This document shows positions 1-64,000 of a stretch of 64,000 bases of DNA, in pieces (position 1 is the stretch's first letter; each line of letters starts with the position of its first letter). The DNA comes from Micropruina sonneratiae (GTDB taxonomy: Bacteria; Actinomycetota; Actinomycetes; Propionibacteriales; Propionibacteriaceae): positions 62,001 to 126,000 of the forward strand of contig NZ_JAPDHX010000005.1 in assembly GCF_025972045.1 (NCBI RefSeq), read 5' to 3'. A program made the translations under genes and the position numbers. The notes below the pieces were generated by a model, which was given only the letters and a program-made list of their open reading frames with translations, made no database searches and was not told the DNA's origin.

Positions 1-279
1 GAGTTCGAGGCCGACCACCTTGTCGATCTCGTCGTCGCGGGCGGTGACCATGATGACCGGCACCGAACTGCGCGCCCGCAGCCGGCGGCACACCTCGGTG
101 CCGGGCAGTCCGGGCATCATCAGGTCGAGCAGCACGATGTCGGCGCCCCCGCGCTCGAACTCGGTCAGCCCCATGGTGCCGTCGGCGGCCTCGACGACGT
201 CGAAACCCTCCTTGCGCAGCAGGAAGCCGACCGTCTCGCGGTAGGCGTCCTCGTCCTCGATCAGCAGAACCCGGGTCAT
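1..279 (-). CDS. regX3: Response regulator, RegX3/PhoP-like (N-terminal part, cut by window edge)
   Basis: The visible 93 residues are a CheY-like receiver domain: the paired acidic residues follow MTRVLLIEDED, the phospho-acceptor Asp lies in VLLDLMMPG (about residue 52), and the switch Thr is in VIMVTARDD. The C-terminal winged-helix DNA-binding domain expected for the OmpR family lies outside the window. The ATG overlaps the stop of the upstream sensor kinase gene by 4 bp (ATGA), so the two are translationally coupled in the order kinase then regulator, as in mycobacterial senX3-regX3. The divergent phoU and the Pho box between them support a role in phosphate-starvation signalling. The name RegX3 is inferred from family and context. 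Confidence 0.85.
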   Translation of the reverse strand, partial: MTRVLLIEDEDAYRETVGFLLRKEGFDVVEAADGTMGLTEFERGGADIVLLDLMMPGLPGTEVCRRLRARSSVPVIMVTARDDEIDKVVGLEL

Positions 280-1436
280 GCGGCCGTCCCTTCGGCGTCG
301 GAGTCGGGGTGGTGAGCCGGTAGCCGCAGGGTGAACGTGGAGCCCTGGCCCAGCCGGCTCCACAGGCTGACGGTGCCGCCGTGCGCGGCGGCGATGTGCT
401 TGACGATCGACAGGCCGAGGCCCGTACCACCGCTGGCTCGGCTGCGGCCGTAGTCGACGCGGAAGAAGCGTTCGAAGATCCGCGGCTGGTCGGCCTCGGC
501 GATGCCGATGCCGTTGTCCGACACGCTGATCTCGACCCAGTCGCCGGCGGTGTCGGAGGACAGCCGGGTGGTGATGGTCACCCGGGCGCCGGCGTCGGAG
601 TAGGCGATCGCGTTCTGCACCAGGTTGCGCAGCGCCGCCTCGATGTGATCCCGGTCGCCCCGGACGAAGGCCGCCCCCGAACGGTGCTGGGTGAGGGTGA
701 TGCCGCGGCTGTCGGCCAGCGCCCTGGCCTGGTCGAGCACGACGTCCACCACTTCGGCGATGTCGATCGGTGAGGCCGCCAGCAGGGGGTCGGTGGACTG
801 CAGGCGCGACAGCGCGATGATCTGCGAGACCAGTTCGTTGAGCCGGGCGGCCTCGTCGGAGAGGCGTTGCGTGAAGTGCAGCACGGCGTCCGGATCGTCG
901 GCGGCCCCGGCGATCGCCTCGGCGAGCAGCGACACCGCGCCGATCGGGGTCTTCAGTTCGTGGGTGACGTTGGCGACGAAATCACGCCGGGTCTCGTCGA
1001 CGCGCAACGCCTCGGAGCGGTCGTCGGCCACCATCAGCACCAGTTCCTCCCCCAACGGCGCCACCCGGACGGCCAGCTTCCGGGCCGGCATTCCCAGCCC
1101 GCCCGGGACGTTGAGGTTCAGCACGCCGGGCTCGTGCTCGCGGCGGGCTTCACGCACCAGTTCGAGCACCTCGGCGGCGAGCCGGCGCCCCCGGACCAGG
1201 CCCGAGGAGGCCGCGGCCGGTGATTCGGTGAGTACCTCGTCGTGCGGGCCCAGCACGACGGCGGGACCGCGGAGGTGTTCGATCGTGGTCACCAGCATGG
1301 GCGGGAGCACCGGCGTCGCGACGGGGTCGTCGGCCACCGGGCGGGTGCGGGTGGCGATGACGGCCAGCAGGGTCGCGAGCACGCCGAGCACCACCCCCAG
1401 CAGGCTTGCGACGAGCGGACTCACACGCTGGATCAT
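276..1436 (-). CDS. senX3: Phosphate-responsive sensor histidine kinase, SenX3/PhoR-like
   Basis: A 386-residue sensor kinase. One membrane segment lies at about residues 7-30, followed by a PAS-like region (about 45-140), a HisKA dimerisation domain with the phospho-acceptor His at about 159 (FVANVTHELKTP), and an HATPase domain with the N box (LRNLVQNAIAYS), G1 (SDNGIGIAEAD) and G2 (GGTGLGLSIV). With a single short N-terminal membrane anchor it matches SenX3 rather than kinases with a large external sensor. The ATG at 1436 was chosen because it begins directly before the membrane segment; the longer open frame upstream runs through phoU and is not coding. It is coupled to the response regulator and presumably phosphorylates it when phosphate is low. 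Confidence 0.88.
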   Translation of the reverse strand: MIQRVSPLVASLLGVVLGVLATLLAVIATRTRPVADDPVATPVLPPMLVTTIEHLRGPAVVLGPHDEVLTESPAAASSGLVRGRRLAAEVLELVREARREHEPGVLNLNVPGGLGMPARKLAVRVAPLGEELVLMVADDRSEALRVDETRRDFVANVTHELKTPIGAVSLLAEAIAGAADDPDAVLHFTQRLSDEAARLNELVSQIIALSRLQSTDPLLAASPIDIAEVVDVVLDQARALADSRGITLTQHRSGAAFVRGDRDHIEAALRNLVQNAIAYSDAGARVTITTRLSSDTAGDWVEISVSDNGIGIAEADQPRIFERFFRVDYGRSRASGGTGLGLSIVKHIAAAHGGTVSLWSRLGQGSTFTLRLPAHHPDSDAEGTAA

Positions 1437-1487
1437 AAGCGCACGCCGAGGGGCCCTTCGTCGGCCGGCGATCGGCCTCCTCGCAGA

Positions 1488-1509
1488 GTTCACCGACTGT
1501 TCACCTGGT
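1488..1509. promoter_or_regulatory. Pho box: two 11-nt direct repeat units
   Basis: GTTCACCGACT is directly followed by GTTCACCTGGT, two 11-nt units both starting GTTCACC. This is the known arrangement and sequence of actinobacterial PHO boxes bound by PhoP or RegX3 dimers. It sits between the divergent senX3 and phoU genes, the same place as in Streptomyces phoRP/phoU. It probably lets the regulator control its own operon and phoU. Confidence 0.8.
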
Positions 1510-1613
1510 CTTCGCCGCAGGCGGTCCGGTCGGTAGGCGGCGGGCTTAGGGTTGAGGTCGGCCCAGGCCCCGGACCTCGGTCGAAGCAGCGGCCGAGAGC
1601 TGAAAGAGGAGAC

Positions 1614-2279
1614 ATGCGAGAGAGCTACCGCGAAGACCTGAACGGCTTGGTCGAAGACCTGGTCGCCATGACCGAGCGGGTCCAGAGTGCGGTGCGGCTG
1701 AGCACTCGGGCGTTGCTGGAGGCCGACCTGGCCACCGCGGAACAGGTGATCAGCGACGACACGCTGCTCGACGCCCAGCACGACGACCTCGAGGCCCGCT
1801 GCTTCGTTCTGCTGGCCCGGCAGGCGCCGGTGGCCGGTGAACTGCGGACGATCGTCGCGGCCATGCGCATGGTCGCCGATCTGGCCCGGATGGGTGACCT
1901 GGCCTGCCACGTCGCCAAGATCGCTCGGCTGCGCTACCCGACCAAGGCGGTGCCCGAGGGACTGGTGCCCAACTTCGAACTGATGGCGCGGGTGGCCGAG
2001 GACATGGTGGCCACCGCCGGTCGCGCGCTGAACGACCGCAACGCCCACGACGCGGCGAAGCTCGCCGACTCCGACGAGGAGATGGACGAACTGCGCAAGA
2101 GCCAGTTCCGCATTCTGCTCGGCGCGGAGTGGCCCTATTCGGTCGAGGCAGCCGTCGATGTCGCCCTGCTGGGCCGCTACTACGAGCGGATCGCCGACCA
2201 CGCGGTGATCATGGCCGGCCGGGTGATCTACGTGGTCACCGGCAACCATCCCGCGGGCGAGAACTGGTCCTACGCCTGA
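1614..2279 (+). CDS. phoU: Phosphate-specific transport system accessory protein PhoU
   Basis: A 221-residue all-helical protein with two PhoU repeats (about residues 15-105 and 118-210). The second carries the conserved helix with RYYERIADHAVIMAGRV, and the first the matching LARMGDLACHVAKIAR; acidic residues of these E/DxxxD-type motifs bind metal clusters. PhoU links the Pst transporter to the SenX3/PhoR kinase and keeps the Pho regulon off when phosphate is plentiful. The ATG at 1614 is preceded by a good ribosome binding site (AAAGAGGAGA). It is divergent from senX3-regX3 and shares a regulatory region with a Pho box. No pst genes lie in the window. Confidence 0.93.
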   Translation: MRESYREDLNGLVEDLVAMTERVQSAVRLSTRALLEADLATAEQVISDDTLLDAQHDDLEARCFVLLARQAPVAGELRTIVAAMRMVADLARMGDLACHVAKIARLRYPTKAVPEGLVPNFELMARVAEDMVATAGRALNDRNAHDAAKLADSDEEMDELRKSQFRILLGAEWPYSVEAAVDVALLGRYYERIADHAVIMAGRVIYVVTGNHPAGENWSYA

Positions 2280-2298
2280 GGCCTCGCCTCCGCCTTCC

Positions 2299-2349
2299 CC
2301 TAACTACCGAGCGCTCGCCAAGCTTGGCGGCGAGCGCTGGGTAGTTAGG
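2299..2349. terminator. Bidirectional hairpin terminator between phoU and gpmA
   Basis: A long near-perfect stem lies between two convergent genes. The outer arms are CCTAACTACC (2299-2308) and GGTAGTTAGG (2340-2349); the inner arms are AGCGCTCGCC (2310-2319) and GGCGAGCGCT (2329-2338), around a 9-nt loop. There is no T-run, which is usual for actinobacterial terminators. Confidence 0.8.
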
Positions 2350-2371
2350 CGAGCGGTGGGGGTGGCCGGGG

Positions 2372-3124
2372 CTACTTCTTCTTGCCCTGGTTCTTGACCG
2401 CCTCGATGGCGGCCTTGGCGGCCTCCGGGTCGAGGTAGGTGCCGCCGGGTGTGACCGGACGCAGGTCGTCGTCCAGTTCGTAGTGCAGCGGGATGCCGGT
2501 GGGGATGTTCAGCGACGCGATGTCGGCGTCGGAGATGTTGTCCAGGTGCTTGACCAGCGCCCGCAGCGAGTTGCCGTGCGCGGTGACCAGCACCGTGTTG
2601 CCGGCGCGCAGGTCGGGAACGATGGCGTCGTACCAGTAGGGCAGCATGCGCACGACCACGTCCTTGAGGCATTCGGTCTTGGGCCGGGCCTCGGTGGGCA
2701 GGAAGGCGTAGCGCGGGTCGTCGAACTGCGTGTTGGGGTTGTCGTCGGAGATCTCCGGCGGCGGGGTGTCGTAGGACCGCCGCCAGAGCATGAACTTCTC
2801 CTCCCCGTACTGCTCGAGGGTCTCGGCCTTGTTCTTGCCCTGCAGGTCGCCGTAGTGGCGCTCGTTGAGCCGCCAGTGCCGGCGCACCGGGATCCAATGC
2901 CGATCGCAGTTCTCCAGCGCCAGGTTGGCGGTATGGATGGCCCGCCGCATCACCGAGGTGTGCAGCACATCGGGCAGCAGGCCGGCCTGCGCGAGCAGTT
3001 CGCCACCGCGCTTGGCCTCGCCGACACCCTTCTCGTTGATGTCCACGTCGACCCAGCCGGTGAACAGGTTCAGGGCATTCCACTCGCTCTCACCGTGGCG
3101 GAGCAGGATCAGGTTCGCACTCAT
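2372..3124 (-). CDS. gpmA: 2,3-bisphosphoglycerate-dependent phosphoglycerate mutase
   Basis: A 250-residue cytosolic enzyme that interconverts 3- and 2-phosphoglycerate in glycolysis and gluconeogenesis. The catalytic phosphohistidine is in [10 protein letters not shown] (His10). The second active-site His lies in [11 protein letters not shown], and the proton-donor Glu in [12 protein letters not shown]. Length and the C-terminal tail fit the dPGM family. A second, more divergent paralogue lies at 52.5-53.2 kb. The gene stands alone, convergent with phoU across a strong hairpin. Confidence 0.96.
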
Positions 3125-3134
3125 GGCCCTGAGC

Positions 3135-3857
3135 CTAGTGGTCGGCGCCCCGGCCCGGCAGCGGGCGGGGGCGATTGCGGGCCACCTCGATCACCGCACT
3201 CTCGTTGGCCTCGCCGAGTCCGGACGCCAGCAGGGCGTCCAGTCCGGCCAACGCCACCTCGCCCAGCGGGACGCCGAGGTCGAGCGCGTCGGCCAGCCGT
3301 AGGGAGTAGTCGGTGTCATTGCGGCGCAGCCGGCCGGAAAGGTGACCCGCTGGTCGTGGTCGCCGGCGACCATCCGCTGCGCGTTGCGCACCACCTGAGG
3401 GCTGGCCGCCTGACCGGTGGCCAGCACCCGGACGACCTGGGTCAGGTCGAGTCCGGCGCGCTGCGCCATCGCCAGGCCCTCGGCCGCCCCCGCGAGTTGC
3501 ACCGCCCCCATCAGGTTGACGATCAGTTTGTAGGCGGTACCCGTCCCGACGCCGCCGAAGTGTTCGACGTGCCGCGCCAGCGGCTCCAGCACCGGCCGCC
3601 GGCGCGCCGGCCAGGACGCCGTCCTCGCCGAGCCAGACCCGTTCCGACGCCGCGTCGCCGGCCAGCATCGCGACCACCACGTCCACACCCTCGGACGCCG
3701 CCGCCGGGCTGTCGGCGAGCCGGGCACCGGCCACCACCAACGGCCGGGCGCGACCCGCGCTGCGGTTCCACACCGTCAGGTCGTGGCCGGCGGCGAGCAG
3801 CCGCGACGCCATGCCCGAGCCCATCCGGCCCAACCCCAGGAATGCGATCCGTGCCAT
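3135..3857 (-). pseudogene. Decayed 3-hydroxyisobutyrate/6-phosphogluconate dehydrogenase-like gene
   Basis: The first part (from the ATG at 3857 to about 3605) encodes a good NAD(P)-binding N-terminus (IAFLGLGRMGSGMASRLLAAG). Homology then jumps frame at about 3600 to one reading VEHFGGVGTGTAYKLIVNLM (the conserved Lys helix of beta-hydroxyacid dehydrogenases), and returns to the first frame at about 3335 for the C-terminal DYSLRLADALDLGVPLG segment. Between GVLAGAP and RPVLEPLARHVEHFG the stretch that normally carries the substrate-binding motif is missing (about 50-60 residues), with the junction inside the GC-rich near-palindrome GGCCGCCGGCGCGCCGGCC. Two frameshifts plus a deletion make it non-functional. 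The start overlaps the promoter area of the divergent SDR gene. Confidence 0.8.
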
Positions 3858-3890
3858 CCCGGCACGCTAGCGACTGGCAGAATCGGCCGC

Positions 3891-4634
3891 ATGACGAGCC
3901 GACGAGCAGTTGTGACCGGTGCGAGCAGCGGGATCGGGGCGGCCACCGCCCGGGCACTGGCGGCGTCCGGCTACCAGGTGATCTGCGCCGCGCGGCGCAC
4001 CGAGCGCATCGAGGCGCTGGCGGCAGAGATCGGCGGGCTCGCGGTGACCTGTGACGTGACCAACGACGACGCGGTCGCCGCGTTGGCCGAGGCGGTCGGC
4101 GAGCGGCTCGACCTGTTGGTCAACAATGCCGGCGGCGCGCTCGGCCAGAACCCGGTCGCGCAGGCCGAGATCGGCGCGTGGCAGCGGATGTACGACATCA
4201 ACGTGCTGGGCGCCGGACGGGTCACTCGGGCGCTGCTGCCGGCCCTGACCGCCGGCGAGGGGATGGTGCTGTTCGTCACCTCGACCGCCGCCGAGGCCCC
4301 CTACGAGGGCGGGGCCGGCTACTGCGGGGTGAAGGCCGCCGAACGGTCGCTGGCCGGGTCGCTGCGGCTGGAACTGTTCGACCAGCCGGTGCGGGTATGC
4401 GAGATCTCGCCCGGCATGGTGCACACCGAGGAGTTCTCCACGACCCGCTTCGGCGGCGACCAGGCGAAGGCGGACGCCGTCTACGCGGGGGTGCCCGACC
4501 CGCTCGTCGCCGAGGACATCGCCGACGCGATCACCTGGATGGCCACCCGTCCGGCCCACGTGAACGTCGACAGGCTGGTCATCCGGCCGCGCGCCCAGGC
4601 CGCCAACCACAAGGTGTACCGGGTCACCGGATGA
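3891..4634 (+). CDS. Short-chain dehydrogenase/reductase (SDR)
   Basis: A 247-residue classical SDR oxidoreductase. It has the TGASSGIG cofactor motif (residues 9-16), the NNAG motif (LLVNNAGGALG), the catalytic Ser in VTSTAAE and the catalytic Tyr/Lys in GYCGVKAAE. An Arg pair after the second strand (AARRTER) suggests NADP(H) preference. It resembles the YdfG/serine-3-dehydrogenase branch, which acts on 3-hydroxy acids, but the substrate cannot be read from the sequence. It overlaps the next gene by 4 bp (ATGA). The neighbouring decayed gene belongs to a family with related 3-hydroxyacid substrates; whether the two were once functionally linked is speculation. Confidence 0.9.
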   Translation: MTSRRAVVTGASSGIGAATARALAASGYQVICAARRTERIEALAAEIGGLAVTCDVTNDDAVAALAEAVGERLDLLVNNAGGALGQNPVAQAEIGAWQRMYDINVLGAGRVTRALLPALTAGEGMVLFVTSTAAEAPYEGGAGYCGVKAAERSLAGSLRLELFDQPVRVCEISPGMVHTEEFSTTRFGGDQAKADAVYAGVPDPLVAEDIADAITWMATRPAHVNVDRLVIRPRAQAANHKVYRVTG

Positions 4635-5788
4635 GGGCGCTGCGCGTCCTGGCCGTGCTGGTGCTGCTGGTCAGCCTGGCCGCGACGGCGCACGTCGTGC
4701 ACGCCTCCACCCAGCCGCTCAGCGGCACCGGCAGGGTGGCCGCGCAGGTGCGCTGGCTGAACACCGCCAGGGCCGACGGCGCCGCCCACCGGATGCAGGA
4801 CCTGTTCCCCGAGGGGGAGTTCTTCACCCACCTGCTGACCGGGCTGGCGGCGGCCTCGACCGGCGATCTGGACACGGTGCGGGCCACGCTGGCGGACAGT
4901 GGGACGCCGGCGGTGCGCGACCGGTTCGGTGACCTGGACGAACTGCCCGGCGGCACCTTCTACCGCGGCTGGCGGCTGCTGCTGTGGGCGGAGCAGGTGC
5001 GGCTGAGCGGAGCGGGAGGATCCGAGTTGCTCGCCGAGGCGGACGCCGTGCGGGCCGCGCTGCTGGCCTCCCCCACCGGCGTCCCGGCGTCCTACCCGGG
5101 CGGGTACTGGCCCTGCGACGCGGTGGTCGCGATGGCTGCGGTGGTGCGAGCCCGGGCCGTCGCCGGCGAACCGCTGCCGGCGGCCGAGCTCGCGGCCTGG
5201 CGCGGCCGGCTGGACGCCTCGCGCGACGCGGGGACGGGACTGTTGCCGCACCGGCTGTCGTCGGCGGGCGGGGCGGAGGGGCCGCGGGGCAGTTCGCAGG
5301 CGATCATCCAGGCGTTCTGGCCCGACGTCGACCCCAGCGGCTCGGCCGTGCAGTGGCAGCGCTTCGTCGACACGTTCGTGGTCCGCGAGGCGGGGCTGGT
5401 CGGCGTCCGGGAGTACCCGCGCGGGGTGGAGGACGCCGGCGACGTCGACTCCGGGCCGTTGCTGTTCGGGGTGTCGGCGTCCGCCTCTGCGGTCACGCTG
5501 GCGGCGGCGCTGCGCAACGGCGACACCGCGCTCGCCACCGACCTGGACCGGCAGGCGGAGTATCTCGGGATACCGCTGGAGTGGGACGGCCGGCGCCGGT
5601 TCGCGTTCGGCCTGGTGCCGGTCGGGGACGCCTTCGTGGCGTGGGCGCGCAGCGTTGCGCCCGCGCCGGCGTCCGTCACCTCGGCGGCGCCGGCGGTGCT
5701 GTGGTGGGCGCACGCCCTGGTGCTGCTCACACCGGGGCTGCTCGCCGGCGTGTTGCTGGTGGCGAGATGGCGGCGTCCGCCGGGATGA
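4631..5788 (+). CDS. Membrane-anchored protein of unknown function
   Basis: A 385-residue protein with one hydrophobic helix at each end: a signal-anchor at about residues 4-22 and a C-terminal helix at about 353-378 followed by RWRR. The middle part is helix-rich and contains GGTFYRGWRLLLWAEQVRL, PGGYWPCDAVVAMAA, SSQAIIQAFWPDVDP and GDVDSGPLLFGVSASASAV. These are spaced like an alpha/alpha-toroid with Trp, Asp and Tyr residues pointing into a cavity, and recall linalool dehydratase/isomerase-like folds, but this is a weak impression. The orientation suggests an extracytoplasmic central domain. Its ATG overlaps the SDR stop, so the two are made together. I cannot assign a function. Confidence 0.75.
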   Translation: MRALRVLAVLVLLVSLAATAHVVHASTQPLSGTGRVAAQVRWLNTARADGAAHRMQDLFPEGEFFTHLLTGLAAASTGDLDTVRATLADSGTPAVRDRFGDLDELPGGTFYRGWRLLLWAEQVRLSGAGGSELLAEADAVRAALLASPTGVPASYPGGYWPCDAVVAMAAVVRARAVAGEPLPAAELAAWRGRLDASRDAGTGLLPHRLSSAGGAEGPRGSSQAIIQAFWPDVDPSGSAVQWQRFVDTFVVREAGLVGVREYPRGVEDAGDVDSGPLLFGVSASASAVTLAAALRNGDTALATDLDRQAEYLGIPLEWDGRRRFAFGLVPVGDAFVAWARSVAPAPASVTSAAPAVLWWAHALVLLTPGLLAGVLLVARWRRPPG

Positions 5789-5824
5789 CGAGATCGCAGC
5801 AGGACCGGTTCGCGTCCGGCCCGG

Positions 5825-6028
5825 TTACTTCCGCTTACGGTAGTCGGGGAAGTTGAAGAACGCCTTGCCGAACGCCCACACCGCGACCAGCGCGATGAGC
5901 GCGAACGCCAGTCCGCCGGGCGGACCGGTCGTGCTGTCGATGCGCACCAGGCCGGAGCTGATCAGCCAGATCCCGGTCGCGGTCGCGACGACCGCGACCG
6001 CGAACCACCCCCATTGGGGCTTGGGCAT
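5825..6028 (-). CDS. Small two-helix membrane protein
   Basis: A 67-residue protein with two predicted membrane helices (about residues 7-25 and 39-58) and a basic C-terminus (DYRKRK). It lies just downstream of the transcarboxylase 1.3S gene on the same strand (28-bp gap) and may be read through from that operon. No family is recognised. Confidence 0.6.
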   Translation of the reverse strand: MPKPQWGWFAVAVVATATGIWLISSGLVRIDSTTGPPGGLAFALIALVAVWAFGKAFFNFPDYRKRK

Positions 6029-6056
6029 TCCGCCTCCTGAGTTCGGCCGACGCCGC

Positions 6057-6416
6057 TCAGGCTAGCTCGATCAGCGGCTCGCCGCCCTGCACCGAATCGC
6101 GTTCGCCGACCAGGATGGAACCCACCTTGCCGCTGCTGGGCGCGGTGATCTCGGTTTCCATCTTCATCGCCTCGAGCACCAGCAGCACCTGACCCTCGGT
6201 GATCGCGTCGCCCTCGGCGACCAGGATGCGGGCGACGACGCCGGACAGCGGCGCCACCACCGAGTTGGCCGAGGCTGCCTTCACCGACGCGGTGGTCGGG
6301 GCGTGCGCCGCTCCGCCACCACCGATGACGACCGCGCCGAGCGAGGGGCGTTCCTGCTCCTCGACCTCGACCTCGACGTCGTAGGCGACGCCGTTGACAG
6401 TGACCTTCAGTTTCAT
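6057..6416 (-). CDS. Methylmalonyl-CoA carboxytransferase 1.3S subunit (biotin carrier)
   Basis: A 119-residue biotinyl carrier. The biotin-accepting Lys85 lies in the canonical EAMKMET motif, within a biotinyl-lipoyl domain covering about residues 50-119. The N-terminus (MKLKVTVNGVAYDVEV) matches the segment that in the Propionibacterium enzyme holds the 5S and 12S subunits together, joined by an Ala/Gly-rich linker. The biotin carries the carboxyl group from methylmalonyl-CoA (12S site) to pyruvate (5S site), giving propionyl-CoA and oxaloacetate without ATP. It is the last catalytic gene of the operon, 9 bp after the small conserved protein. Confidence 0.96.
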   Translation of the reverse strand: MKLKVTVNGVAYDVEVEVEEQERPSLGAVVIGGGGAAHAPTTASVKAASANSVVAPLSGVVARILVAEGDAITEGQVLLVLEAMKMETEITAPSSGKVGSILVGERDSVQGGEPLIELA

Positions 6417-6425
6417 GTCTGTTCC

Positions 6426-6692
6426 TCAGCCTTTGCGCAGGTGCAGCGGTTCGTGGGCGTGCTGCCGGCGACGGGTGCCGCTCTGCCAGATAGCGGACTT
6501 CGAGAAGGACGCCTGGCGCCGCTTGGCCCGATGCCCCAGGTAGGCGGCCACCGCGGCCGCGATCGCCACCATCGTCTCCTCGGGGACGTCGGCGTGCAGC
6601 AGCCGCAGCTCCTTGATCTCAACCTCGAGGGCGGTGACCTTGTCGGTCAGCGCCCTCACCATCGAGAGCAGTTCGGCGTTCTGGTCGCTCAT
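6426..6692 (-). CDS. Small conserved protein of the transcarboxylase operon
   Basis: An 88-residue protein between the 12S and 1.3S genes (13 and 9 bp gaps), so certainly co-transcribed. The N-terminal part (about residues 3-35) is a heptad-like coiled coil (LLSMVRALTDKVTALEVEIK). The middle VPEETMVAIAAAVAAYLGHR resembles the C-terminal helix found in OadG-like gamma subunits and in actinobacterial acyl-CoA carboxylase accessory proteins. The tail is very basic (HRAKRRQ, RRRQHAH). It may be an assembly factor for the carboxytransferase or a relic of a decarboxylase membrane subunit; neither is proven. Confidence 0.8.
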   Translation of the reverse strand: MSDQNAELLSMVRALTDKVTALEVEIKELRLLHADVPEETMVAIAAAVAAYLGHRAKRRQASFSKSAIWQSGTRRRQHAHEPLHLRKG

Positions 6693-6705
6693 CGTGTGTC
6701 TCCGA

Positions 6706-8262
6706 TCAGACCGGGCCGAGGCCGTGCTTCTTGGCCGGCCGCAGCTGACGCTTGGCCACCAGCAACTCCAGGGCCATGGCCACCTTGCGCCGGGTGTCGC
6801 CCGGGTCGATCACGTCGTCGACCAGGCCGCGCGAGGCGGCGACGAACGGCGTCGAGAACGTCTCGCGGTACTCTTCGACCAGCTCGGCACGGCGGGTGTT
6901 GGGATCGTCGGCCTCGGCGATCTCGCGCCGGAACACCACCGATGCCGCACCCTCGGCCCCCATCACGGCGATCTCGGCGGTCGGCCAGGCGAACACCTGG
7001 TCGGCACCCAGATCCTTCGCCGACATGGCGATGTAGGCACCGCCGTAGGCCTTGCGCAGCACCACGGTGATCTTTGGCACGGTGGCCGCCGCGTAGGCGT
7101 ACAGCATCTTGGCGCCGTGCCGGATGATGCCGCCGTGCTCCTGGGCGACGCCCGGCAGGAAGCCGGGGACGTCGACGAAGGTGACGATCGGAATGTTGAA
7201 CGCGTTGCAGAAGCGGACGAACCTCGACCCCTTGTCGGAGGCGTTGATGTCGAGCACGCCGGCCATCACGTTGGGCTGGTTGGCCACCACACCGACGCTC
7301 TTGCCGTTGATCCGGGCGAACCCGACGACCAGGTTCTGGGCGTAGCCCGCCTGCACCTCGAGGAAGTCGGCGTGGTCGACGACCTTGCCGATCACCTCGC
7401 GCACGTCGTAGCCCTTGGTGCCCTCGGCCGGGACGATGTCGTGCAGCGACGGGTCGTACTCGACGTAGGGATCCGGATCGACGATCGGCGGGTCCTCGGT
7501 GTTGTTCTGCGGCAGGAAGCTGAGCAGCTTCTTGGCGATCAGGATGGCCTGCTCGTCGTCGTCGGCCACGAAGTGGTTGACGCCGGAGACGGCCATGTGG
7601 GCGTCCGCGCCGCCGAGCCCGTCGGCGGTGACCTTCTCACCGGTGACCTGCTCGATGACGTTCGGCCCCGTGATGAACATGTGGGCCTTGCGGGTCTGGA
7701 TGATGAAGTCGGTCAATGCCGGGCTGTAGGCCGCGCCACCGGCGCAGGGGCCGGCGATGATCGAGATCTGCGGCACCGCGCCCGACAGCAGCACGTTGGC
7801 GTAGAACACCTGGCTGTATCCGGACAGCGAATCGATGCCCTCCTGGACGCGGGCGCCGCCGGAGTCGTTGATGAAGACGAACGGGGTACCGCACTTGAGC
7901 GCGGACTCCATCATCTCGACGACCTTCTTGCTGTGCGTCTCGCCCGCGGAGCCACCGGCGACGGTGAAGTCCTGGCTGGCGATGTGCACCGGCCGGCCCA
8001 GCACCGCACCGGTGCCGGTGACCACGCCGTCGGCGGGCATGTCGGCCTTGTCCATGCCGAACGTCACGGTGCGGTTGCGCCGGAACAGCCCGATCTCCTG
8101 GAAGGTGTCCTCGTCGATCAGCGCGTCGATGCGTTCGCGGGCGCTCAGCTTGCCCTGCGCGTGCTGCTTCTCGATGCGCTTCTCGCCGCCGCCGGCCCGG
8201 GTGGTGAGCCGCTTCTCGAGCAGGTCGTCGACCCGCTGTTTCATGTCCTTGGTCTTTGCCAT
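6706..8262 (-). CDS. Methylmalonyl-CoA carboxytransferase 12S subunit
   Basis: A 518-residue acyl-CoA carboxyltransferase with two crotonase-fold halves. It binds (S)-methylmalonyl-CoA and moves its carboxyl group to biotin on the 1.3S subunit. Visible markers are the N-terminal GGGEKRIEKQHAQGKLSARER, the oxyanion-hole segments SGGARVQEG and GPCAGGAAYSPA in the first half, and RKAYGGAYIAM with GAEGAASVVF in the second. The length equals that of the family. It starts 7 bp after the 5S stop, in the operon order 5S-12S-small-1.3S. A PCC or MCC beta subunit would look alike, but the neighbouring 5S gene settles the role. Confidence 0.95.
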   Translation of the reverse strand: MAKTKDMKQRVDDLLEKRLTTRAGGGEKRIEKQHAQGKLSARERIDALIDEDTFQEIGLFRRNRTVTFGMDKADMPADGVVTGTGAVLGRPVHIASQDFTVAGGSAGETHSKKVVEMMESALKCGTPFVFINDSGGARVQEGIDSLSGYSQVFYANVLLSGAVPQISIIAGPCAGGAAYSPALTDFIIQTRKAHMFITGPNVIEQVTGEKVTADGLGGADAHMAVSGVNHFVADDDEQAILIAKKLLSFLPQNNTEDPPIVDPDPYVEYDPSLHDIVPAEGTKGYDVREVIGKVVDHADFLEVQAGYAQNLVVGFARINGKSVGVVANQPNVMAGVLDINASDKGSRFVRFCNAFNIPIVTFVDVPGFLPGVAQEHGGIIRHGAKMLYAYAAATVPKITVVLRKAYGGAYIAMSAKDLGADQVFAWPTAEIAVMGAEGAASVVFRREIAEADDPNTRRAELVEEYRETFSTPFVAASRGLVDDVIDPGDTRRKVAMALELLVAKRQLRPAKKHGLGPV

Positions 8263-8269
8263 TGTCTCG

Positions 8270-9766
8270 TCACGCCCTTTCGACGGTCACGCTGTGCTGG
8301 CGTCCGCCCATGCTGACCTTGTACCTGATCGGGCCGGTGACCGCGTTGCCCGAGTCCGACTTGGCCTCCGCCTCGGCCTTGAGCTGCGCCTCGGTCTTGC
8401 CGACGTTCTTCGGGCCCTCCGCGCGCGTGCTGAAGAAGCCGGGCGCGACGCCCGGGAACATGGCGTAGGTGAGCACGTCGGTGTCGGTGCCGTCGAAGCC
8501 GTCGAGCTTGGCGGCGTCCGCGGTGAGGGTGTCCCACTCGGGTGCCAGCAAGTCGGCCGGCCGGACCGTGATCGGCTCCTTCTTGGCCTGCGCCCTGGCG
8601 ATCTCGACCACCTCGGGGTTCCGCTCGCCGATGCATTCGCCGTAGTAGCCCAGCATCAGGTCGGCGAACTCGCCGGTCATCACCTTGTACTTGCCCATCA
8701 GCACGTTGAACACCGCCTGGGTGCCGACGATCTGGGACGACGGGGTGACCAGCGGCGGATGGCCGGCGTCCGCCTTGACCAGCGGCACCTCGGCCATCAC
8801 CTCCTTGATCCGGTCGCCGGCGCCCTGCGCCTTGAGCTGGCTCTCCATGTTGGACAGCATCCCGCCCGGGATCTGGCTGGAGAAGATGTCGGTGTCGACC
8901 AGGGTGGCCGACTCGAACGCCGCGTACTTGGGGCGCACCTTCGCGAAGTGGTCGCGGATGCGCACCAGGCGGTCGTGGTCGAGGGCGGTGGTGTATTCGG
9001 TGCCTTCGAGCATCGCCACCAGCGATTCGGTCGGGTTGTGGCCCGGGCCGAGCGACATCGAGCTGATCGCGGTGTCGACGACGTCGGCGCCGGCCTCGAT
9101 GGCCTTCATCAGCGTGACCAGGGTGACGCCGGTGGTGGCGTGGCAGTGGACGTTGATCTGGGTGTCCTCGCCGTAGGTGCTCTTGATGCCCCGGATGATG
9201 TCGTAGGCGGGTTGCGGCTGCAGCAGCGCGGCCATGTCCTTCAGCGCCAGCGACTGGGCACCCATGTCGAGCAGCTGCCCGGCGAGCTTCACGTAGCCCT
9301 CGACGGTGTGCAGCGGCGAGATGGTGTAGCAGATCGTGCCTTGGGCGTGCTTGCCGCTCTCCTGCACCGCCTTCATCGCGACCGCCATGTTGCGGGGGTC
9401 GTTCAGGGCGTCGAAGACCCGGAACACGTCCATGCCGTTCTCGGCGGACTTGTCGACGAAACGCCTCACGACGTCGTCCTCGTAGTGCCGGTAGCCGAGC
9501 AGGTTCTGGCCGCGCAGCAGCATCTGCAGCCGGCTGTTGGGCAGCAGCTCGCGGAAGGTCCGCAGCCGCGCCCAGGGATCCTCGTTGAGGAATCGGATGC
9601 AGGAATCGTAGGTGGCTCCGCCCCAGCACTCGACGGACCAGTAACCGGCCGCGTCGATGTCGGCACAGGCGTCCACCATGTCCTCGAGTGCCATCCGGGT
9701 GGCCATCAGGCTCTGGTGGGCGTCCCGGAGAGCGACCTCGGTTACCCCAATGGTTCGCTGACTCAT
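8270..9766 (-). CDS. Methylmalonyl-CoA carboxytransferase 5S subunit
   Basis: A 498-residue pyruvate carboxyltransferase that takes the carboxyl group from biotinyl-1.3S to make oxaloacetate. The TIM-barrel part holds the metal ligands in ALRDAHQSLMATR (Asp) and NVHCHATTG (His), and the carbamylated Lys in LALKDMAAL. It aligns end to end with pyruvate-carboxylase and oxaloacetate-decarboxylase carboxyltransferase domains, followed by the PYC/OADA C-terminal region. Together with the 12S and 1.3S genes it identifies the Wood-Werkman cycle and thus a propionic-acid bacterium. The ATG at 9766 has no strong ribosome binding site. The leader holds a trinucleotide repeat and a palindrome. Confidence 0.96.
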   Translation of the reverse strand: MSQRTIGVTEVALRDAHQSLMATRMALEDMVDACADIDAAGYWSVECWGGATYDSCIRFLNEDPWARLRTFRELLPNSRLQMLLRGQNLLGYRHYEDDVVRRFVDKSAENGMDVFRVFDALNDPRNMAVAMKAVQESGKHAQGTICYTISPLHTVEGYVKLAGQLLDMGAQSLALKDMAALLQPQPAYDIIRGIKSTYGEDTQINVHCHATTGVTLVTLMKAIEAGADVVDTAISSMSLGPGHNPTESLVAMLEGTEYTTALDHDRLVRIRDHFAKVRPKYAAFESATLVDTDIFSSQIPGGMLSNMESQLKAQGAGDRIKEVMAEVPLVKADAGHPPLVTPSSQIVGTQAVFNVLMGKYKVMTGEFADLMLGYYGECIGERNPEVVEIARAQAKKEPITVRPADLLAPEWDTLTADAAKLDGFDGTDTDVLTYAMFPGVAPGFFSTRAEGPKNVGKTEAQLKAEAEAKSDSGNAVTGPIRYKVSMGGRQHSVTVERA

Positions 9767-9781
9767 GATGGCGATCTTGTC

Positions 9782-9808
9782 ACTACTACTACTACTACGT
9801 GTCGTAGT
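9782..9808. promoter_or_regulatory. Trinucleotide repeat and palindrome in the transcarboxylase leader
   Basis: Five ACT repeats (9782-9796) run into the perfect palindrome ACTACGTGTCGTAGT (9794-9808), 16-42 bp upstream of the 5S start codon. The palindrome could be an operator or a leader hairpin. The repeat could vary in copy number and so change leader length. Both roles are inferred. Confidence 0.45.
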
Positions 9809-9809
9809 T

Positions 9810-9825
9810 CGGCAGATTCCTGCCG
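9810..9825. terminator. Short hairpin after sdaA
   Basis: CGGCAGATTCCTGCCG is a perfect 6-bp stem with a 4-nt loop, 17 bp beyond the stop codon of sdaA and before the transcarboxylase leader. It is a plausible weak terminator or attenuator separating the two transcripts. Confidence 0.45.
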
Positions 9826-9841
9826 ATTGGGACCAGCGGTC

Positions 9842-11206
9842 TCAACACTCGACGACGTTGACCGCCAGACCACCCTTGGACGTCTCCTTGTATTTGGTCA
9901 GCATGTCGGCGCCGGTGTCGCGCATCGTGGCGACCACGGTGTCCAGCGGCACGAGGTGGGTGCCGTCGAAATGCATGGCGGTGCGCGCCGCGGCCACCGC
10001 CTTCACCGCGGCGATCGCGTTGCGCTCGATGCAGGGCACCTGGACGAGCCCACCGACCGGGTCGCAGGTCAGCCCCAGGTTGTGCTCCATGCCGATCTCG
10101 GCGGCGTTCTCGACCTGCGCCGGGGTGCCGCCCATCACCGCGGCGAGGCCCGCCGCCGCCATCGCGCACGCCGAACCGACCTCGCCCTGGCAGCCGACCT
10201 CCGCCCCCGAGATGGACGCCGTGGTCTTGATGATGGCGCCGACGGCGGTGGCGGTGAGCAGGAAGGTGACCACGCCGTCGTCATCGGCACCGGGCATGTG
10301 GTGGCGGTAGTAGTGCAGCACCGCCGGGATGACGCCGGCGGCGCCGTTGGTGGGGGCGGTGACGACCCGGCCGCCGGCGGCGTTCTCCTCGTTGACCGCC
10401 AGCGCATAGGCGGCGATCCAGTCCATGCCGGTGAGGTCGTCCGGGGGGTTCTCGGACAGGTGACGGTGCAACTGGGGCGCCCGGCGCAGCACGTTCAGCC
10501 CGCCCGGCAGCCGGCCGTTCGTGGCGAAGCCGTTGCGGACGCATTCGGCCATCACCCGCCAGGTGGCCAGCACCCCGGCCCGCACGTCCGCCTCGGGCCG
10601 CAGCGCGCACTCGTTGCCGAGCACGACCTGCTCGATGCTCAACCCGTGCTCGGCGCACAGCGCGAGCAGTCGGGAGGCGGTGGTGAACGGGTAGGGCTCG
10701 GTGTCGCGGGCCGGGGGCGGCGGGGCGTCCAGCTCGTCGGCGGTGGCCACGAAGCCGCCGCCGATCGAGAACATCACCCGCTCATCGATCAGCACGCCGC
10801 CGGCGCCGAAGCTGCGCACCCGCATGCCGTTGGGGTGCTGCGGCAGGGCGCGGCGGCGGTGCAGGACGATGTCGGCGTCCGGATCGAAGTCGATCTCGTG
10901 ACGGCCCAGCAGCGGCAGTCGGCCGGTTCTGCGCACGACCCGCAGGGCGGGTTCGACGCCGGCCGGGTCGATCGTCTCGGGACGTTCTCCCAGCAGCCCG
11001 AGCAGCACGGCGCGGTCGGAGTGGTGTCCGCGTCCGGTGGAGCCCAGTGAGCCGTACAGGTCGACCCGGACCCGGGTGACCTCGTCCAGCCTGTCTTCGG
11101 CCGCCAGGTCCTCGGCGACCCGCAGCGCCGCACGCATCGGCCCGACCGTGTGCGACGACGACGGTCCGATGCCGATGCTGAACAGGTCGAAGAAGCTCAG
11201 CGCCAT
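9842..11206 (-). CDS. sdaA: L-serine ammonia-lyase, iron-sulfur dependent
   Basis: A 454-residue single-chain L-serine dehydratase that converts serine to pyruvate and ammonia. The beta domain starts with [19 protein letters not shown]. The alpha domain has [20 protein letters not shown] and the cluster cysteines in [10 protein letters not shown] and QVPCIERN. The chain ends in NVVEC; in this family the terminal Cys occupies the vacant iron site when no substrate is bound. All expected residues are present. Pyruvate made here feeds directly into the transcarboxylase encoded next door, on the same strand. Its upstream region is the repeat block described below. Confidence 0.95.
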
Positions 11207-11318
11207 CGCTTCACTGTAGGACGGCGGTCCACCCCCCGGTCGAGCAGTCGAGGCCGTTTGGGGTGGACGTCCGGGCTGGCCGTCCCGGGGTCTGCCGTTC
11301 GGGGGGATCGCGCCGGTC

Positions 11319-11399
11319 GGCCGTCCTGGGGGTCGGCCGTCCTGGGGGTCGGCCGTCCTGGGGGTCTGGCCGTCCTGGGGGTAGGCCGTCCTGGGGGTC
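11319..11399. repeat. 16-bp minisatellite, five units
   Basis: Five head-to-tail copies of a unit reading GGCCGTCCTGGGGGT(C/A), with one extra T between the third and fourth. Degenerate forms of the unit continue to the left (from about 11270) and reappear between the larger repeats at 11575-11590 and 11769-11786. The block lies upstream of sdaA and contains no convincing gene. Confidence 0.85.
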
Positions 11400-11905
11400 G
11401 GCCGTTCTCATCAACGCCGACTACTCGCACCTCGGGTGACTACTTTCGCGTTGCAACACGAAAACAGTCGGCGTTCCCGAGAACTGTGGGCGTTGCTGAG
11501 AACGCCGAACCGCGACGGTGGCGCGCCGAGTTTGGCCGTCCGGGGTGGGTCGGCCCGGGCTCACACCTGGGGTCGGCCGTCCTGGGGGTAGGCCGTTCTC
11601 ATCAACGCCGACTACTCGCACCTCGGGTGACTACTTTCGCGTTGCAACACGAAAACAGTAGGCGTTCCCGAGAACTGTGGGCGTTGCTGAGAACGCCGAA
11701 CCGCGACGGCGGGGTCGCGCCGAGTTTGGCCGTCCGGGGTGGGTCGGCCCGGGCTCACACTTGGGGTCGGCCGTCCTGGGGGGGTCGGCCGTTCTCATCA
11801 ACGCCGACTACTCGCACCTCGGGTGACTACTTTCGCGTTGCAACACGAAAACAGTCGGCGTTCCCGAGAACTGTGGGCGTTGCTGAGAACGCCGAACCGC
11901 GACGG
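11400..11905. repeat. Three copies of a 119-bp imperfect palindromic element
   Basis: Copies lie at 11400-11518, 11591-11709 and 11787-11905, separated by related spacers of 72 and 77 bp, giving a tandem array with a period of about 191-196 bp. The cores are nearly identical. Each copy is itself an imperfect palindrome: 18-bp outer arms match at 16 of 18 positions (11404-11421 against 11486-11503 in copy 1), and a central 32-bp dyad around GTTGCAAC lies at 11438-11469. The open frames through the block only reflect GC bias. The structure looks like a small non-autonomous mobile element or a REP/BIME-like element. Confidence 0.85.
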
Positions 11906-11979
11906 GGGCGCGCAACACGCGAACGGGATCCTCGGGCAGACCCGGATGACGGGAGATGTTGCCAGAGAAGATTCTCGGG

Positions 11980-13107
11980 TCAGTCGTCCTTCTTGCGGAT
12001 GGTCGGCATCCGCTTGCGGAACTCCTCTTCGAACAGGTGCTTCACCGCGGCCGAGTCGATCACGCCCTCGACGTTCGTGGGCAGCTTGCCGGCGGCCGCG
12101 CGCTGGCAGACCGTCAGCCAGGCCTGACCCATGGCGAGGGTGAAACCCGAAGCCACCGAGGCGTTGATGACTCCGCCGGCGACACTGCCCGCGCCCGGGA
12201 TGAACTTGAGCAGGTTGGCCGCGGCCGTCCGTCCGAGAGTGGTGGCGACGCCCGTGGACGCCGCGGCGAGCAGGGCGGCGCGGTCGAACGGCACCTTGTA
12301 CAGGTGGGCGATCCGGCCCATCATCGCCAGCTGCATCGGCACCAGCAGGGCTGCCGACGAGAACGGGATCGGTACCGCGGCCGCACCGGCGGCGCCCGCT
12401 ACGGTCGCGTTGATGTGTCGCTGCGCGGCTTTGTGTTTCGCTTCCAGATCGATCGCCTGGGCTGCGGTGAGGGCTCCCTGGACCGCGTCAGGAACAACCT
12501 GAAAGGTGGCCTGCAAGACGTCCATCAAGCCGTAGGGCGGCTGACCGGTGAACTGGTCCCTCATCGCGTAGGTCATGAACGGACGCCCGCCGACGATGGG
12601 CAGTTGCTTGGCCTCGACCTGGCGCGCCAGCTCGACGGCGTCGGGGTGGTACTGGCCGTCGCGCATCGGTACCTGGGTGAACACCACCAGCACCGGGATG
12701 CCGGCCTCGTGCAGGGTGCGGATGAACGTCGCCTCGACCTCTTCGAAGCGCCGGTCCATGCCGCGGACGCAGTACCAGGCCACGTGCACCTGTTCCTGGA
12801 CCGGCTTGGACCGCAGGCCCTTGAGGTACTTGGTGACCTCCTTGATCAGTTCGCCGTCGTCGCGTCCGATCTCGAGCCCGCGGGTATCGATCAGCCCGAG
12901 CGTGCCACGGGTGTCGAGATAGAGGTGGGAATCCAGGGTGACCGGGTCGCCGATGCCGGTCGCGGCCACCGGCTCGCCGAAGATCGCGTTGATCAGGGTG
13001 GACTTGCCCACGCCGGTCTTGCCGAAGATCGCCAGGTTGAACCGTCCGAGCTGGGCGGCCTGCTTGTCGAACTCGGTCCGGAAGGCGTCAGTGAACCATT
13101 GCGTCAC
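11980..13107 (-). CDS. GTPase with C-terminal DUF697-like membrane domain
   Basis: A 375-residue protein. The N-terminal TRAFAC-type G domain (about residues 20-205) has the P-loop FGKTGVGKST (about 28-37), switch residues around PVTLDSHLY and the G3 motif LIDTRGLE. The region TQVPMRDG is where G4 would be, so the NKxD motif is degenerate. The C-terminal half (about 220-350) has hydrophobic Ala/Gly-rich helices (AAVPIPFSSAALLVPMQLAM and ANLLKFIPGAGSVAGGVINA) typical of the DUF697 domain seen in YcjF-like GTPases. It probably binds the membrane, and such proteins are linked to envelope stress. No coupled partner is visible. Confidence 0.8.
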   Translation of the reverse strand: MTQWFTDAFRTEFDKQAAQLGRFNLAIFGKTGVGKSTLINAIFGEPVAATGIGDPVTLDSHLYLDTRGTLGLIDTRGLEIGRDDGELIKEVTKYLKGLRSKPVQEQVHVAWYCVRGMDRRFEEVEATFIRTLHEAGIPVLVVFTQVPMRDGQYHPDAVELARQVEAKQLPIVGGRPFMTYAMRDQFTGQPPYGLMDVLQATFQVVPDAVQGALTAAQAIDLEAKHKAAQRHINATVAGAAGAAAVPIPFSSAALLVPMQLAMMGRIAHLYKVPFDRAALLAAASTGVATTLGRTAAANLLKFIPGAGSVAGGVINASVASGFTLAMGQAWLTVCQRAAAGKLPTNVEGVIDSAAVKHLFEEEFRKRMPTIRKKDD

Positions 13108-13278
13108 GCAGCCAAGACTAGGGGCCGGGCGTCCGCCGGGGGACTCCTCCAGCCCTGAGGGTGGCCCGGTTCACCCCTGGCCGTGCCGCGGCGTCCCATT
13201 CGCGGCCCGTCCGCTTCACCGGAGCGCACGCGCGTAATAGCTTGTGACAACCCCATGCGCCAACCCCGGGAGGTCCCG

Positions 13279-14802
13279 ATGAGCGTGCTACGTACCAAGT
13301 CGATCGAGCAGTCGATCGCAGACACCGACGAGCCGGAGTACCAGCTCAAGAAGTCGCTGACCGCGCTCGACCTCACCGTGTTCGGCGTCGGTGTGGTGAT
13401 CGGCGCGGGCATCTTCACCCTGACCGGACGCGTCGCGCACCAGATGACCGGACCGGCGATCATCATCAGCTTCGTCGTGGCGGCGATCTGCTGCGCGCTG
13501 GCCGCCATGTGCTACGCCGAGTTCGCCTCGACGGTGCCGGTGTCGGGATCGGCCTACACCTTCAGCTACGCCTCACTCGGCGAGGTGTTCGCCTGGATCA
13601 TCGGCTGGGACCTGATCCTGGAGATGTTCCTGGGCGCGTCCGTGGTGGCCCAGGGCTGGAGCGCCTACCTGGGCGTGCTGATGGAGAACTTCGGGCTGCC
13701 CATCCCGGCCGCCGTCGGTTACGGCGGTGTGGTCGACCTGCCGGCGATCCTGCTGGTGGTCGCGCTCGGCGTGCTGATCACGGTCGGCATCAAGGAGTCG
13801 ATGCGGGTCAACCTGGTGCTGGTCGCGGTGAAGCTGTTCATCGTGCTGTTCGTGATCGTCGCCGGGGCGATGTTCATCAACCCGGCCAACTACTCCCCCT
13901 TCATCCCCGAGGCGGCACCCACCGAGGCCACCGCCGGGTTCAGCTGGACCCAGCCGCTGCTGCAGTGGCTGACCGGTTCGGCGCCGATGGCGTTCGGCTG
14001 GAGCGGCGTGTTCGCCGGCGCCGCGCTGGTCTTCTTCGCCTACATCGGTTTCGACGTGGTGGCGACCACAGCCGAAGAGGCGAAGAACCCGCAGAAGGAC
14101 CTGCCGGTCGGCATCATCGCCTCGCTGACCATCTGCACGGTGCTGTACTGCGCGGTCGCGTTCGTGGTGACCGGCATGGTCAACTACACCGAGATCGACC
14201 CGAAGGCGGCGCTGGCCAGCGCCTTCGTGCACCACGGCCAGGCTTGGATGGCGACGCTGATCTCGGCCGGTGCGGTGGCCGGCCTGACCACCGTCGTGCT
14301 GACCCTGATGATCGGCGCCACCCGGATCATCTTCGCCATGTCGCGCGACAACCTGCTGCCGATCCGGCTGGCCAAGGTGCACCCGAAGTTCCGGACGCCG
14401 TGGATGATCTCGATCCTGGTCACCGCGGTCTGCGCAATCACCGCGGGCTTCACCCCGATCGGCGTGCTGGAGGAGATGGTCAACATCGGCACCCTGACGG
14501 CGTTCATCCTGGTGTCGATCGCGGTGGTGGTGCTGCGCCGCAAGCGGCCCGACCTGCCGCGGGCGTTCAAGGTGCCGCTGTCGCCGGTGCTGCCGGTGCT
14601 CTCGGCCGTGATCTGCCTCTACCTCACGCTGAACCTGTCGCTGGAGACCTGGGTACGGTTCGTCGGCTGGATGGCGATCGGCTTCGCGATCTACTTCGCC
14701 TACGGCTACCGCCGGGCGCGACTGGCCACCGGGGCGGCGTTGCCGCACGATGTGCAGGCGGCGATGGACGACGGCGTCGTGAAGCGCCCCGAAGCCCAGT
14801 GA
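13279..14802 (+). CDS. APC-family amino acid permease (cationic amino acid transporter type)
   Basis: A 507-residue permease with about 12-14 membrane helices. The unwound helix-1 substrate motif is GVGVVIGAGIFTLTG (about residues 40-54), and helix 6 has VFFAYIGFDVVATTAEEAKNP, the signature of the YfnA/CAT branch of the APC superfamily. Start ATG 13279 follows GGGAGG at ideal spacing. It stands apart from the GTPase gene by a 171-bp divergent region. The EamA-type transporter gene follows almost immediately and may be co-transcribed. Substrate is not certain; arginine, lysine or branched amino acids are typical. Confidence 0.88.
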   Translation: MSVLRTKSIEQSIADTDEPEYQLKKSLTALDLTVFGVGVVIGAGIFTLTGRVAHQMTGPAIIISFVVAAICCALAAMCYAEFASTVPVSGSAYTFSYASLGEVFAWIIGWDLILEMFLGASVVAQGWSAYLGVLMENFGLPIPAAVGYGGVVDLPAILLVVALGVLITVGIKESMRVNLVLVAVKLFIVLFVIVAGAMFINPANYSPFIPEAAPTEATAGFSWTQPLLQWLTGSAPMAFGWSGVFAGAALVFFAYIGFDVVATTAEEAKNPQKDLPVGIIASLTICTVLYCAVAFVVTGMVNYTEIDPKAALASAFVHHGQAWMATLISAGAVAGLTTVVLTLMIGATRIIFAMSRDNLLPIRLAKVHPKFRTPWMISILVTAVCAITAGFTPIGVLEEMVNIGTLTAFILVSIAVVVLRRKRPDLPRAFKVPLSPVLPVLSAVICLYLTLNLSLETWVRFVGWMAIGFAIYFAYGYRRARLATGAALPHDVQAAMDDGVVKRPEAQ

Positions 14803-14809
14803 GCCGGCC

Positions 14810-15643
14810 CTGATCGGACCGCTGCTGGCGCTGGGGTCGGCGCTCACCTGGGGAGCGGCCGACTTCGCCGGCGGCATGCTCAGCCGGCGGCTGCCCTCGG
14901 CGGCCGTGGTGGGGGTGTCGCAGGCGTGCTCACTGGTCCTGCTGCTGGCGGTCCTGCCGTTCGTGCCGGCGTCGGCCGGTTGGGGCTGGCTGGGCTGGTC
15001 GGTGCTGGCCGGCGCCGCCGGGTCGCTGGCGCTGGTCTGCTTCTATCGGGCCCTTGCCTTCGGCACCGTCGGGGTGGTGTCGCCGATCAGCGCCCTGGCC
15101 GTCTCGATCCCCGTCGTGGCCGGCCTGCTGGCGGGTGAGCAGCCGCACACCCTGCAGCTCGCCGGCATCGTGGTCGCCTTCGCCGGTGCCGTCATGGCCA
15201 GCGGCCCCGAGTTGCGCGGCGAGCAGCCGGTCAAGCAGCAGGCGGTGTGGTTCGCGCTGGCCGCTGCCGTCGGCTTCGGGGTGACGATGCTGGCGATCGC
15301 CCGCGGGTCGGCCTCCTCGACGATGCTGACCATGGTGGGCATGCGCAGCACCTCGGTGATCGGCTTCGTGGTGGCCGCGATCGTGCTGCGCACGGTGGGC
15401 GGCGTCGCGGCCTCCGATCTGCCGAAGCTGGTTCTGCTGGGGCTCGGCGACGTCTCCGCGAACGCCCTGCTCGGCTTCGCCACGACCATGGACCTGCTGT
15501 CGGTGACGGCGGTGCTGTCCGCCCTCTATCCGGTGGTCACGGTCGGGTTGGCGGCCGTGCTGCTGCACGAACGGCTCAAACCGGTGCAGTTGGCGGGGGT
15601 GCTGCTGGCGTTCGCCGGGGTCGCCCTGATCGCCGCAGGCTAG
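14810..15643 (+). CDS. DMT-superfamily transporter (EamA family)
   Basis: A protein of about 277 residues with ten membrane helices in two EamA repeats (about residues 1-130 and 140-275). The second repeat has LSALYPVVTVGLAAVLLHER, the family signature. The first ATG (14876) would remove the first helix, whose conserved IGPLLALGSALTWGAADF is encoded upstream in the same frame. Between the in-frame stop at 14780 and that segment there is no ATG, GTG or TTG, so I place the start at the CTG at 14810, 8 bp after the permease stop. Such proteins export amino acids or metabolites. The exact start is uncertain. Confidence 0.8.
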   Translation: MIGPLLALGSALTWGAADFAGGMLSRRLPSAAVVGVSQACSLVLLLAVLPFVPASAGWGWLGWSVLAGAAGSLALVCFYRALAFGTVGVVSPISALAVSIPVVAGLLAGEQPHTLQLAGIVVAFAGAVMASGPELRGEQPVKQQAVWFALAAAVGFGVTMLAIARGSASSTMLTMVGMRSTSVIGFVVAAIVLRTVGGVAASDLPKLVLLGLGDVSANALLGFATTMDLLSVTAVLSALYPVVTVGLAAVLLHERLKPVQLAGVLLAFAGVALIAAG

Positions 15644-15659
15644 CGGTACGCGGCCGGGC

Positions 15660-17492
15660 TCAGCGCCAGCGCCGCAGCATCGCGATCCGCTCCTCTACCT
15701 GTTCGGTGGTGGCCCGGGCCAGCGGCGGCCCGCCGCACTGCCGGCGCAGCTCGGCGTGGACGTGGCTGTGCGGGCGTCCGGTCGCCCGGGCGTGCTGCGC
15801 GACCAGGCTGTTGAGCTCCTTGCGGCGCGCCTCCAGCGCCCGGTGCAGAGCCACCTCGGGCGGTGTCTTCTCGCGGCGTCCGGCCTTGTCGTGCCGGGAC
15901 ACCTGGCGGCGTTGCCGTTCACGCAGCAGGTGCGCGATCTGGTCGGTCTCGAGCAGGCCGGGCAGGCCCAGATAGTCCGCCTCGTCGTCGGAGGTGGGGA
16001 CGGCGTGCATGCCGAACTGCTGGTCCTCGAACAGCACGTGGTCGAAGGTGGCCTCGGAGGCGAGCGCCTCGAAACTGCCCTCGAGCTCGTCGGCGGCGTT
16101 CTCGGTGCGATTGGCCTGCGCCAGCAGGGCGTCGGTCTCGTCCCACACGTCCGCCGCCGCCGGCGCACCGAAGACGTGGTCGCGCTGCCGCTCCAGGGTG
16201 GACGCGTGGGCCAGGATGATCGGCACCGTGGGCAGGAACACGGTGGCCAGTTCACCGCGGCGGCGGGCCCGGACGAAGCGGCCGACGGCCTGGGCGAAGA
16301 ACAGCGGTGTCGAGGTGGCGGTCGCGTACACCCCGACGGCGAGCCGGGGCACGTCCACCCCCTCCGACACCATCCGCACCGCCACCATCCAGCGGTCCTC
16401 GCCCTCGGCGAACGCTTCGATCCGCCTGCTGGAGCCCGGGTCGTCGGAGAGCACGACGGTGGGCTGTTCGCCGGTGATCGACGCGAGCACCTTCGCGTAG
16501 GCGCGGGCGTGCGTCTGGTTGCTGGCGATCACCAACGCACCGGCGTCGGGTACGTGCCGCCGCACCTCGGTCAGCCGGCGGTCGGCGGCGGCCAGCACGG
16601 CCGAGACCCACTCCCCCTTAGGGTCCAGTGCGGTGCGCCACGCCTGTGCGGTGACGTCCTTGGTCTGCAGCCCACCCAGGTTGGCGGCGACGGTCTCGCC
16701 CGCCTTGGTGCGCCAGCGCATCGGCCCGCCGTAGTTCATGAACACGACCGGCCGGACGACGTGGTCGCGCAGCGCGTCGGCGTAGCCGTAGGAGTAGTCG
16801 GCGCGGGAGATGCGGGCACCGCCGGCGAGTTCGTCGTAGCGCACGAACGGGATCGGGTTGGCGTCGGAGCGGAACGGCGTCCCGGTCAGCGCCAACCGGC
16901 GCTTGGCGAGCCGGAACGCCTCGGCGACCGACTCGCCCCAGCTCAGCGAGTCACCGGCGTGGTGCACCTCGTCGAGGATCACGAGGGTGTCGTCACGGGC
17001 GACCATCGCCTCGTAGCTGAGCATGCCCGCGGCGACCCCGGCGTAGGTGACGGCTACCCCGTCGAACTGCTTCGAGCGGCCCTTGCGGCGTCCGGCCAGT
17101 CCGGGGTCGAGCTGGATGCCGGCCTTCGCCGCAGCGTCCGCCCACTGCACCTTGAGGTGCTCGGTCGGTGCGACGACGATCACCTTCCTGACGGTGCGGG
17201 CATGCAACAGTTCGGCCGCAACCCGCAGCGCGAAGGTGGTCTTGCCCGCACCCGGGGTGGCAACGGCCAAGAAGTCGGTGGGCGCGGCGTCCAGGTACTG
17301 CTGCAGCGCCTCAGCCTGCCACGCCCGCAGCTTCGCCGAGGTGCCCCAGGGCGCCCGTTGCGGGAACGCCGGGGAGAGCCGCTCGAGCGCCGAATGGCTC
17401 ACCGGCGCCGCCTTGGCACGATCGCGCGTCGGGCGGGGAGGTGCTGGCACATAGGTGAGCGACCCTAGCCAGTGGGGGTCGGGGCGGGGCAA
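15660..17492 (-). CDS. Superfamily 2 DEAD/DEAH helicase, XPB/UvrB-like
   Basis: A 610-residue helicase. Motif I is VATPGAGKTTF (about residue 75), motif II is LVILDEVHHAGD, motif III is LALTGTPFR, and the C-terminal helicase half carries VSEGVDVPRLAVG (motif V) and QAVGRFVRARRR (motif VI). The DEVH box and the motif VI sequence put it with the actinobacterial XPB-like repair helicases. The C-terminal part (about 440-610) is charged and contains repeated Arg/Glu helices. It faces the EamA gene tail to tail with a 16-bp gap. A role in DNA repair is likely from the family only. Confidence 0.88.
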   Translation of the reverse strand: MPRPDPHWLGSLTYVPAPPRPTRDRAKAAPVSHSALERLSPAFPQRAPWGTSAKLRAWQAEALQQYLDAAPTDFLAVATPGAGKTTFALRVAAELLHARTVRKVIVVAPTEHLKVQWADAAAKAGIQLDPGLAGRRKGRSKQFDGVAVTYAGVAAGMLSYEAMVARDDTLVILDEVHHAGDSLSWGESVAEAFRLAKRRLALTGTPFRSDANPIPFVRYDELAGGARISRADYSYGYADALRDHVVRPVVFMNYGGPMRWRTKAGETVAANLGGLQTKDVTAQAWRTALDPKGEWVSAVLAAADRRLTEVRRHVPDAGALVIASNQTHARAYAKVLASITGEQPTVVLSDDPGSSRRIEAFAEGEDRWMVAVRMVSEGVDVPRLAVGVYATATSTPLFFAQAVGRFVRARRRGELATVFLPTVPIILAHASTLERQRDHVFGAPAAADVWDETDALLAQANRTENAADELEGSFEALASEATFDHVLFEDQQFGMHAVPTSDDEADYLGLPGLLETDQIAHLLRERQRRQVSRHDKAGRREKTPPEVALHRALEARRKELNSLVAQHARATGRPHSHVHAELRRQCGGPPLARATTEQVEERIAMLRRWR

Positions 17493-17677
17493 GCCGACGC
17501 ACCGGCGATCGCTGCGTCACCCCGCAGAACTGTCCCTGAGCCGGCGAGGACGACGGCGCCGTCCACGGCGCAGATCGGCAACCGACGACTGTCACTGTCG
17601 AAACTCATTCGGGGACGCAACGAAAGGCCGGTCCGCCGCGTCAGTTGTGGGACGACACGATGGGAAGGACCTCGTCT

Positions 17678-19088
17678 ATGCGCAGGATGATGACGTTCGT
17701 TTGGGCAATCGCCCTGGAAATCACGCTGTCGGGGGTGGCTGCCACGCGAGCCGAAGCGCTCACCGAGTGCTCCAGCGGATCGTCCGACAGTTTCAACAAC
17801 GACGGCTTTCCGACCCCGTGGTGGGTGTGCCCGCCGCCAATGCGGTCGACGTGTTCTGCAGCCGCACGGGGGCACCCACCCGGCTGACACCGGCCGGCCT
17901 CGGCCTGGCCGCACGCACTCGGACGAATTCGGCGCCGCCACCTACGCCTTCGACGTGAACGGCGGCTACTACTACAGCCTGCTGATCGGCTGCCCCCGGG
18001 GTGAACGGTGGGCCGGGCAGGTCACGATCGTGTACGGCAGCCCCGAGGGCCTGGTGACCTCCGGCGTCACGGTGATCGAGTCACCCGACCCGTCCGCGCG
18101 CTTCGGCTGGATCCACACCACGACGACGAGCGACAGCGCTCTGTTGGTCGGCGCACCCGGCTACGACGACGGGGCGGCGACCGACGCCGGCGCCGTGTAC
18201 TTCTACCCGCTCACCTCTCCGGTGTTGGGGTCGGCCAGCCGGGTCACCCAGAGCAGCCCCGGCGTGGACGGCGATTCGACGGCGGGTGACAACTTCGGCG
18301 GCGTCGTGGCAGACGACCTGGTCGGTATGCCCAACAAGGACGTCGGTGCCGCGGCCGATGCCGGCGCGGTGGTGAAGCTGGTCACGACGACCGGGGACCC
18401 GATGACCGTGCGGGGCATGTCGTACACGCAGAACAGCCCTGCGTGCCCGGCGTGGACGAGACGGGCGACCACTCCGGTGCCGCCTTGGGTGTGGACTACT
18501 ACGCGGCCGTCGGGGTGCCTGGCGAAGACATCGCAGCAAGGTGGACACGGGCTCGGTGCAGGTATTTGTGGACGCCGACGACGAGCTCAAAGTGATGCAG
18601 TCGATCGACCAGAACACGTCCGGCGTTCCGGGCGCCAACGAAACCGGCGACCGGTTCGGGTCGGCAGTGGTCATCGGATATTTCATGTCCCCAAACGACG
18701 GTACCTACCAGTTGTGGGTCGGGGCGCCTGGGGAAAACGTCGGATCGGTGGTCGATGCCGGCAGCATCACCCGCATGAATCTCTTCTGGAAGCTGAAGGC
18801 GACCAGCCTGACGTCGGGCCACGGATTGCCGGGCAAGTCCGAGAAGGGCGACCAACTCGGGGCCACGCTGGCCGGCCTGCGCAACTATCAGATGGGAGCC
18901 GACTGGGAGGGCACGCTCAGTGTGCTCATCGGCGTTCCGCGCGAAGACCGTGGCACCGCCGCCGACTCGGGCTGGGGGATCCTTGCCGACTGCTGGACGA
19001 CGTCCAAGGGTCCGCAGCCCTATTCGCTGAACAACAAGGCACGGGCGGCGAGCACTATGGGCAGTATCTGGGCCGAACCCTGCTGTGA
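17678..19088 (+). pseudogene. Secreted FG-GAP beta-propeller protein, multiply frameshifted
   Basis: An N-terminal signal peptide (MRRMMTFVWAIALEITLSGV, with cleavage near ATRAEA) is followed by seven or eight FG-GAP repeats that can only be read by changing frame at about 17820, 17910, 18440, 18535 and 19045. Examples are DEFGAATYAFDV, RFGWIHTTT with LLVGAPGYDDG, GDNFGGVVAD, GDHSGAALGVDYYAAVGVPG, GDRFGSAVVIG with WVGAPGENVG, and GDQLGATLAG with VLIGVPREDRG. Each repeat ends with a DAG-type turn, as in integrin-alpha-like propellers. The intact ancestor was an exported protein of about 470 residues, perhaps adhesive or calcium-binding. Five frameshifts make it a pseudogene. Confidence 0.82.
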
Positions 19089-19135
19089 CCGCAACCAGCA
19101 GGCACAGACGAGGTGACGCGCACTACGCTCGGGTG

Positions 19136-19492
19136 ATGGACGAGCGGCTGCAACGGCGCACTCCACCGGCGCTCCGGCCGGCCTCGACCGGCGTCGCGGT
19201 GGTGGTGAACCTGGCCCAGGTGCACAGCAAGTACCTCGGCGAGACCGAGAAGGTGCTTCGCGAACTGTTCGACGAGGCCGAACGCAAGGGTTGGACGCTC
19301 TTCTTCGACGAGGCGGACGCGCTGTTCGACCGCCGCACCGAGGTGGCGTCCGGCCATGACCGATACGCCGGCCTCGACACCAACTGGCTGTTGCGCCGCA
19401 TCGAGGGGCTGAACACCCGGATCGTGCCTGGTGCGGGGGTCGCCGAGCGCGAACTGAAGGGATTCTCGGTGCGGCACTTTCCCCCCGACTGA
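19136..19492 (+). pseudogene. Fragment of an AAA+ ATPase
   Basis: The 118-residue reading frame keeps the middle of an AAA domain: [20 protein letters not shown] (the pore-loop region) and a Walker B motif, [17 protein letters not shown], followed by [10 protein letters not shown]. The Walker A part is missing upstream and the sensor/arginine-finger part is gone downstream. The YLGETEK...FFDEADALF arrangement is typical of the single-domain AAA ATPases found with extracellular contractile injection systems, but no other gene of such a system is present. It is almost certainly a remnant and lies directly after the wrecked FG-GAP gene. Confidence 0.7.
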
Positions 19493-19538
19493 CTCGGTCG
19501 GGTCTGCCCACGCGAGCATCGCTACGGCACACTGAGGC

Positions 19539-19937
19539 ATGGCCGCACGCGTCGAACTGCCCCACCCGCACCTGATCTGGCTGCGGTCGGCCGTCACCCT
19601 GCTGATCAGCGCGGTGATCGGTCAGGCCGGCTTCGCCGCCGCGGCGATCGGCAAACGCGACAAGAGCTACCTCGTGTTTCACGCCATCGGTGCCGGCGTG
19701 ACGATCACCCTGGCGATCGCCTGCGCGATCTGTTTCACCGTGCTGCGCCGCACCGCCGGACGGGTGCTGCTCTGGCTCGCCTGGCTGACCGCGGCGGCGA
19801 TCGTCGTGCAGTTCACCCTGGGCAAGCTCGAGATCGCCGACGTGCACATCTTTCTGGGCGTGCTGATCGCCATGCTGACCACGGCCCTCACCTCGTGGAC
19901 GTATCGACGACCGCCCCCGACCGAGTCCGCCGGTTGA
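19539..19937 (+). CDS. Four-helix membrane protein of unknown function
   Basis: A 132-residue protein with four predicted membrane helices (about residues 14-33, 46-66, 74-93 and 99-117). The first has RSAVTLLISAVIGQAGFAAA and the third VLLWLAWLTAAAIVVQFTLG. Such compact four-helix proteins are common in actinobacteria. The His in VFHAIGAG and ADVHIFLGVL, with two residues facing each other, could suggest heme or metal binding, but this is weak. It precedes typA by 95 bp. Confidence 0.7.
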   Translation: MAARVELPHPHLIWLRSAVTLLISAVIGQAGFAAAAIGKRDKSYLVFHAIGAGVTITLAIACAICFTVLRRTAGRVLLWLAWLTAAAIVVQFTLGKLEIADVHIFLGVLIAMLTTALTSWTYRRPPPTESAG

Positions 19938-20032
19938 GCCCGGCCTCGCCAGGCTCGACCAGCGGTGGCGGTGCGACCCGACGTCCGGCCAACCCGTAGA
20001 ATCATCAGGTTGTCCGAACCGAGGAGCCCTGC

Positions 20033-21889
<1,857 letters not shown>

Positions 21890-21895
<6 letters not shown>

Positions 21896-21916
21896 CGGTC
21901 GAGCCGGCGGTCAGCC
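21890..21916. terminator. Hairpin shared by the convergent typA and Lrp-type gene ends
   Basis: GGCTGAC (21890-21896) and GTCAGCC (21910-21916) form a 7-bp stem around a 13-nt loop. It includes both stop codons of the converging genes, which are only 15 bp apart, so it probably ends transcription from both sides. Confidence 0.55.
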
Positions 21917-22417
21917 GAACGGCACCCAGTCGCCGCGGACGTCCTCGAGGATCACGCAGGTCTCGGTGCCGGCGATCTCGGGGTGCCGGCTCAGCTCGTT
22001 GACCACGAAGTCGCGCAACTCGCTGGGGTCGGACGCCGCCACCGTCACCGCCAGGTCGTACTGCCCGGTCAGGAACAGCACCCTCAGCACCCCCCGGACG
22101 CCGGCCAGCCGGTGCGCCTCGTCGCGCAGCCGCGGGCGGGCGCTGTCCTTGAGCTTGACCAGGATCAGCGACTGCACCGGCGCACCGAGCGCCACCAGGT
22201 TCACGTCGGCGTGGAAGCCACGGATCACCCCCGAATCGACCAGTGCCGACACCCGGGTGTGGGCGGTCGATTCGGCGATGTTCGCGCCGAGGGCGAGCCG
22301 GCTGTTCGACATGCGCCCGTTGGCGACCAGCAATCGCACCAGGCGCCGGTCGATGTCGTCCAACGCCCGAGGATTCTTCGGCCGCACCTGCTTTGCACGG
22401 GCGTTCTCCCCGGTCAC
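21911..22417 (-). CDS. Lrp/AsnC-family transcriptional regulator, probably of alanine metabolism
   Basis: A 168-residue regulator. The N-terminal HTH (about residues 18-70; [20 protein letters not shown] and [18 protein letters not shown]) is followed by an AsnC-type ligand-binding RAM domain with [20 protein letters not shown] and the acidic end [12 protein letters not shown]. It is divergent from the alanine dehydrogenase gene across 120 bp, the arrangement seen for mycobacterial aldR-ald, where the regulator senses amino acids and controls ald. The extra N-terminal tail (about 17 residues) is basic. Confidence 0.88.
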
Positions 22418-22537
22418 TGTCGCAGGTTATCCGAAGCTTCTGCCGATCGTGGCCGCCGCTGATGACTTCGCCGCGGGCAGGGAAAAGAATCCTCGGCAAC
22501 AACCGGCTGTCCCCCAGTTTCCTACGCAGAGAGGCGC

Positions 22538-23662
22538 ATGAACATGAAGATCGGCGTTCCCACCGAGATCAAGAGCCAAGAGAACCGCGTCGCCATCACC
22601 CCCGCCGGCGCGCACCACCTGACCCAGCGCGGCCACGAGGTGCTGGTGCAGGCCGGGGCCGGCATCGGCTCGGCCATCAGCGACGACGACTACCGCCACG
22701 CCGGCGCCACGCTGGTCGACGACGCGGCCGACGTCTGGGCGGGCGCCGACCTGCTGCTGAAGGTCAAGGAGCCGATCGCCGCCGAGTACGGCTACCTGCG
22801 GCCCGGCCAGGTGCTGTTCACCTACCTGCACCTGGCCGCCGACCAGCCCCAGACCGAGGCGTTGCTGCACTCCGGGACCACCGCGATCGCCTACGAGACC
22901 GTGCAGACCGACACCGGCGCGCTGCCGCTGCTGCGGCCGATGAGCGAGGTGGCCGGACGGCTCTCGGTGCTGGCCGGCACCCACGCCCTGATGAAGCACG
23001 CCGGCGGCGACGGCGTCCTGCTGCCCGGCGTTCCCGGTGTCACCCCGGGCAGGGTCGTGGTGATCGGCGGCGGTGTCGCCGGCCTGAACGCGGCCCAGAT
23101 CGCCCACGGACTGCGCGCCGACGTCACCATCATCGACATCAGCACCGACCGGTTGGTGCAGCTCGACTCGGAGTTCACCGGCCAGGTGAAGACCCAGATG
23201 TCGACGGCCTACGCCATCGAACGGGCCATCGGCGAGGCCGACCTGGTGATCGGTTCGGTGCTGGTTCCGGGCGCCCGCGCCCCCAAGCTGGTGACCAACG
23301 ACATGGTGGCCAAGGCCAAGCCGGGCTCGGTCTTCGTCGACATCGCCGTCGACCAGGGCGGCTGCTTCGCGGACACCCACGCCACCACCCACGCCGAACC
23401 CACCTACCGGGTGCACGACGCGGTGTTCTACGCGGTGGCCAACATGCCCGGTGCGGTTCCGGTCACCTCCACCTACGCGCTGACCAACGCCACGCTGCCC
23501 TACGTCACCCGGATCGCGGACGCCGGCTGGCTCGACGCCCTGCGTGCCGACCGCACCCTGGCCAGGGGCCTGTCCACCATCGAGGGGACGCTCACCAGCC
23601 AGCCGGTCGCCGAGGCCTGGGGTCACTCGTTCACCCCGATCCAGCACGTGCTCGCCGCCTGA
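22538..23662 (+). CDS. ald: Alanine dehydrogenase
   Basis: A 374-residue NAD-dependent enzyme that converts alanine to pyruvate and ammonia and back. The substrate-binding Lys lies in [13 protein letters not shown] and the catalytic His in TYLHLAADQ. The Rossmann motif is [16 protein letters not shown] (about residues 169-184), with an Asp after the second strand (IDIS) that selects [21 protein letters not shown] is the conserved C-terminal signature. ATG 22538 follows AGAGG; the ATG at 22544 would also serve. The Lrp-type gene is divergent and a D-serine/alanine/glycine permease gene follows, forming an alanine-use module. Confidence 0.96.
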
Positions 23663-23726
23663 GGCCGCACCCTCCACCCGGACGCCGCCCAGGCGTCCGC
23701 TACCCCCAACGGTTCTCCGGCCCGCC

Positions 23727-23743
23727 GCCCCCGCGGCGGGGGC
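23727..23743. terminator. GC-rich hairpin between ald and cycA
   Basis: GCCCCCG-CGG-CGGGGGC is a perfect 7-bp GC stem with a 3-nt loop, 65 bp after the ald stop and 63 bp before cycA. It could end or attenuate the ald transcript so that cycA is expressed less or separately. Confidence 0.5.
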
Positions 23744-23805
23744 CGGGGACCCGAACCGGCGGGCGCACGTCCGCCTGCCCGAGGAATGAAGACGAAGGAG
23801 TTTTC

Positions 23806-25254
23806 ATGACCCCCAAGACCCGCACCACCCAGCCCGCAGCCACCCACCCCACCAACGGCCGACCCCCGACCGACCCAGCACCCGAGGGGCACGACCACCT
23901 CGACCGCGCCCTGGGCAACCGTCACCTGCAGATGATCGCCATCGGCGGCGCCATCGGCACCGGCCTGTTCATGGGCTCGGGCAAGACCATCTCGCTGGCC
24001 GGCCCGTCGATCCTGCTCGTCTACGCCATCATCGGCGGCTTCCTGTTCTTCGTCATGCGTGCGATGGGCGAGCTGCTGCTGTCGAACCTGCAGTACAAGT
24101 CGTTCCGCGACATCGCCGAGGACGTGCTGGGCCCCTGGGCCGGCTTCTTCGCCGGCTGGACGTACTGGTTCTGCTGGATCGTGATCGGCGTCGCCGACCT
24201 GACCGCCGTCACCGCGTACGTGTCGTACTGGTTCCCCGACCTGCCCAAGTGGGTGGCGGCCACCAGCCTGGTGGTGCTGCTGCTGGTGCTGAACCTGGTC
24301 ACGGTGAAGCTGTTCGGCGAGATCGAGTTCTGGTTCGCGCTGATCAAGATCGTCGCCATCGTCGCCCTGATCGGCGTCGCCGTCGTCATGGTCGCCACCG
24401 GCTTCATCTCGCCCGAGGGCCATCAGGCCTCCCTCGCAAACCTGTGGAACGGCGGTGGCTTCTTCCCGACCGGCGCCGGCGGCTTCCTGGCCGGCTTCCA
24501 GATCGCGTTCTTCGCCTTCCTCGGCATCGAGCTCGTCGGCACCGCCGCCGCCGAGACCAAGGACCCCACCCACACCCTGCCGCGTGCCATCAACGCCATT
24601 CCGATCCGGGTCGGGCTGTTCTACATCTGCGCGCTCGCCGCGATCATGGCGGTGACCCCGTGGCAGTTGATCAACCCCGCCGTCAGCCCGTTCGTGTCGA
24701 TGTTCGGCCTGGCCGGCTTCGGACTGGCGGCGTCGGCGATCAACTTCGTGGTGCTCACCTCGGCGGCCTCGTCGGCCAACTCGGGGATCTACTCCACCTC
24801 GCGGATGCTGTACGGGCTCGCGCTCGACCGCAAGGCGCCCAAGCCGTTCGGACGCCTGTCCCGCTTCAAGGTGCCGGCCAACGGCCTGGTGTTCTCCTGC
24901 TGCTGCCTGCTGCCCGGCCTGGTGCTGCTGTACACCACCGACTCAATCGTGTCCGCGTTCACCCTGGCCACGACGGTGGCGTCGGTGCTGTTCATCTTCG
25001 TCTGGGGCCTGATCGTCGCGTCCTACCTGGTGTACCGCCGCCGGCAGCCGCAGGCGCATGCCGCCTCGGTGTACAAGATGCCGGCCGGCGTCGTCATGTG
25101 CTGGGTGGTGTTCGGCTTCTTCGCGGTGATGATCGGCATTCTCGCCATGGAGCCCGACACCCGGATGGCCCTGGCGGTGACCCCGATCTGGTTCGCCGCC
25201 CTGGCCGTCGCCTACCGGGTGCATCTGCGGCGCGCCGCCGGCGCCGGCAGCTAG
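23806..25254 (+). CDS. cycA: D-serine/D-alanine/glycine permease (CycA type)
   Basis: A 482-residue APC-family (amino acid transporter subgroup AAT) permease with 12 membrane helices. It has [20 protein letters not shown] at helix 1, [16 protein letters not shown] at helix 2 and [18 protein letters not shown] after helix 6, all typical of CycA. The ATG at 23806 is chosen because AAGGAG ends 5 bp upstream. The N-terminal 40 residues are a Pro/Thr-rich cytoplasmic tail. Following ald and an Lrp-type regulator, it most likely imports alanine, glycine or serine. Confidence 0.92.
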
Positions 25255-25281
25255 GCCCGGTTCCCGGTGGGGGGCCGCCGC

Positions 25282-26571
25282 TCACTCGGCGACGGCCTCC
25301 CAAGCCAGCTCCTCGCCGTCCGCGTCCAGCCGCCACGGGCCGGGGGTGCGTTCGATCAGCGGCTCCAGCACCAAGGTCTCGAGGTTGCGCTGCAGGTGCC
25401 GCGCGCCCCGCCGGGGGTCGTGGTGACGCCGGGCGATCAGGTCACGGGCGGCGGTCGTGACCTCCAGCCGCCAGCCGCGCGACTCCAACCGGGCCAGCAC
25501 CGGTCCGAGTTCCAGGTCGAGGATGCGCCGGATCGCCCCGGCGTCCAGCGGACGGCACACCAGCACCGCGTCGAGGCGCCCGATCAGCTCGGGCGGAAGG
25601 GTCGTCGTGACGGCATGCTCGATGGCGGCCACCAGGCGGTCGGCGTCCTCGTCGCCGGTACCGACGCCGAAGCCGAGGCCGGTGCGGTTGCCCTCGGCGG
25701 CGCCGAGGTTCGAGGTGAGCACCACGGTGACGTCGGCGAACGGCACCTGGACCCCGGGGGAGTCGGTCAGCCGGCCCGAGTCGAACACCTGCAGGAACGT
25801 GTTCCACACCGCCGGATCGGCCTTCTCGACCTCGTCCAGCAGCATGACGCAGCGCGGGCGCGCCGCGATCCGGGTGGTCAGCCAGCCGCTCGGGTCGTCG
25901 GACCCGATGTAACCCGGCGGCGGCCCGAACAGCCGGTTCACCGAATGCGGCTCGCTGTACTCGCTGAGGTCGACGCCGACCAGCGCCTCGGCCGAGCCGT
26001 GCAGCACCTGCGCCAGGGCCCGCGCGATCGACGACTTGCCCACCCCGGTCGGCCCGGCCAGCAGAAACACGCCGTTGGGTCGTTCGGGCCGCAGGTCGAG
26101 TTCGGCAAGGGTGAGGCTGATCCGGCGGCTCAGGGTGCGCAGCACCTCGTCCTGGCCGATGATGAGGGCGGCGAGCCCGGCGAACAGCTCGGCGGCCGGA
26201 CGCCCCGGCGGGGGCTCGTCGGTCACGGCCGGAGTCGCCGGAGGCGAGGGCGCCACCGACGGGGCCACGGCCGGTTCCGACGGCAGGTCGAGCACCGCGG
26301 CGAAGGCGCCGGCCAGGTCGGAGCTGCCCCAGGCGGTCCGGTCGAGCCACCGGACGAGCTCCGCCGCGTCCGGCTCGAAGCCCGAACCGTCGAGGGCCGG
26401 ACGCGCGGCCACCCGATCACGCACCTGCCCGGCCACCGCAGGACCGAGGAACTCGACCGCCGACGGGTCCACCTCGAGCCAGGCCGCAGCCAGGTGCTCG
26501 GTCGCCACCCGACCGCCATCGGCCAACCGTTCGGCACCGGCCAGCACCGCGGCCCGCCACGAGTCAGCCAT
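25282..26571 (-). CDS. Clp/HSP100-like AAA+ ATPase with a single nucleotide-binding domain
   Basis: A 429-residue protein. The AAA+ domain (about residues 140-425) has Walker A LAGPTGVGKSSIAR, the pore loop GPPPGYIGSDD, Walker B CVMLLDEVEKADP, sensor 1 VVLTSNLGA, the Arg finger in PELIGRLDAV and sensor 2 DPRRGARHLQR, all of the ClpA/ClpB second-domain type with the C-terminal D2-small subdomain. The N-terminal 90 residues are helical and only loosely like a Clp N-domain, followed by a Pro-rich linker. ClpP-binding loops are not evident. Its start overlaps the stop of the TIR-protein gene by 8 bp, so it acts with that protein. Confidence 0.85.
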   Translation of the reverse strand: MADSWRAAVLAGAERLADGGRVATEHLAAAWLEVDPSAVEFLGPAVAGQVRDRVAARPALDGSGFEPDAAELVRWLDRTAWGSSDLAGAFAAVLDLPSEPAVAPSVAPSPPATPAVTDEPPPGRPAAELFAGLAALIIGQDEVLRTLSRRISLTLAELDLRPERPNGVFLLAGPTGVGKSSIARALAQVLHGSAEALVGVDLSEYSEPHSVNRLFGPPPGYIGSDDPSGWLTTRIAARPRCVMLLDEVEKADPAVWNTFLQVFDSGRLTDSPGVQVPFADVTVVLTSNLGAAEGNRTGLGFGVGTGDEDADRLVAAIEHAVTTTLPPELIGRLDAVLVCRPLDAGAIRRILDLELGPVLARLESRGWRLEVTTAARDLIARRHHDPRRGARHLQRNLETLVLEPLIERTPGPWRLDADGEELAWEAVAE

Positions 26572-27665
26572 CGGCGTCACCGAACAGTCGACCCTCACGG
26601 GCGTGGTGTTCCAGTAGGGCAGCGAATTGCCGGTAGGCCTCCGGGAGTGCCTGATCGGGCGGCGGCACCGGCCAGGATCCGTCGCTGTAGCGGCCGTACG
26701 GGTCGAGCCGTTCGGCGAAGCGACGTTCGGCCCAGGCACCGACGACGGTCTGGGTGAGCCGTTGCCACGACCGGCCCTGCATCGGTGCGTTCTCGAACAG
26801 GTCGGGCACCTCCTCGCCGATCCAGCCGTCCTCACCGCGCAGGGCCAGGTCGCCGAAACCCTCGTCCAGTTCCCGCAGCCGAGTCCGGGTCCGGACCGGT
26901 ACCAGCAGCGGGAGGTACTGCAGCCAGTCGCCGTGGCCGAGCAGGCGCACCGGTGAGCTGCCGGCGTTCAGCCGCATGACCGTCGCCGCCAGCAGCGCAG
27001 CCCCAAAACTCGGCCCGCCGAACAACGTGTCGCCGACCTGCACGCGGCCGGGGAGGTCGCGCAACAGGGCGAGGCTGTACCCGATCACCGCGCTCGCCAC
27101 CTGCACCCGGCCCCGTCGATCGGTCGGCAGCGGGAAGTCCCAGCAACTGCGGAACCACCCCACCGGGCCGGGCACCGGGACGCCGTTGCGTTCGGCGTCC
27201 CGCCACAGCACCTCTGCGAGCCGCAAGGCGGCCGGCTGAAAGCGGATGGGCGGTGAGGAAGTCCGGATCGTCGCGGAGGGTGCGCGCCGTGCGGTTCAGC
27301 AGCGGGTGCATCGACTCGGGCAGTTCGGCCGCGGTCGGGAAGCCGGCACCGTCCACCAGCACCGGAATCACCACGCCGACCCGCTCGAGGGCCAACTCGA
27401 CCTCGCGCCGGACGTGGTCGCCCGGTTGGCTGAGCCGCTGCACGCCGTCGGCCGCCGCGCTCACCCAGGTCGGGCCGATCATCACCAGCACCGCCGCGCT
27501 CTGCTCGATCGCCGAGGCGATCTGGGAGGGGAAGTCGATGCCGGGCGGCAGAGAATCGTGGTCGAAGAAGACGTTGTCGCGGCCGAACTCGGCGCACAAC
27601 TGCTGCCACAGGCGTCCGGTGATCGTCCGGGAATCCGAGCGACGGTAGGACAGGAAGATGCGCAC
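26564..27665 (-). pseudogene. TIR-domain protein with unknown C-terminal domain, split by a frameshift
   Basis: From the ATG at 27665 the first 140 residues are a bacterial TIR domain: MRIFLSYRRSDSRTITGRL, DNVFFDHDSLPPGIDF, SAAVLVMIGPTWV and a long helix HVRREVELALER. Homology then continues in the +1 frame from about 27245, through RFQPAALRLAEVLWRDAERN, to a C-terminal domain of about 225 residues (FGGPSFGAALLAATVMRL, RLLGHGDWLQYLP, WQRLTQTVVGAWAERRFAE) that I do not recognise. Either one base was lost near 27240, or a separate protein starts at a TTG (27226) and is made by coupling. The last codons overlap the Clp-like ATPase gene. Bacterial TIR domains often cleave NAD or signal in phage defence. 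Confidence 0.7.
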
Positions 27666-27801
27666 GACGCGGCTCCTCGCGACTCGGGCGACGGGGTGAC
27701 CGACCCTCGGGTGCTGGGAAGGGCGAGTCTAGCGAGGTCGGCCGCCCGGTGGGGGCGGGCCTACGCTTGGTGCACTGCGTGCGAGCGCGAAGGAGGGCGC
27801 C

Positions 27802-28683
27802 ATGGCCGGGGCACAGCATCCGTCGGTGACGGGGATGGACGAGCGCACTCTGGGTCGCATCGACCTCATCCTCTTCGATGCCGACTACCGCGACGCGCAC
27901 GCCGCCCTCGAGGACTCGTGGCGGGTCGCGGTGATGGCGGCAGATGCCCGCATGCGCGCCGCGCACGAGCGTGCCCGCGCCGCCGCGGTCGGCGCGGCGA
28001 ACGCCCGCCGCGACCCCACCGCCCCGCGGGTGCCCACCTCGACCGGGCTGCATCGGGTGGCGCTGGGCGTCGCCCTGGTCGCCGGGGTCGTGGCGGTGGC
28101 CCTGCTCACCACCCCGCGCACCAGCGGTCTCGCCGTGAAGGACGCGCTGCTGCCGGCCGGGCTGCTCGCCGTCGGGTCGGTGATGGTGTTGGGGTGGCTC
28201 GAGCCGCGGCGCGCCAACGGCTCGTTGTGGGGGTCGCGCATCCCGGCGGTGATCCACTTCGGGTTCGGGGGGCTGTGGTTGCTGTCCGCCGCCGCGGTGT
28301 TCGGCCTCCGCTGGGGCGAGGTCGGCACCCTGGACGTGCTGCCGGCCATCGCGGGCCTCACCCTGCTCGCGGGCGCCGGTGTGGCTGCCCTGATCCTGGG
28401 CGAGGTGGCCCACCGGGCCGATCGGTCCGGACGCCAGACCGGCATGGGCAGGGTCACCGGTGATCTGCTCGATCAACGGGACGCCGACGAGGTCTTCGAC
28501 GCCCTCGACCGGTGGTGGGCCGACGCCGGCCCGGACGCCCTGCGCAACTCACCGAACCGGATCCGGGCGGTGCGCCGTGAAGTGTTGGGGCGGCTGCGGG
28601 CCGGAAGGCTGATCGGCGAGCGCGAGGAGCGCGTCGCGTCCTTCGATCCCGATCCGCTGGCCTGGACCGAGCGCCGGCCCTGA
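27802..28683 (+). CDS. Four-helix membrane protein of unknown function
   Basis: A 293-residue protein. An N-terminal cytoplasmic helix bundle (about residues 15-70, rich in Ala/Arg/Asp) precedes four membrane helices (about 80-98, 110-127, 148-168 and 178-198), and a C-terminal cytoplasmic region (about 205-293) contains DEVFDALDRWWADAG and RIRAVRREVLGRLRAGRL. Start ATG 27802 has an excellent site, AAGGAGG. It is divergent from the TIR gene with 136 bp between them, so it might belong to that module, but nothing proves it. No family recognised. Confidence 0.75.
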   Translation: MAGAQHPSVTGMDERTLGRIDLILFDADYRDAHAALEDSWRVAVMAADARMRAAHERARAAAVGAANARRDPTAPRVPTSTGLHRVALGVALVAGVVAVALLTTPRTSGLAVKDALLPAGLLAVGSVMVLGWLEPRRANGSLWGSRIPAVIHFGFGGLWLLSAAAVFGLRWGEVGTLDVLPAIAGLTLLAGAGVAALILGEVAHRADRSGRQTGMGRVTGDLLDQRDADEVFDALDRWWADAGPDALRNSPNRIRAVRREVLGRLRAGRLIGEREERVASFDPDPLAWTERRP

Positions 28684-28773
28684 TCGGTTGGCCGGCTTGT
28701 CCCGGTCCCGCCCGCCGCCCAGCATCGGAGCGGGGCATAGGTTCAGCCGCCCGACGACCCCTAGGGTGTCGCC

Positions 28774-29976
28774 ATGACTGACCAGCCCACGCCCGGCGTC
28801 CGCTCCGAGGTCGGCCGGCTGCGCACCGTGATGCTGCACCGGCCGGGCAACGAACTGCGTCGGCTCACCCCGCGCAACAACGACTCGCTGCTGTTCGACG
28901 GCCTACCCTGGGTCGACCGGGCCCAGGCCGAACACGACGCGTTCGCCGACGTGCTGCGCGGCCGCGGCGTCGAGGTGCTGTACCTCAGCGAACTGCTGAC
29001 GCAGACACTGGCCGACCCCGAGGCCCGCCAGTCGGCGATCGAGCACACGGTGACCGACCTGCGCCTGGGCGACACCCTGCGCCGCTACCTGGTCGACGCG
29101 CTCGGCGACCAGGGGCCCAGCGAACTGGCCGAGATCCTGATGGCGGGCCTGCGCACCGACGAGGTGTCCTCGACGGGCAGCCTGGTGGTGGCACTGCACG
29201 AACCGGACGACTTCCTGATCGACCCGCTGCCGAACCTGCTGTTCACCAGGGACTCCAGTGTGTGGGTCGGCGACCGGGCCACGATCACGTCGCTGGCCAT
29301 GCCGGCCCGCAGGCGTGAGACCCAGCTCACCGAACTCATCTACGAGTTCCATCCGCGCTTCGCCGGCGTGCAGCGCATCCACGGCTGGGACGCCGAACTG
29401 CTCGAGGGCGGCGACGTGCTGGCGCTGGCCGAGGGCGTGCTGGCCGTCGGCGTGGGCGAGCGGACGCGTCCGGCCGGCGCCGAGCGGTTGGCCAGGACAG
29501 CGTTCGAGCTGGGCCTGGCGCACACCGTGCTGGCGGTGCCGATCGATCAGGACCGGGCCACCATGCACCTGGACACGATCTGCACCATGGTCGATGTCGA
29601 CGCGATGGTGATGTACCCCAACGTCGCGCACCGGCTGTCGGCGATCACGATCAAGCCGGACGCCGACGGCGACCTGGTGATCGAGCCGATCGAGCACTTC
29701 CTGGACGCCGCCGCGCGGGCGATGGGCATCGAACGCCTGCGGCTGATCGACACCGGTCTCGATCCGGTCACCGCCGAACGCGAGCAGTGGGACGACGGCA
29801 ACAACACCCTGGCCATCGAGCCACGGGTCGCGATCGCCTACGAACGCAACGTGGAGACCAATGAGCGGTTGGCGGACGCCGGCATCGAGGTGATCGCGAT
29901 CGCCGGTTCCGAACTGGGCTCAGGCCGTGGCGGGCCGCGGTGCATGTCGTGCCCGATCAGCCGCGACCCACTGTGA
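28774..29976 (+). CDS. arcA: Arginine deiminase
   Basis: A 400-residue enzyme that hydrolyses arginine to citrulline and ammonia. The guanidino-group-modifying motifs are all present: [11 protein letters not shown], the catalytic Glu/His region YEFHPRF...[28 protein letters not shown] with the catalytic His, and the nucleophilic Cys in [10 protein letters not shown] near the C-terminus. Length fits the family. No arcB, arcC or arcD follows, so the rest of the ADI pathway is elsewhere or absent. The gene may serve acid tolerance or energy gain from arginine. Confidence 0.96.
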
Positions 29977-29983
29977 GACCCAC

Positions 29984-31108
29984 CTAGCCGGGCAGCCGCG
30001 CCGTCCGCAGTGGTGACAGGGCGGCGATCCCCAGGGCGAAGGTGAACAGGACGATCACCGTCGCGAGGGCCGGGCCGGTGCCGATCAGGCCGACCACGGC
30101 CCCGCCCAGCAGGGCGCCGAGAGCACCCATGGTGCGGTTGGCCGAACGGATGATCCCGTTGACCCGGCCGAGCAGGCCGTCGGGGGTGACGGCCTGCCGG
30201 TAGCCGAGCGAGTTGGGGTTCTCCACTCCCCCGGCGAAGCCGTGCAGCACCATCGCAACGAACAGAAGCGCGGGCGCGGACGGCGCGGCCGCGACCAGCA
30301 GCCAGGCCGGCGGATACAGGACCAGGGACGCGATCACCGCCCATCCGGTGCCGAGCCGGGAGCCCAGCCCGGGCGCCAGCGTGGCTCCCAGCAGGGCGGC
30401 GAACCCGACGGTGGTGAGCAGCAGGCCGTAGCCGAGCGCCGTGAGCCCCATCGTGCGCAGGGTCAGCAGCGACAGCACCGTCAGCCCCATCCCGTTGGCC
30501 ACGAACCAGACGTGCGTCGAGACCGCCAGGGGCCCCAGCGTGGGGTGCCGGTAGGTGGCCCGCCAGCCCTCGCCCAGCTCGGTGCGCAGGCGAGCCTGAC
30601 GCCGGGGCCGCCGTGGCTCGTCCACCCGCAGGGACGCGTTCAGCGCCGCCTCGGCCAGGTAGCTGACCGAGTCGACGAGCAGCGCGACCGGCGCACCCAG
30701 TACGCCGACCAGCCCGCCACCGATGGTCGGCCCAAGCGTCTGGGCGGTGTTGTCGGCCTGGTCGAGCCGGGCGTTGGCACGCACGAGGCCGTCCCGCGGC
30801 ACCAACCGGGGCAGGAACGACTGGGTTGCGGCGAACCCGAACACGGCGAACGCCCCGAACACCAGCAGTAGGCAGACCAGCAGCCACACCTGCAGCACTC
30901 CGAGCCACCACAGCAACGGGATCAACGCCAGCGACACCGCGCGACCGATCCCTGCCCAGACCAGGACGGTCCGGCGCGGCCACCGGTCGACGAACACGCC
31001 GGCGAAGAACCCCAGGACCGCGTAGGGCACGAACTGGGCCGCGTTGACGACGCCTACCTCGAACGGGCCGGCGCCCAGCAGCTGGATCACCAGCACCGGC
31101 AGCGCCAC
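29984..31108 (-). CDS. Major facilitator superfamily transporter (N-terminus uncertain)
   Basis: An MFS exporter of the macrolide-efflux type, with about 11-12 helices. VDRWPRRTVLVWAG between helices 2 and 3 is the MFS A-motif variant, and GRVNGIIRSANRTMGALGAL the second-half equivalent. The GTG at 31108 gives 374 residues but removes part of helix 1. The same frame upstream encodes FLRYWLGAALSAFGTAVTAV, which is clearly the expected start of the protein, up to about 31165, yet no ATG, GTG or TTG precedes it. The true start is therefore an unusual codon overlapping the end of ilvE, or the 5' end has been damaged. Confidence 0.75.
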   Translation of the reverse strand: MALPVLVIQLLGAGPFEVGVVNAAQFVPYAVLGFFAGVFVDRWPRRTVLVWAGIGRAVSLALIPLLWWLGVLQVWLLVCLLLVFGAFAVFGFAATQSFLPRLVPRDGLVRANARLDQADNTAQTLGPTIGGGLVGVLGAPVALLVDSVSYLAEAALNASLRVDEPRRPRRQARLRTELGEGWRATYRHPTLGPLAVSTHVWFVANGMGLTVLSLLTLRTMGLTALGYGLLLTTVGFAALLGATLAPGLGSRLGTGWAVIASLVLYPPAWLLVAAAPSAPALLFVAMVLHGFAGGVENPNSLGYRQAVTPDGLLGRVNGIIRSANRTMGALGALLGGAVVGLIGTGPALATVIVLFTFALGIAALSPLRTARLPG

Positions 31109-31169
31109 GGCGGTGACTGCGGTGCCGAACGCGCTGAGCGCGGCGCCCAGCCAGTACCGCAGGAACGCG

Positions 31170-32258
31170 CTAGACGTGATGCAGCCAGCCTCGGGTGTCC
31201 TCGACCCGGCCGTACTGGATGTCGAGCAGGTGGGAACGGACGGCGGCGCTGATCGGCCCCGGCGTCCCGGCGCCGACGATGAAGCTGCGGTCGGCGCCGT
31301 TGACGCCGGGTGCCGCGAATCCGACCACCGGGGTGACCACGGCGGCCGTGCCGCAGGCGAAGACCTCGGTGATCGTGCCCTGCTCGACGCCGTCGAAGAC
31401 CTCGTCGATCGCGACCCGGCGCTGCACCGGGGTGAGTCCGTGTTCGGGCGCCAGGGCGAGGATCGAGTCGCGGGTGACGCCGTCCAGAATCGTGCCGGTC
31501 AGGGCCGGCGTGACCAGTTCGCCCGCGGCCGTGACGAACATGATGTTCATCGTGCCGCACTCCTCCACCCAGCGGTGCTCGACGCCGTCCAGCCAGATCA
31601 CCTGCTGGCAGCCGTGGTCGGCGGCTTCGCCGGCGGCGGCCAGGCTGGCGGCGTAGTTGCCGCCGCACTTGGCCGCGCCGGTACCGCCCTCGGCCGCCCG
31701 GGTGTAGTTCGGCGTCGCCCACAGGGTGACCGGTTCGGGGTAGTACGGCCCCACCGGTGAGGCGATCACACAGAACGTGTACTCCTTCGCCGCCCGGACG
31801 CCGATCAGCGTCTCGCTGGCGATCTCGAACGGCCGCAGGTAAAGGCTCTGCTCGCCGTCGGGCGACGGCACCCAGTCACGGTCCAGGTCGACGAGCTCGG
31901 TGACCGCCGCGACGAAATCGTCCTCGGGCAGCGGCGCCATCGCCAGCCGCCTGGCCGAGTTGGCGAACCGGGCGGCGTTCTTCTCCGGCCGGAAGATCGC
32001 CACCCCTTTGTCGGGCTGCCGGAACGCCTTCAGGCCTTCGAAGATCTCCTGGCCGTAGTGGAACGTGGCCGCACCCGGATGCAGTTCGAACGGACGCCGT
32101 CCGACGATCTCGCGGTCGGCCCACCCCTGGCCGTCGCGCCAGATCGCCAGCGCCATGTGGTCGGTGAAGTTCGCCCCGAACACCGGCTTGGCCACGATCG
32201 CTGCCCGCTCGTCGGCGGGGGTCGGGTGCTCTGTCCGGCTCAGGGTGAAGGTGGCCAT
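31170..32258 (-). CDS. ilvE: Branched-chain amino acid aminotransferase
   Basis: A 362-residue class IV PLP aminotransferase that makes or degrades valine, leucine and isoleucine. The PLP Lys lies in AAKCGGNYAASLAAA, with GTMNIMFV and the phosphate-binding ACGTAAVVTPV near the C-terminus; GQEIFEGLKAFRQPDKGVAI is the substrate-loop signature. ATG 32258 begins MATFTLSR, typical of the family; the open frame upstream has no conserved residues. It is divergent from the CHAT operon. Confidence 0.95.
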   Translation of the reverse strand: MATFTLSRTEHPTPADERAAIVAKPVFGANFTDHMALAIWRDGQGWADREIVGRRPFELHPGAATFHYGQEIFEGLKAFRQPDKGVAIFRPEKNAARFANSARRLAMAPLPEDDFVAAVTELVDLDRDWVPSPDGEQSLYLRPFEIASETLIGVRAAKEYTFCVIASPVGPYYPEPVTLWATPNYTRAAEGGTGAAKCGGNYAASLAAAGEAADHGCQQVIWLDGVEHRWVEECGTMNIMFVTAAGELVTPALTGTILDGVTRDSILALAPEHGLTPVQRRVAIDEVFDGVEQGTITEVFACGTAAVVTPVVGFAAPGVNGADRSFIVGAGTPGPISAAVRSHLLDIQYGRVEDTRGWLHHV

Positions 32259-32376
32259 GGCCGCAGAGTAATGCCCCGCCGGAGACGGCCCCGGCCCGAC
32301 CGGGTGCCGGATGGGTAATTCAGCCCTCTTCACCGCAGGAGGTCGTGCAACACCGCTGAGCGAGGGCGCCGGCGGA

Positions 32377-32394
32377 GGTGGCAAAACTGCCACC
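32377..32394. promoter_or_regulatory. Perfect inverted repeat upstream of the CHAT operon
   Basis: GGTGGCA-AAAC-TGCCACC, 7-bp arms with a 4-nt centre, lies 101 bp before the first CHAT gene in the 237-bp region shared with divergent ilvE. It could be an operator or a leader hairpin. No regulator gene is adjacent, and nothing else is evident in this region apart from a ribosome binding site (GAGAGGAG) before the CHAT gene. Confidence 0.4.
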
Positions 32395-32495
32395 AAGACC
32401 ACTGCGACCTGCTCGGCCTAGGGTGCTCGGCAGCGGCTCTTCGCGGGTGTATCACCTCGCACACCCCGGCCTCCTGCCGGTGAGAGGAGCAGTCC

Positions 32496-34562
32496 ATGGA
32501 CCCCGTGATCGTGCTGGACGCCACGATGAGCGTCGGTGCGGCGCGCACGGCGGTGACCGGCCTCGCCCCCACCGACCGGGTGGTCGTCCGGCGCCGTGAC
32601 CCCCGCGGCGGTGCGACACCGCTGTGGTACCCGCTGCCGTCCGACGACCTGGCCAGGGTGCTCGCCGGCGACATCGACCCGGCCATGCCGCTCGAGGTGT
32701 CGCTCGACCTGCATGAACACGGCGCCTCGGACAACAGGCAGTTGGACCATCCCGACGTCACCTCGGGACGCTGGACGGGCCTGGTCGTCGACGGCTCGCG
32801 GGCGGTCGGCTGGATGGTCGCCGACGCAGCCGCCGGCGACCGTGGACCCACCCGCGGCATCGACTTCGGTGGCCCGGCCGAGGCCCCCCCGACCGGCGCA
32901 CCCCAGCCGGGTATGGGGGTGAATCCAGCCGACGGCGGCCCGGTGCCCGCAGAGGGCGGCACACGGCCCGGTCCGCTGCCGGAACTGGTGCTGGCCTACC
33001 CGCGCGTCGACGTGCCCGAATCGGTGCTGCCCGGGCAGACGTTCGACGTCGTGATCGGACTCTCCCGGCAGGTCCAACCGGGAGTGATGGGTGCTCTGAT
33101 GCGGTTCCTGCCGGCGCCGACCACTCTCACCGTCCAGCTGAAGGCGGAGGGCTTCGAGCTGGCCTCCATCCGCCACGAGTTGCCGTTCGATCCCAGCGAC
33201 GTGGCCGCCAACACCGTCACCGTCGCCCTCACTGCACCCGCCGTCACGCAGGCGTGGCGAGGCCGGATCGAGGTCGAGTACAGCTCCAACGGCCTGCTGA
33301 TCGGCACCGCGTGGCGTGAGCTGGTGGTCACGCCCGGCGCTGCGGAGCACCCGGCCACATCCACGGCGGGCGGCGAGGTCGCCGTCCAGCTGGACCAGCG
33401 GTTGCCCATCGACCTGACCGTCTCGATCAGCCGGGGCCAGGCCGACGGCACCTTCCTGTGGACGTTCACCACCCCGCACCCGGTCGCCCTGCCCGACGAA
33501 CAGGTGATCACCGAACTCGACTCCGACACCGCCGAGACGTTCGCGCTGCGCAAGATCCGCGAGATGGCGAAGGTGGACGGCAGCCCGACCGCCGAGTTGA
33601 AGGTCAACGGGGTGGCCCGCGAGATCGGTGCCCAGGTGCCGTTGTGGTGCTGGAAGGTGCTGGCGGCCGTCTGGCGGATCGCCAAGGACGCCGGCCGGGT
33701 GCCGACCCTGCTGATCGTGTCGCAGGAATCGCTGGTGCCGTGGGAACTGGCCACCACCGACGCCGACTACATCGTCGACCGTGACCTGGTGGACGCCGAG
33801 GCTCCGCAGATCCTGGGCGCGCAGTGGGCGGTCGGACGCTGGCGTCCGGCCGGGCCGGAGACGCCGTCGGGGGTGCGCCGCCCCACCACCACCCCGGCCG
33901 AGGCACTGCCGCTGACCACGCTGGTGGTCGTGGTCGGCCAGTACACCCCCGAGTCCCGCCTCAAGCCGCTCGAGCAGGCGATCGCCGAGGGCCGCCAGCT
34001 CACCGACAGCTACCCGGCCAAATGGGTGGACGGCACCGACGACCAGGTCGCCAGCCTGCTGCTGGGCACGTTGAAGGACGACCGTGGCGAGGCCGTGGAC
34101 GCCCAGGTACTGCACGTCGCGGCGCACGGCGAGGTCGACCCGGACCGCCCCATCAGCGACGGGGTGATCCTGTCGAACTCGGCGGTGCGCATCGACGAGT
34201 CGATCGTCAGCGGCTCGCCCTTCACCCGGACCTCGGCGCCGCTGGTGTTCCTGAACTGCTGCCAACTGGGCAGCCCCACCACCGGCGCACTGATCGAGGG
34301 CGGGCTGGCGGCCGCGTTCCTGACCAGCGGGGCCCGGGCGTTCATCGCGCCGCTGTGGAACGTCAACGACGGAATCGCCAAGGACACCGCGCTGGCCTTC
34401 TACGACCAGGCGATCAACGCCGGGCGTCCGGTCGGTGAGGTGATGCGTGAACTGCGGGCCAGGTACACCACCGCGTTCCCCAAGCGTGACCAGACCACCC
34501 CGCTCGCGTACGCCTACTACGGGCACCCCGCCCTCGTCCTCACCAGGCAGGAGACCACCTGA
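32496..34562 (+). CDS. CHAT-domain (caspase-like) protease, first gene of a three-gene operon
   Basis: A 688-residue protein. The C-terminal CHAT domain (about residues 400-685) has the catalytic His544 in LHVAAHGEVD and the catalytic Cys (588 or 589) in LVFLNCCQLGS, followed by GLAAAFLTSGARAFIAPLW and the terminal YAYYGHPALVL, the standard order of this caspase-related family. Just before it, LLIVSQESLVPWELA is the conserved entry strand. Residues about 160-290 look like a beta-sandwich domain (VLPGQTFDVVIGLSRQ, GRIEVEYSSNGLLIGTAWRE), and a Gly/Pro-rich stretch separates it from the N-terminal 120 residues. It overlaps the hydrolase gene by 1 bp (TGATG), so their ratio is coupled. CHAT proteases act in regulated proteolysis and in type III and other defence systems. 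Confidence 0.9.
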   Translation: MDPVIVLDATMSVGAARTAVTGLAPTDRVVVRRRDPRGGATPLWYPLPSDDLARVLAGDIDPAMPLEVSLDLHEHGASDNRQLDHPDVTSGRWTGLVVDGSRAVGWMVADAAAGDRGPTRGIDFGGPAEAPPTGAPQPGMGVNPADGGPVPAEGGTRPGPLPELVLAYPRVDVPESVLPGQTFDVVIGLSRQVQPGVMGALMRFLPAPTTLTVQLKAEGFELASIRHELPFDPSDVAANTVTVALTAPAVTQAWRGRIEVEYSSNGLLIGTAWRELVVTPGAAEHPATSTAGGEVAVQLDQRLPIDLTVSISRGQADGTFLWTFTTPHPVALPDEQVITELDSDTAETFALRKIREMAKVDGSPTAELKVNGVAREIGAQVPLWCWKVLAAVWRIAKDAGRVPTLLIVSQESLVPWELATTDADYIVDRDLVDAEAPQILGAQWAVGRWRPAGPETPSGVRRPTTTPAEALPLTTLVVVVGQYTPESRLKPLEQAIAEGRQLTDSYPAKWVDGTDDQVASLLLGTLKDDRGEAVDAQVLHVAAHGEVDPDRPISDGVILSNSAVRIDESIVSGSPFTRTSAPLVFLNCCQLGSPTTGALIEGGLAAAFLTSGARAFIAPLWNVNDGIAKDTALAFYDQAINAGRPVGEVMRELRARYTTAFPKRDQTTPLAYAYYGHPALVLTRQETT

Positions 34563-36058
34563 TGCCCACTCTCGACGGCAGTTCGCGTTCGGTCAGCCTG
34601 GGCGGCGGCATCGAGGTCCGGGCGCCCGGGTTGCGTGGCTGGGCCGAGGCGCACGACGTCAGCGCGACCGGCGACACCCGGGCGCCCGACGTGGACGGCT
34701 CGGGCGTCGCCCTGGACACGGCGCTGACCAGGGAAGGCTTCCTGCGGCTCGGGGTGATCACCCTCGACGTGGTGCCCGAACCGCAGGCACCGCCGAGCGA
34801 CGTCCGCTCGCCGACCACCGACGTCGACGGGCTGGAGGTGACCGTGCCCGACCTGGGCGACGACGTGGCCCAGGTGCTGCTCGCCGTCGACGAGAACGGC
34901 GTGGTCAACTGGAACTTCCCGGTGGACGGCGGCGGCGCCCTGGCCCCGACCACCCGCGGCTCGGGCGACGTCGTCCGGTTCATCGTGCCGGCGTTCGCGA
35001 CCGAGCCCAGCCCCGGCGACGGCAGCGACCGGGGCGTGTTCGGGTTGATCGGCCGCAAGGTGCTGGAGCTGGTGGCCCTGCCGCTGTCGCGGCTGGTCGT
35101 GCCACCGCTGGCGGGGGCGGCGGCCAGGCTGTGGGAGTCGAAGTCGCGGATCGCACGGGTCCGGCCGTTCACCCCGGGCGACTACACCTCCGCCGACGTG
35201 CCGAGCCTGTCCGACGCCGACTGGCAGCGGCTGGCGTCGGGGCGCAGCCTGTGGTTCGTGCACGGCACGTTCGTCAGCACCCACACCGCCTTCCAAGCCT
35301 TCCCGCGCGACGTGCTGGCGGCGCTCACCGACGCCTACGGCGGACGGGTCGCGGCGCTCGACCATCACACGCTGGGCGTCGACCCGCTCGGCAACGCCGA
35401 CCTCGTCCGCGAACTGGTGCCGGACGGGTTGGATCTCGAGGTCGACATCGTCTGCCACAGCCGGGGCGGCCTGGTGGCCCGGGCGTTGGCCGGGCAGGGC
35501 ACCGACGCGGTGTTCGACGTCCGCCGGATCGTGCACGTCGCCAGCGCCAACCACGGCACCGCCCTCGCCACGCCGTCCAACCTGGTTCCGTTCATCGACC
35601 GGATCACCACCATCGTCAACCTGCTTCCGGACGGCCCGGCCGCCCTGGTCGAGGCGACGCTGACCTCGGTGCTGGTGGTGGTGAAGATCATCGCCACGTA
35701 CGGCCTGGTCGGCATTCCCGGGCTGGCGTCGATGGATTCGGCCGGCGACTTCCTGGCCGGCTTCAACAGCACCGAACTGCCCGCCGAGCAGTACGCCGTC
35801 GCCGCCGACTTCAGCCCGACCGGCGGGTGGCGGGCGATGACGCTGAAGAACGTCGAGAACCTGGTCGTCGACCGGGTGTTCGGTACCGCGGCGAACGACC
35901 TGGTGGTGCCCACCGCCGGGGTGTACGAGGGCGAGGACGCGATGAACATCCCCGAGAACCGCAGGCTGGTGCTGCCGCGCGAGCGGGGCGTGTTCCACGG
36001 CAGCTTCTTCGGTCAGGGTGACGTCGCGAAGCAGATCGCGGGCTGGCTGACGGGTTAG
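34562..36058 (+). CDS. Alpha/beta hydrolase (lipase/PGAP1-like) between two CHAT genes
   Basis: A 498-residue protein. The hydrolase core begins at LWFVHGTFVSTHTAF (oxyanion-hole strand, about residue 228). The nucleophile Ser is in IVCHSRGGLVARAL (about residue 299), a GxSxG-like elbow with Cys-His before the Ser, and the late HGSFF may hold the catalytic His. SANHGTALATPSN is typical of PGAP1-like or triacylglycerol lipase-like families. The N-terminal 200 residues (LGGGIEVRAPGLRGWAEAHD, DVAQVLLAVDENGVVNWNF) look beta-rich and may interact with the CHAT partner. It sits in the middle of the operon with a 1-bp overlap upstream and a 9-bp gap downstream. It could be an effector or a substrate of the proteases. 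Confidence 0.82.
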   Translation: MPTLDGSSRSVSLGGGIEVRAPGLRGWAEAHDVSATGDTRAPDVDGSGVALDTALTREGFLRLGVITLDVVPEPQAPPSDVRSPTTDVDGLEVTVPDLGDDVAQVLLAVDENGVVNWNFPVDGGGALAPTTRGSGDVVRFIVPAFATEPSPGDGSDRGVFGLIGRKVLELVALPLSRLVVPPLAGAAARLWESKSRIARVRPFTPGDYTSADVPSLSDADWQRLASGRSLWFVHGTFVSTHTAFQAFPRDVLAALTDAYGGRVAALDHHTLGVDPLGNADLVRELVPDGLDLEVDIVCHSRGGLVARALAGQGTDAVFDVRRIVHVASANHGTALATPSNLVPFIDRITTIVNLLPDGPAALVEATLTSVLVVVKIIATYGLVGIPGLASMDSAGDFLAGFNSTELPAEQYAVAADFSPTGGWRAMTLKNVENLVVDRVFGTAANDLVVPTAGVYEGEDAMNIPENRRLVLPRERGVFHGSFFGQGDVAKQIAGWLTG

Positions 36059-36067
36059 GGGGCGGTC

Positions 36068-38278
36068 GTGGCGGCGATGGAGTACCTGGACTTCGACCTG
36101 GCGGTCGAGGCGACACCGACGCCCGGCACCTACCAGGTCTCGGTGCTCGCCTCGCCGCGCGGTGAGGCGTCCGGGCAGATGGTGTTCCCGTTCAACGCCG
36201 ACGCGCTCGAGAACGTGATCCTGAAGCTGGGCCGCACCCGCACCGGCGTCCGTTCGCTGGGGTCGCCGACCCAATCGGTCGCGGAGAAGTTCGGGCGCGA
36301 ACTGTTCGACGCGTTGTTCGCCGGCGAGGTGGGCAGCCGCTTCGAGAGCAGCCTGGACGAGGCAGCCGACAGCGGAAAGGGCCTGCGGATCCGGCTGCGG
36401 CTTGGCCGGGCGCCGCAGCTGGCCGATGTCCCGTGGGAATACCTGTACTGGGCGAGCCGGCGGCGCTTCCTGGTGTTGTCGTCGAAGACGCCGGTGGTGC
36501 GCTACCTGGAGCAGCCGCGCAGCGTGACGCCGCTGCTGGTCACCCCGCCGTTGCAGGTGTTGCTGGTGGTGTCGTCGCCGACCGACCTGGCCACGCTGGA
36601 CGTCGCCGCCGAAGTGCAGCGGATCAACGGCGCTCTCGCCGGCCTGGAGGGCGCCGGGCAGGTGCAGGTCACCGTGCTGCAGACCGCGAGCCTGGGCGAG
36701 CTGAGCCGGGCGCTGCGGCAGGGGCCGTTCCACGTGCTGCACTTCATCGGCCACGGCGGCTTCAACGACAGCACCGGCGAGGGGATGCTGGCGTTCACCG
36801 ACGACGAGACCGGACGGGCCCGGCTGGTCTCCGGCGGCGACCTGGCGACGTTGCTGCAGGATCACGACACGCTGCGGTTGGTGCTGCTCAACGCCTGCGA
36901 GGGTGGGCGCCAGTCGCCCGCCGATCCGCTGGGTGGCGTCGCGCAGGCGCTGGTGTCGCAGGGTGTCCCGGCGGTGATCGCCATGCAGTTCGAGATCACC
37001 GACGCCGCCGCCACCCGGTTCTCGGCGGAGTTCTACGCCGCCATCGCCGACGGCTACCCGATCGACGCCGCCCTGGCCGAGGCGCGCCGGGCCGTGTATA
37101 GCGACAACAACGACGTCGAGTGGGGCACGCCGGTGCTGTACCTGCGGGCCAGCGACGGCCGCATCTTCGACGTCGCCGGTAAGCCGGCCGCGGCCTCCGC
37201 GGTTCCCACCGCCCCCGACGCACCGGCCGGTGAGGCCGCGGCTCGGGTGGTGCCCGTGGTCGTGCCGCCGTGGACGCCACCGCAGCCCGAGCCGGAGCAG
37301 GCGCAGGCGCAGCAGCCGCCGATACAACAGCCGCCGATACAGCAGCCGCCGGCCGGCCCGGCCAGCCCGGTCGCGGTCGCTCCCGGGGGCGGCGGGGTGA
37401 GCGGCCGCTCCCACCCGGCCCGATGGGCGATCCTCGGGGCCGCCGTCGCGGTCGTCGCGCCGATCCTGTTCGTCTGGCGTCCGTTCCCGCTGCCGTGGGG
37501 CAGCAGCACCGACACGTCCTCGCCGCATCCGACGCCGACCGACACGGTCACGCAGTCCGGCCTGCCGACCACGCCCACGCCGAGCCGGTCCACCCGCCGG
37601 CAGACCCCGACCCTGCCGCCGGTGCGCCAGGTGGGCACACTGCAGGCGGAGCGGGTCACCACCCCGCTGACCATCGACGGCCGAACCGGCGACTGGGCGT
37701 GGCAGTACGTGGCCCGCGCCACCAATCCGATCGCCGGCAACTCCTCGGCCACCGCGAACGTCTACCTGATGTGGGACTCCGATGCGCTGTACGTGCTGGC
37801 CGACGTCACCGACAGCCGCCCGCGTCCGCCCGACCCCGACGACCCCAGGCGGACCTTCCGTGGCGACTCGGTGATCCTCGAACTTGGCCCCGACAAGCGG
37901 GGACTGGCGGCGTCCGACCTGGCCCGGCCCACCGACGCCTACTACATGTTCGGGGTGCCCGATCAACAGCAGCCGCTGGTCGCGGTGCTCAAGCCGAACG
38001 CCGAGGGCACCTCGTTCGAGCTGCTCGGGGACGCCAGCGGCATTCAGTCCGCAATCGAGCTGACCGAGACCGGTTACGTGCTCGAGGCACGGATTCCGTG
38101 GGGGGCGACCGGGCTCAACCAGCACGTCGCCGGAACCGTGCTGGCGGCCAACGTCAACGTGTCCGAGCGCAAGTCGGGCAGCTTCGCCAACCTCGGCATG
38201 CGCAGCACCAATCCGCAGCGCAGCGCCGAGGTGCGGGCGCACCCCGCCTACTGGCACGACCTGCAGTTGCGGGCGTAG
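36068..38278 (+). CDS. CHAT-domain protease with membrane helix and C-terminal CBM9-like domain
   Basis: A 736-residue three-part protein. The CHAT protease (about residues 1-370) has LADVPWEYLYW, catalytic His229 in LHFIGHGGF, catalytic Cys277 in LLNACEGG, GVPAVIAMQFEI and the closing PVLYLRASDGRIF. A Pro/Gln-rich linker (with QQPPIQ repeated) leads to one membrane helix at about 451-470 (WAILGAAVAVVAPILFVW), and a Thr/Ser/Pro-rich stalk leads to a C-terminal domain (about 535-736) resembling CBM9/DOMON-type sugar-binding domains: LTIDGRTGDWAW, VYLMWDSDALYVLADVTD, FRGDSVILELGPDKRG and TGYVLEARIPWGA. The protease thus faces the cytosol and the binding domain the outside. GTG 36068 follows AGGGGG. 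Confidence 0.88.
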   Translation: MAAMEYLDFDLAVEATPTPGTYQVSVLASPRGEASGQMVFPFNADALENVILKLGRTRTGVRSLGSPTQSVAEKFGRELFDALFAGEVGSRFESSLDEAADSGKGLRIRLRLGRAPQLADVPWEYLYWASRRRFLVLSSKTPVVRYLEQPRSVTPLLVTPPLQVLLVVSSPTDLATLDVAAEVQRINGALAGLEGAGQVQVTVLQTASLGELSRALRQGPFHVLHFIGHGGFNDSTGEGMLAFTDDETGRARLVSGGDLATLLQDHDTLRLVLLNACEGGRQSPADPLGGVAQALVSQGVPAVIAMQFEITDAAATRFSAEFYAAIADGYPIDAALAEARRAVYSDNNDVEWGTPVLYLRASDGRIFDVAGKPAAASAVPTAPDAPAGEAAARVVPVVVPPWTPPQPEPEQAQAQQPPIQQPPIQQPPAGPASPVAVAPGGGGVSGRSHPARWAILGAAVAVVAPILFVWRPFPLPWGSSTDTSSPHPTPTDTVTQSGLPTTPTPSRSTRRQTPTLPPVRQVGTLQAERVTTPLTIDGRTGDWAWQYVARATNPIAGNSSATANVYLMWDSDALYVLADVTDSRPRPPDPDDPRRTFRGDSVILELGPDKRGLAASDLARPTDAYYMFGVPDQQQPLVAVLKPNAEGTSFELLGDASGIQSAIELTETGYVLEARIPWGATGLNQHVAGTVLAANVNVSERKSGSFANLGMRSTNPQRSAEVRAHPAYWHDLQLRA

Positions 38279-38330
38279 TCGAGAGCGCCACGCCCTGCCG
38301 CGGGGTGGCGGTTCGCCTTAAAGTGTGGCC

Positions 38331-39539
38331 ATGGCCCTGCCCGTACTGGACGCCACCGAGCAGCGGATCCTCGGCAGCCTGCTGGAGAAGCAGCGGACCG
38401 TGCCCGGCAGCTACCCGCTCAGCCTCAACGCGTTGCGACTGGCGTGCAACCAGACCTCGAGCCGCGACCCGATCACCGACCTCGACGACCCCACCATCGA
38501 GACGGTCGCGCGCGAGTTGAAGGGCCGCGGCCTGCTGCGCATCGTGTGGGCCGGTAAGGGGTCGCGGACGCTGAAGTACCACCAGTTGCTCGACGAGGAA
38601 CTGAGCCTGCAGCCGGACGAGCGGGCTCTGATCACGGTGCTGCTGCTGCGCGGGCCGCAGGCGCCCGGTGAACTCAAGACCCGCACCGAGCGGCTGCACC
38701 CGTTCGCCGACCGGGACGCCGTCGAGCAGGTTCTGCGGCGGCTGGCCGAACTGCCCGAGCCGTTGGTCCGCGAGCTCGAGCGGCGCCCCGGCCAGCAGGA
38801 CCGCCGCTGGGTGCACCTGCTGGGGCCGGTGCCCGAGTCGGCCGGGCCGGTCGCGGCGGCCACGGCGGTCGATCGCGAGACGGTGCTGTCCGGCGGCGCG
38901 GCAGACCGGGACGCGCACGTGCGCGAGACCTACGACGCCGTCGCCGAGCCGTACTTCGCGACGCTCGGCGATGAGTTGGTCGACAAGCCGTTCGACGTGT
39001 GGCTGCTCGAGCGGGTGGCATCGCTGGCCGGTTCGGATCCGATCGTGGACGTGGGCTGCGGGCCGGGCCACATCGCCGCGTTCCTGGCCGACACCGGCGC
39101 CGGTGTCAGCGGGGTGGACCTGTCGCCGGCGATGGTGGCGGTCGCGCGGCGCGAGTTCCCCGATCTGGACTTCCAGGTGGGCAACCTGACGAGCTTGCTG
39201 CGGCCGCGTACGGCGTCCGGCTGGGGGGCAGTGGTGGCCTGGTACTCGCTGGTGCACCTGGCCGGCTCGGAACTGGCGCCCGCGGTGGCCGCACTCGCTC
39301 GTACCCTGGTGCCCGGCGGGGTGCTGGCCGTCGGCGTCCATGTCGGTGACGAGGTGCGCCACGTGACCGAACTGGTCGGCGAGAGCGTCGAGCTCGATTT
39401 CGTGCTGCACGACCCCGCCCAGGTGCTGGCCGCGTTCACCGGCGCCGGCCTGGAGTCGCTCGAGTGGTACCGCCGCTCGCCCTATCCCGACGAGGCCGCC
39501 ACCGAGCGGTTCTACGTGCTGGGACGGCGTCCGACCTGA
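38331..39539 (+). CDS. Fusion of a YceH-like (DUF480) protein and a SAM-dependent methyltransferase
   Basis: A 402-residue protein. Residues about 1-170 are a YceH/DUF480 double winged-helix domain (LDATEQRILGSLLEKQRTVP, YPLSLNALRLACNQTSSRDP, HQLLDEELSLQPDERALITVLLLRGPQ split over two motifs). Residues about 200-400 are a class I methyltransferase with motif I IVDVGCGPGHIAAFLADTG, the acidic end of strand 2 VSGVDLSPAM, and WYSLVHL at motif IV. The GTG at 38325 is an alternative start. YceH has no firmly known role; the fusion suggests DNA- or nucleic-acid-guided methylation or SAM sensing, which is inference. Its 3' end overlaps the convergent DUF222 gene by 28 bp. Confidence 0.88.
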   Translation: MALPVLDATEQRILGSLLEKQRTVPGSYPLSLNALRLACNQTSSRDPITDLDDPTIETVARELKGRGLLRIVWAGKGSRTLKYHQLLDEELSLQPDERALITVLLLRGPQAPGELKTRTERLHPFADRDAVEQVLRRLAELPEPLVRELERRPGQQDRRWVHLLGPVPESAGPVAAATAVDRETVLSGGAADRDAHVRETYDAVAEPYFATLGDELVDKPFDVWLLERVASLAGSDPIVDVGCGPGHIAAFLADTGAGVSGVDLSPAMVAVARREFPDLDFQVGNLTSLLRPRTASGWGAVVAWYSLVHLAGSELAPAVAALARTLVPGGVLAVGVHVGDEVRHVTELVGESVELDFVLHDPAQVLAAFTGAGLESLEWYRRSPYPDEAATERFYVLGRRPT

Positions 39540-40855
39540 CCGGTGTCGAGCAACCACAAGGCTCCGCGCTCGAGCGGCGAGTGGTCGTGCAGGTCGATGG
39601 TGTCCTTCGGGGTGACGCGGTACTCCTGACCGGTGGGTGACTGCCACCAGAAGACGCCGGATCGCGGCTGCCGCAGCCGCCAGCGTCCGGCGGTCTTGGC
39701 GCGGTGCAGCCGGCGGCGGAACGGTCCGAGGTTCGACGGTCTGGTCTGGCCCCGACCGCCCGCCCGGTAGGCAACGGTGTGGTCGGCGTCCAGGCCGCGG
39801 GCCGAGCGGCCCGAGAACGGGAACGGTTCGACCACGTCGCGCAGGATGATCTGCTCGCGCATCCGCCGGGGAACCTCGTAGCGGTCGACGGCCACGTCGT
39901 CGCCGGCCTGCAACACGGGGGTGACGCTGATCCGGCTGGTGCCGAACAGTTCTGCCAGTTGCCGCCGGGTGATGGGGCCGAGGGTCTCGGACCTGGCCAC
40001 GCTCTGCTCACCGGCGCCGGAGGCTTCGCACGCGCAGCGGTTCAGCATCGCGTCATTCAGGTGCAGGTACACCTTCGTGCGCGGCACGTACCGCTCGTCG
40101 TCGCGGCCCTCGAGCATGGCGGCCGCCCGGCCAGGGGTGGCGAGGATGCCCAGGGCCCGGGCGCGACGGACGTCCAGCTCATCGGTGTCGCCGAGTGCGC
40201 GCAGCGTGGCGGCGATGGCCTGAATGGACGCCTCGAGTTGCTGGGCATCGGCGGCGTCGACCCGCGCCCATACCTCGCTGACCAACGACTCCGCCGGGCC
40301 GGTCTTAACGAATCTCGCCCGGCGTGCCGCGTCGGCGACGACCTCGACCTTGTCAGCGGCCACCTGCGCGATCAGCCCCCGCGCCAGTCGCAGCACCCGC
40401 GACCACGCGATCTGGCCGTACTTTCCGCGCAGCCGGTCGTCGACGATGATCGCCTGGTCGCCGGACAGGTCGTAACGGGAGGTGAGCTGCACCAGGACGA
40501 ACGCCTGCTTCGTCTCGACTGCGCCGCCGAGCACCGCGCTCCACAACCGCGGCAACCGGGCCTGCAGGTTCAGAACGTCGCGGATCAGCCAGGTCGCGGC
40601 CTCGATCGACCGGCCCGTCGCCGCGGCAACCTCCAGCGGCAGAAACTCCCCCACCAGCGGCGTCCCGTCGGCGCCGATCCGGACCGTCCGCTCACCGATC
40701 ATGTCGAGCTCGTCGTCGGTCGTCCAGTCATGCTGCGAGGCCAGATCGGCGATCGCTCGGAGCTGCTCCGCCTCGGCAACCCGCTGCAACCTGACCGCGG
40801 ACCGCAACCGATCGACCGCCGAGGCGGCCCGGGCGATCCGCAGCAGATCTGGCAT
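39512..40855 (-). CDS. DUF222/HNH-endonuclease domain protein (13E12 repeat family type)
   Basis: A 447-residue protein. The large helical DUF222 domain covers about residues 30-310 (AEAEQLRAIADLASQHDW, FLPLEVAAATGRSIEAATWL, VDAADAQQLEASIQAIAATL, ARALGILATPGRAAAMLEG). It is followed by an HNH-like end, LDADHTVAY...PSNLGPFRRRLHRAKT, with the Asp-His, Asn and His positions kept but the first His replaced by Asp. These proteins are abundant paralogues in actinobacteria, probably spread with mobile DNA; their function is not established. It is convergent with the methyltransferase fusion. Confidence 0.85.
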   Translation of the reverse strand: MPDLLRIARAASAVDRLRSAVRLQRVAEAEQLRAIADLASQHDWTTDDELDMIGERTVRIGADGTPLVGEFLPLEVAAATGRSIEAATWLIRDVLNLQARLPRLWSAVLGGAVETKQAFVLVQLTSRYDLSGDQAIIVDDRLRGKYGQIAWSRVLRLARGLIAQVAADKVEVVADAARRARFVKTGPAESLVSEVWARVDAADAQQLEASIQAIAATLRALGDTDELDVRRARALGILATPGRAAAMLEGRDDERYVPRTKVYLHLNDAMLNRCACEASGAGEQSVARSETLGPITRRQLAELFGTSRISVTPVLQAGDDVAVDRYEVPRRMREQIILRDVVEPFPFSGRSARGLDADHTVAYRAGGRGQTRPSNLGPFRRRLHRAKTAGRWRLRQPRSGVFWWQSPTGQEYRVTPKDTIDLHDHSPLERGALWLLDTGQVGRRPST

Positions 40856-40997
40856 GTCGCTATTTTAGTCGGCTAATCGCCCCGCGACAAGCAAAATGGA
40901 CGGCTCATTCGAACTCCTCTACGAGCCTTCGCCACCTGTTGATCATGACCTGAAATGGGGACGGTTCCTTTTCAGGCCAGATTCGCGACCCTTGAAA

Positions 40998-41015
40998 GGC
41001 AAGCAGTTGCTTGCC
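40998..41015. promoter_or_regulatory. Perfect 18-bp operator palindrome upstream of the ArsR-type gene
   Basis: GGCAAGCAGTTGCTTGCC has two perfect 8-bp arms around a 2-bp centre and ends 12 bp before the ATG of the ArsR-type regulator. Its size, symmetry and position suggest the operator through which the regulator controls itself and the VOC gene. Confidence 0.75.
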
Positions 41016-41027
41016 TATTGTGTCCGT

Positions 41028-41318
41028 ATGGCCGATGTGTACAAGGCGCTGGACGACGAGACCCGTCGCCTGATCCTCGACGGCCTGGCGGCGCGTGACG
41101 GGCAGACGCTGTTCGAGATCTGCACGACGCTCACCGTCCGGCACGGCATCGGCTCCAGCCGGCAGGCCATCTCGCAGCACCTGGCGGTGCTCGAGGACGC
41201 CGGCCTGGTGACCAGCGAGCGGCGTGGCCGCACCAAACTGCACCATTTCGATCCGGCACCGCTGGCGGAGATCCACCGCCGCTGGCCGCAGACCACGAAG
41301 GACTCATCATGCGACTGA
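41028..41318 (+). CDS. ArsR-family transcriptional repressor
   Basis: A 96-residue winged-helix regulator: DVYKALDDETRRLILDGLAA at the start, the recognition helix SSRQAISQHLAVLEDAGLV (about residues 44-62) and the wing TSERRGRTKLHHFDP. No CxC metal motif is visible, so it probably does not sense arsenic or zinc in the classical way; this subgroup often pairs with SRPBCC or glyoxalase-like genes. The ATG at 41028 begins the conserved region. It overlaps the VOC gene by 10 bp, and a perfect operator palindrome lies just upstream. Confidence 0.9.
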   Translation: MADVYKALDDETRRLILDGLAARDGQTLFEICTTLTVRHGIGSSRQAISQHLAVLEDAGLVTSERRGRTKLHHFDPAPLAEIHRRWPQTTKDSSCD

Positions 41319-41707
41319 ATCTGCTCAGCGTGTTCGTCGACGACCAGCGCGCGGCGCTCGCCTTCTACACCGACGTGCTCGGCTTCACGCTCAAGCGCGA
41401 CATCCCGCTGGGCGACGCGGCCTGGCTGACCGTCGTCTCCCCCGAGGTCCCCGACGGTCCCGAGCTGCTGCTCGAACCTGCGGGCCACCCCGCGGTCACG
41501 CCATATCGCGAGGCACTGATGGCTGACGGAATTCCGCTCGCACAGTTCACCGTCGACGACCTGCAGGCCGAGCACGCGCGCCTCACCGCACGGGGCGTCA
41601 CCTTCACCCAGCCGCCCACCGACATCGGCAACGCCTGGATGGCCGTACTCGACGACACCTGCGGCAACCTGATCCAACTCATCGCGATGAAGCCGGACGC
41701 CGACTGA
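41309..41707 (+). CDS. VOC-family (glyoxalase/bleomycin-resistance-like) protein
   Basis: A 132-residue protein with two beta-alpha-beta-beta-beta halves: LLSVFVDDQRAALAFYTDVLGFTLKRD begins the first (the motif is interrupted here only for description), and FTVDDLQAEHARLTARGVTF the second; the closing VLDDTCGNLIQLIAM carries the usual end-strand Glu/Gln position as Gln. Only part of the metal-ligand set is seen, so the activity is unknown. It is co-expressed with the ArsR-type regulator, which likely responds to the compound this protein handles. Confidence 0.88.
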   Translation: MRLNLLSVFVDDQRAALAFYTDVLGFTLKRDIPLGDAAWLTVVSPEVPDGPELLLEPAGHPAVTPYREALMADGIPLAQFTVDDLQAEHARLTARGVTFTQPPTDIGNAWMAVLDDTCGNLIQLIAMKPDAD

Positions 41708-42157
41708 GATCCCGGGCGCACACGCCCTGCGATCTGGGCCAAGGGCATCTACCCGACGGAGGCCGGCGTCGAGCTGCTGATCCGAACGAGGCTCGCTAGC
41801 TCGGGTCATCGCTGGGTGCAACGCAACTCCGACTCTCCGGATCGTTGGTGGATCGACGCCGACCAGATCAACAACGACACCATCGGTGTCTACTCGGGCG
41901 GCCAGCAGCGAGTACTGCGGATTGCTGCCGCGCTACTGGGTGAGCAGCCGGTCGACCTTTACCAGGACGTGCCCGGCCTTGACCGCGAACACCTCGACCT
42001 GGTCCTCGCGTCGATCGCCCACGCCGGCGGCAGCCACGACCATAGCGGCGACCTCCAGCCCGACCCGGAAGGAAAGTGGAACCTCAACGGCGTCCGGCAC
42101 GGATTCCGCCGGCTGCCGTCGCTGTACCCGTGGCCCGAGGATGGACGCCATGCTTGA
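41708..42157 (+). pseudogene. 5'-truncated gene of unknown function
   Basis: In the VOC gene's frame, directly after its stop, the sequence reads AIWAKGIYPTEAGVELLIR and continues without interruption to HRWVQRNSDSPDRWWIDADQ, AALLGEQPVDLYQDVPGLDR and WNLNGVRHGFRRLPSLYPWP, ending at 42157. The sequence looks like real protein, and the first part looks like the N-terminal region of a small conserved actinobacterial protein. No ATG, GTG or TTG is available until the GTG at 41816, which would remove 36 residues. The start of the gene therefore appears lost, perhaps with the events that brought in the neighbouring transposase remnant. Confidence 0.5.
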
Positions 42158-42359
42158 GCTCGAGCATGGGTCGCGTTCACCGCAGGTGCCAACGCAGCGG
42201 TTCTCGATGAAGTTGAAAGTCTGCCTCAGCTGATGTCTTCCGGCGCGAGGTCGGGTCGGAGCCGGAGCAGACGCACAGAGTGACGGTGGCGACCAGCCCG
42301 GACTGCGGATGCTCGTCCGCCGGCACAGCCGTCAATACCGCGGCCAAGGCCTTGGACGC

Positions 42360-43410
42360 GCCGACTGCGCTCATGTATGGCGCCAAGACATGACGAAGGC
42401 GGCCGAGCCCAAGGCCAGGCTGTCCCGCCGCGGGCTGCGCTGGGCCCTGGAGGGCATCGTGGTCCAGCACCTCACCGTGGCCCGGGTCGCCGAGGGACTC
42501 GCGGTGTCGTGGAACACGGCGAACAACGCGGTTCTCGCCGAGGGCCAGCGGGTGCTGATCAACGACCCGGCACGCTTCGACGGTGTCACCACGATCGGGG
42601 TGGATGAGCACGTGTGGCGCCACACCCGCCGCGGTGACAAGTACGTCACCGTGATCATCGACCTGACGCCGGCAAGGACGAACAGTGGACCGGTCAGGTT
42701 GCTCGACATGGTCCAGGGCCGCTCCAAGAGCGTGTTCAAGCAGTGGCTGTCCGAGCGTGACCAGGCCTGGCGCGACCAAATGGAGGTGGTCGCGATGGAC
42801 GGCTTCACCGGCTTCAAGACCGCCACCACCGAAGAACTGCCTGATGCGGTCACGGTAATGGATCCCTTCCACGTCGTCCGCCTCGCCGGCGACGCCCTCG
42901 ACAAGTGCCGCCGCCGCATCCAACAAGACCTCCACGGCCACCGCGGCCGGGCCGGCGACCCGCTCTACTCGGCGCGGCGGACCCTGCACACCGGCACGAG
43001 CCTGCTCACCGACAAACAAAAGACCCGGCTTGATGCCCTGTTCGCCGACGATGATCACGTCGCCGTCGAGGTCACCTGGGCCGCCTACCAGCGGAGGCAC
43101 CGCCTACCGCGACCCCGACCCTGCCCGCGGCCATGGCCAGATGAAACAACTCATCGCCAGCCTCAGCAGCGGCGTCCCGACCGCGCTCACCGAACTACGA
43201 TCCCTCGGCCGAACCCTGAAACAACGAGCCGCCGACGTGCTGGCCTACTTCGACCACCCCCGCACCAGCAACGGCCCCACCGAAGCCATCAACGGCCGCC
43301 TCGAACACCTCCGCGGCAGCGCACTCGGCTTCCGGAACCTCACCAACTACATCGCCCGCAGCCTGCTCGAGACCGGCGGATTCAGACCCCAACTACACCG
43401 TGGATTGTGA
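42360..43410 (+). pseudogene. ISL3-family transposase, truncated and frameshifted
   Basis: Homology starts abruptly at DCAHVWRQDMTKAAEPKA, inside the zinc-finger region, so about 70 N-terminal residues are missing. The DDE core is readable: LSRRGLRWALEGIVVQHLTV, the first Asp in TTIGVDEHVWRH, the second in VVAMDGFTGFKTA, and MDPFHVVRLAGDALD. At about 43095 the frame shifts with loss of a few codons, and the rest continues as AYRDPDPARGHGQMKQLIAS with the Glu in SNGPTEAINGRLEHLRG and the end YIARSLLETGGFRPQLHRGL. No terminal inverted repeats are seen. The element is dead and marks past insertion activity here. Confidence 0.9.
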
Positions 43411-43454
43411 AGAGCCGGTTTGCCTTTGCCGTGATATCGGCCTACATTCCACGA

Positions 43455-43843
43455 ATGAAAGTAGTCGGATTTCTATTGACGCTAGTCGTGTCGGCTTTTC
43501 CCGTGATCTTCAGCGCTCCTCCGGCGGCGGGACAGTCGCTCACCTTGCCCGCCGTGGTCGGTCGACCGTTGGCCATTCCGGTCGGAGCTCCCTGTACGGT
43601 TTCGTACTACACGACCAATGCGCGGCTCCGAATGGCGGAGCGGGATATCTCCAAGGCGGAGGTGGTCAGCGGCGTCAAGGACGCTGCCGCAACAGTAACG
43701 TCTACTACCAGTGGTGGGACGGAACGTACAAGTACGAGTCAGGCTTCCTGGGTGTCATCATGAATAGGCAAGGCGGAGTCATTACCGTCTACTGGCGAAC
43801 CTCGGGTGGCGGCTGGTCCCAGCCTGTGGATCAGTTGCACTGA
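43455..43843 (+). pseudogene. Secreted small protein with DUF4258-like domain, frameshifted
   Basis: MKVVGFLLTLVVSAFPVIFS is a signal peptide with likely cleavage after APPAAG. The mature part has YYTTNARLRMAERDISKAEV followed, after a frameshift at about 43690, by YYQWWDGTYKYESGFLGVIM and QGGVITVYWRTSGGG. The pattern of RMxERxIS, a KY strand and VITVYW is that of DUF4258, a RelE-like fold found in toxins and at the C-termini of polymorphic toxins. The length from ATG to stop is not a multiple of three. The DNA is less GC-rich than its surroundings. Its stop overlaps the start of the DUF2283-like gene by 1 bp, as in toxin-immunity or toxin-antitoxin pairs. Confidence 0.65.
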
Positions 43844-44097
43844 TGCGTTCGTTGACTCGCCGTGTAGAGATCCAGGTGGACGAGGAAGCTAATGCTGCGG
43901 TCATCAAGTTCGGGCCGAGGTTTCCTTCGCCGCCCGACGTGCGCGACGTCCCCATCGAAATGAATGGAAACGTGATAGGCATCCTCACAACGTCTGTTCA
44001 GGGTCAAGTAATTCAGCTTGAACTACTAATGGCAGACCGCCAGTTGGGAGACTTGGTCGACGACGAGTTGGTGCCAGATCGACCACCAGATTCCTGA
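43843..44097 (+). CDS. DUF2283-like small protein, possible antitoxin or immunity protein
   Basis: An 84-residue acidic protein. VEIQVDEEANAAVIKFGPRF, RDVPIEMNGNVIGILTTSV and an ILTTSVQGQVIQLEL strand pattern resemble DUF2283, small proteins with a YDxEADxxYI-type strand that are commonly paired with DUF4258 or similar genes. It overlaps the preceding secreted DUF4258-like gene by 1 bp and shares its lower GC. It is intact while its partner is broken, which fits an antidote kept after loss of the toxin. Function not proven. Confidence 0.65.
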   Translation: MRSLTRRVEIQVDEEANAAVIKFGPRFPSPPDVRDVPIEMNGNVIGILTTSVQGQVIQLELLMADRQLGDLVDDELVPDRPPDS

Positions 44098-44205
44098 GCG
44101 CGTAGAGGTCAAGGGAATTGAGTCGGTCGGCGACGGGTCCCCGTGCTTCGCTCGTGGCTCGCAATCACGCAACCGTGGCGTCCGGGCCCGGGGTACCGAC
44201 CTGCC

Positions 44206-44725
44206 ATGAGCGAGCACCGGGTCGAGGCGCTGTCCGAGGCCACCTGGCCGGCGTCCGAGGCGTTGGTGGCCAAGCATCGGCTGGTCGTCCAGGGGCGCAC
44301 GCACCATGCCCTGGTGATGGATGGCGACGCGGCGGTCGGCTGGTGCGAGTACGGCACGCCCGAGGAACTGCCGCGGATCTACCACCGCAAGGAGTACGAG
44401 GAGCGGCATCGAGCCCACCCGGTACCGGCTGCCGTGTTTCTTCGTCGACCGCAACCATCGCCGCCGCGGGGTGGCGACGCTTGCCCTGCAGGGCGCCCTC
44501 GACCTGATCGCGGCGGGCGGCGGCGGCACGGTCGAGGGTTACCCGCGGGTGGACGTCGGCGAGAGGAAGATGTCGGCGTCCTTCCTGTTCAGCGGCTCGG
44601 TGGGCATGTTCGCCGGCGCGGGCTTCACCCGGGGCCCCGATATCGGTAGGTTCCGCTGCATCATGCGTCGCACCGTCGCGCCCGTGGCCCGACAACGGGA
44701 GTCAGGGAGGGCCGGCCGGTCATGA
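44206..44725 (+). pseudogene. GNAT-family acetyltransferase, with internal deletion and frameshift
   Basis: The N-terminal part from ATG 44206 reads HRVEALSEATWPASEALVAK, then jumps to VQGRTHHALVMDGDAAVGWC and GTPEELPRIYHRKEYEER. At about 44410 the frame changes to CFFVDRNHRRRGVATLALQG (the acetyl-CoA-binding motif A), GTVEGYPRVDVGERKMSASF and GMFAGAGFTRG. The segment with conserved Trp/Cys residues that normally separates the first two stretches (about 35 residues) is absent. The gene is therefore non-functional. Its 3' end overlaps the convergent membrane-protein gene by 6 bp. Confidence 0.75.
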
Positions 44726-45544
44726 GCCTCGATCGGGACAATTGGGCCGGCAGCGTCCGCTACCGGGCGTCGGACGTCGTCGAACCCCCTCCGAGCCGGC
44801 CGCCGGTGAGGGAACGTGCAGCACCTCGTCGAGCTCGGCGTCGTTATCGATGAAGGCCGCCAGGTCTCCGACCTCCCGGCTCCAGGTTGCCAGCTCGTCG
44901 GCACTGACCTGGTCGGCGCTGCGCAGGAAGTGCACCAACGCCACCCGCCGCCAGCGCCGGACGAAGGCGTCCGTGCCGGCCAAGTTGTCGAACAGCCGCA
45001 GGTACAGCAATCGCGGCACCCGACCGGACGCCCCGGCCGGTTGGGCGGCTGCGGATCCGGGGCGCAGGGCGCCGGCGAAGCGCACGTCGAGCGTCGGCAC
45101 GGTCGTGGCCAGCGCCCCCCGCACCCGGACGCCGGTCTCGGCCGGCCCGGACGAGGACAGCGTCTCGACCACCGCGGCCGGGCGGGCGGCCAGCACCTGA
45201 CGCCACGAGGCGATCAGCGTGCCGATCATCAGCAGCATCGTGGTGGCCAGGGCGAACCAGGTCTCGCCCGGCTCGTCGAGCGAGATCCAGCCGGCCCAGG
45301 AGGCGTAGCCGAGCAGCCCGAACACCGCGGTGGCGGCCAGCCAGCCGAACAGCCGCAGCACCGCCCAGCCGACGCCGGTGCCGGTCCGGTCGATCAGGTG
45401 GCCACCCAACGGCGGCACCTCGACGGCACGCTCGGGGTCGGCCAGCATCCGCTCCCAGCGCCGGGCGACCAGGTGAGCGGTAATCAGCCGGCCCAGGTCG
45501 AGCAGGGCCAGCACCGCCTGCACGCCCGGAATCATCAGCAGCAC
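44720..45544 (-). CDS. Membrane protein of unknown function
   Basis: A 274-residue protein with membrane segments at the N-terminus (about residues 1-20), 63-83 and 97-117, followed by a cytoplasmic, Arg/Ala-rich part (about 120-274). The start GTG 45544 is the first available after an in-frame stop; a few hydrophobic residues just upstream (RWVALVLLM) may belong to the protein. The last 25 residues (GVRRRPTPGSGRCRPNCPDR) look non-native, so the 3' end may have been altered by the neighbouring rearrangement. It is divergent from nadA across 84 bp. No family recognised. Confidence 0.6.
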   Translation of the reverse strand: MLLMIPGVQAVLALLDLGRLITAHLVARRWERMLADPERAVEVPPLGGHLIDRTGTGVGWAVLRLFGWLAATAVFGLLGYASWAGWISLDEPGETWFALATTMLLMIGTLIASWRQVLAARPAAVVETLSSSGPAETGVRVRGALATTVPTLDVRFAGALRPGSAAAQPAGASGRVPRLLYLRLFDNLAGTDAFVRRWRRVALVHFLRSADQVSADELATWSREVGDLAAFIDNDAELDEVLHVPSPAAGSEGVRRRPTPGSGRCRPNCPDRGS

Positions 45545-45570
45545 CAGCGCGACCCACCTCGGACGTCGAT

Positions 45571-45599
45571 TTGTCGCGGCTTTTGCTCAGCTGTAGCAT
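45571..45599 (+). promoter_or_regulatory. Sigma-70-type promoter of nadABC
   Basis: TTGTCG (-35, 45571-45576) and TAGCAT (-10, 45594-45599) are separated by exactly 17 bp, 30 bp before the nadA ATG. The partly symmetric TGCTCAGCTGTAGCA (45584-45598) overlaps the -10 element and could be an operator for an NAD-sensing repressor; no regulator gene is adjacent. Confidence 0.55.
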
Positions 45600-45628
45600 A
45601 AGAGTGTCGAACCGAGGAGGAGCCTCCC

Positions 45629-46615
45629 ATGAGCACCACCCTGATCACCGTCGACGACCTGTACCGCAGGGTCGATCACGTCGTACCCGCCGTCGAGTGG
45701 GCGACCATGACCGACGACGTGAATGCGATCCTCGAGCTCAAGCGGCAGCGCAACGCCGTGATCCTGGCGCACAACTACATGACGCCCGAGATCTTCCACG
45801 GCGTCTCCGACATCGTCGGCGACTCGCTCGCCCTGGCCCGTGAGGCCACCGCGGTCGAGGCGGACGTGATCGTGCTCGCCGGCGTCCACTTCATGGCCGA
45901 GACCACCAAGCTGCTCAACCCGGCCAAGACGGTACTGATCCCCGACCTGCGCGCCGGCTGCTCGCTGGCCGAGTCGATCACGGCCGCCGACGTGCGCGAC
46001 CTGCGCCAGCTGCACCCCGGCGTCCCGGTCGTCACCTACGTGAACACCTCGGCGGCGGTGAAGGCCGAGAGCGACATCTGCTGCACGTCGGGCAACGCCG
46101 TGCAGGTCATCGAGAGCCTGGGGGTGCCCGAGGTGATCATGATCCCCGACCAGTACCTCGCCGCGAACATCGCCCGGCAGACGGGGGTGAAGGTCATTAC
46201 CCACCCGGGCGCCTGCGAGGTGCACGAACGGTTCGCCGCCGCCGACATCCGGCAGGTGCGCGCCGACCACCCCGACGGCGTGGTCGTGCTGGCCCACCCC
46301 GAGTGCCCGCCAGAGGTCGTCGACGAGGCGGACTTCTCCGGGTCGACCGCGCAGATGCTGACCTTCGTCGGCACCCACCGGCCCAAGCGGCTGGCGCTGA
46401 TCACCGAATGCTCGATGAGCGACAACATCGCCCAGGAGTTCCCCGAACTCGACTTCGTCCGGCCCTGCAACCTGTGCCCGCACATGAAGCGCAACACGCT
46501 GGCGAAGATCCGGCGCGCACTGGAGACGATGACCCACGAGGTCACCATCGACGCCGACGTCGCCGACCGGGCCCGCGCCGCGGTCGAGGCGATGCTCGCG
46601 GTGGGTGCGCGATGA
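45629..46615 (+). CDS. nadA: Quinolinate synthase A
   Basis: A 328-residue [4Fe-4S] enzyme that condenses iminoaspartate with dihydroxyacetone phosphate to give quinolinate, in de novo NAD synthesis. Cluster cysteines can be assigned to [10 protein letters not shown], the [16 protein letters not shown] region and [27 protein letters not shown] is the N-terminal signature and [17 protein letters not shown] the second repeat. GAGGAGGAG lies before the ATG. It overlaps nadB by 4 bp (ATGA). Confidence 0.97.
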
Positions 46616-48174
46616 CCCGCCGCGAACTGGACGCCGGCGGCCCGGTCATCGTCGGCGCCGGACTGGCAGGGCTGAGTTGCGCCATCGAGTTCGCCCCCGC
46701 GCACTGCCTCGTGCTGTCGGCCGGGGCGATCAGCGCGGGCACCTCGACCGGCTGGGCCCAGGGCGGGCTCGCCGCCGCGGTCGGCGCGGACGACTCACCG
46801 GCCCTGCATGCGGCCGACACGATGGCCGCCGGGGCCGGGTTGTGCGACGAGGCCACCGTCGCGGCGATCACCGCCGCCGCCCCGCACGCCGTCGACTGGC
46901 TCGCCGGCCAGGGCGTGCGCTGGGACCGGCACCCAGACGGCTCGGTGAAGCTCGGCCTGGAGGGCGCCCACCAACGGCGCCGGATCGTCCACGCGGGCGG
47001 CGACGGCACGGGCGCGGAACTGCTGCGCGCCGTGGTCGAGAGGGCCCGCACACTGAGGTCGATCACCCTGTGGGAGCACGCTCGGGCCACCCGCATCGTA
47101 GTAGAGGACGGCCGGGTGACCGGCGTCGAGGCTGACACCCCGGCAGGCGCGGTGCTGCTGCGCACGCCGGCGGTCGTGCTGGCCACCGGCGGCGTCGGAG
47201 GCTTGTTCAGCCACACCACCAACCCGCTGGGCTCCCGCGGGCAGGGACTGGCGCTGGCCTTCCGGGCCGGGGCGGTGCTGCGCGACCTGGAGTTGGTGCA
47301 GTTCCACCCCACCGCCCTCGACGTGGCGCTCGACCCGATGCCGCTGGTCAGCGAAGCGGTTCGTGGCGAGGGCGCGATCCTGGTCGACGAACGCGGCGAA
47401 CGGGTGTTGGCCGACCCGCTGGCGGCACGCGACGTGGTCTCGCGCGCCGCATGGGCGCGGTTGCGGGCCGGCCACCGGGTCTTCCTCGACGCCCGGCGTG
47501 CCCCCGGCGCCACGTTCGCCGAGCTGTTCCCGTCGATCGCGGCCACGGCGCGGGCGGCCGGGCTAGACCCGGCCAGGGACCTGCTGCCGGTGCGCCCCGC
47601 CGCGCACTACCACATGGGTGGGGTGCTGGTGGACGCCGACGGCCGCTCGACGGTCTCGGGCCTGTTCGCCGCCGGCGAGGTGGCGTCCACCGGCCTGCAC
47701 GGAGCGAACCGGCTGGCGTCCAACTCGCTGCTGGAGGCGGTGGTGTGCGGACGCCGGGTGGCCCGGACGCTGGCCGTCGGCCGGCCCGCCGGACCCACAC
47801 CCCGGCGCCCCGGCCCGATCGACCGGCCTGCCGGACCGGTCGCGCCCGACCGGCGAGGCGACGGGCTGCGGTGGATCCGCGACACGGTCAGCGAGGGCGT
47901 CGGCGTGCTGCGTGACGGTGAGGGGCTGCGCCGCACCCTGGCCGCGCTCGGCGACCTGGCCGTGGCGGGCGGCGAGGCGACGACGCCCACGGCGCGGGAC
48001 GACGCCGCGCTGGTCGGCTACCTGATCGCGCTGGCCGCCCTGCAACGCACCGAGTCGCGGGGCGGCCACACCCGCACCGACTTCCCGGGCACCGACACCG
48101 CACCTGCGCACACCCTGCTGTCGCAGGCCAGCCTCGAGCGGGCGTCCGCCACACCGGCGGGGGTGCCCGCATGA
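46612..48174 (+). CDS. nadB: L-aspartate oxidase
   Basis: A 520-residue FAD enzyme oxidising L-aspartate to iminoaspartate, the first step of de novo NAD synthesis. [17 protein letters not shown] is the dinucleotide-binding motif (about residues 12-28); [23 protein letters not shown], the Arg/His active-site segments [19 protein letters not shown] and [16 protein letters not shown], and [20 protein letters not shown] are all present. The C-terminal domain is shorter and Pro/Arg-rich at its border. It overlaps nadA and nadC by 4 bp each, so the three are made in step. Confidence 0.96.
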
Positions 48175-49022
48175 GGAGCCTGCCCCGCATCGTGCTCGAG
48201 CCGGTCGTCCGCACGGCCCTGCTGGAAGACCTGGGCCGAGCCGGCGACCTGACCACCGACAGCATCGTCCCCGCCGGCGCGACCGCCACCGTGCAGCTCG
48301 TCTCCCGGGACGCCGGGGTCGTCGCCGGCCTGCCGGCCGCACTCCTGGCCTGGGAGCTGGTCGACCCGACAATCGCCGTCGAGGTGCACCTGCCGGACGG
48401 CTCGCGGGTCGCGCCCGGCAGCGTGATCGCCACGGCGTCCGGGCCGGCCCGCGGGCTGCTGACCGGCGAGCGGGTGGCGCTGAACCTCCTGGGGCACCTG
48501 TCGGGGGTGGCCACCAGCACCGCCGCCATCGCCGACGTGATCGCCCACACCGGCGCGAAGGTGGCCGACACCCGCAAGACCATTCCGGGCCTGCGGGCGC
48601 TGCAGAAGTACGCCGTGACCTGCGGCGGCGGATCGAACCACCGCTTCGGGTTGGACGACGCGGTGCTGATCAAGGACAACCACATCGCCGTCGCCGGCGG
48701 CGTCCGGCAGGCCGTCGAGGCGGCCCGGGCGCACATCGGCCACCTGGTGAAGGTCGAGGTCGAGGTCGACTCGCTGTCGATGCTGGCCGAACTGCTCGAG
48801 GTCGGTGCCGATGTGGTGCTCCTGGACAACTTCACCCCGGCGCAGCTGCGCGAGGCGGTGACGATGGTCGACGGTGCGATGGTCACCGAGGCGTCCGGGC
48901 GGATCACGCCGGAGACCGCCGTGCCGATCGCCGAGGCCGGTGTCGACCTGATCAGCGTCGGCTGGCTGACCCACAGCGCCCGCGTCCTCGACATCGGCCT
49001 GGATCACCTGTCAAGCACCTGA
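48171..49022 (+). CDS. nadC: Nicotinate-nucleotide pyrophosphorylase (carboxylating)
   Basis: A 283-residue quinolinate phosphoribosyltransferase converting quinolinate and PRPP to nicotinate mononucleotide. LLEDLGRAGDLTTDSIV is the N-terminal signature; KVADTRKTIPGLRALQKYAV and GGSNHRFGLDDAVLIKDNH are the PRPP/quinolinate-binding barrel motifs; VEVEVDSLSML and EASGRITPETAVPIAEAGVD complete the barrel. It closes the nadABC operon. All expected Arg, Lys and His residues are there. Confidence 0.97.
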   Translation: MRSLPRIVLEPVVRTALLEDLGRAGDLTTDSIVPAGATATVQLVSRDAGVVAGLPAALLAWELVDPTIAVEVHLPDGSRVAPGSVIATASGPARGLLTGERVALNLLGHLSGVATSTAAIADVIAHTGAKVADTRKTIPGLRALQKYAVTCGGGSNHRFGLDDAVLIKDNHIAVAGGVRQAVEAARAHIGHLVKVEVEVDSLSMLAELLEVGADVVLLDNFTPAQLREAVTMVDGAMVTEASGRITPETAVPIAEAGVDLISVGWLTHSARVLDIGLDHLSST

Positions 49023-49101
49023 CCAGCGGTGATGTCACCCAGCGGTAACCGATTCGCGGCAGACTACGTCCCGGGTCCGTAACCGATGCAGGAGGACAGC
49101 G

Positions 49102-50229
49102 ATGAGCAGCACGAAACGAGTGGGCATCCTCACCGCCGGCGGTGACAGCCCCGCCCTGAACGCCACCATCCGCGGCTTCGGCAAGTCGGCGATCGGGGAG
49201 TACGGCATGGAACTGATCGGGTTCCGCGACGGCGTCACGGGCCTGGTCGAGAACCGCTACGCGACGCTCGACGGCAAGGCGCTGTCCGGCATCCTCACCG
49301 TCGGCGGCACGATCCTGGGCACGTCGCGCGACAAGGTGCACAAGTTCCCCACCGCCGACGGTCCGGTCGACATGGTGCCGACCGTGGTGCAGAACTACGA
49401 GAAGGACAAGCTCGACGCGCTGATCATGCTCGGCGGCGGCGGCACCGCCAAGAACGCGAACCGCCTGGTCGAGGCCGGTCTGAACGTCATCCACCTGCCC
49501 AAGACCATCGACAACGACATCGCCCTGACCGACACCACCTTCGGTTTCGCGACGGCGCTGGAGATCGCCACCGAGGCGATCGACCGGCTGCATTCGACGG
49601 CGCACAGCCATCACCGGATCATCCTCACCGAGATCATGGGGCACCGGGCCGGCTGGCTGACGCTGGGCGCAGGGATCGCCGGCGGCGCCGACATCATCCT
49701 GCTGCCGGAGATCCCCTACACGGTCGAGAGCGTCGCCGACACGATCAAGGAACGCACCAGGCGCGGCTCCACCTTCTCGGTGGTCGCCGTCGCCGAGGGT
49801 GCCCGCGACGTGGGCGACACCGCCGACTACGAGGCGGCGCAGTTGCTGGTGAGAAACGCCAAGACGCCCGAGGCGCAGCGCGCCGCCCGCACCCACCTGG
49901 CCAACGTCGAGAACGCCCAGCGCGAGCACACGTTCAAGCTGGCCAAGGAGCTCGAGGCTGCCACCGGCCTGGAGGCCCGGGTGACGATCCTCGGCTACGT
50001 GCAGCGCGGCGGAACGCCGTCGGCGGCGGACCGGCTGCTGGCCACCCGGCTGGGCACCGCGGCGGCCGACCTGGTCGCCGACGGCGAGTTCGGGGTGATG
50101 GTGGCGGCCCGTGGCGATGGCACCCAGCCCGTCCCGCTCAAGGAGGTGGCGGGCAAGGTGAAACTCGTGCCCGCCGACCACGAGTGGATCACCGCGGCCC
50201 GCAAGGTGGGCACCGGTCTGGGCGACTAG
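49102..50229 (+). CDS. 6-phosphofructokinase (phosphate donor uncertain)
   Basis: A 375-residue phosphofructokinase: [20 protein letters not shown] at the N-terminus, [15 protein letters not shown] at the phosphoryl-donor loop, the catalytic [34 protein letters not shown] and [19 protein letters not shown]. The donor loop reads GGGG where E. coli PfkA has GGDG, and the Lys of PKTIDND stands where ATP-PFKs usually have Gly. Lys there is typical of PPi-using and some ATP-using clades, while the Gly at the second site favours ATP. Propionic-acid bacteria are known for PPi-dependent glycolysis, so the donor needs testing. It stands alone with a clear GGAGG site before the ATG. Confidence 0.92.
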
Positions 50230-50238
50230 TCTGCCGCC

Positions 50239-50895
50239 GTGGACCAGATCGGCCGATACTTCGCCGGGCTGTTCGAACTGGTCGGACGCGCCTACCGGCT
50301 CGACCCGGTGGCGCTGGCCTGGGTGCGGGACCAGCCGCACGCCATCGGACTGGCGGTCGGGGTCGCACTGCTCGCGGGCATCTCGATCATGTGCGGGCAG
50401 GCCGTGGTGCTGCTGGTGAACCGGATGGCGGGGTGGAAGTTCGGCGTCGGGCTGCTGTTCAGCGGCATCTGGCTGGTGTTGCTGCACGTGGTGGAGTCCG
50501 TGGCGTTGTGGGCGCTGGGCAACTGGTTCAGTGCGACGCACGTCAGCTACGTCACCGTGCTCAGCGGGGTGCTGGTCTCGATGGCTCCGCAGATCTGGGG
50601 ATTCCTGGCCCTGATGCCCTACCTGGGCACGGCGATCAGCCGCTTCCTGTCCGCGTGGAGCGCGGTGGTGCTGTGGGCCGTCACGGCCGGCACCTTCGAC
50701 GTCGGTCGCTGGCCCGCGCTGGGGCTCGTGGCGGCGTCCTGGCTGGTGATGCAGCTGCTGTCGACGCTGGCCGCACCGTGGATCTCGACGGGCCTCTCGG
50801 CACTGTTCGAACGGGTGGCGGGACGCCCCTTCTGGGTGTCCGGCGCCGACGTGCTGAACGGTCGCCCGCTGATCACCGAGGAGGTGCACGCGTGA
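50239..50895 (+). CDS. Membrane protein paired with a hydrolase-like protein
   Basis: A 218-residue protein with four or five membrane segments (about residues 34-58, 65-92, 101-128 and 138-175). Segments include PHAIGLAVGVALLAGISIMC and FGVGLLFSGIWLVLLHVVES. Start GTG 50239 lies 9 bp after the phosphofructokinase stop, and the gene overlaps the next one by 4 bp (GTGA), forming a tight pair. No family recognised. Confidence 0.75.
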   Translation: MDQIGRYFAGLFELVGRAYRLDPVALAWVRDQPHAIGLAVGVALLAGISIMCGQAVVLLVNRMAGWKFGVGLLFSGIWLVLLHVVESVALWALGNWFSATHVSYVTVLSGVLVSMAPQIWGFLALMPYLGTAISRFLSAWSAVVLWAVTAGTFDVGRWPALGLVAASWLVMQLLSTLAAPWISTGLSALFERVAGRPFWVSGADVLNGRPLITEEVHA

Positions 50896-51839
50896 TCCTG
50901 GCCGACCTGCTGGTGCTGATCGGGGCCTTCGCGGTGGCCGGCATGCTGCTCGCACCCTTGGAGTCGCTGCACTGGTGGGCGACGCGCGGTATCGAGGAGG
51001 TCGAGCTCGGCCCGGCGCCCAGCTCGCTCGAGCTGGCGGCCTCCCGGCCCGACGACGGGGGGCCGCGCAAGTTCGTCGTCTACCTGTCGGGCATCGGCGC
51101 CATCGGCGCCCAGGACGTCCCGCAGGAGGAGGTGCCGTTCATCGCCGACCTGCGCGACCGGCTGTCCGGCTACCGGGTCATCGACGACGTGTTCCCCTAC
51201 GCCGTCGACAACCGCTCGCTGACCGGCGAGCGGCTGCTCGGATGGCTGTGGCGGCAACTCGAGCAGGCCCGGCTGAAGAACCCCAACACGCTGTTGGCGA
51301 CGCTGATCAACATCCGCAACCTGATGCAGCTGTTCGTCTGCGCCGACCGCCGCTACGGACCCACCTACAACATGGGGATGGCGAAGGAGATCCACCGTTC
51401 CCTGGTCCGGCACGGGCACGCCCCCGGCAGTCCCGACGAGGTGGTGCTGCTCGGCTGGAGCGGCGGCGGCCAGATCGCCCTCGGCGCGATCTGGTATCTG
51501 CACGCGATGGGGCTGCGCTGTTCACTGCTGTCGCTGGGCGGCATGCTGTCCGACGACATCGCCCTGGCCCGCACCGAACACCTGTGGCACCTGTACGGCT
51601 CGAAGGACTTCCTGCAGGCCTCCGGCCAAGTGCTGTTCGCGGGCCGCTGGCCCATCTCGAAGGCCTCGCCGTGGAACGAGGCCCTGCGCGACGACAAGAT
51701 CACCTTCATCGACCTGGGCCCGTACAACCACAACGTGAAACAGCACTACTTCGACTACGAATCGACCCTGCCCGACGGCAGGACCTACGCCGGCAAGGTG
51801 GTCGACACGATCGCGGAGGTGCTGGGCCCTCGGGACTAG
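50892..51839 (+). CDS. Membrane-anchored alpha/beta-hydrolase-fold protein
   Basis: A 315-residue protein. An N-terminal membrane helix (about residues 2-22) is followed by a soluble domain with KFVVYLSGIGAIGAQDVPQE and the nucleophile-elbow-like VVLLGWSGGGQIALGAIWYL (GWSGG, Ser at about residue 191). The late DLGPYNHNVKQHYFD supplies a His at the position expected for a catalytic triad. The substrate is unknown; a lipid or cell-wall ester is conceivable given the membrane anchor. It is coupled to the membrane protein gene upstream. Confidence 0.78.
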   Translation: MILADLLVLIGAFAVAGMLLAPLESLHWWATRGIEEVELGPAPSSLELAASRPDDGGPRKFVVYLSGIGAIGAQDVPQEEVPFIADLRDRLSGYRVIDDVFPYAVDNRSLTGERLLGWLWRQLEQARLKNPNTLLATLINIRNLMQLFVCADRRYGPTYNMGMAKEIHRSLVRHGHAPGSPDEVVLLGWSGGGQIALGAIWYLHAMGLRCSLLSLGGMLSDDIALARTEHLWHLYGSKDFLQASGQVLFAGRWPISKASPWNEALRDDKITFIDLGPYNHNVKQHYFDYESTLPDGRTYAGKVVDTIAEVLGPRD

Positions 51840-52374
51840 CCCGGATGCCGGCCGTCCACCGGCGGCCTGACCACCAGTACGGCGACGATCGCGATCATGA
51901 TCACCGCGGTCAGCGTGATCGGCACCGGGATGAGCGGGAGCGCGCCCACCGGCAGCACCGTGTTCACCACGGCGTCCGCATGGTCGCGGATGGCGACCCA
52001 CCAGATGCCCAGCACGAACACCGCGATCGGCACCGTCACGGTGAAGGTGGGGGTGCCACGGCGTGTAGCCCCGCCTCTCGGCGGCGACGGGCACCGCGAT
52101 CTCGGCCAGGATCAGCACCGACAGCACCCAGTTCTGCACCGCCGGCTGCAGCAGCAGCATCACCAGCCACAACACCTGGACGACGGCGATGCCGGCCGCC
52201 AGCGCGAGCACGCCAGCCATCTGGACGATCGTCAGCACCCGGTACAGCCAGTCGTCGGTGTCGAACGAGGTGGCGAACCAGGTCGAAGAACAACTCGAGG
52301 CTGGTAGCCGCGCGGTGGGACTCCGGCGGGTCGCGGGCAGGCATCGGACGCAGACGCCAGCGGGCGTCCGTCAC
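51836..52374 (-). pseudogene. ltrA: Remnant of a low-temperature-requirement A (LtrA-like) membrane protein gene
   Basis: Three pieces in three frames belong to one LtrA protein: ATSLELFFDLV (the N-terminal signature) near 52290, then FATSFDTDDWLYRVLTIVQM followed by VQNWVLSVLILAEIAVPVAA and RRGYTPWHPH to about 52040, then the C-terminal helices VFVLGIWWVAIRDHADAVV and VPITLTAVIMIAIVAVLVV to 51836. The full gene is about 1200 bp; this is 540 bp, so several internal blocks are deleted. It is clearly non-functional. Confidence 0.78.
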
Positions 52375-52499
52375 GGGGGGGGCTGCTCACCGGGCCTCCG
52401 GAACTGGGTCACGCGTAGGACGCAGGCATCCCCGCACCCCGGCGACCTCCCGCCCCGGTGTCCCAGCGGCAGATCGGGCGTGTCCCTGCCGGACGCCGC

Positions 52500-53246
52500 T
52501 CAGGTGCCGCCCTCGCGCGCCACCCGCCGCGCGGCCGGCAATGCCGTCCACGGATCCAGATAGGACGCCGTGGCCGGCACCGGGCGGCCGGCGTCATCCA
52601 CCGCGTAGCGCAGCGGTTCGCCCGGCGGCAGGTTCAGGGCGTGCAGGGCGGCCGCGTCCAGCCCCTCGGCGACCCCGATCAGGGCGCGCAGCGAGTTGCC
52701 GTGCCCGACCACCAGCAGCGAACGGCCCGCCAGCAGGGTCGAGGCGATCCGCTCGGCGACCGGCCTCACCCGCCGCATCACATCGGCCAACGATTCGGTG
52801 GCCGCGACCGCCTCGGCCGGGCAGCCGGCGAAGGCCGGCTGCGCGCGCAGCCGGCTCAGCGCGGCGGCAGTCAGCGGCGGCGGGGTGCCCTCCAGCGACC
52901 GCCGCCAGTGCACGAACGCCTCGGTGCCGTACTCGGCCAGCACCGCGGCCTTGGTACGCCCGGTGAGGGCGCCGTAGCTGCGCTCGGCCAACCGGCAATC
53001 GATCTCGACGGGGGGCTGCCCGGCCAGCGCCTCCGCCGCGAGATCGGCGGTGGCCCGGGCACGGGTCATCGGTGAGGTCAGCAGCAGGTCCACCCGGTGC
53101 CCGGCGTCGTTGATCAGCGCCGCGGCCCGCCGCGACTGCCGCTGCCCCAGCGGGGTGAGCCCGACGTCCAGCGAGCCGGTGAACAGGCCGGCGGCGTTGG
53201 CAGTGCTCTCCCCGTGCCGCAGCAGGAACAACTCCCCCGGCACCAT
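52500..53246 (-). CDS. Histidine phosphatase, divergent phosphoglycerate-mutase paralogue
   Basis: A 248-residue member of the dPGM branch. The phosphohistidine is in LFLLRHGESTANAAGLF, the proton-donor Glu in RLAERSYGALTGRTKA, and the second His in [14 protein letters not shown]. It is about as long as the main gpmA product but only moderately similar to it, and it lacks the well-conserved Tyr/Arg-rich stretch between HWRRS and the middle of the protein. ATG 53246 is chosen because GGAAGGGG precedes it. It could be a second mutase or a phosphatase for another small substrate. Confidence 0.82.
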   Translation of the reverse strand: MVPGELFLLRHGESTANAAGLFTGSLDVGLTPLGQRQSRRAAALINDAGHRVDLLLTSPMTRARATADLAAEALAGQPPVEIDCRLAERSYGALTGRTKAAVLAEYGTEAFVHWRRSLEGTPPPLTAAALSRLRAQPAFAGCPAEAVAATESLADVMRRVRPVAERIASTLLAGRSLLVVGHGNSLRALIGVAEGLDAAALHALNLPPGEPLRYAVDDAGRPVPATASYLDPWTALPAARRVAREGGT

Positions 53247-53340
53247 GTCCCCTTCCGCGCCGCCGACCACCATGCGGCTGCCAAGGTACAGCGACGACCG
53301 CACGATGACGCCGGGCGATCACGCCGACGCGTTCCCCCCG

Positions 53341-53557
53341 CGCGGTGATCGGGTCCTTCCACGAGCCGGCGTCGCCGACCAGTGCCCACCCGGGGCCGTA
53401 CGGACGCCGCAGCCGGCCGGGCAGGCCGGTGACCGTCCTGGCGGAGCTGCCGGAGGCGGAGCGGCTGATCGCCGAGACCGCACGGGCGGCCGCGCTGCTC
53501 CTGGCCCGCGGCCCACGTGAGGCGCTGGCCGGCGCCGTGGAGTCGGTGTCGGCCTGA
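53341..53557 (+). CDS. Possible small protein or gene fragment
   Basis: From a GTG the frame encodes about 71 residues, beginning IGSFHEPASPTSAHPGPYG and continuing RPVTVLAELPEAERLIAETA with an Ala/Leu-rich helix to the end. The helix has normal amphipathic character, but no family is recognised and the ribosome binding site is poor. It may be a remnant of a longer gene. The rest of the region between 53247 and 53613 holds only promoter sequence for the divergent phosphatase gene. Confidence 0.35.
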
Positions 53558-53613
53558 GCCGCGCCACCCGGGGGCTGGCAGACTGAACCGGACGCCGACG
53601 ACAGGAGGCTCCG

Positions 53614-53880
53614 ATGCCGGCGCACGACCCGGAACTGATGCAGCGGATGCGCGACTGGCTGGCCGCGGCGTCCGAGGCTGCGGGCATCGAACCCGCGTTG
53701 ATCGACACCCTCGAGCAGCCACTGTTGCGGCTCACGGCGAAGGTGGCGCACGGCGCCGCCCGCCCCGCCGCACCGCTGACCGCCTTCCTGGTCGGCGTGG
53801 CGGCCGGCCGAGGGGCCGACCCGTTGGAGTTATCCGAACGGCTCGGCCGCCTCGCCCAGGAGTTCAGCGAGTCGGAGTGA
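53614..53880 (+). CDS. DUF6457-like small protein
   Basis: An 88-residue protein: LMQRMRDWLAAASEAAGIEP, LRLTAKVAHGAARPAAPLTA and FLVGVAAGRGADPLELSERL match the DUF6457 pattern, a small helical domain that in actinobacteria often follows or is fused to molybdenum-cofactor guanylyltransferase (MobA-like) proteins. No moco gene is nearby, so its role here is open. An AGGAGG site precedes the ATG. Its end overlaps the convergent aceB gene by 17 bp. Confidence 0.75.
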   Translation: MPAHDPELMQRMRDWLAAASEAAGIEPALIDTLEQPLLRLTAKVAHGAARPAAPLTAFLVGVAAGRGADPLELSERLGRLAQEFSESE

Positions 53881-55588
53881 CCCGCCCCACCAGGTGGTGG
53901 GTATAGCCGTACAGCGTCACGAACGACGGGAACTCCGCCGCCAGGCAGCCCTGTTCGAGGATCCCCCGGGCCGCCGTGACCTGCCGGTGCTGCTCGGCGG
54001 GCGTCTGGTCGAGGAGCCGCTCCACCTCCTCCTCGAGCATCGAGGCGACCAGTTCGGCGGTGATCGTGACCCCGCCGGGAGTGGTCACCCGGTGCCGGAT
54101 CCACTGCCACAGCTGCATTCGGGAGATCTCGACCGTGGCGGCGTCCTCCATCAGGCCCTCGATCGCCACCGCGCCCTGCCCACCGACCCACGCGGCCAGG
54201 TAGGCCAGCGGCACCCGCAGGTTTGTCCGGACGCCGGACAGGGTGACGATGCGCTCGACACCGCTGAGGTCGGCCAGCTGCTCGGCGGTGACCGCGACAT
54301 CGGGACGCTGCCGGTCGAGCTGGTTGGGCCGTCCGGCCAGCGCATCGTCGAACACCGCGGTGCAGGTCGCGACCAGCCCGGGATGCGCGACCCAGGAGCC
54401 GTCGAACCCGTCGGCGGCCTCTCGTGCCTTGTCGGAGCGGGTCTTGTCGAGGGCCGTTGCGGTGGCCTCCGGATCGGCCCCGCTGGGCACGAAGGCGGCC
54501 ATGCCGCCGATCGCGTGCGCGCCGCGCTCGTGGCAGGTCTTCACCAGCAACTCGGTGTAGGCCCGCATGAACGGAACGGTCATCGTGACCCGGTCGCGGT
54601 TGGGCAGCACCATCGAGGCGTCCTGGGCGTGGTTCTTGATGAACGAGAAGATGTAGTCCCACCGGCCGGCGTTCAGCCCGGCGCTGTACTCACGCAGCTC
54701 GTACAGGATCTCGGTCATCTCGAAGGCCGCCGGGAACGTCTCCAGCAGGCAGGTGGCGCGGATGGTGCCGGGCGCGATGCCCAACCGCGCCTCGGCCCAG
54801 GCGAACACGTCGTGCCACAGCCGCGCCTCGAAACGGGACTGCAGCTTGGGCAGGTAGAAGTACGGCCCGCGGCCGCGGGCGATCAACTCCGCGGCGTTGT
54901 GGAAGAAGTACAGGCCGAAGTCGACGAACGCGCCGGGGATGCCCTGGCCGTCCAACAGCAGGTGCTTCTCGGTCAGATGCCAGCCGCGTGGCCGGACCAT
55001 GATCGTCGCCGTCGTCTCGTTCAGCGCATAGCTCTTGCCGTCGGGCGTGCTGAAGTCGATCTGCCGACGGATCGCGTCGAACAGGTTCAGCTGTCCTTCG
55101 ACGACGTTCGCCCAGGTCGGCGCGGTGGCGTCCTCGAAATCCGCCATCCACACCCGGGCACCCGAGTTCAGCGCGTTGATCGTCATCCGCCTGGTCGGCG
55201 GGCCGGTGATCTCGCAGCGCCGGTCCTCCAGGCCGGGCGCCGGCGGCGCCACCCGCCAGGTCGTTTCGTCGCGTATCCCGGCGGTCTCGGTCGGAAAGTC
55301 GAAGTTCTGGCCGTACCGGCGGGCGTCCTTGCGCTGCTGCAGCAGCTCGGCGCGGCGTCCGGCGAACTGCTGGTGCAGTCCGCAGACGAACTCCAGCGCC
55401 TCGGTGGTCAGGATCTCGTCGTAGCGGGCGCCGGACGCCCCCGCGACCTGCAGCCGGCTGCTCAGCCGGCGGGGTGAGATCGGCGACGTCGGGTAGCCGG
55501 CGGCCGCCGGCTCGGAGCGGGGCCGGGCCGTCGCCGGGGGTGCCGGCGGCGTCGTCGGGGGCTGGCTGCTGACGGTGTCGGTGGTCAT
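53864..55588 (-). CDS. aceB: Malate synthase A
   Basis: A 574-residue enzyme condensing glyoxylate with acetyl-CoA to malate, the second step of the glyoxylate shunt. RVWMADFEDATAPTW, the catalytic RPRGWHLTEKHL, FGLYFFHNAAELI, TIRATCLLETFPAAFEMTEI with the Mg-binding Glu, GRWDYIFSFIKN and HPGLVATCTAVFD are all typical of isoform A. An N-terminal 35-residue Pro/Ala-rich tail is unusual. The start ATG is supported by GGAGAC upstream and by the end of conservation. aceA lies 34 bp upstream on the same strand, so the shunt is one operon under the divergent RamB-type regulator. Confidence 0.96.
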   Translation of the reverse strand: MTTDTVSSQPPTTPPAPPATARPRSEPAAAGYPTSPISPRRLSSRLQVAGASGARYDEILTTEALEFVCGLHQQFAGRRAELLQQRKDARRYGQNFDFPTETAGIRDETTWRVAPPAPGLEDRRCEITGPPTRRMTINALNSGARVWMADFEDATAPTWANVVEGQLNLFDAIRRQIDFSTPDGKSYALNETTATIMVRPRGWHLTEKHLLLDGQGIPGAFVDFGLYFFHNAAELIARGRGPYFYLPKLQSRFEARLWHDVFAWAEARLGIAPGTIRATCLLETFPAAFEMTEILYELREYSAGLNAGRWDYIFSFIKNHAQDASMVLPNRDRVTMTVPFMRAYTELLVKTCHERGAHAIGGMAAFVPSGADPEATATALDKTRSDKAREAADGFDGSWVAHPGLVATCTAVFDDALAGRPNQLDRQRPDVAVTAEQLADLSGVERIVTLSGVRTNLRVPLAYLAAWVGGQGAVAIEGLMEDAATVEISRMQLWQWIRHRVTTPGGVTITAELVASMLEEEVERLLDQTPAEQHRQVTAARGILEQGCLAAEFPSFVTLYGYTHHLVGRVTPTR

Positions 55589-55622
55589 GATCGGGTCTCC
55601 TCGATGAGTCGGTGCGGGTGGG

Positions 55623-56939
55623 TCAGGGGTGGAACTGTTCGGCCTCGGTCGAGCCGGCCAGGGCGGTGGTGGCGCTGTTCGGGTTGAGCGCGGTGGCCAC
55701 CTTGTCGAAGTAGCCGGTGCCCACCTCGGCTTGGTGCCGGGTCGCGGTGTAGCCGTGCCGCTCGTCGGCGAACTCGGCCTGCTGCAGGGCGACGTAGGCG
55801 GGCATGCCACGCTCGGCGTAGCCGCGGGCCAGGGTGAACATCGAGTGGTTCAGGGCGTGGAAGCCGGCCAGGGTGATGAACTGGAAGCGGTAGCCGAGTT
55901 CGCCCAGGCTGTCCTGGAACTCGGCGATCTGGCGCTCGTCCAGGGCCGCGGACCAGTTGAACGACGGCGAGCAGTTGTAGGCCAGCATCTTGCCGGGGAA
56001 CTCGCGGTGCAATTCGGTCGCGAACTCCCTGGCCAGGCCGAGGTCGGGCGTCCCGGTCTCGACCCAGATCAGGTCGGCGTAGGGGGCGTAGGCCTTGGCC
56101 CGCGCCAGCACCGGCTCGATGCCGGTGCGCACCCGGAAGAAGCCCTCGGTGGTGCGTTCGCCGATGCAGAACTGCCGGTCCGTCGGGTCGACGTCCGAGG
56201 TGAGCAGGTCGGCGGCCAGGGCGTCGGTGCGGGCGATCACGATCGTCTCGGTGCCGAGCACGTCGGCGGCCAGCCGGGCGGCGTTGAGGGTGCGGACGTG
56301 CTGCGCGGTCGGGATCAGCACCTTGCCGCCCAGGTGGCCGCACTTCTTCTCCGAGCTCAGCTGGTCCTCCCAGTGGACGCCGGCCGCACCGGCCGCGATC
56401 ATCTGCTTCATCAGCTCGAACGCGTTCAGCGGGCCGCCGAAACCGGCTTCGGCGTCGGCGACGATCGGAGCGATCCGGGCGCCCGGCTCGCCGTCGCGCT
56501 CCCCTTCGGCCCAGGCGATCTGGTCGGCGCGCAGCATGGCGTTGTTCAGCCGCCGCACCACCGTCGGCACCGAGTTGGCCGGGTACAGGCTCTGGTCGGG
56601 GTAGGTGTGGCCCGAGAGGTTCGCATCGGCCGCGACCTGCCAGCCCGACAGGTAGATCGCCTCCAGCCCCGCCTTGACCTGCTGCACGGCCTGGTTGCCG
56701 GTCAGCGCGCCAAGCGAGCGGACGAACGGCCGGTGCTGCAGCAGGTGCCACAGCCGGGCGGCCCCATGCCTGGCCAGGGTGTGCTCCTCGACCAGCGAGC
56801 CGCGCAGCCGCACCACGTCGGCCGCGGTGTACGACCGGGCGATGCCGGCCCAGCGCGGGTTGGTGGCCCAGTCGCGCAGCAGCTGCTGCTCGGGGGTGGC
56901 GGTGTGCTCGGCGGTGGCCGGGTTCGCGGTCGTGGTCAT
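55623..56939 (-). CDS. aceA: Isocitrate lyase
   Basis: A 438-residue enzyme splitting isocitrate into glyoxylate and succinate. The catalytic loop [10 protein letters not shown] (with the active-site Cys) is intact. [48 protein letters not shown] and [13 protein letters not shown] match the family. The ATG at 56939 follows AAGGAG. It leads the aceA-aceB operon and is divergent from ramB, the arrangement known from Corynebacterium, where RamB represses aceA and aceB unless acetate is used. Confidence 0.97.
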
Positions 56940-57016
56940 CGGAACTCCTTCGTCGGGACCGGGTGGTGACGACAACTGTGCAGCGAGAGCACGCCGGCGG
57001 AACCCATCCGGAATCG

Positions 57017-57036
57017 TCAAGATCGCTGATTCTTGA
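57017..57036. promoter_or_regulatory. Dyad TCAAGA-N8-TCTTGA in the aceA/ramB intergenic region
   Basis: A perfect 6-bp inverted repeat with an 8-bp spacer lies 77 bp before aceA and 50 bp before ramB. A second dyad, TGCACG-N5-CGTGCA, lies at 57061-57077 just before the ramB start, and AACTGTGCA, close to the RamB half-site AACTTTGCA known from Corynebacterium, lies at 56974-56982. Any of these could be the operator. Confidence 0.5.
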
Positions 57037-57085
57037 TGGCGGCCACCCCTTGACCGGATCTGCACGAACCGCGTGCAATCGGTGC

Positions 57086-58609
57086 ATGCCCACGAAAGCT
57101 GCCCGCGCAGCGTCAAGTTCAAAGGAACTTGACGCCCCGCCGATCACCCGGTTGATCGCCCGGACGGAACCCCCGCAGCGTCGGGGACCCGCCGCGGGAC
57201 CCGATCCGCTGGCCGTCGGCAAGCGCGTCCGGCACCGCCGCAAGGCGGCCGGACTCACCCTGGACACTCTGGGCGCGCGGGTCGGGGTGTCGGCGTCCGC
57301 CCTGTCGCTGATCGAGACCGGCCGCCGGGAGGCGAAGGTGTCGGTCCTGGCCGGCATCGCCGACGTCCTGGGCTGCACGCTGGCCGACCTGCTGGACGAC
57401 GCGCCGCCGAGCCGGCGTGCCGCCCTGGAGCTGCAGCTCGAACGAGCCCAGCAGTCGCCGGCGTTCGCGGCGCTCGGCGTCCAGCCCGTGCGGACCGGAC
57501 CGCGGCTGCCGATGGACGCCCTGGAGTCGCTGGTGGCGCTGCACGGGCAGGTGCGCAGCCTGAGCATCGAGCGGGACGGGACGCCCGAGTACGCCCGCCG
57601 CGCCAACGCCGGCCTGCGCCGACGGATGCTGGCCGCCGACAACCACTTCCCGGCGATCGAGTCGCTGGCCGACGACCTGCTGACCGGCATCGACCACGAC
57701 GGCGGCCCGCTGACCTGGCACAACGTCCGGGCGATCGCCGCCCGGCTCGGCTTCACCCTGCAGTCGGCGCCCGACCTGCCGCGCTCGACCCGCTCGATCA
57801 TCGACCGCACCCGGCGCCGGGTGTTCCTGCCCAGCGCCGAGGCGGCCACCCTGCGCACCGTCGCGCTGTCGGCGCTGGGACACGTCGTGCTCGAACACCG
57901 GCCGCCCGGCGACTACGCCGAGTTCCTGGCGCAGCGGGTCGAGGTGAACTACTTCGCCGCGGCCGTGCTGGTGCCGCAGCGCTGGGCGGTGCCGCTGCTG
58001 CAGGAGGCCCGCAGGGCCCGCGACCTGGAGATCGCCGACCTGCGCGACCGGTACCTGACCTCGTACGAGATGGCCGCGCACCGGTTCACCAACCTGGCCA
58101 CGGTGCATCTGGACATTCCGGTGCACTTCATGAAGATCAACGCCTCCGGGGTGATCCAGAAGGCGTACGCCAACGACGGGGTCGCGTTCCCCAGCGACGC
58201 CACCGGGGCGATCGAGGGGCAACGGGTGTGCCGGTACTGGACTGCGCGGGCGGTCTTCGACCAACCCGACTGGACGGAGCCGTACCAGCAGTACACCGAC
58301 ACCCCCTCGGGCACGTTCTGGTGCACCGCCCTGGCCGAGCACGTCGACGGGGATGCCCACTCGGTCTCGGTCGGCACTCCCTACGAACACGTGCGCTGGT
58401 TCCGCGGCCGCGACACCCCGCACCGCTCGGCATCCCGCTGCCCCGATCCCGCCTGCTGCACCGAGCCGTCCGCCGAGCTGGCCCAACGCTGGCGGGACGC
58501 CTGGCCCAGCTCCCGGGTGCATTCGGCGCTGCTGGCGAGCCTGCCGGCCGGAGAGTTCGCCGGAATCGATCGCACCGAGGTGACGGCCTTCCTGGAGAGG
58601 CAGCCGTGA
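57086..58609 (+). CDS. ramB: RamB-type transcriptional regulator of acetate metabolism
   Basis: A 507-residue regulator. An Xre-type HTH (about residues 45-105; [20 protein letters not shown] and [20 protein letters not shown]) is followed by a large effector region with an IrrE/DUF955-like part ([20 protein letters not shown]) and the ScfRs/DUF2083-type end [20 protein letters not shown]-like segment, where the sequence reads [14 protein letters not shown], then [12 protein letters not shown]. This domain order is that of RamB. The HExxH zinc motif of IrrE proteases is absent. It is divergent from aceA-aceB, which it most likely represses. Confidence 0.9.
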
Positions 58610-58625
58610 GCGGCGGGAGTCGCCG

Positions 58626-58850
58626 ATGCACGTGACGGTGACCGGTTCGGGTCCGACGGTGCTGCTGCACGGGGGCGGCGTGAGCGGCTGGCTGTGGGGC
58701 CCGACGCTGGCCCGGCGACGCTGGTTCGCCACCCTGCAGGCCCGGCAGCTGGGTGTGCCGGACGATCTGCTCGAGGCCTACGTCGCGGAGAGCCTGACGA
58801 TCTTCGGCCGGGACCTGCTCGCCGCGACCGGTCGGGGTGCCGCTGCAGCG
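58626..58850 (+). pseudogene. N-terminal fragment of an alpha/beta hydrolase gene
   Basis: MHVTVTGSGPTVLLHGGGVS starts like an alpha/beta hydrolase (oxyanion strand HGGG), then the frame jumps to RRWFATLQARQLGVPDDLLE and TIFGRDLLAATG, leaving out the nucleophile strand. The sequence then runs directly into the reversed end of another broken gene. It starts 16 bp after ramB with CGGGAG upstream, so it was once co-transcribed. Too short to be functional. Confidence 0.55.
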
Positions 58851-59245
58851 GGGCCAGGTAGGCGGCCAGCACCGGCAGCAGCGAGCCCATCAGGAAGCCG
58901 CCCCCGGACAGCAACGCTTCGGTCCTGGCGGCCCGGTGGGTGGCCACCTCACGGATTCCGTGCTCGAGTTCGAGCTGGGCCGACAGGGCGTCCGCGGCGG
59001 AGAGCTCGTCGGCCACCCTTTTGGCCGTCTCGGCGCTGACCCCCTTGGCGACGAATCACTCGGCCAGCTCGGCGATCTCCCCCTGCGGGGTCAGTTCGAG
59101 CAGCCGCTTCTCCTGCGCCGCCAGGTGCCCCGGCCAGGCCGAGACCCCTTCCCGCAACGGCGATGATCCCGTTGTTGATCTCCGTGACCCGCGCCCGGAT
59201 ATCGGCCGGATGGAGCCGATCCCACCACCCGAAGCGCACGGACAT
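58850..59245 (-). pseudogene. Broken VIT1/CCC1-family (iron/manganese transporter-like) gene
   Basis: From ATG 59245 the frame reads FGWWDRLHPADIRARVTEIN and NNGIIAVAG, then shifts at about 59165 to WPGHLAAQEKRLLELTPQGE. An in-frame TGA lies at about 59057-59059 before FVAKGVSAETAKRVADELSA, followed by QLELEHGIREVATHRAARTE and GGGFLMGSLLPVLAAYLAPL, where the homology ends. This order matches the cytoplasmic helices and one membrane helix of VIT1/CCC1 transporters. A frameshift, a stop and loss of the 3' end all show decay. Confidence 0.7.
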
Positions 59246-59398
59246 GGACGGAGAGTAGTGCCCGGTGTGAATGGGCCGGGAGTGGGTATGTACAGTCCTC
59301 GACGGCTCCGGTGCCACGACAGTGTTCCGGGGTGTGACCCTTCATCCTTTGTTGCGAATGCACTCAACCTTTTAGGTGGTGCGTGGCACACTGTGCAG

Positions 59399-60058
59399 GT
59401 GCTGAACAGAAACCCCATCCGAATCGCACTGATCGATGACTACGAGGTTGTCGTCGCCGGTCTCCTGCACATGTTCGCCAACTACGCCGACCGGGTGGAG
59501 GTGGTGAAGCCGACCCCCGGCGGAGGCTTCCGGCACCCGGTCGACATCGCCCTCTACGACAGTTTCGGGCGGCATTCGGTCGACGCCCCCACGTTGCAGC
59601 GGTTGTTGAGCGACCCCATGGTCGACCGCGTCGTGGTCTACACGTGGAACTTCCAGCGGGCCCTGGTCGAACGGACCATCGGCGACGGGGCGTCGGGGTA
59701 CCTGTCGAAGAGCCTGACCGCGCGCGAACTGGTCGACGCGATCGAGCAGATCCACGCCGGGCGGGCGGTGATCAGCCCGGCACCCAAGGCGACGAACCCG
59801 ACCGGCGGCAACTGGCCCGGCCGCGAGGAGGGGCTGTCCTACCGCGAGAGCGAGGTGATCGCGCTGATAACCGAGGGCCTGTCCAACGCCGAGATCGCAC
59901 AGAGCATGTTCCTCAGCCCCAACTCGGTGAAGAGCTACATCCGCTCCGCGTACCGCAAGATCGGTGTTCTTCGGCGCTCGCAGGCCGTCTCGTGGGGCAT
60001 GCGGCACGGTTTCGCCTCCGACTACGTCCGGCCCCAGCCGGCCGTCGTGCCAGCCTGA
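59399..60058 (+). CDS. NarL/LuxR-type response regulator
   Basis: A 219-residue regulator. The receiver domain begins IRIALIDDYEVVVAGLLHMF with the two acidic residues, the phospho-acceptor is probably the Asp in IALYDSFG, and the conserved Lys is in GYLSKSLTARELV. The LuxR-type HTH is LSYRESEVIALITEGLSNAE with IAQSMFLSPNSVKSYIRSAY (about residues 145-200). No partner histidine kinase is adjacent, so it is an orphan. Start GTG 59399 is the best match to the family N-terminus; GTG 59393 is an alternative, and no ribosome binding site is strong. Confidence 0.85.
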   Translation: MLNRNPIRIALIDDYEVVVAGLLHMFANYADRVEVVKPTPGGGFRHPVDIALYDSFGRHSVDAPTLQRLLSDPMVDRVVVYTWNFQRALVERTIGDGASGYLSKSLTARELVDAIEQIHAGRAVISPAPKATNPTGGNWPGREEGLSYRESEVIALITEGLSNAEIAQSMFLSPNSVKSYIRSAYRKIGVLRRSQAVSWGMRHGFASDYVRPQPAVVPA

Positions 60059-60063
60059 GACGG

Positions 60064-60792
60064 GTGACTGCCTGGATCGGCACCTCGGGGTGGAGTTACG
60101 ACCATTGGGACGGCGTCCTCTATTCGCCCGGCACACCGTCGCGCGACCGGTTGGCGCGCTACACCGCCGAGTTCCGCACCGTCGAGTTGAACGCGTCCTT
60201 CTATCGCTGGCCGAAGACCGCCACCTTCGCCTCGTGGCAACGCCGGCTGCCAGAGGGCTTCCGGCTCACGGTCAAGGCGCCGCGTGGTCTCACCCACAGC
60301 AAGCGGCTGCTGCACCCCGACCAGTGGGTGCAGTGGATCCAACGCGACTGGCACGCGCTGTTCGACAAGCGCGGCGTCCTGCTGGTGCAGCTGCCGCCGG
60401 GCATGGCGCGCGACGACGACCGCCTCGACTACTTCCTCAGTCGGCTGCCGTGGTGGGTTCCGGTGGCGGTCGAGTTCAGGCACGACTCGTGGCTCCACGA
60501 GGACGTGTTCGCCCTGCTCGAGCGGCAGGGGGCGGCCTACGTGGTGATGTCGGGAGCGCACCTGCCGTGCGTGCTGCGCGCGACCGCGCCGTTCGCCTAC
60601 GTGCGACTGCACGGGCCCGACCACGACTGGCTGTACGGCGGTTCGTACTCCCACGCCGACCTGCACTGGTGGGCGGACAGGATAGGCGAGTGGCGCAGCC
60701 AGGGCCGTGACGTCTACGCCTACTTCAACAACGACGGCGACGGCAACGCGGTGCGCAACGCCCGGACGTTGCGGGCGTTCCTGGGCCAATAG
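60064..60792 (+). CDS. DUF72-family protein
   Basis: A 242-residue TIM-barrel-like protein of the DUF72 (YecE) family: AWIGTSGWSYDHWDG, FRTVELNASFYRWPKTATFA, FRLTVKAPRGLTHSKRL, LLVQLPPGMARDDDRL, VAVEFRHDSWLHEDV, FAYVRLHGPDHDWLYGGSYS and DVYAYFNNDGDGNAVRNA. It starts at GTG 60064, 5 bp after the response regulator stop, so the two are probably co-transcribed. The family is widespread, with no settled biochemical role. Confidence 0.92.
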   Translation: MTAWIGTSGWSYDHWDGVLYSPGTPSRDRLARYTAEFRTVELNASFYRWPKTATFASWQRRLPEGFRLTVKAPRGLTHSKRLLHPDQWVQWIQRDWHALFDKRGVLLVQLPPGMARDDDRLDYFLSRLPWWVPVAVEFRHDSWLHEDVFALLERQGAAYVVMSGAHLPCVLRATAPFAYVRLHGPDHDWLYGGSYSHADLHWWADRIGEWRSQGRDVYAYFNNDGDGNAVRNARTLRAFLGQ

Positions 60793-60806
60793 ACCCAGGA
60801 ACCGCC

Positions 60807-61340
60807 TCAGCCGAGCGCCTTGACCAGGGCGGCGTTGAAGGCGGGTAGGTCGTCGGGGTTACGGCTGGTGATCAGGTTGCCGTCGACCACGACCTCCTGA
60901 TCGACCCAGTCGCCGCCCGCGTTACGGATGTCGGTACGCAGGCTGGGCCACGAGGTCAGCTTCTTGCCCCGCAGCACCTCAGCCTCGACGAGCGTCCACG
61001 GCGCGTGGCAGATCGCCGCCACCGGCTTGCCCGAGCCCACGAAGTCGCGAACGAAGGAGACGGCGTCGTCGTCGGTGCGCAGCGCGTCGGGGTTCGCCAC
61101 CCCGCCGGGCAGTACCAGGGCCGCGTAGTCGCCGACGCTGGCGTCGGCCACAACGACGTCCACCGGCCGGGTGTCGGCCTTGTCGAGGTGCTCGAACAGC
61201 TGCACCGTGCCGTCGTTGGGAGAGATCAGCACTGGTTGATAGCCGGCGTCGGCGACGGCCTGCCACGGGTCGACGAGCTCGGCGGACTCGATGCCCTCGG
61301 CGGCGACCAGGAAGGCGACCTTCTGTTGCGTGGTGTTCAC
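60807..61340 (-). CDS. DJ-1/PfpI-family protein
   Basis: A 177-residue class I glutamine-amidotransferase-like protein of the PfpI/YhbO branch. The nucleophilic Cys is in VAAICHAPWTLVEA, with YAALVLPGGVANPDAL before it and LTSWPSLRTDIRNAGGDWVD after it. Such proteins act as glyoxalase III or protein deglycases and protect against stress. Starts GTG 61340 or 61343. It is convergent with the DUF72 gene and divergent from the AllC-like gene. Confidence 0.92.
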   Translation of the reverse strand: MNTTQQKVAFLVAAEGIESAELVDPWQAVADAGYQPVLISPNDGTVQLFEHLDKADTRPVDVVVADASVGDYAALVLPGGVANPDALRTDDDAVSFVRDFVGSGKPVAAICHAPWTLVEAEVLRGKKLTSWPSLRTDIRNAGGDWVDQEVVVDGNLITSRNPDDLPAFNAALVKALG

Positions 61341-61485
61341 CACTCCAGTCTGCGACCCGCGGCCCGTCTCCAACACACCCGCAGGGACCCAGCCGCAGGG
61401 TCTCGGATGCCAGACCCGTCAGATCCGGCGGTGGTGGCCGCGCGACGAGCACCGTTTGCTGGAAGCACCCCGCGAAAGGAGCCTC

Positions 61486-62670
61486 ATGCCCACCGCCAAC
61501 CAGTTGCTCGAGGACATCGCGCACGTCGGGCGCGACACGGACGACGGCTATCACCGAATGCCCTGGACGCCCGAGGTGGCGCAGCTGCGGGAGTGGTTCG
61601 CGGGTGAGGCGCAGGTCAGGGGCCTGGAGGTCGTCGAGGACGGCAACGGCAATCAACTCGCCTGGTGGGGGTCGGGTTCGGACGCCCTGCTGCTCGGGTC
61701 GCACCTGGATTCGGTGCGTGGTGGCGGCGCCTACGACGGCCCGCTCGGCATCGTCAGCGCGTTCGCGGCGATCGACGACCTGCACGCCAAGGGGTTCGCG
61801 CCGCGGCGTCCGATCGTGGTGGCGAACTTCACCGACGAGGAGGGGGCCCGGTTCGGGCTGGCCTGCCTGGGCTCGCGGTTGGCGACCGGTGCGATCACCG
61901 CCGAGAAGGCGCTGGCGTTGCTCGACGACGACGGCACCAGCCTGGCCGAGGCGATGCGCCGGCACGGGCGCGCCCCCGAGGCGGCCGGTCCAGCCGAGTG
62001 GCTGCGCGACATCGGCGCCTTCGTCGAACTGCACGTCGAACAGGGCCGTTGGCTCGCCGACGGGTCCGCCGCGGTCGGGGTGGCCTCGGCGATCTGGCCG
62101 CACGGCAGGTACCGGTTCGACTTCACCGGCCAGGGCAACCACGCCGGCACCACGGCGATGGGCGACCGGCGCGACCCGATGCTCGGCTACGCCGCGACGG
62201 TGCTGGCCGCCGCGAGCCTCGCCGAACGGACGGGTCAACGCGCGACGTTCGGGCGCGTCCAGGTGCTGCCCGGCAGCACCAACGCCATTCCGTCGGCGGT
62301 CCGGGCATGGCTGGACGCTCGCGCCGACAGCGAACCCGCCCTCGACTCACTGGTGGCGGCGATCCTCACCGAAGCCGAGCAGGCGGCAGCACGGCACGGC
62401 ACCGGCGTGGTGTTCACCTCAGAGTCGGTCACCGCCGCGGTGGCCTTCGACGAGGTCCTGCGCGACCGGCTCGCAGGGCTGCTGGAGGCCCCGGTGCTGC
62501 CCACCGGCGCGGGTCACGACGCCGGCATCCTGTCGGCGCACGTGCCGACCGCGATGCTGTTCGTCCGCAACCCGACCGGCATCTCGCACGCACCCGAGGA
62601 GTTCGCCGACGAGGCGGACTGCACCGCCGGGGTGGACGCCCTGGTGCGGGTCGTCGAGGAGTTGGCGTGA
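61486..62670 (+). CDS. M20-family amidohydrolase, AllC-like, probably in histidine degradation
   Basis: A 394-residue amidase of the allantoate amidohydrolase/N-carbamoyl-amino-acid hydrolase family. Metal ligands are the His/Asp in LLLGSHLDSVRGGGAYDG, the Glu pair in VVANFTDEEGARFG, the His in FVELHVEQGRWLA and the late His in NPTGISHAPEEFAD; GQGNHAGTTAMGDRRDPML is the dimerisation-domain motif. AAAGGA precedes the ATG. It is translationally coupled to hutF (4-bp overlap), so its most likely role is to hydrolyse N-formylglutamate, the HutF product, in place of HutG. That role is inferred from context. Confidence 0.85.
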   Translation: MPTANQLLEDIAHVGRDTDDGYHRMPWTPEVAQLREWFAGEAQVRGLEVVEDGNGNQLAWWGSGSDALLLGSHLDSVRGGGAYDGPLGIVSAFAAIDDLHAKGFAPRRPIVVANFTDEEGARFGLACLGSRLATGAITAEKALALLDDDGTSLAEAMRRHGRAPEAAGPAEWLRDIGAFVELHVEQGRWLADGSAAVGVASAIWPHGRYRFDFTGQGNHAGTTAMGDRRDPMLGYAATVLAAASLAERTGQRATFGRVQVLPGSTNAIPSAVRAWLDARADSEPALDSLVAAILTEAEQAAARHGTGVVFTSESVTAAVAFDEVLRDRLAGLLEAPVLPTGAGHDAGILSAHVPTAMLFVRNPTGISHAPEEFADEADCTAGVDALVRVVEELA

Positions 62671-63791
62671 GCACGCATCCCGGGTTCGCGAACTGCCACT
62701 CGCACCTGTTCCACCGAGCCTTGCGTGGCCGTCTCGCCGGCGGCAGCACCTTCTGGGGCTGGCGCGACGGCATGTACGCGGTGGCCGGCGTGCTCGACCC
62801 CGAGCTGTGGTTCCGGCTCGCCCGGGCCACGTTCGCCGAGATGCGGCTGGCCGGCTATACCAGCGTCGGGGAGTTCCACTATCTGCACCACGCCCCGGGC
62901 GGCGTGGGCTACGACGACGGCAACGCGCTCGGCTCCGCCGCGATCGAGGCGGCCAGGTCGGTGGGGCTGCGGATCTGCCTGCTGGACGCCTGCTACCTGC
63001 GGACCGGACTGGCCGGCGAGCAGCCGTCGCCGGTGCAGCAGCGCTTCTTCGACCCCGACGCCGAGGTCTGGGCGGCCCGGCTGCACGACCTCGCTGCCCG
63101 CTACGCGGGCGATGCCGGCGTGGTGGTCGGGGCTGCGATCCATTCGGTGCGGGCCGTCGACCCCGACTCGCTGGCCACGGTGGCGTCGGCCCTGCCGCGG
63201 GCGCCGCTGCACGTGCACGTCTCCGAGCAGCCCGCCGAGAACGAGGCGTGCCTGGCGGCCACCGGCCGCACCCCGGTCGCGCTGCTCGCCGACGCGGGGG
63301 TGTGGACGCCACGCACGACCGCCGTGCACGCCACCCACCTGACCGGCGACGACATCGCCACCCTCGGCGCCGCGGGGGCGTTCGTCTGCTTCTGCCCCAC
63401 GACCGAGGCAGAGCTCGCCGACGGCATCGGCCCCAGCGTCGCGCTGCGCGAGGCCGGCGCGCGGATCACCCTCGGGTCGGACTCCAACACCGTCATCGAC
63501 GGCTTCGCCGAGGCCCGCGGCCTGGCCATGAACGAACGGCTGGCCACCGGCACCCGCGACGGCTGGACGCCCGCGCAGCTGTGGCGGGCGGCGTCCGCCG
63601 ACGGCACCGCGTCGCTCGGCTTCACCGACCCCGGCACGTTCACCCTGGTGGAATCGGTGCGCACGGCCGGTGCGCCCGAACCGCTGTGGGCGGCATCCGC
63701 CGCCGACGTGTTGCCGCCGGACGGCCTCGACCCCGATCAGGTGCGCGCCGAGTTGGCCGCCGCGGTCGACGAGGTGTGGGCCAGGGTCTGA
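62667..63791 (+). CDS. hutF: Formimidoylglutamate deiminase, compact form
   Basis: A 374-residue amidohydrolase converting N-formimino-glutamate to N-formyl-glutamate and ammonia. The metal-binding HxH is in GFANCHSHLFHRALRG, with FWGWRDGMYAVAG, GYTSVGEFHYLHHAPGG, HVHVSEQPAENEACL (His), AVHATHLTGDD (His) and ITLGSDSNTVIDGF (Asp). It starts at HPGFANC, so the usual N-terminal beta-sandwich of about 55-60 residues is missing, and the C-terminal strands of the same sandwich (the usual LADLVTVDL-like segment) are also shortened. The barrel itself is complete. GTG 62667 overlaps the previous stop by 4 bp. Confidence 0.88.
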   Translation: MSTHPGFANCHSHLFHRALRGRLAGGSTFWGWRDGMYAVAGVLDPELWFRLARATFAEMRLAGYTSVGEFHYLHHAPGGVGYDDGNALGSAAIEAARSVGLRICLLDACYLRTGLAGEQPSPVQQRFFDPDAEVWAARLHDLAARYAGDAGVVVGAAIHSVRAVDPDSLATVASALPRAPLHVHVSEQPAENEACLAATGRTPVALLADAGVWTPRTTAVHATHLTGDDIATLGAAGAFVCFCPTTEAELADGIGPSVALREAGARITLGSDSNTVIDGFAEARGLAMNERLATGTRDGWTPAQLWRAASADGTASLGFTDPGTFTLVESVRTAGAPEPLWAASAADVLPPDGLDPDQVRAELAAAVDEVWARV

Positions 63792-63827
63792 GCACAAACT
63801 GTCGGACCCGGCGTCGATGATGGGGCG

Positions 63828-64000
63828 ATGACCACCTATTCGGGCACGAAGGAGTTCGAAGGAGCAACCTTCGAACGCGTCAGTTTCCAGGGCGCCACGA
63901 TGCGCTTCTCCGACGTCAGCGGCGTGACGATGCGCAGCGTCGACGTCGGCGGCCTCGACATCGACAGCCACGACCTGTTCTTCGGCAGCCTGTTCGTCAA
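63828..64000 (+). CDS. Pentapeptide-repeat-like protein (5' part, cut by window edge)
   Basis: The first 57 residues contain A(D/N)LxX-like five-residue repeats: FEGATFERVSFQGATMRFSD, then VTMRSVDVGGLDIDSHDLFF. This pattern begins several actinobacterial proteins in which a few pentapeptide repeats precede a DinB-like four-helix domain. The remainder lies beyond the window, so the family is only suggested. The ATG is 36 bp after the hutF stop. Confidence 0.6.
   Translation, partial: MTTYSGTKEFEGATFERVSFQGATMRFSDVSGVTMRSVDVGGLDIDSHDLFFGSLFV

Follow-up and report, generated by a model that had tools for sequence, protein, structure and literature searches.

Palindromic repeats beside sdaA in Micropruina sonneratiae belong to a genus-specific family that brackets genes for a predicted winged-helix, Vsr-like nuclease

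The window, by which we mean the whole stretch of 64,000 nucleotides analysed from Micropruina sonneratiae contig NZ_JAPDHX010000005.1, carries three palindromic elements in the gap between an sdaA-like gene and a GTPase gene (Table 1). The 100-bp cores of the three copies are 98-100% identical to each other (n = 3), which confirms the near-identical palindromic cores of a preliminary description, and the copies follow each other at spacings of 191 and 196 bp. That description gave a unit of 119 bp with 18-bp outer arms and a central dyad of 32 bp. The family unit is instead a 100-bp core within a palindrome of ~126 bp (flank consensus CCGGGGGTCGGCC / GGCCGACCCCCGG), whose flanks are partly retained in the window copies, best on the left side; the arms and the dyad are both present, with lengths of 19 bp (84% complementary) and ~28 bp, respectively. 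The nested structure and the long single-stranded hairpin proposed earlier both hold, with each half of the element consisting of near-repeats of a 19-bp unit about a centre like CTGCTTTCGTGTTGCAACACGAAAGCAG, and with copy 1 folding far better than its shuffled versions on either strand (z = -4.7 and -4.9; none of 200 shuffles equals it). The 28-bp central pattern, allowing up to 3 mismatches, matches the window three times, at the three copies, where 0.00 matches are expected.

Table 1. Features in and around the gap between the sdaA-like gene and the GTPase gene (positions in the window)
Feature	Position	Strand	Remarks
sdaA-like gene, L-serine dehydratase	9842..11206	-	start 197 bp from copy 1
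16-bp tandem repeat GGTCGGCCGTCCTGGG	11315..11405	.	5.6 copies; like the element's left edge; adjoins the array upstream
Tandem array, element plus spacer	11378..11913	.	period 191 bp, 2.8 units
Palindromic element, copy 1	core 11404..11503 (100 bp); with arms 11391-11516	.	
Palindromic element, copy 2	core 11595..11694 (100 bp); with arms 11582-11707	.	
Palindromic element, copy 3	core 11791..11890 (100 bp); with arms 11778-11903	.	
GTPase gene (MMR_HSR1)	11980..13107	-	3' end 89 bp from copy 3

Two Micropruina proteins match SdaA at 77-81% identity, and the window shares its GTPase-sdaA gene order with M. glycogenica, in which the corresponding gap (L060, 3716-3905) is filled by an unrelated CGTC-type REP array. 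The gap therefore tolerates differing palindromes. The sdaA neighbourhood of the array need not matter, and an influence of the array on sdaA is possible. The triplet itself is best explained by one inserted copy having later been duplicated in place, together with its spacer. Tandem triplets of the element also occur in another Micropruina genome, G001 (L173, L176 and L177), with spacers of ~100-350 bp.

The preliminary description had likened the array to REP/BIME or MITE elements and had looked to further copies in the genome and its relatives, and such copies do exist. In the own genome (G000) the element gives 78 matches on both strands at E ≤ 10, with short partial matches counted, and a covariance model, first built from 23 of 35 own copies, finds the full-length element at no fewer than 37 places; relatives of full length are found in 6/6 Micropruina genomes. 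Since the best 150 candidates were scored for each genome, the counts per genome are lower bounds. The 35 extracted full copies, the window's three among them, are nearly constant in length (32 of 100 bp, two of 99 bp and one of 101 bp), and all 35 lie outside called genes, the calls around them coming from a simple purpose-made gene finder. Among the 34 copies with a classified gene context (one lies at a locus edge), 13 are between convergent genes, 15 between tandem genes and 6 between divergent genes; for comparison, convergent gaps make up 420 of the 9,756 intergenic bases in the window. The likeness to REP-type dispersed palindromes is thus upheld, but the MITE reading is unsupported, because no target-site duplication was seen in the 33 copies examined out of 35, where the greatest surplus of identical k-mers, 4 with 0.7 expected, came at unrelated offsets. 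A GTAG consensus is absent from the element ends, both in the alignment of 23 of the 35 copies and in the flanks of 33 copies, and GTAG is present within the arms of some copies. The element consensus found nothing in the plasmid collection, and the element arm gave 207 matches, the first 100 of them listed. In own copies, for example L004 and L008, the two halves tend to differ in type (GCCGACTACTCGCA.. and GCCCACTGTTCTCGGG..), so that the palindrome seems polar; compared by eye, 6 of 11 tandem loci have a polarity in agreement with their flanking genes, and gene direction is not followed.

A plain BLAST search with the element consensus gave matches in the own genome alone (1/57 genomes), and the exact arm pattern had no match in genome_contigs and viral_contigs, collections that possibly do not include the own genome. 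These searches suggested a species-private repeat, a reading that the covariance model overturned. A genus-wide model, run over 198 genomes of the family, finds the element in the six Micropruina genomes and in none of the 192 others (best 20 candidates per genome), where family denotes the GTDB grouping; NCBI puts the genus Micropruina in Propionibacteriales. The 49 copies extracted from the five other Micropruina genomes measure 98-103 bp, and a few weaker listed matches span 89-114 bp. The arms vary by species and by subtype (GTTCTC..CAACG, GATCGCGCGATCG, GATCTCGACATCG, GATCTCGAGATCG and others), and when one side changes its partner side changes too: 20 of 27 pairs have changes on both sides, and standard pairs fill 87.3% of cells, compared with 73.4% after shuffling and 24-40% after sliding, figures that lean towards the structure since the alignment was fitted to it with each copy on both strands. 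In the set of genomes that we tested, the element is specific to Micropruina and fast-changing.

Complementary arms could also be kept by selection on RNA pairing, with the hairpin acting in transcripts as a structured RNA or a terminator, and we examined G-U against C-A counts, covariation of columns and of half-elements, and the folding energies of both strands. The arm changes are mostly A-T/T-A, G-C/C-G and T-A/G-C swaps, and DNA symmetry fits better than an RNA helix because G-U pairs are few in the outer arms. Central positions of 32 own copies vary almost solely by transitions, with no clear co-variation between the two sides of the central pairs, and a side hairpin (columns 26-34, p ~0.01 and 0.02) fails after testing of 1133 and 368 column pairs. 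Rfam gave no match up to E 1 in window positions 11200-12000, and the polarity noted above agrees with the flanking genes at little more than half of the tandem loci. RNA-level selection could claim the strong folding of both strands, the enrichment of copies between convergent genes, and a per-copy excess of G-U over C-A or the reverse (p 0.005 in the 32 own copies, near-duplicates included; p 0.46 in G001), but on balance we consider it highly improbable.

We compared the genes flanking 84 element places (35 in the own genome and 49 in the five others) and found one well-conserved gene common to species, coding for a protein of ~288 amino acids, with elements on both sides of it in both species; two other flanking-gene matches between species, at 31-32% identity, were also listed. 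In the set compared, element sites besides this locus have no well-conserved flanking gene in common with another species' sites. In the own genome the gene is at G000:C1:417200-418060, with the same element on each side. Four extra half-elements, forming a 52-bp tandem array, lie beside the element upstream of this gene (L036, G000:C1 ~418296-418478). The protein has an N-terminal AbiEi_4 domain (E 8.1e-8) and a C-terminal match to MTES_1575 that falls under the curated cut-off (E 2.1e-4); PDB entry 3hrl matches it at E 0.039 only. Across 28 family members Pfam finds AbiEi_4 in 19, MTES_1575 in 9 and DUF559 in 2, and the 28 aligned proteins have 16 invariant residues, including E184, E188, D216, E227, D229 and K233 (28/28), which are candidate catalytic residues as expected of a PD-(D/E)XK-type centre. 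Judged by its sequence, with the conserved acidic and lysine residues in place, the partner is predicted to be an AbiEi-type winged helix fused to a Vsr-like PD-(D/E)XK domain of the MTES_1575 type. In the part of PMC3710099 that was available, a paper on intra-genomic conflict, MTES_1575 is a Vsr-fold domain described in a HEPN-containing protein.

The genus search for homologues of the nuclease returned 17 rows. All full-length close homologues (47-100% identical) have elements or a palindrome on both sides (8/8), the one in G004 being bracketed by a 62-66-bp palindrome of other sequence that the model matches partly. The other eight rows, with identities of 30-58% over either short or full-length stretches, have no model match above 18 bits. 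Six of these remote loci were examined for repeats. Own palindromes of 69-72 bp stand on both sides at three of them; two more have palindromes on a single side, and the last, which lies at a contig edge, is accompanied on one flank by a tandem repeat. A reading of the remote homologues as negatives is not upheld, since most of the inspected loci have their own palindromes. The CCAC..TTGTGGTTGA palindromes beside remote homologues in G005 and in the own genome (L201 1825-1972 and L202 2412-2581) are alike. A 118-aa fragment of a nuclease gene in G001 (L168/L199, C122) has two element copies on one side and is probably a decayed copy.

Each close nuclease gene is flanked by its own element subtype, and the dispersed copies follow the genes of their genome. 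Of the 78 dispersed copies in G000, G001, G002 and G005, 74 have a gene-flanking element of their own genome as the nearest one, with 14 flanking elements of 7 genes as references (the G004 gene left out), copies beside a gene or gene fragment dropped (L023, L172 and L168) and tandem copies counted singly. The 28 dispersed copies of G001 divide as 19 and 9 between its two genes. Two copies, at C1:97492 and C11:202696, have GATCTCGACATCG arms like the subtype of the C13 gene and are counted as misses, their nearest element by whole-length score being from G005. The copies of G003 (8) and G004 (7) match foreign subtypes, and their incomplete assemblies hold no cognate gene: G003, 89% complete, has elements and a remote nuclease homologue only, and the dispersed elements of G004, 84% complete, are mostly nearest to G001 types. 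In 464 kb of the own genome the subtypes of the C13 and C14 genes have no further full copy, only short partial matches, and so some of the nucleases may disperse little.

The close genes number one or two per genome and occupy at least five locations, as judged by their distinct neighbour genes. Three species have an orthologous copy of the gene at the glnE locus, where the neighbours are 73-89% identical and the nuclease 56-61%, and the flanking subtype is different in each. Elsewhere the gene has a PASTA kinase and a GATase as neighbours, adjoins a succinyl-CoA ligase gene, lies between the genes for SAICAR synthetase and for PurS, or, in two species, separates genes for 2-oxoacid dehydrogenase and LplA/B.

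A repeat family of REP or MITE type could also owe its movement to an enzyme that has since been lost or has its gene elsewhere, with the nuclease genes lying among the repeats by chance or as a safe landing place. Dispersed, intergenic, species-specific copies do resemble mobile DNA, a RAYT-like gene (PF01797) is present in 2 of the 6 genus genomes, and our survey of transposases covered the Y1_Tnp family alone. Chance, however, cannot give two-sided bracketing at 8 of 8 genes with gene-specific subtypes, nor the paired flanks at 34 of 38 loci in the order that are described below. As for the matching transposase to which the preliminary description pointed, the Y1_Tnp family has no match in the own genome, and the gene bracketed by the element is that of the Vsr-like nuclease. 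A RAYT as mobiliser is rejected for the own genome by this absence, and also because a different repeat, GGGGACGGTTCTCCAACC, flanks the RAYT of M. glycogenica, and we regard mobilisation by some other enzyme as quite unlikely. In M. glycogenica this RAYT-like Y1 transposase gene (L140, G005:C1:1635058) lies between inverted arrays of GGGGACGGTTCTCCAACC, which has 146 matches in G005 and none in the own genome (≤2 mismatches). The RAYT-flanking repeat (GGGGACGGTTCTC) seems to resemble the edge of the Micropruina element.

The association extends beyond the genus. A homologue of the nuclease (E ≤ 1e-10) is found in 147 of 391 genomes of the order and in 25 of 40 genera, with the best candidates, at most 6, scored per genome. 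We aligned the left flank of the gene with its right flank at 38 loci, 12 inside the genus and 26 outside (those returned with loci, many more matches being listed without), leaving out five partial-match rows, L199 and L201-L204. The best local alignment scored above the highest of 59 sdaA controls at 34/38 loci and at 23/26 outside the genus [control maximum 39, median 24; the controls are of mixed taxa, 19 of 78 having been excluded because of their length or N]. Four loci failed: L193 and L242, whose flanks are cut by contig ends, and L225 and L228. Strong palindromes on both flanks (score >41) occur at 22/38 loci compared with 1/59 controls, by a score that is insensitive, since it missed certain palindromes at L189, L190 and L195. 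The shared flank sequences are ~50-150 bp long, stand at distances of 9-352 bp from either end of the protein match (one at 532 bp) and are gene-specific except among close homologues. When 338 genes of the own genome were scanned in the same way, in 464 kb picked to include the contigs of two nuclease genes, these two genes ranked first and second (81 and 64; next 51 and 42). The third-ranking gene, ABC-type ATPase-like by sequence (L259 2069-3721, G000:C13), has a 33-bp inverted repeat with GAAACCGTCCCC on both sides. Repeat similarity correlates with protein similarity, weakly and mainly via close pairs [36 loci, L193 and L242 dropped: rho = 0.145, permutation p = 0.008]; among the eight Micropruina loci the correlation is not significant (rho = 0.27, p = 0.11).

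Repeats so close to the gene may also be read as operators, the winged helix regulating its own gene and others, such as sdaA, with the nuclease domain being incidental. Binding of AbiEi antitoxins to inverted repeats close to the promoter of their own gene favours this reading, as do the short distances between the shared repeats and the gene and the position of a window copy upstream of sdaA (Table 1). Yet the repeats are at both ends of the gene, the 3' end included, and more than twice as many own copies lie between convergent as between divergent genes (13 and 6 of 34). Moreover, the sites besides the nuclease locus, unlike those of a regulon, are not common to species in the set compared, and the candidate catalytic residues are invariant. 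We therefore consider a role as operators unlikely.

The protein might instead be a solitary toxin-antitoxin or phage-defence nuclease, with the flanking palindromes allowing recombination or gain and loss of the gene, and the dispersed copies being relics. Its weak PADLOC matches to AbiEi and the description of MTES_1575 in the HEPN-containing protein of the intra-genomic-conflict paper (available part of PMC3710099) are in line with this. But the nine neighbour proteins, from 5 locations, include no match to the AbiEii toxin family, and all nine look like housekeeping proteins (GlnE, 2-oxoacid dehydrogenase, LplA/B, SAICAR synthetase, PurS, GATase, kinase, succinyl-CoA ligase and metallo-hydrolase). 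Searches at E 1e-5 or 1e-8 found no homologue of the nuclease in 72,556 plasmid records, with two queries, or in 50,697 phage records, with one, and the gene is at the same locus in three species; a defence system is, in our estimate, very unlikely.

The association between gene and repeat is directly observed, and mobilisation of the repeats by their partner nuclease is what we infer from it. The window repeats are probably non-autonomous copies of a genus-specific palindrome partnered with a chromosomal single-gene nuclease. In a scheme modelled on RAYT and REPINs, the winged helix would read the palindromic arms, and the nuclease domain would nick or cut the element, acting on a single-stranded hairpin or on a cruciform. 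Repair or re-ligation might then copy the element into new intergenic sites, or repair might maintain the copies there, and gene and repeats would co-evolve as RAYT and REPIN do. In a broader form, on which our judgement is evenly balanced, these loci would represent an actinobacterial class of mobile repeats in which a stand-alone nuclease of the Vsr-fold PD-(D/E)XK kind, equipped with a winged-helix reader, takes the place of a transposase, each gene processing a long palindrome of its own. This would be a third and independent way, next to RAYT/REPIN and TIRYT, of keeping up populations of palindromes in the bacterial chromosome.

Bacterial genomes commonly contain short palindromic repeats. 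The dedicated enzymes described for such repeats, in the available part of PMC3733652, are tyrosine transposases only. The bracketing of an unrelated, nuclease-type family by gene-specific repeats predicts a substrate for this large group of proteins, which match mainly AbiEi, REase_MTES_1575 or DUF559 models, and the origin of the repeats becomes testable with one protein and one oligonucleotide. In the open-access literature, as far as its text was available, we found no report that pairs AbiEi, MTES_1575, DUF559 or Vsr proteins with palindromic or inverted repeats.

Several known systems share parts of this arrangement. ERIC, MIRU and BOX elements are imperfect palindromes or modular repeats of similar size that are intergenic and sometimes tandem, and we know of no nuclease associated with elements of this type. 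AbiEi antitoxins of AbiE systems have the N-terminal AbiEi_4 domain in common with the partner protein, which differs in its C-terminal Vsr-like nuclease domain, in its palindromic flanks and in having no AbiEii among the neighbours scanned. CGTC REPs, which are said in the available text of PMC3733652 to lack a dedicated transposase, are likewise intergenic palindromes and are present both in the own genome and in the sdaA gap of M. glycogenica, whereas their 24-bp sequence is unrelated and the element consensus is without the CGTC tag and stem. In our reading of its sequence the Micropruina repeat GTCATCCCGGCGNANGCCGGGATC would belong to the CGTC families; with up to 2 mismatches it has 67 matches in the own genome, 339 in G005, 415 in G001 and 0 in G002. 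TIRtrons have a lone tyrosine-transposase gene (TIRYT) between gene-specific long terminal inverted repeats, some with dispersed families (PMC3733652, in the part available). They resemble the Micropruina loci in having a single enzyme gene between gene-specific repeats with dispersed families, and differ in the enzyme, the Micropruina partner being of PD-(D/E)XK type.

The closest known kind is REPIN/RAYT. In the available parts of PMC3116915, PMC3733652 and PMC8049555, REPINs are hairpin-forming extragenic palindromes with many dispersed copies and subtype-specific pairing, and the RAYT gene is chromosomal, at one locus over several species, and bracketed by its own repeat. Like these GTAG REPs and REPtrons, the Micropruina system combines dispersed extragenic hairpin palindromes with an enzyme gene bracketed by its cognate repeat (8/8 here), from another enzyme family. 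It is not a member of REPIN/RAYT, because the own genome has no Y1_Tnp and the element has no GTAG tag at its ends. The enzyme is a predicted winged helix with a Vsr-like PD-(D/E)XK domain, whereas a RAYT is a Y1/HUH transposase; the element has a core of near-fixed length with a conserved centre, whereas the REPIN spacer is diverse; and there are one or two close gene copies per genome, whereas RAYTs are described, in the parts of these sources available, as single-copy. There is a serious chance that the pairing of nuclease and repeat forms a class separate from REPIN/RAYT.
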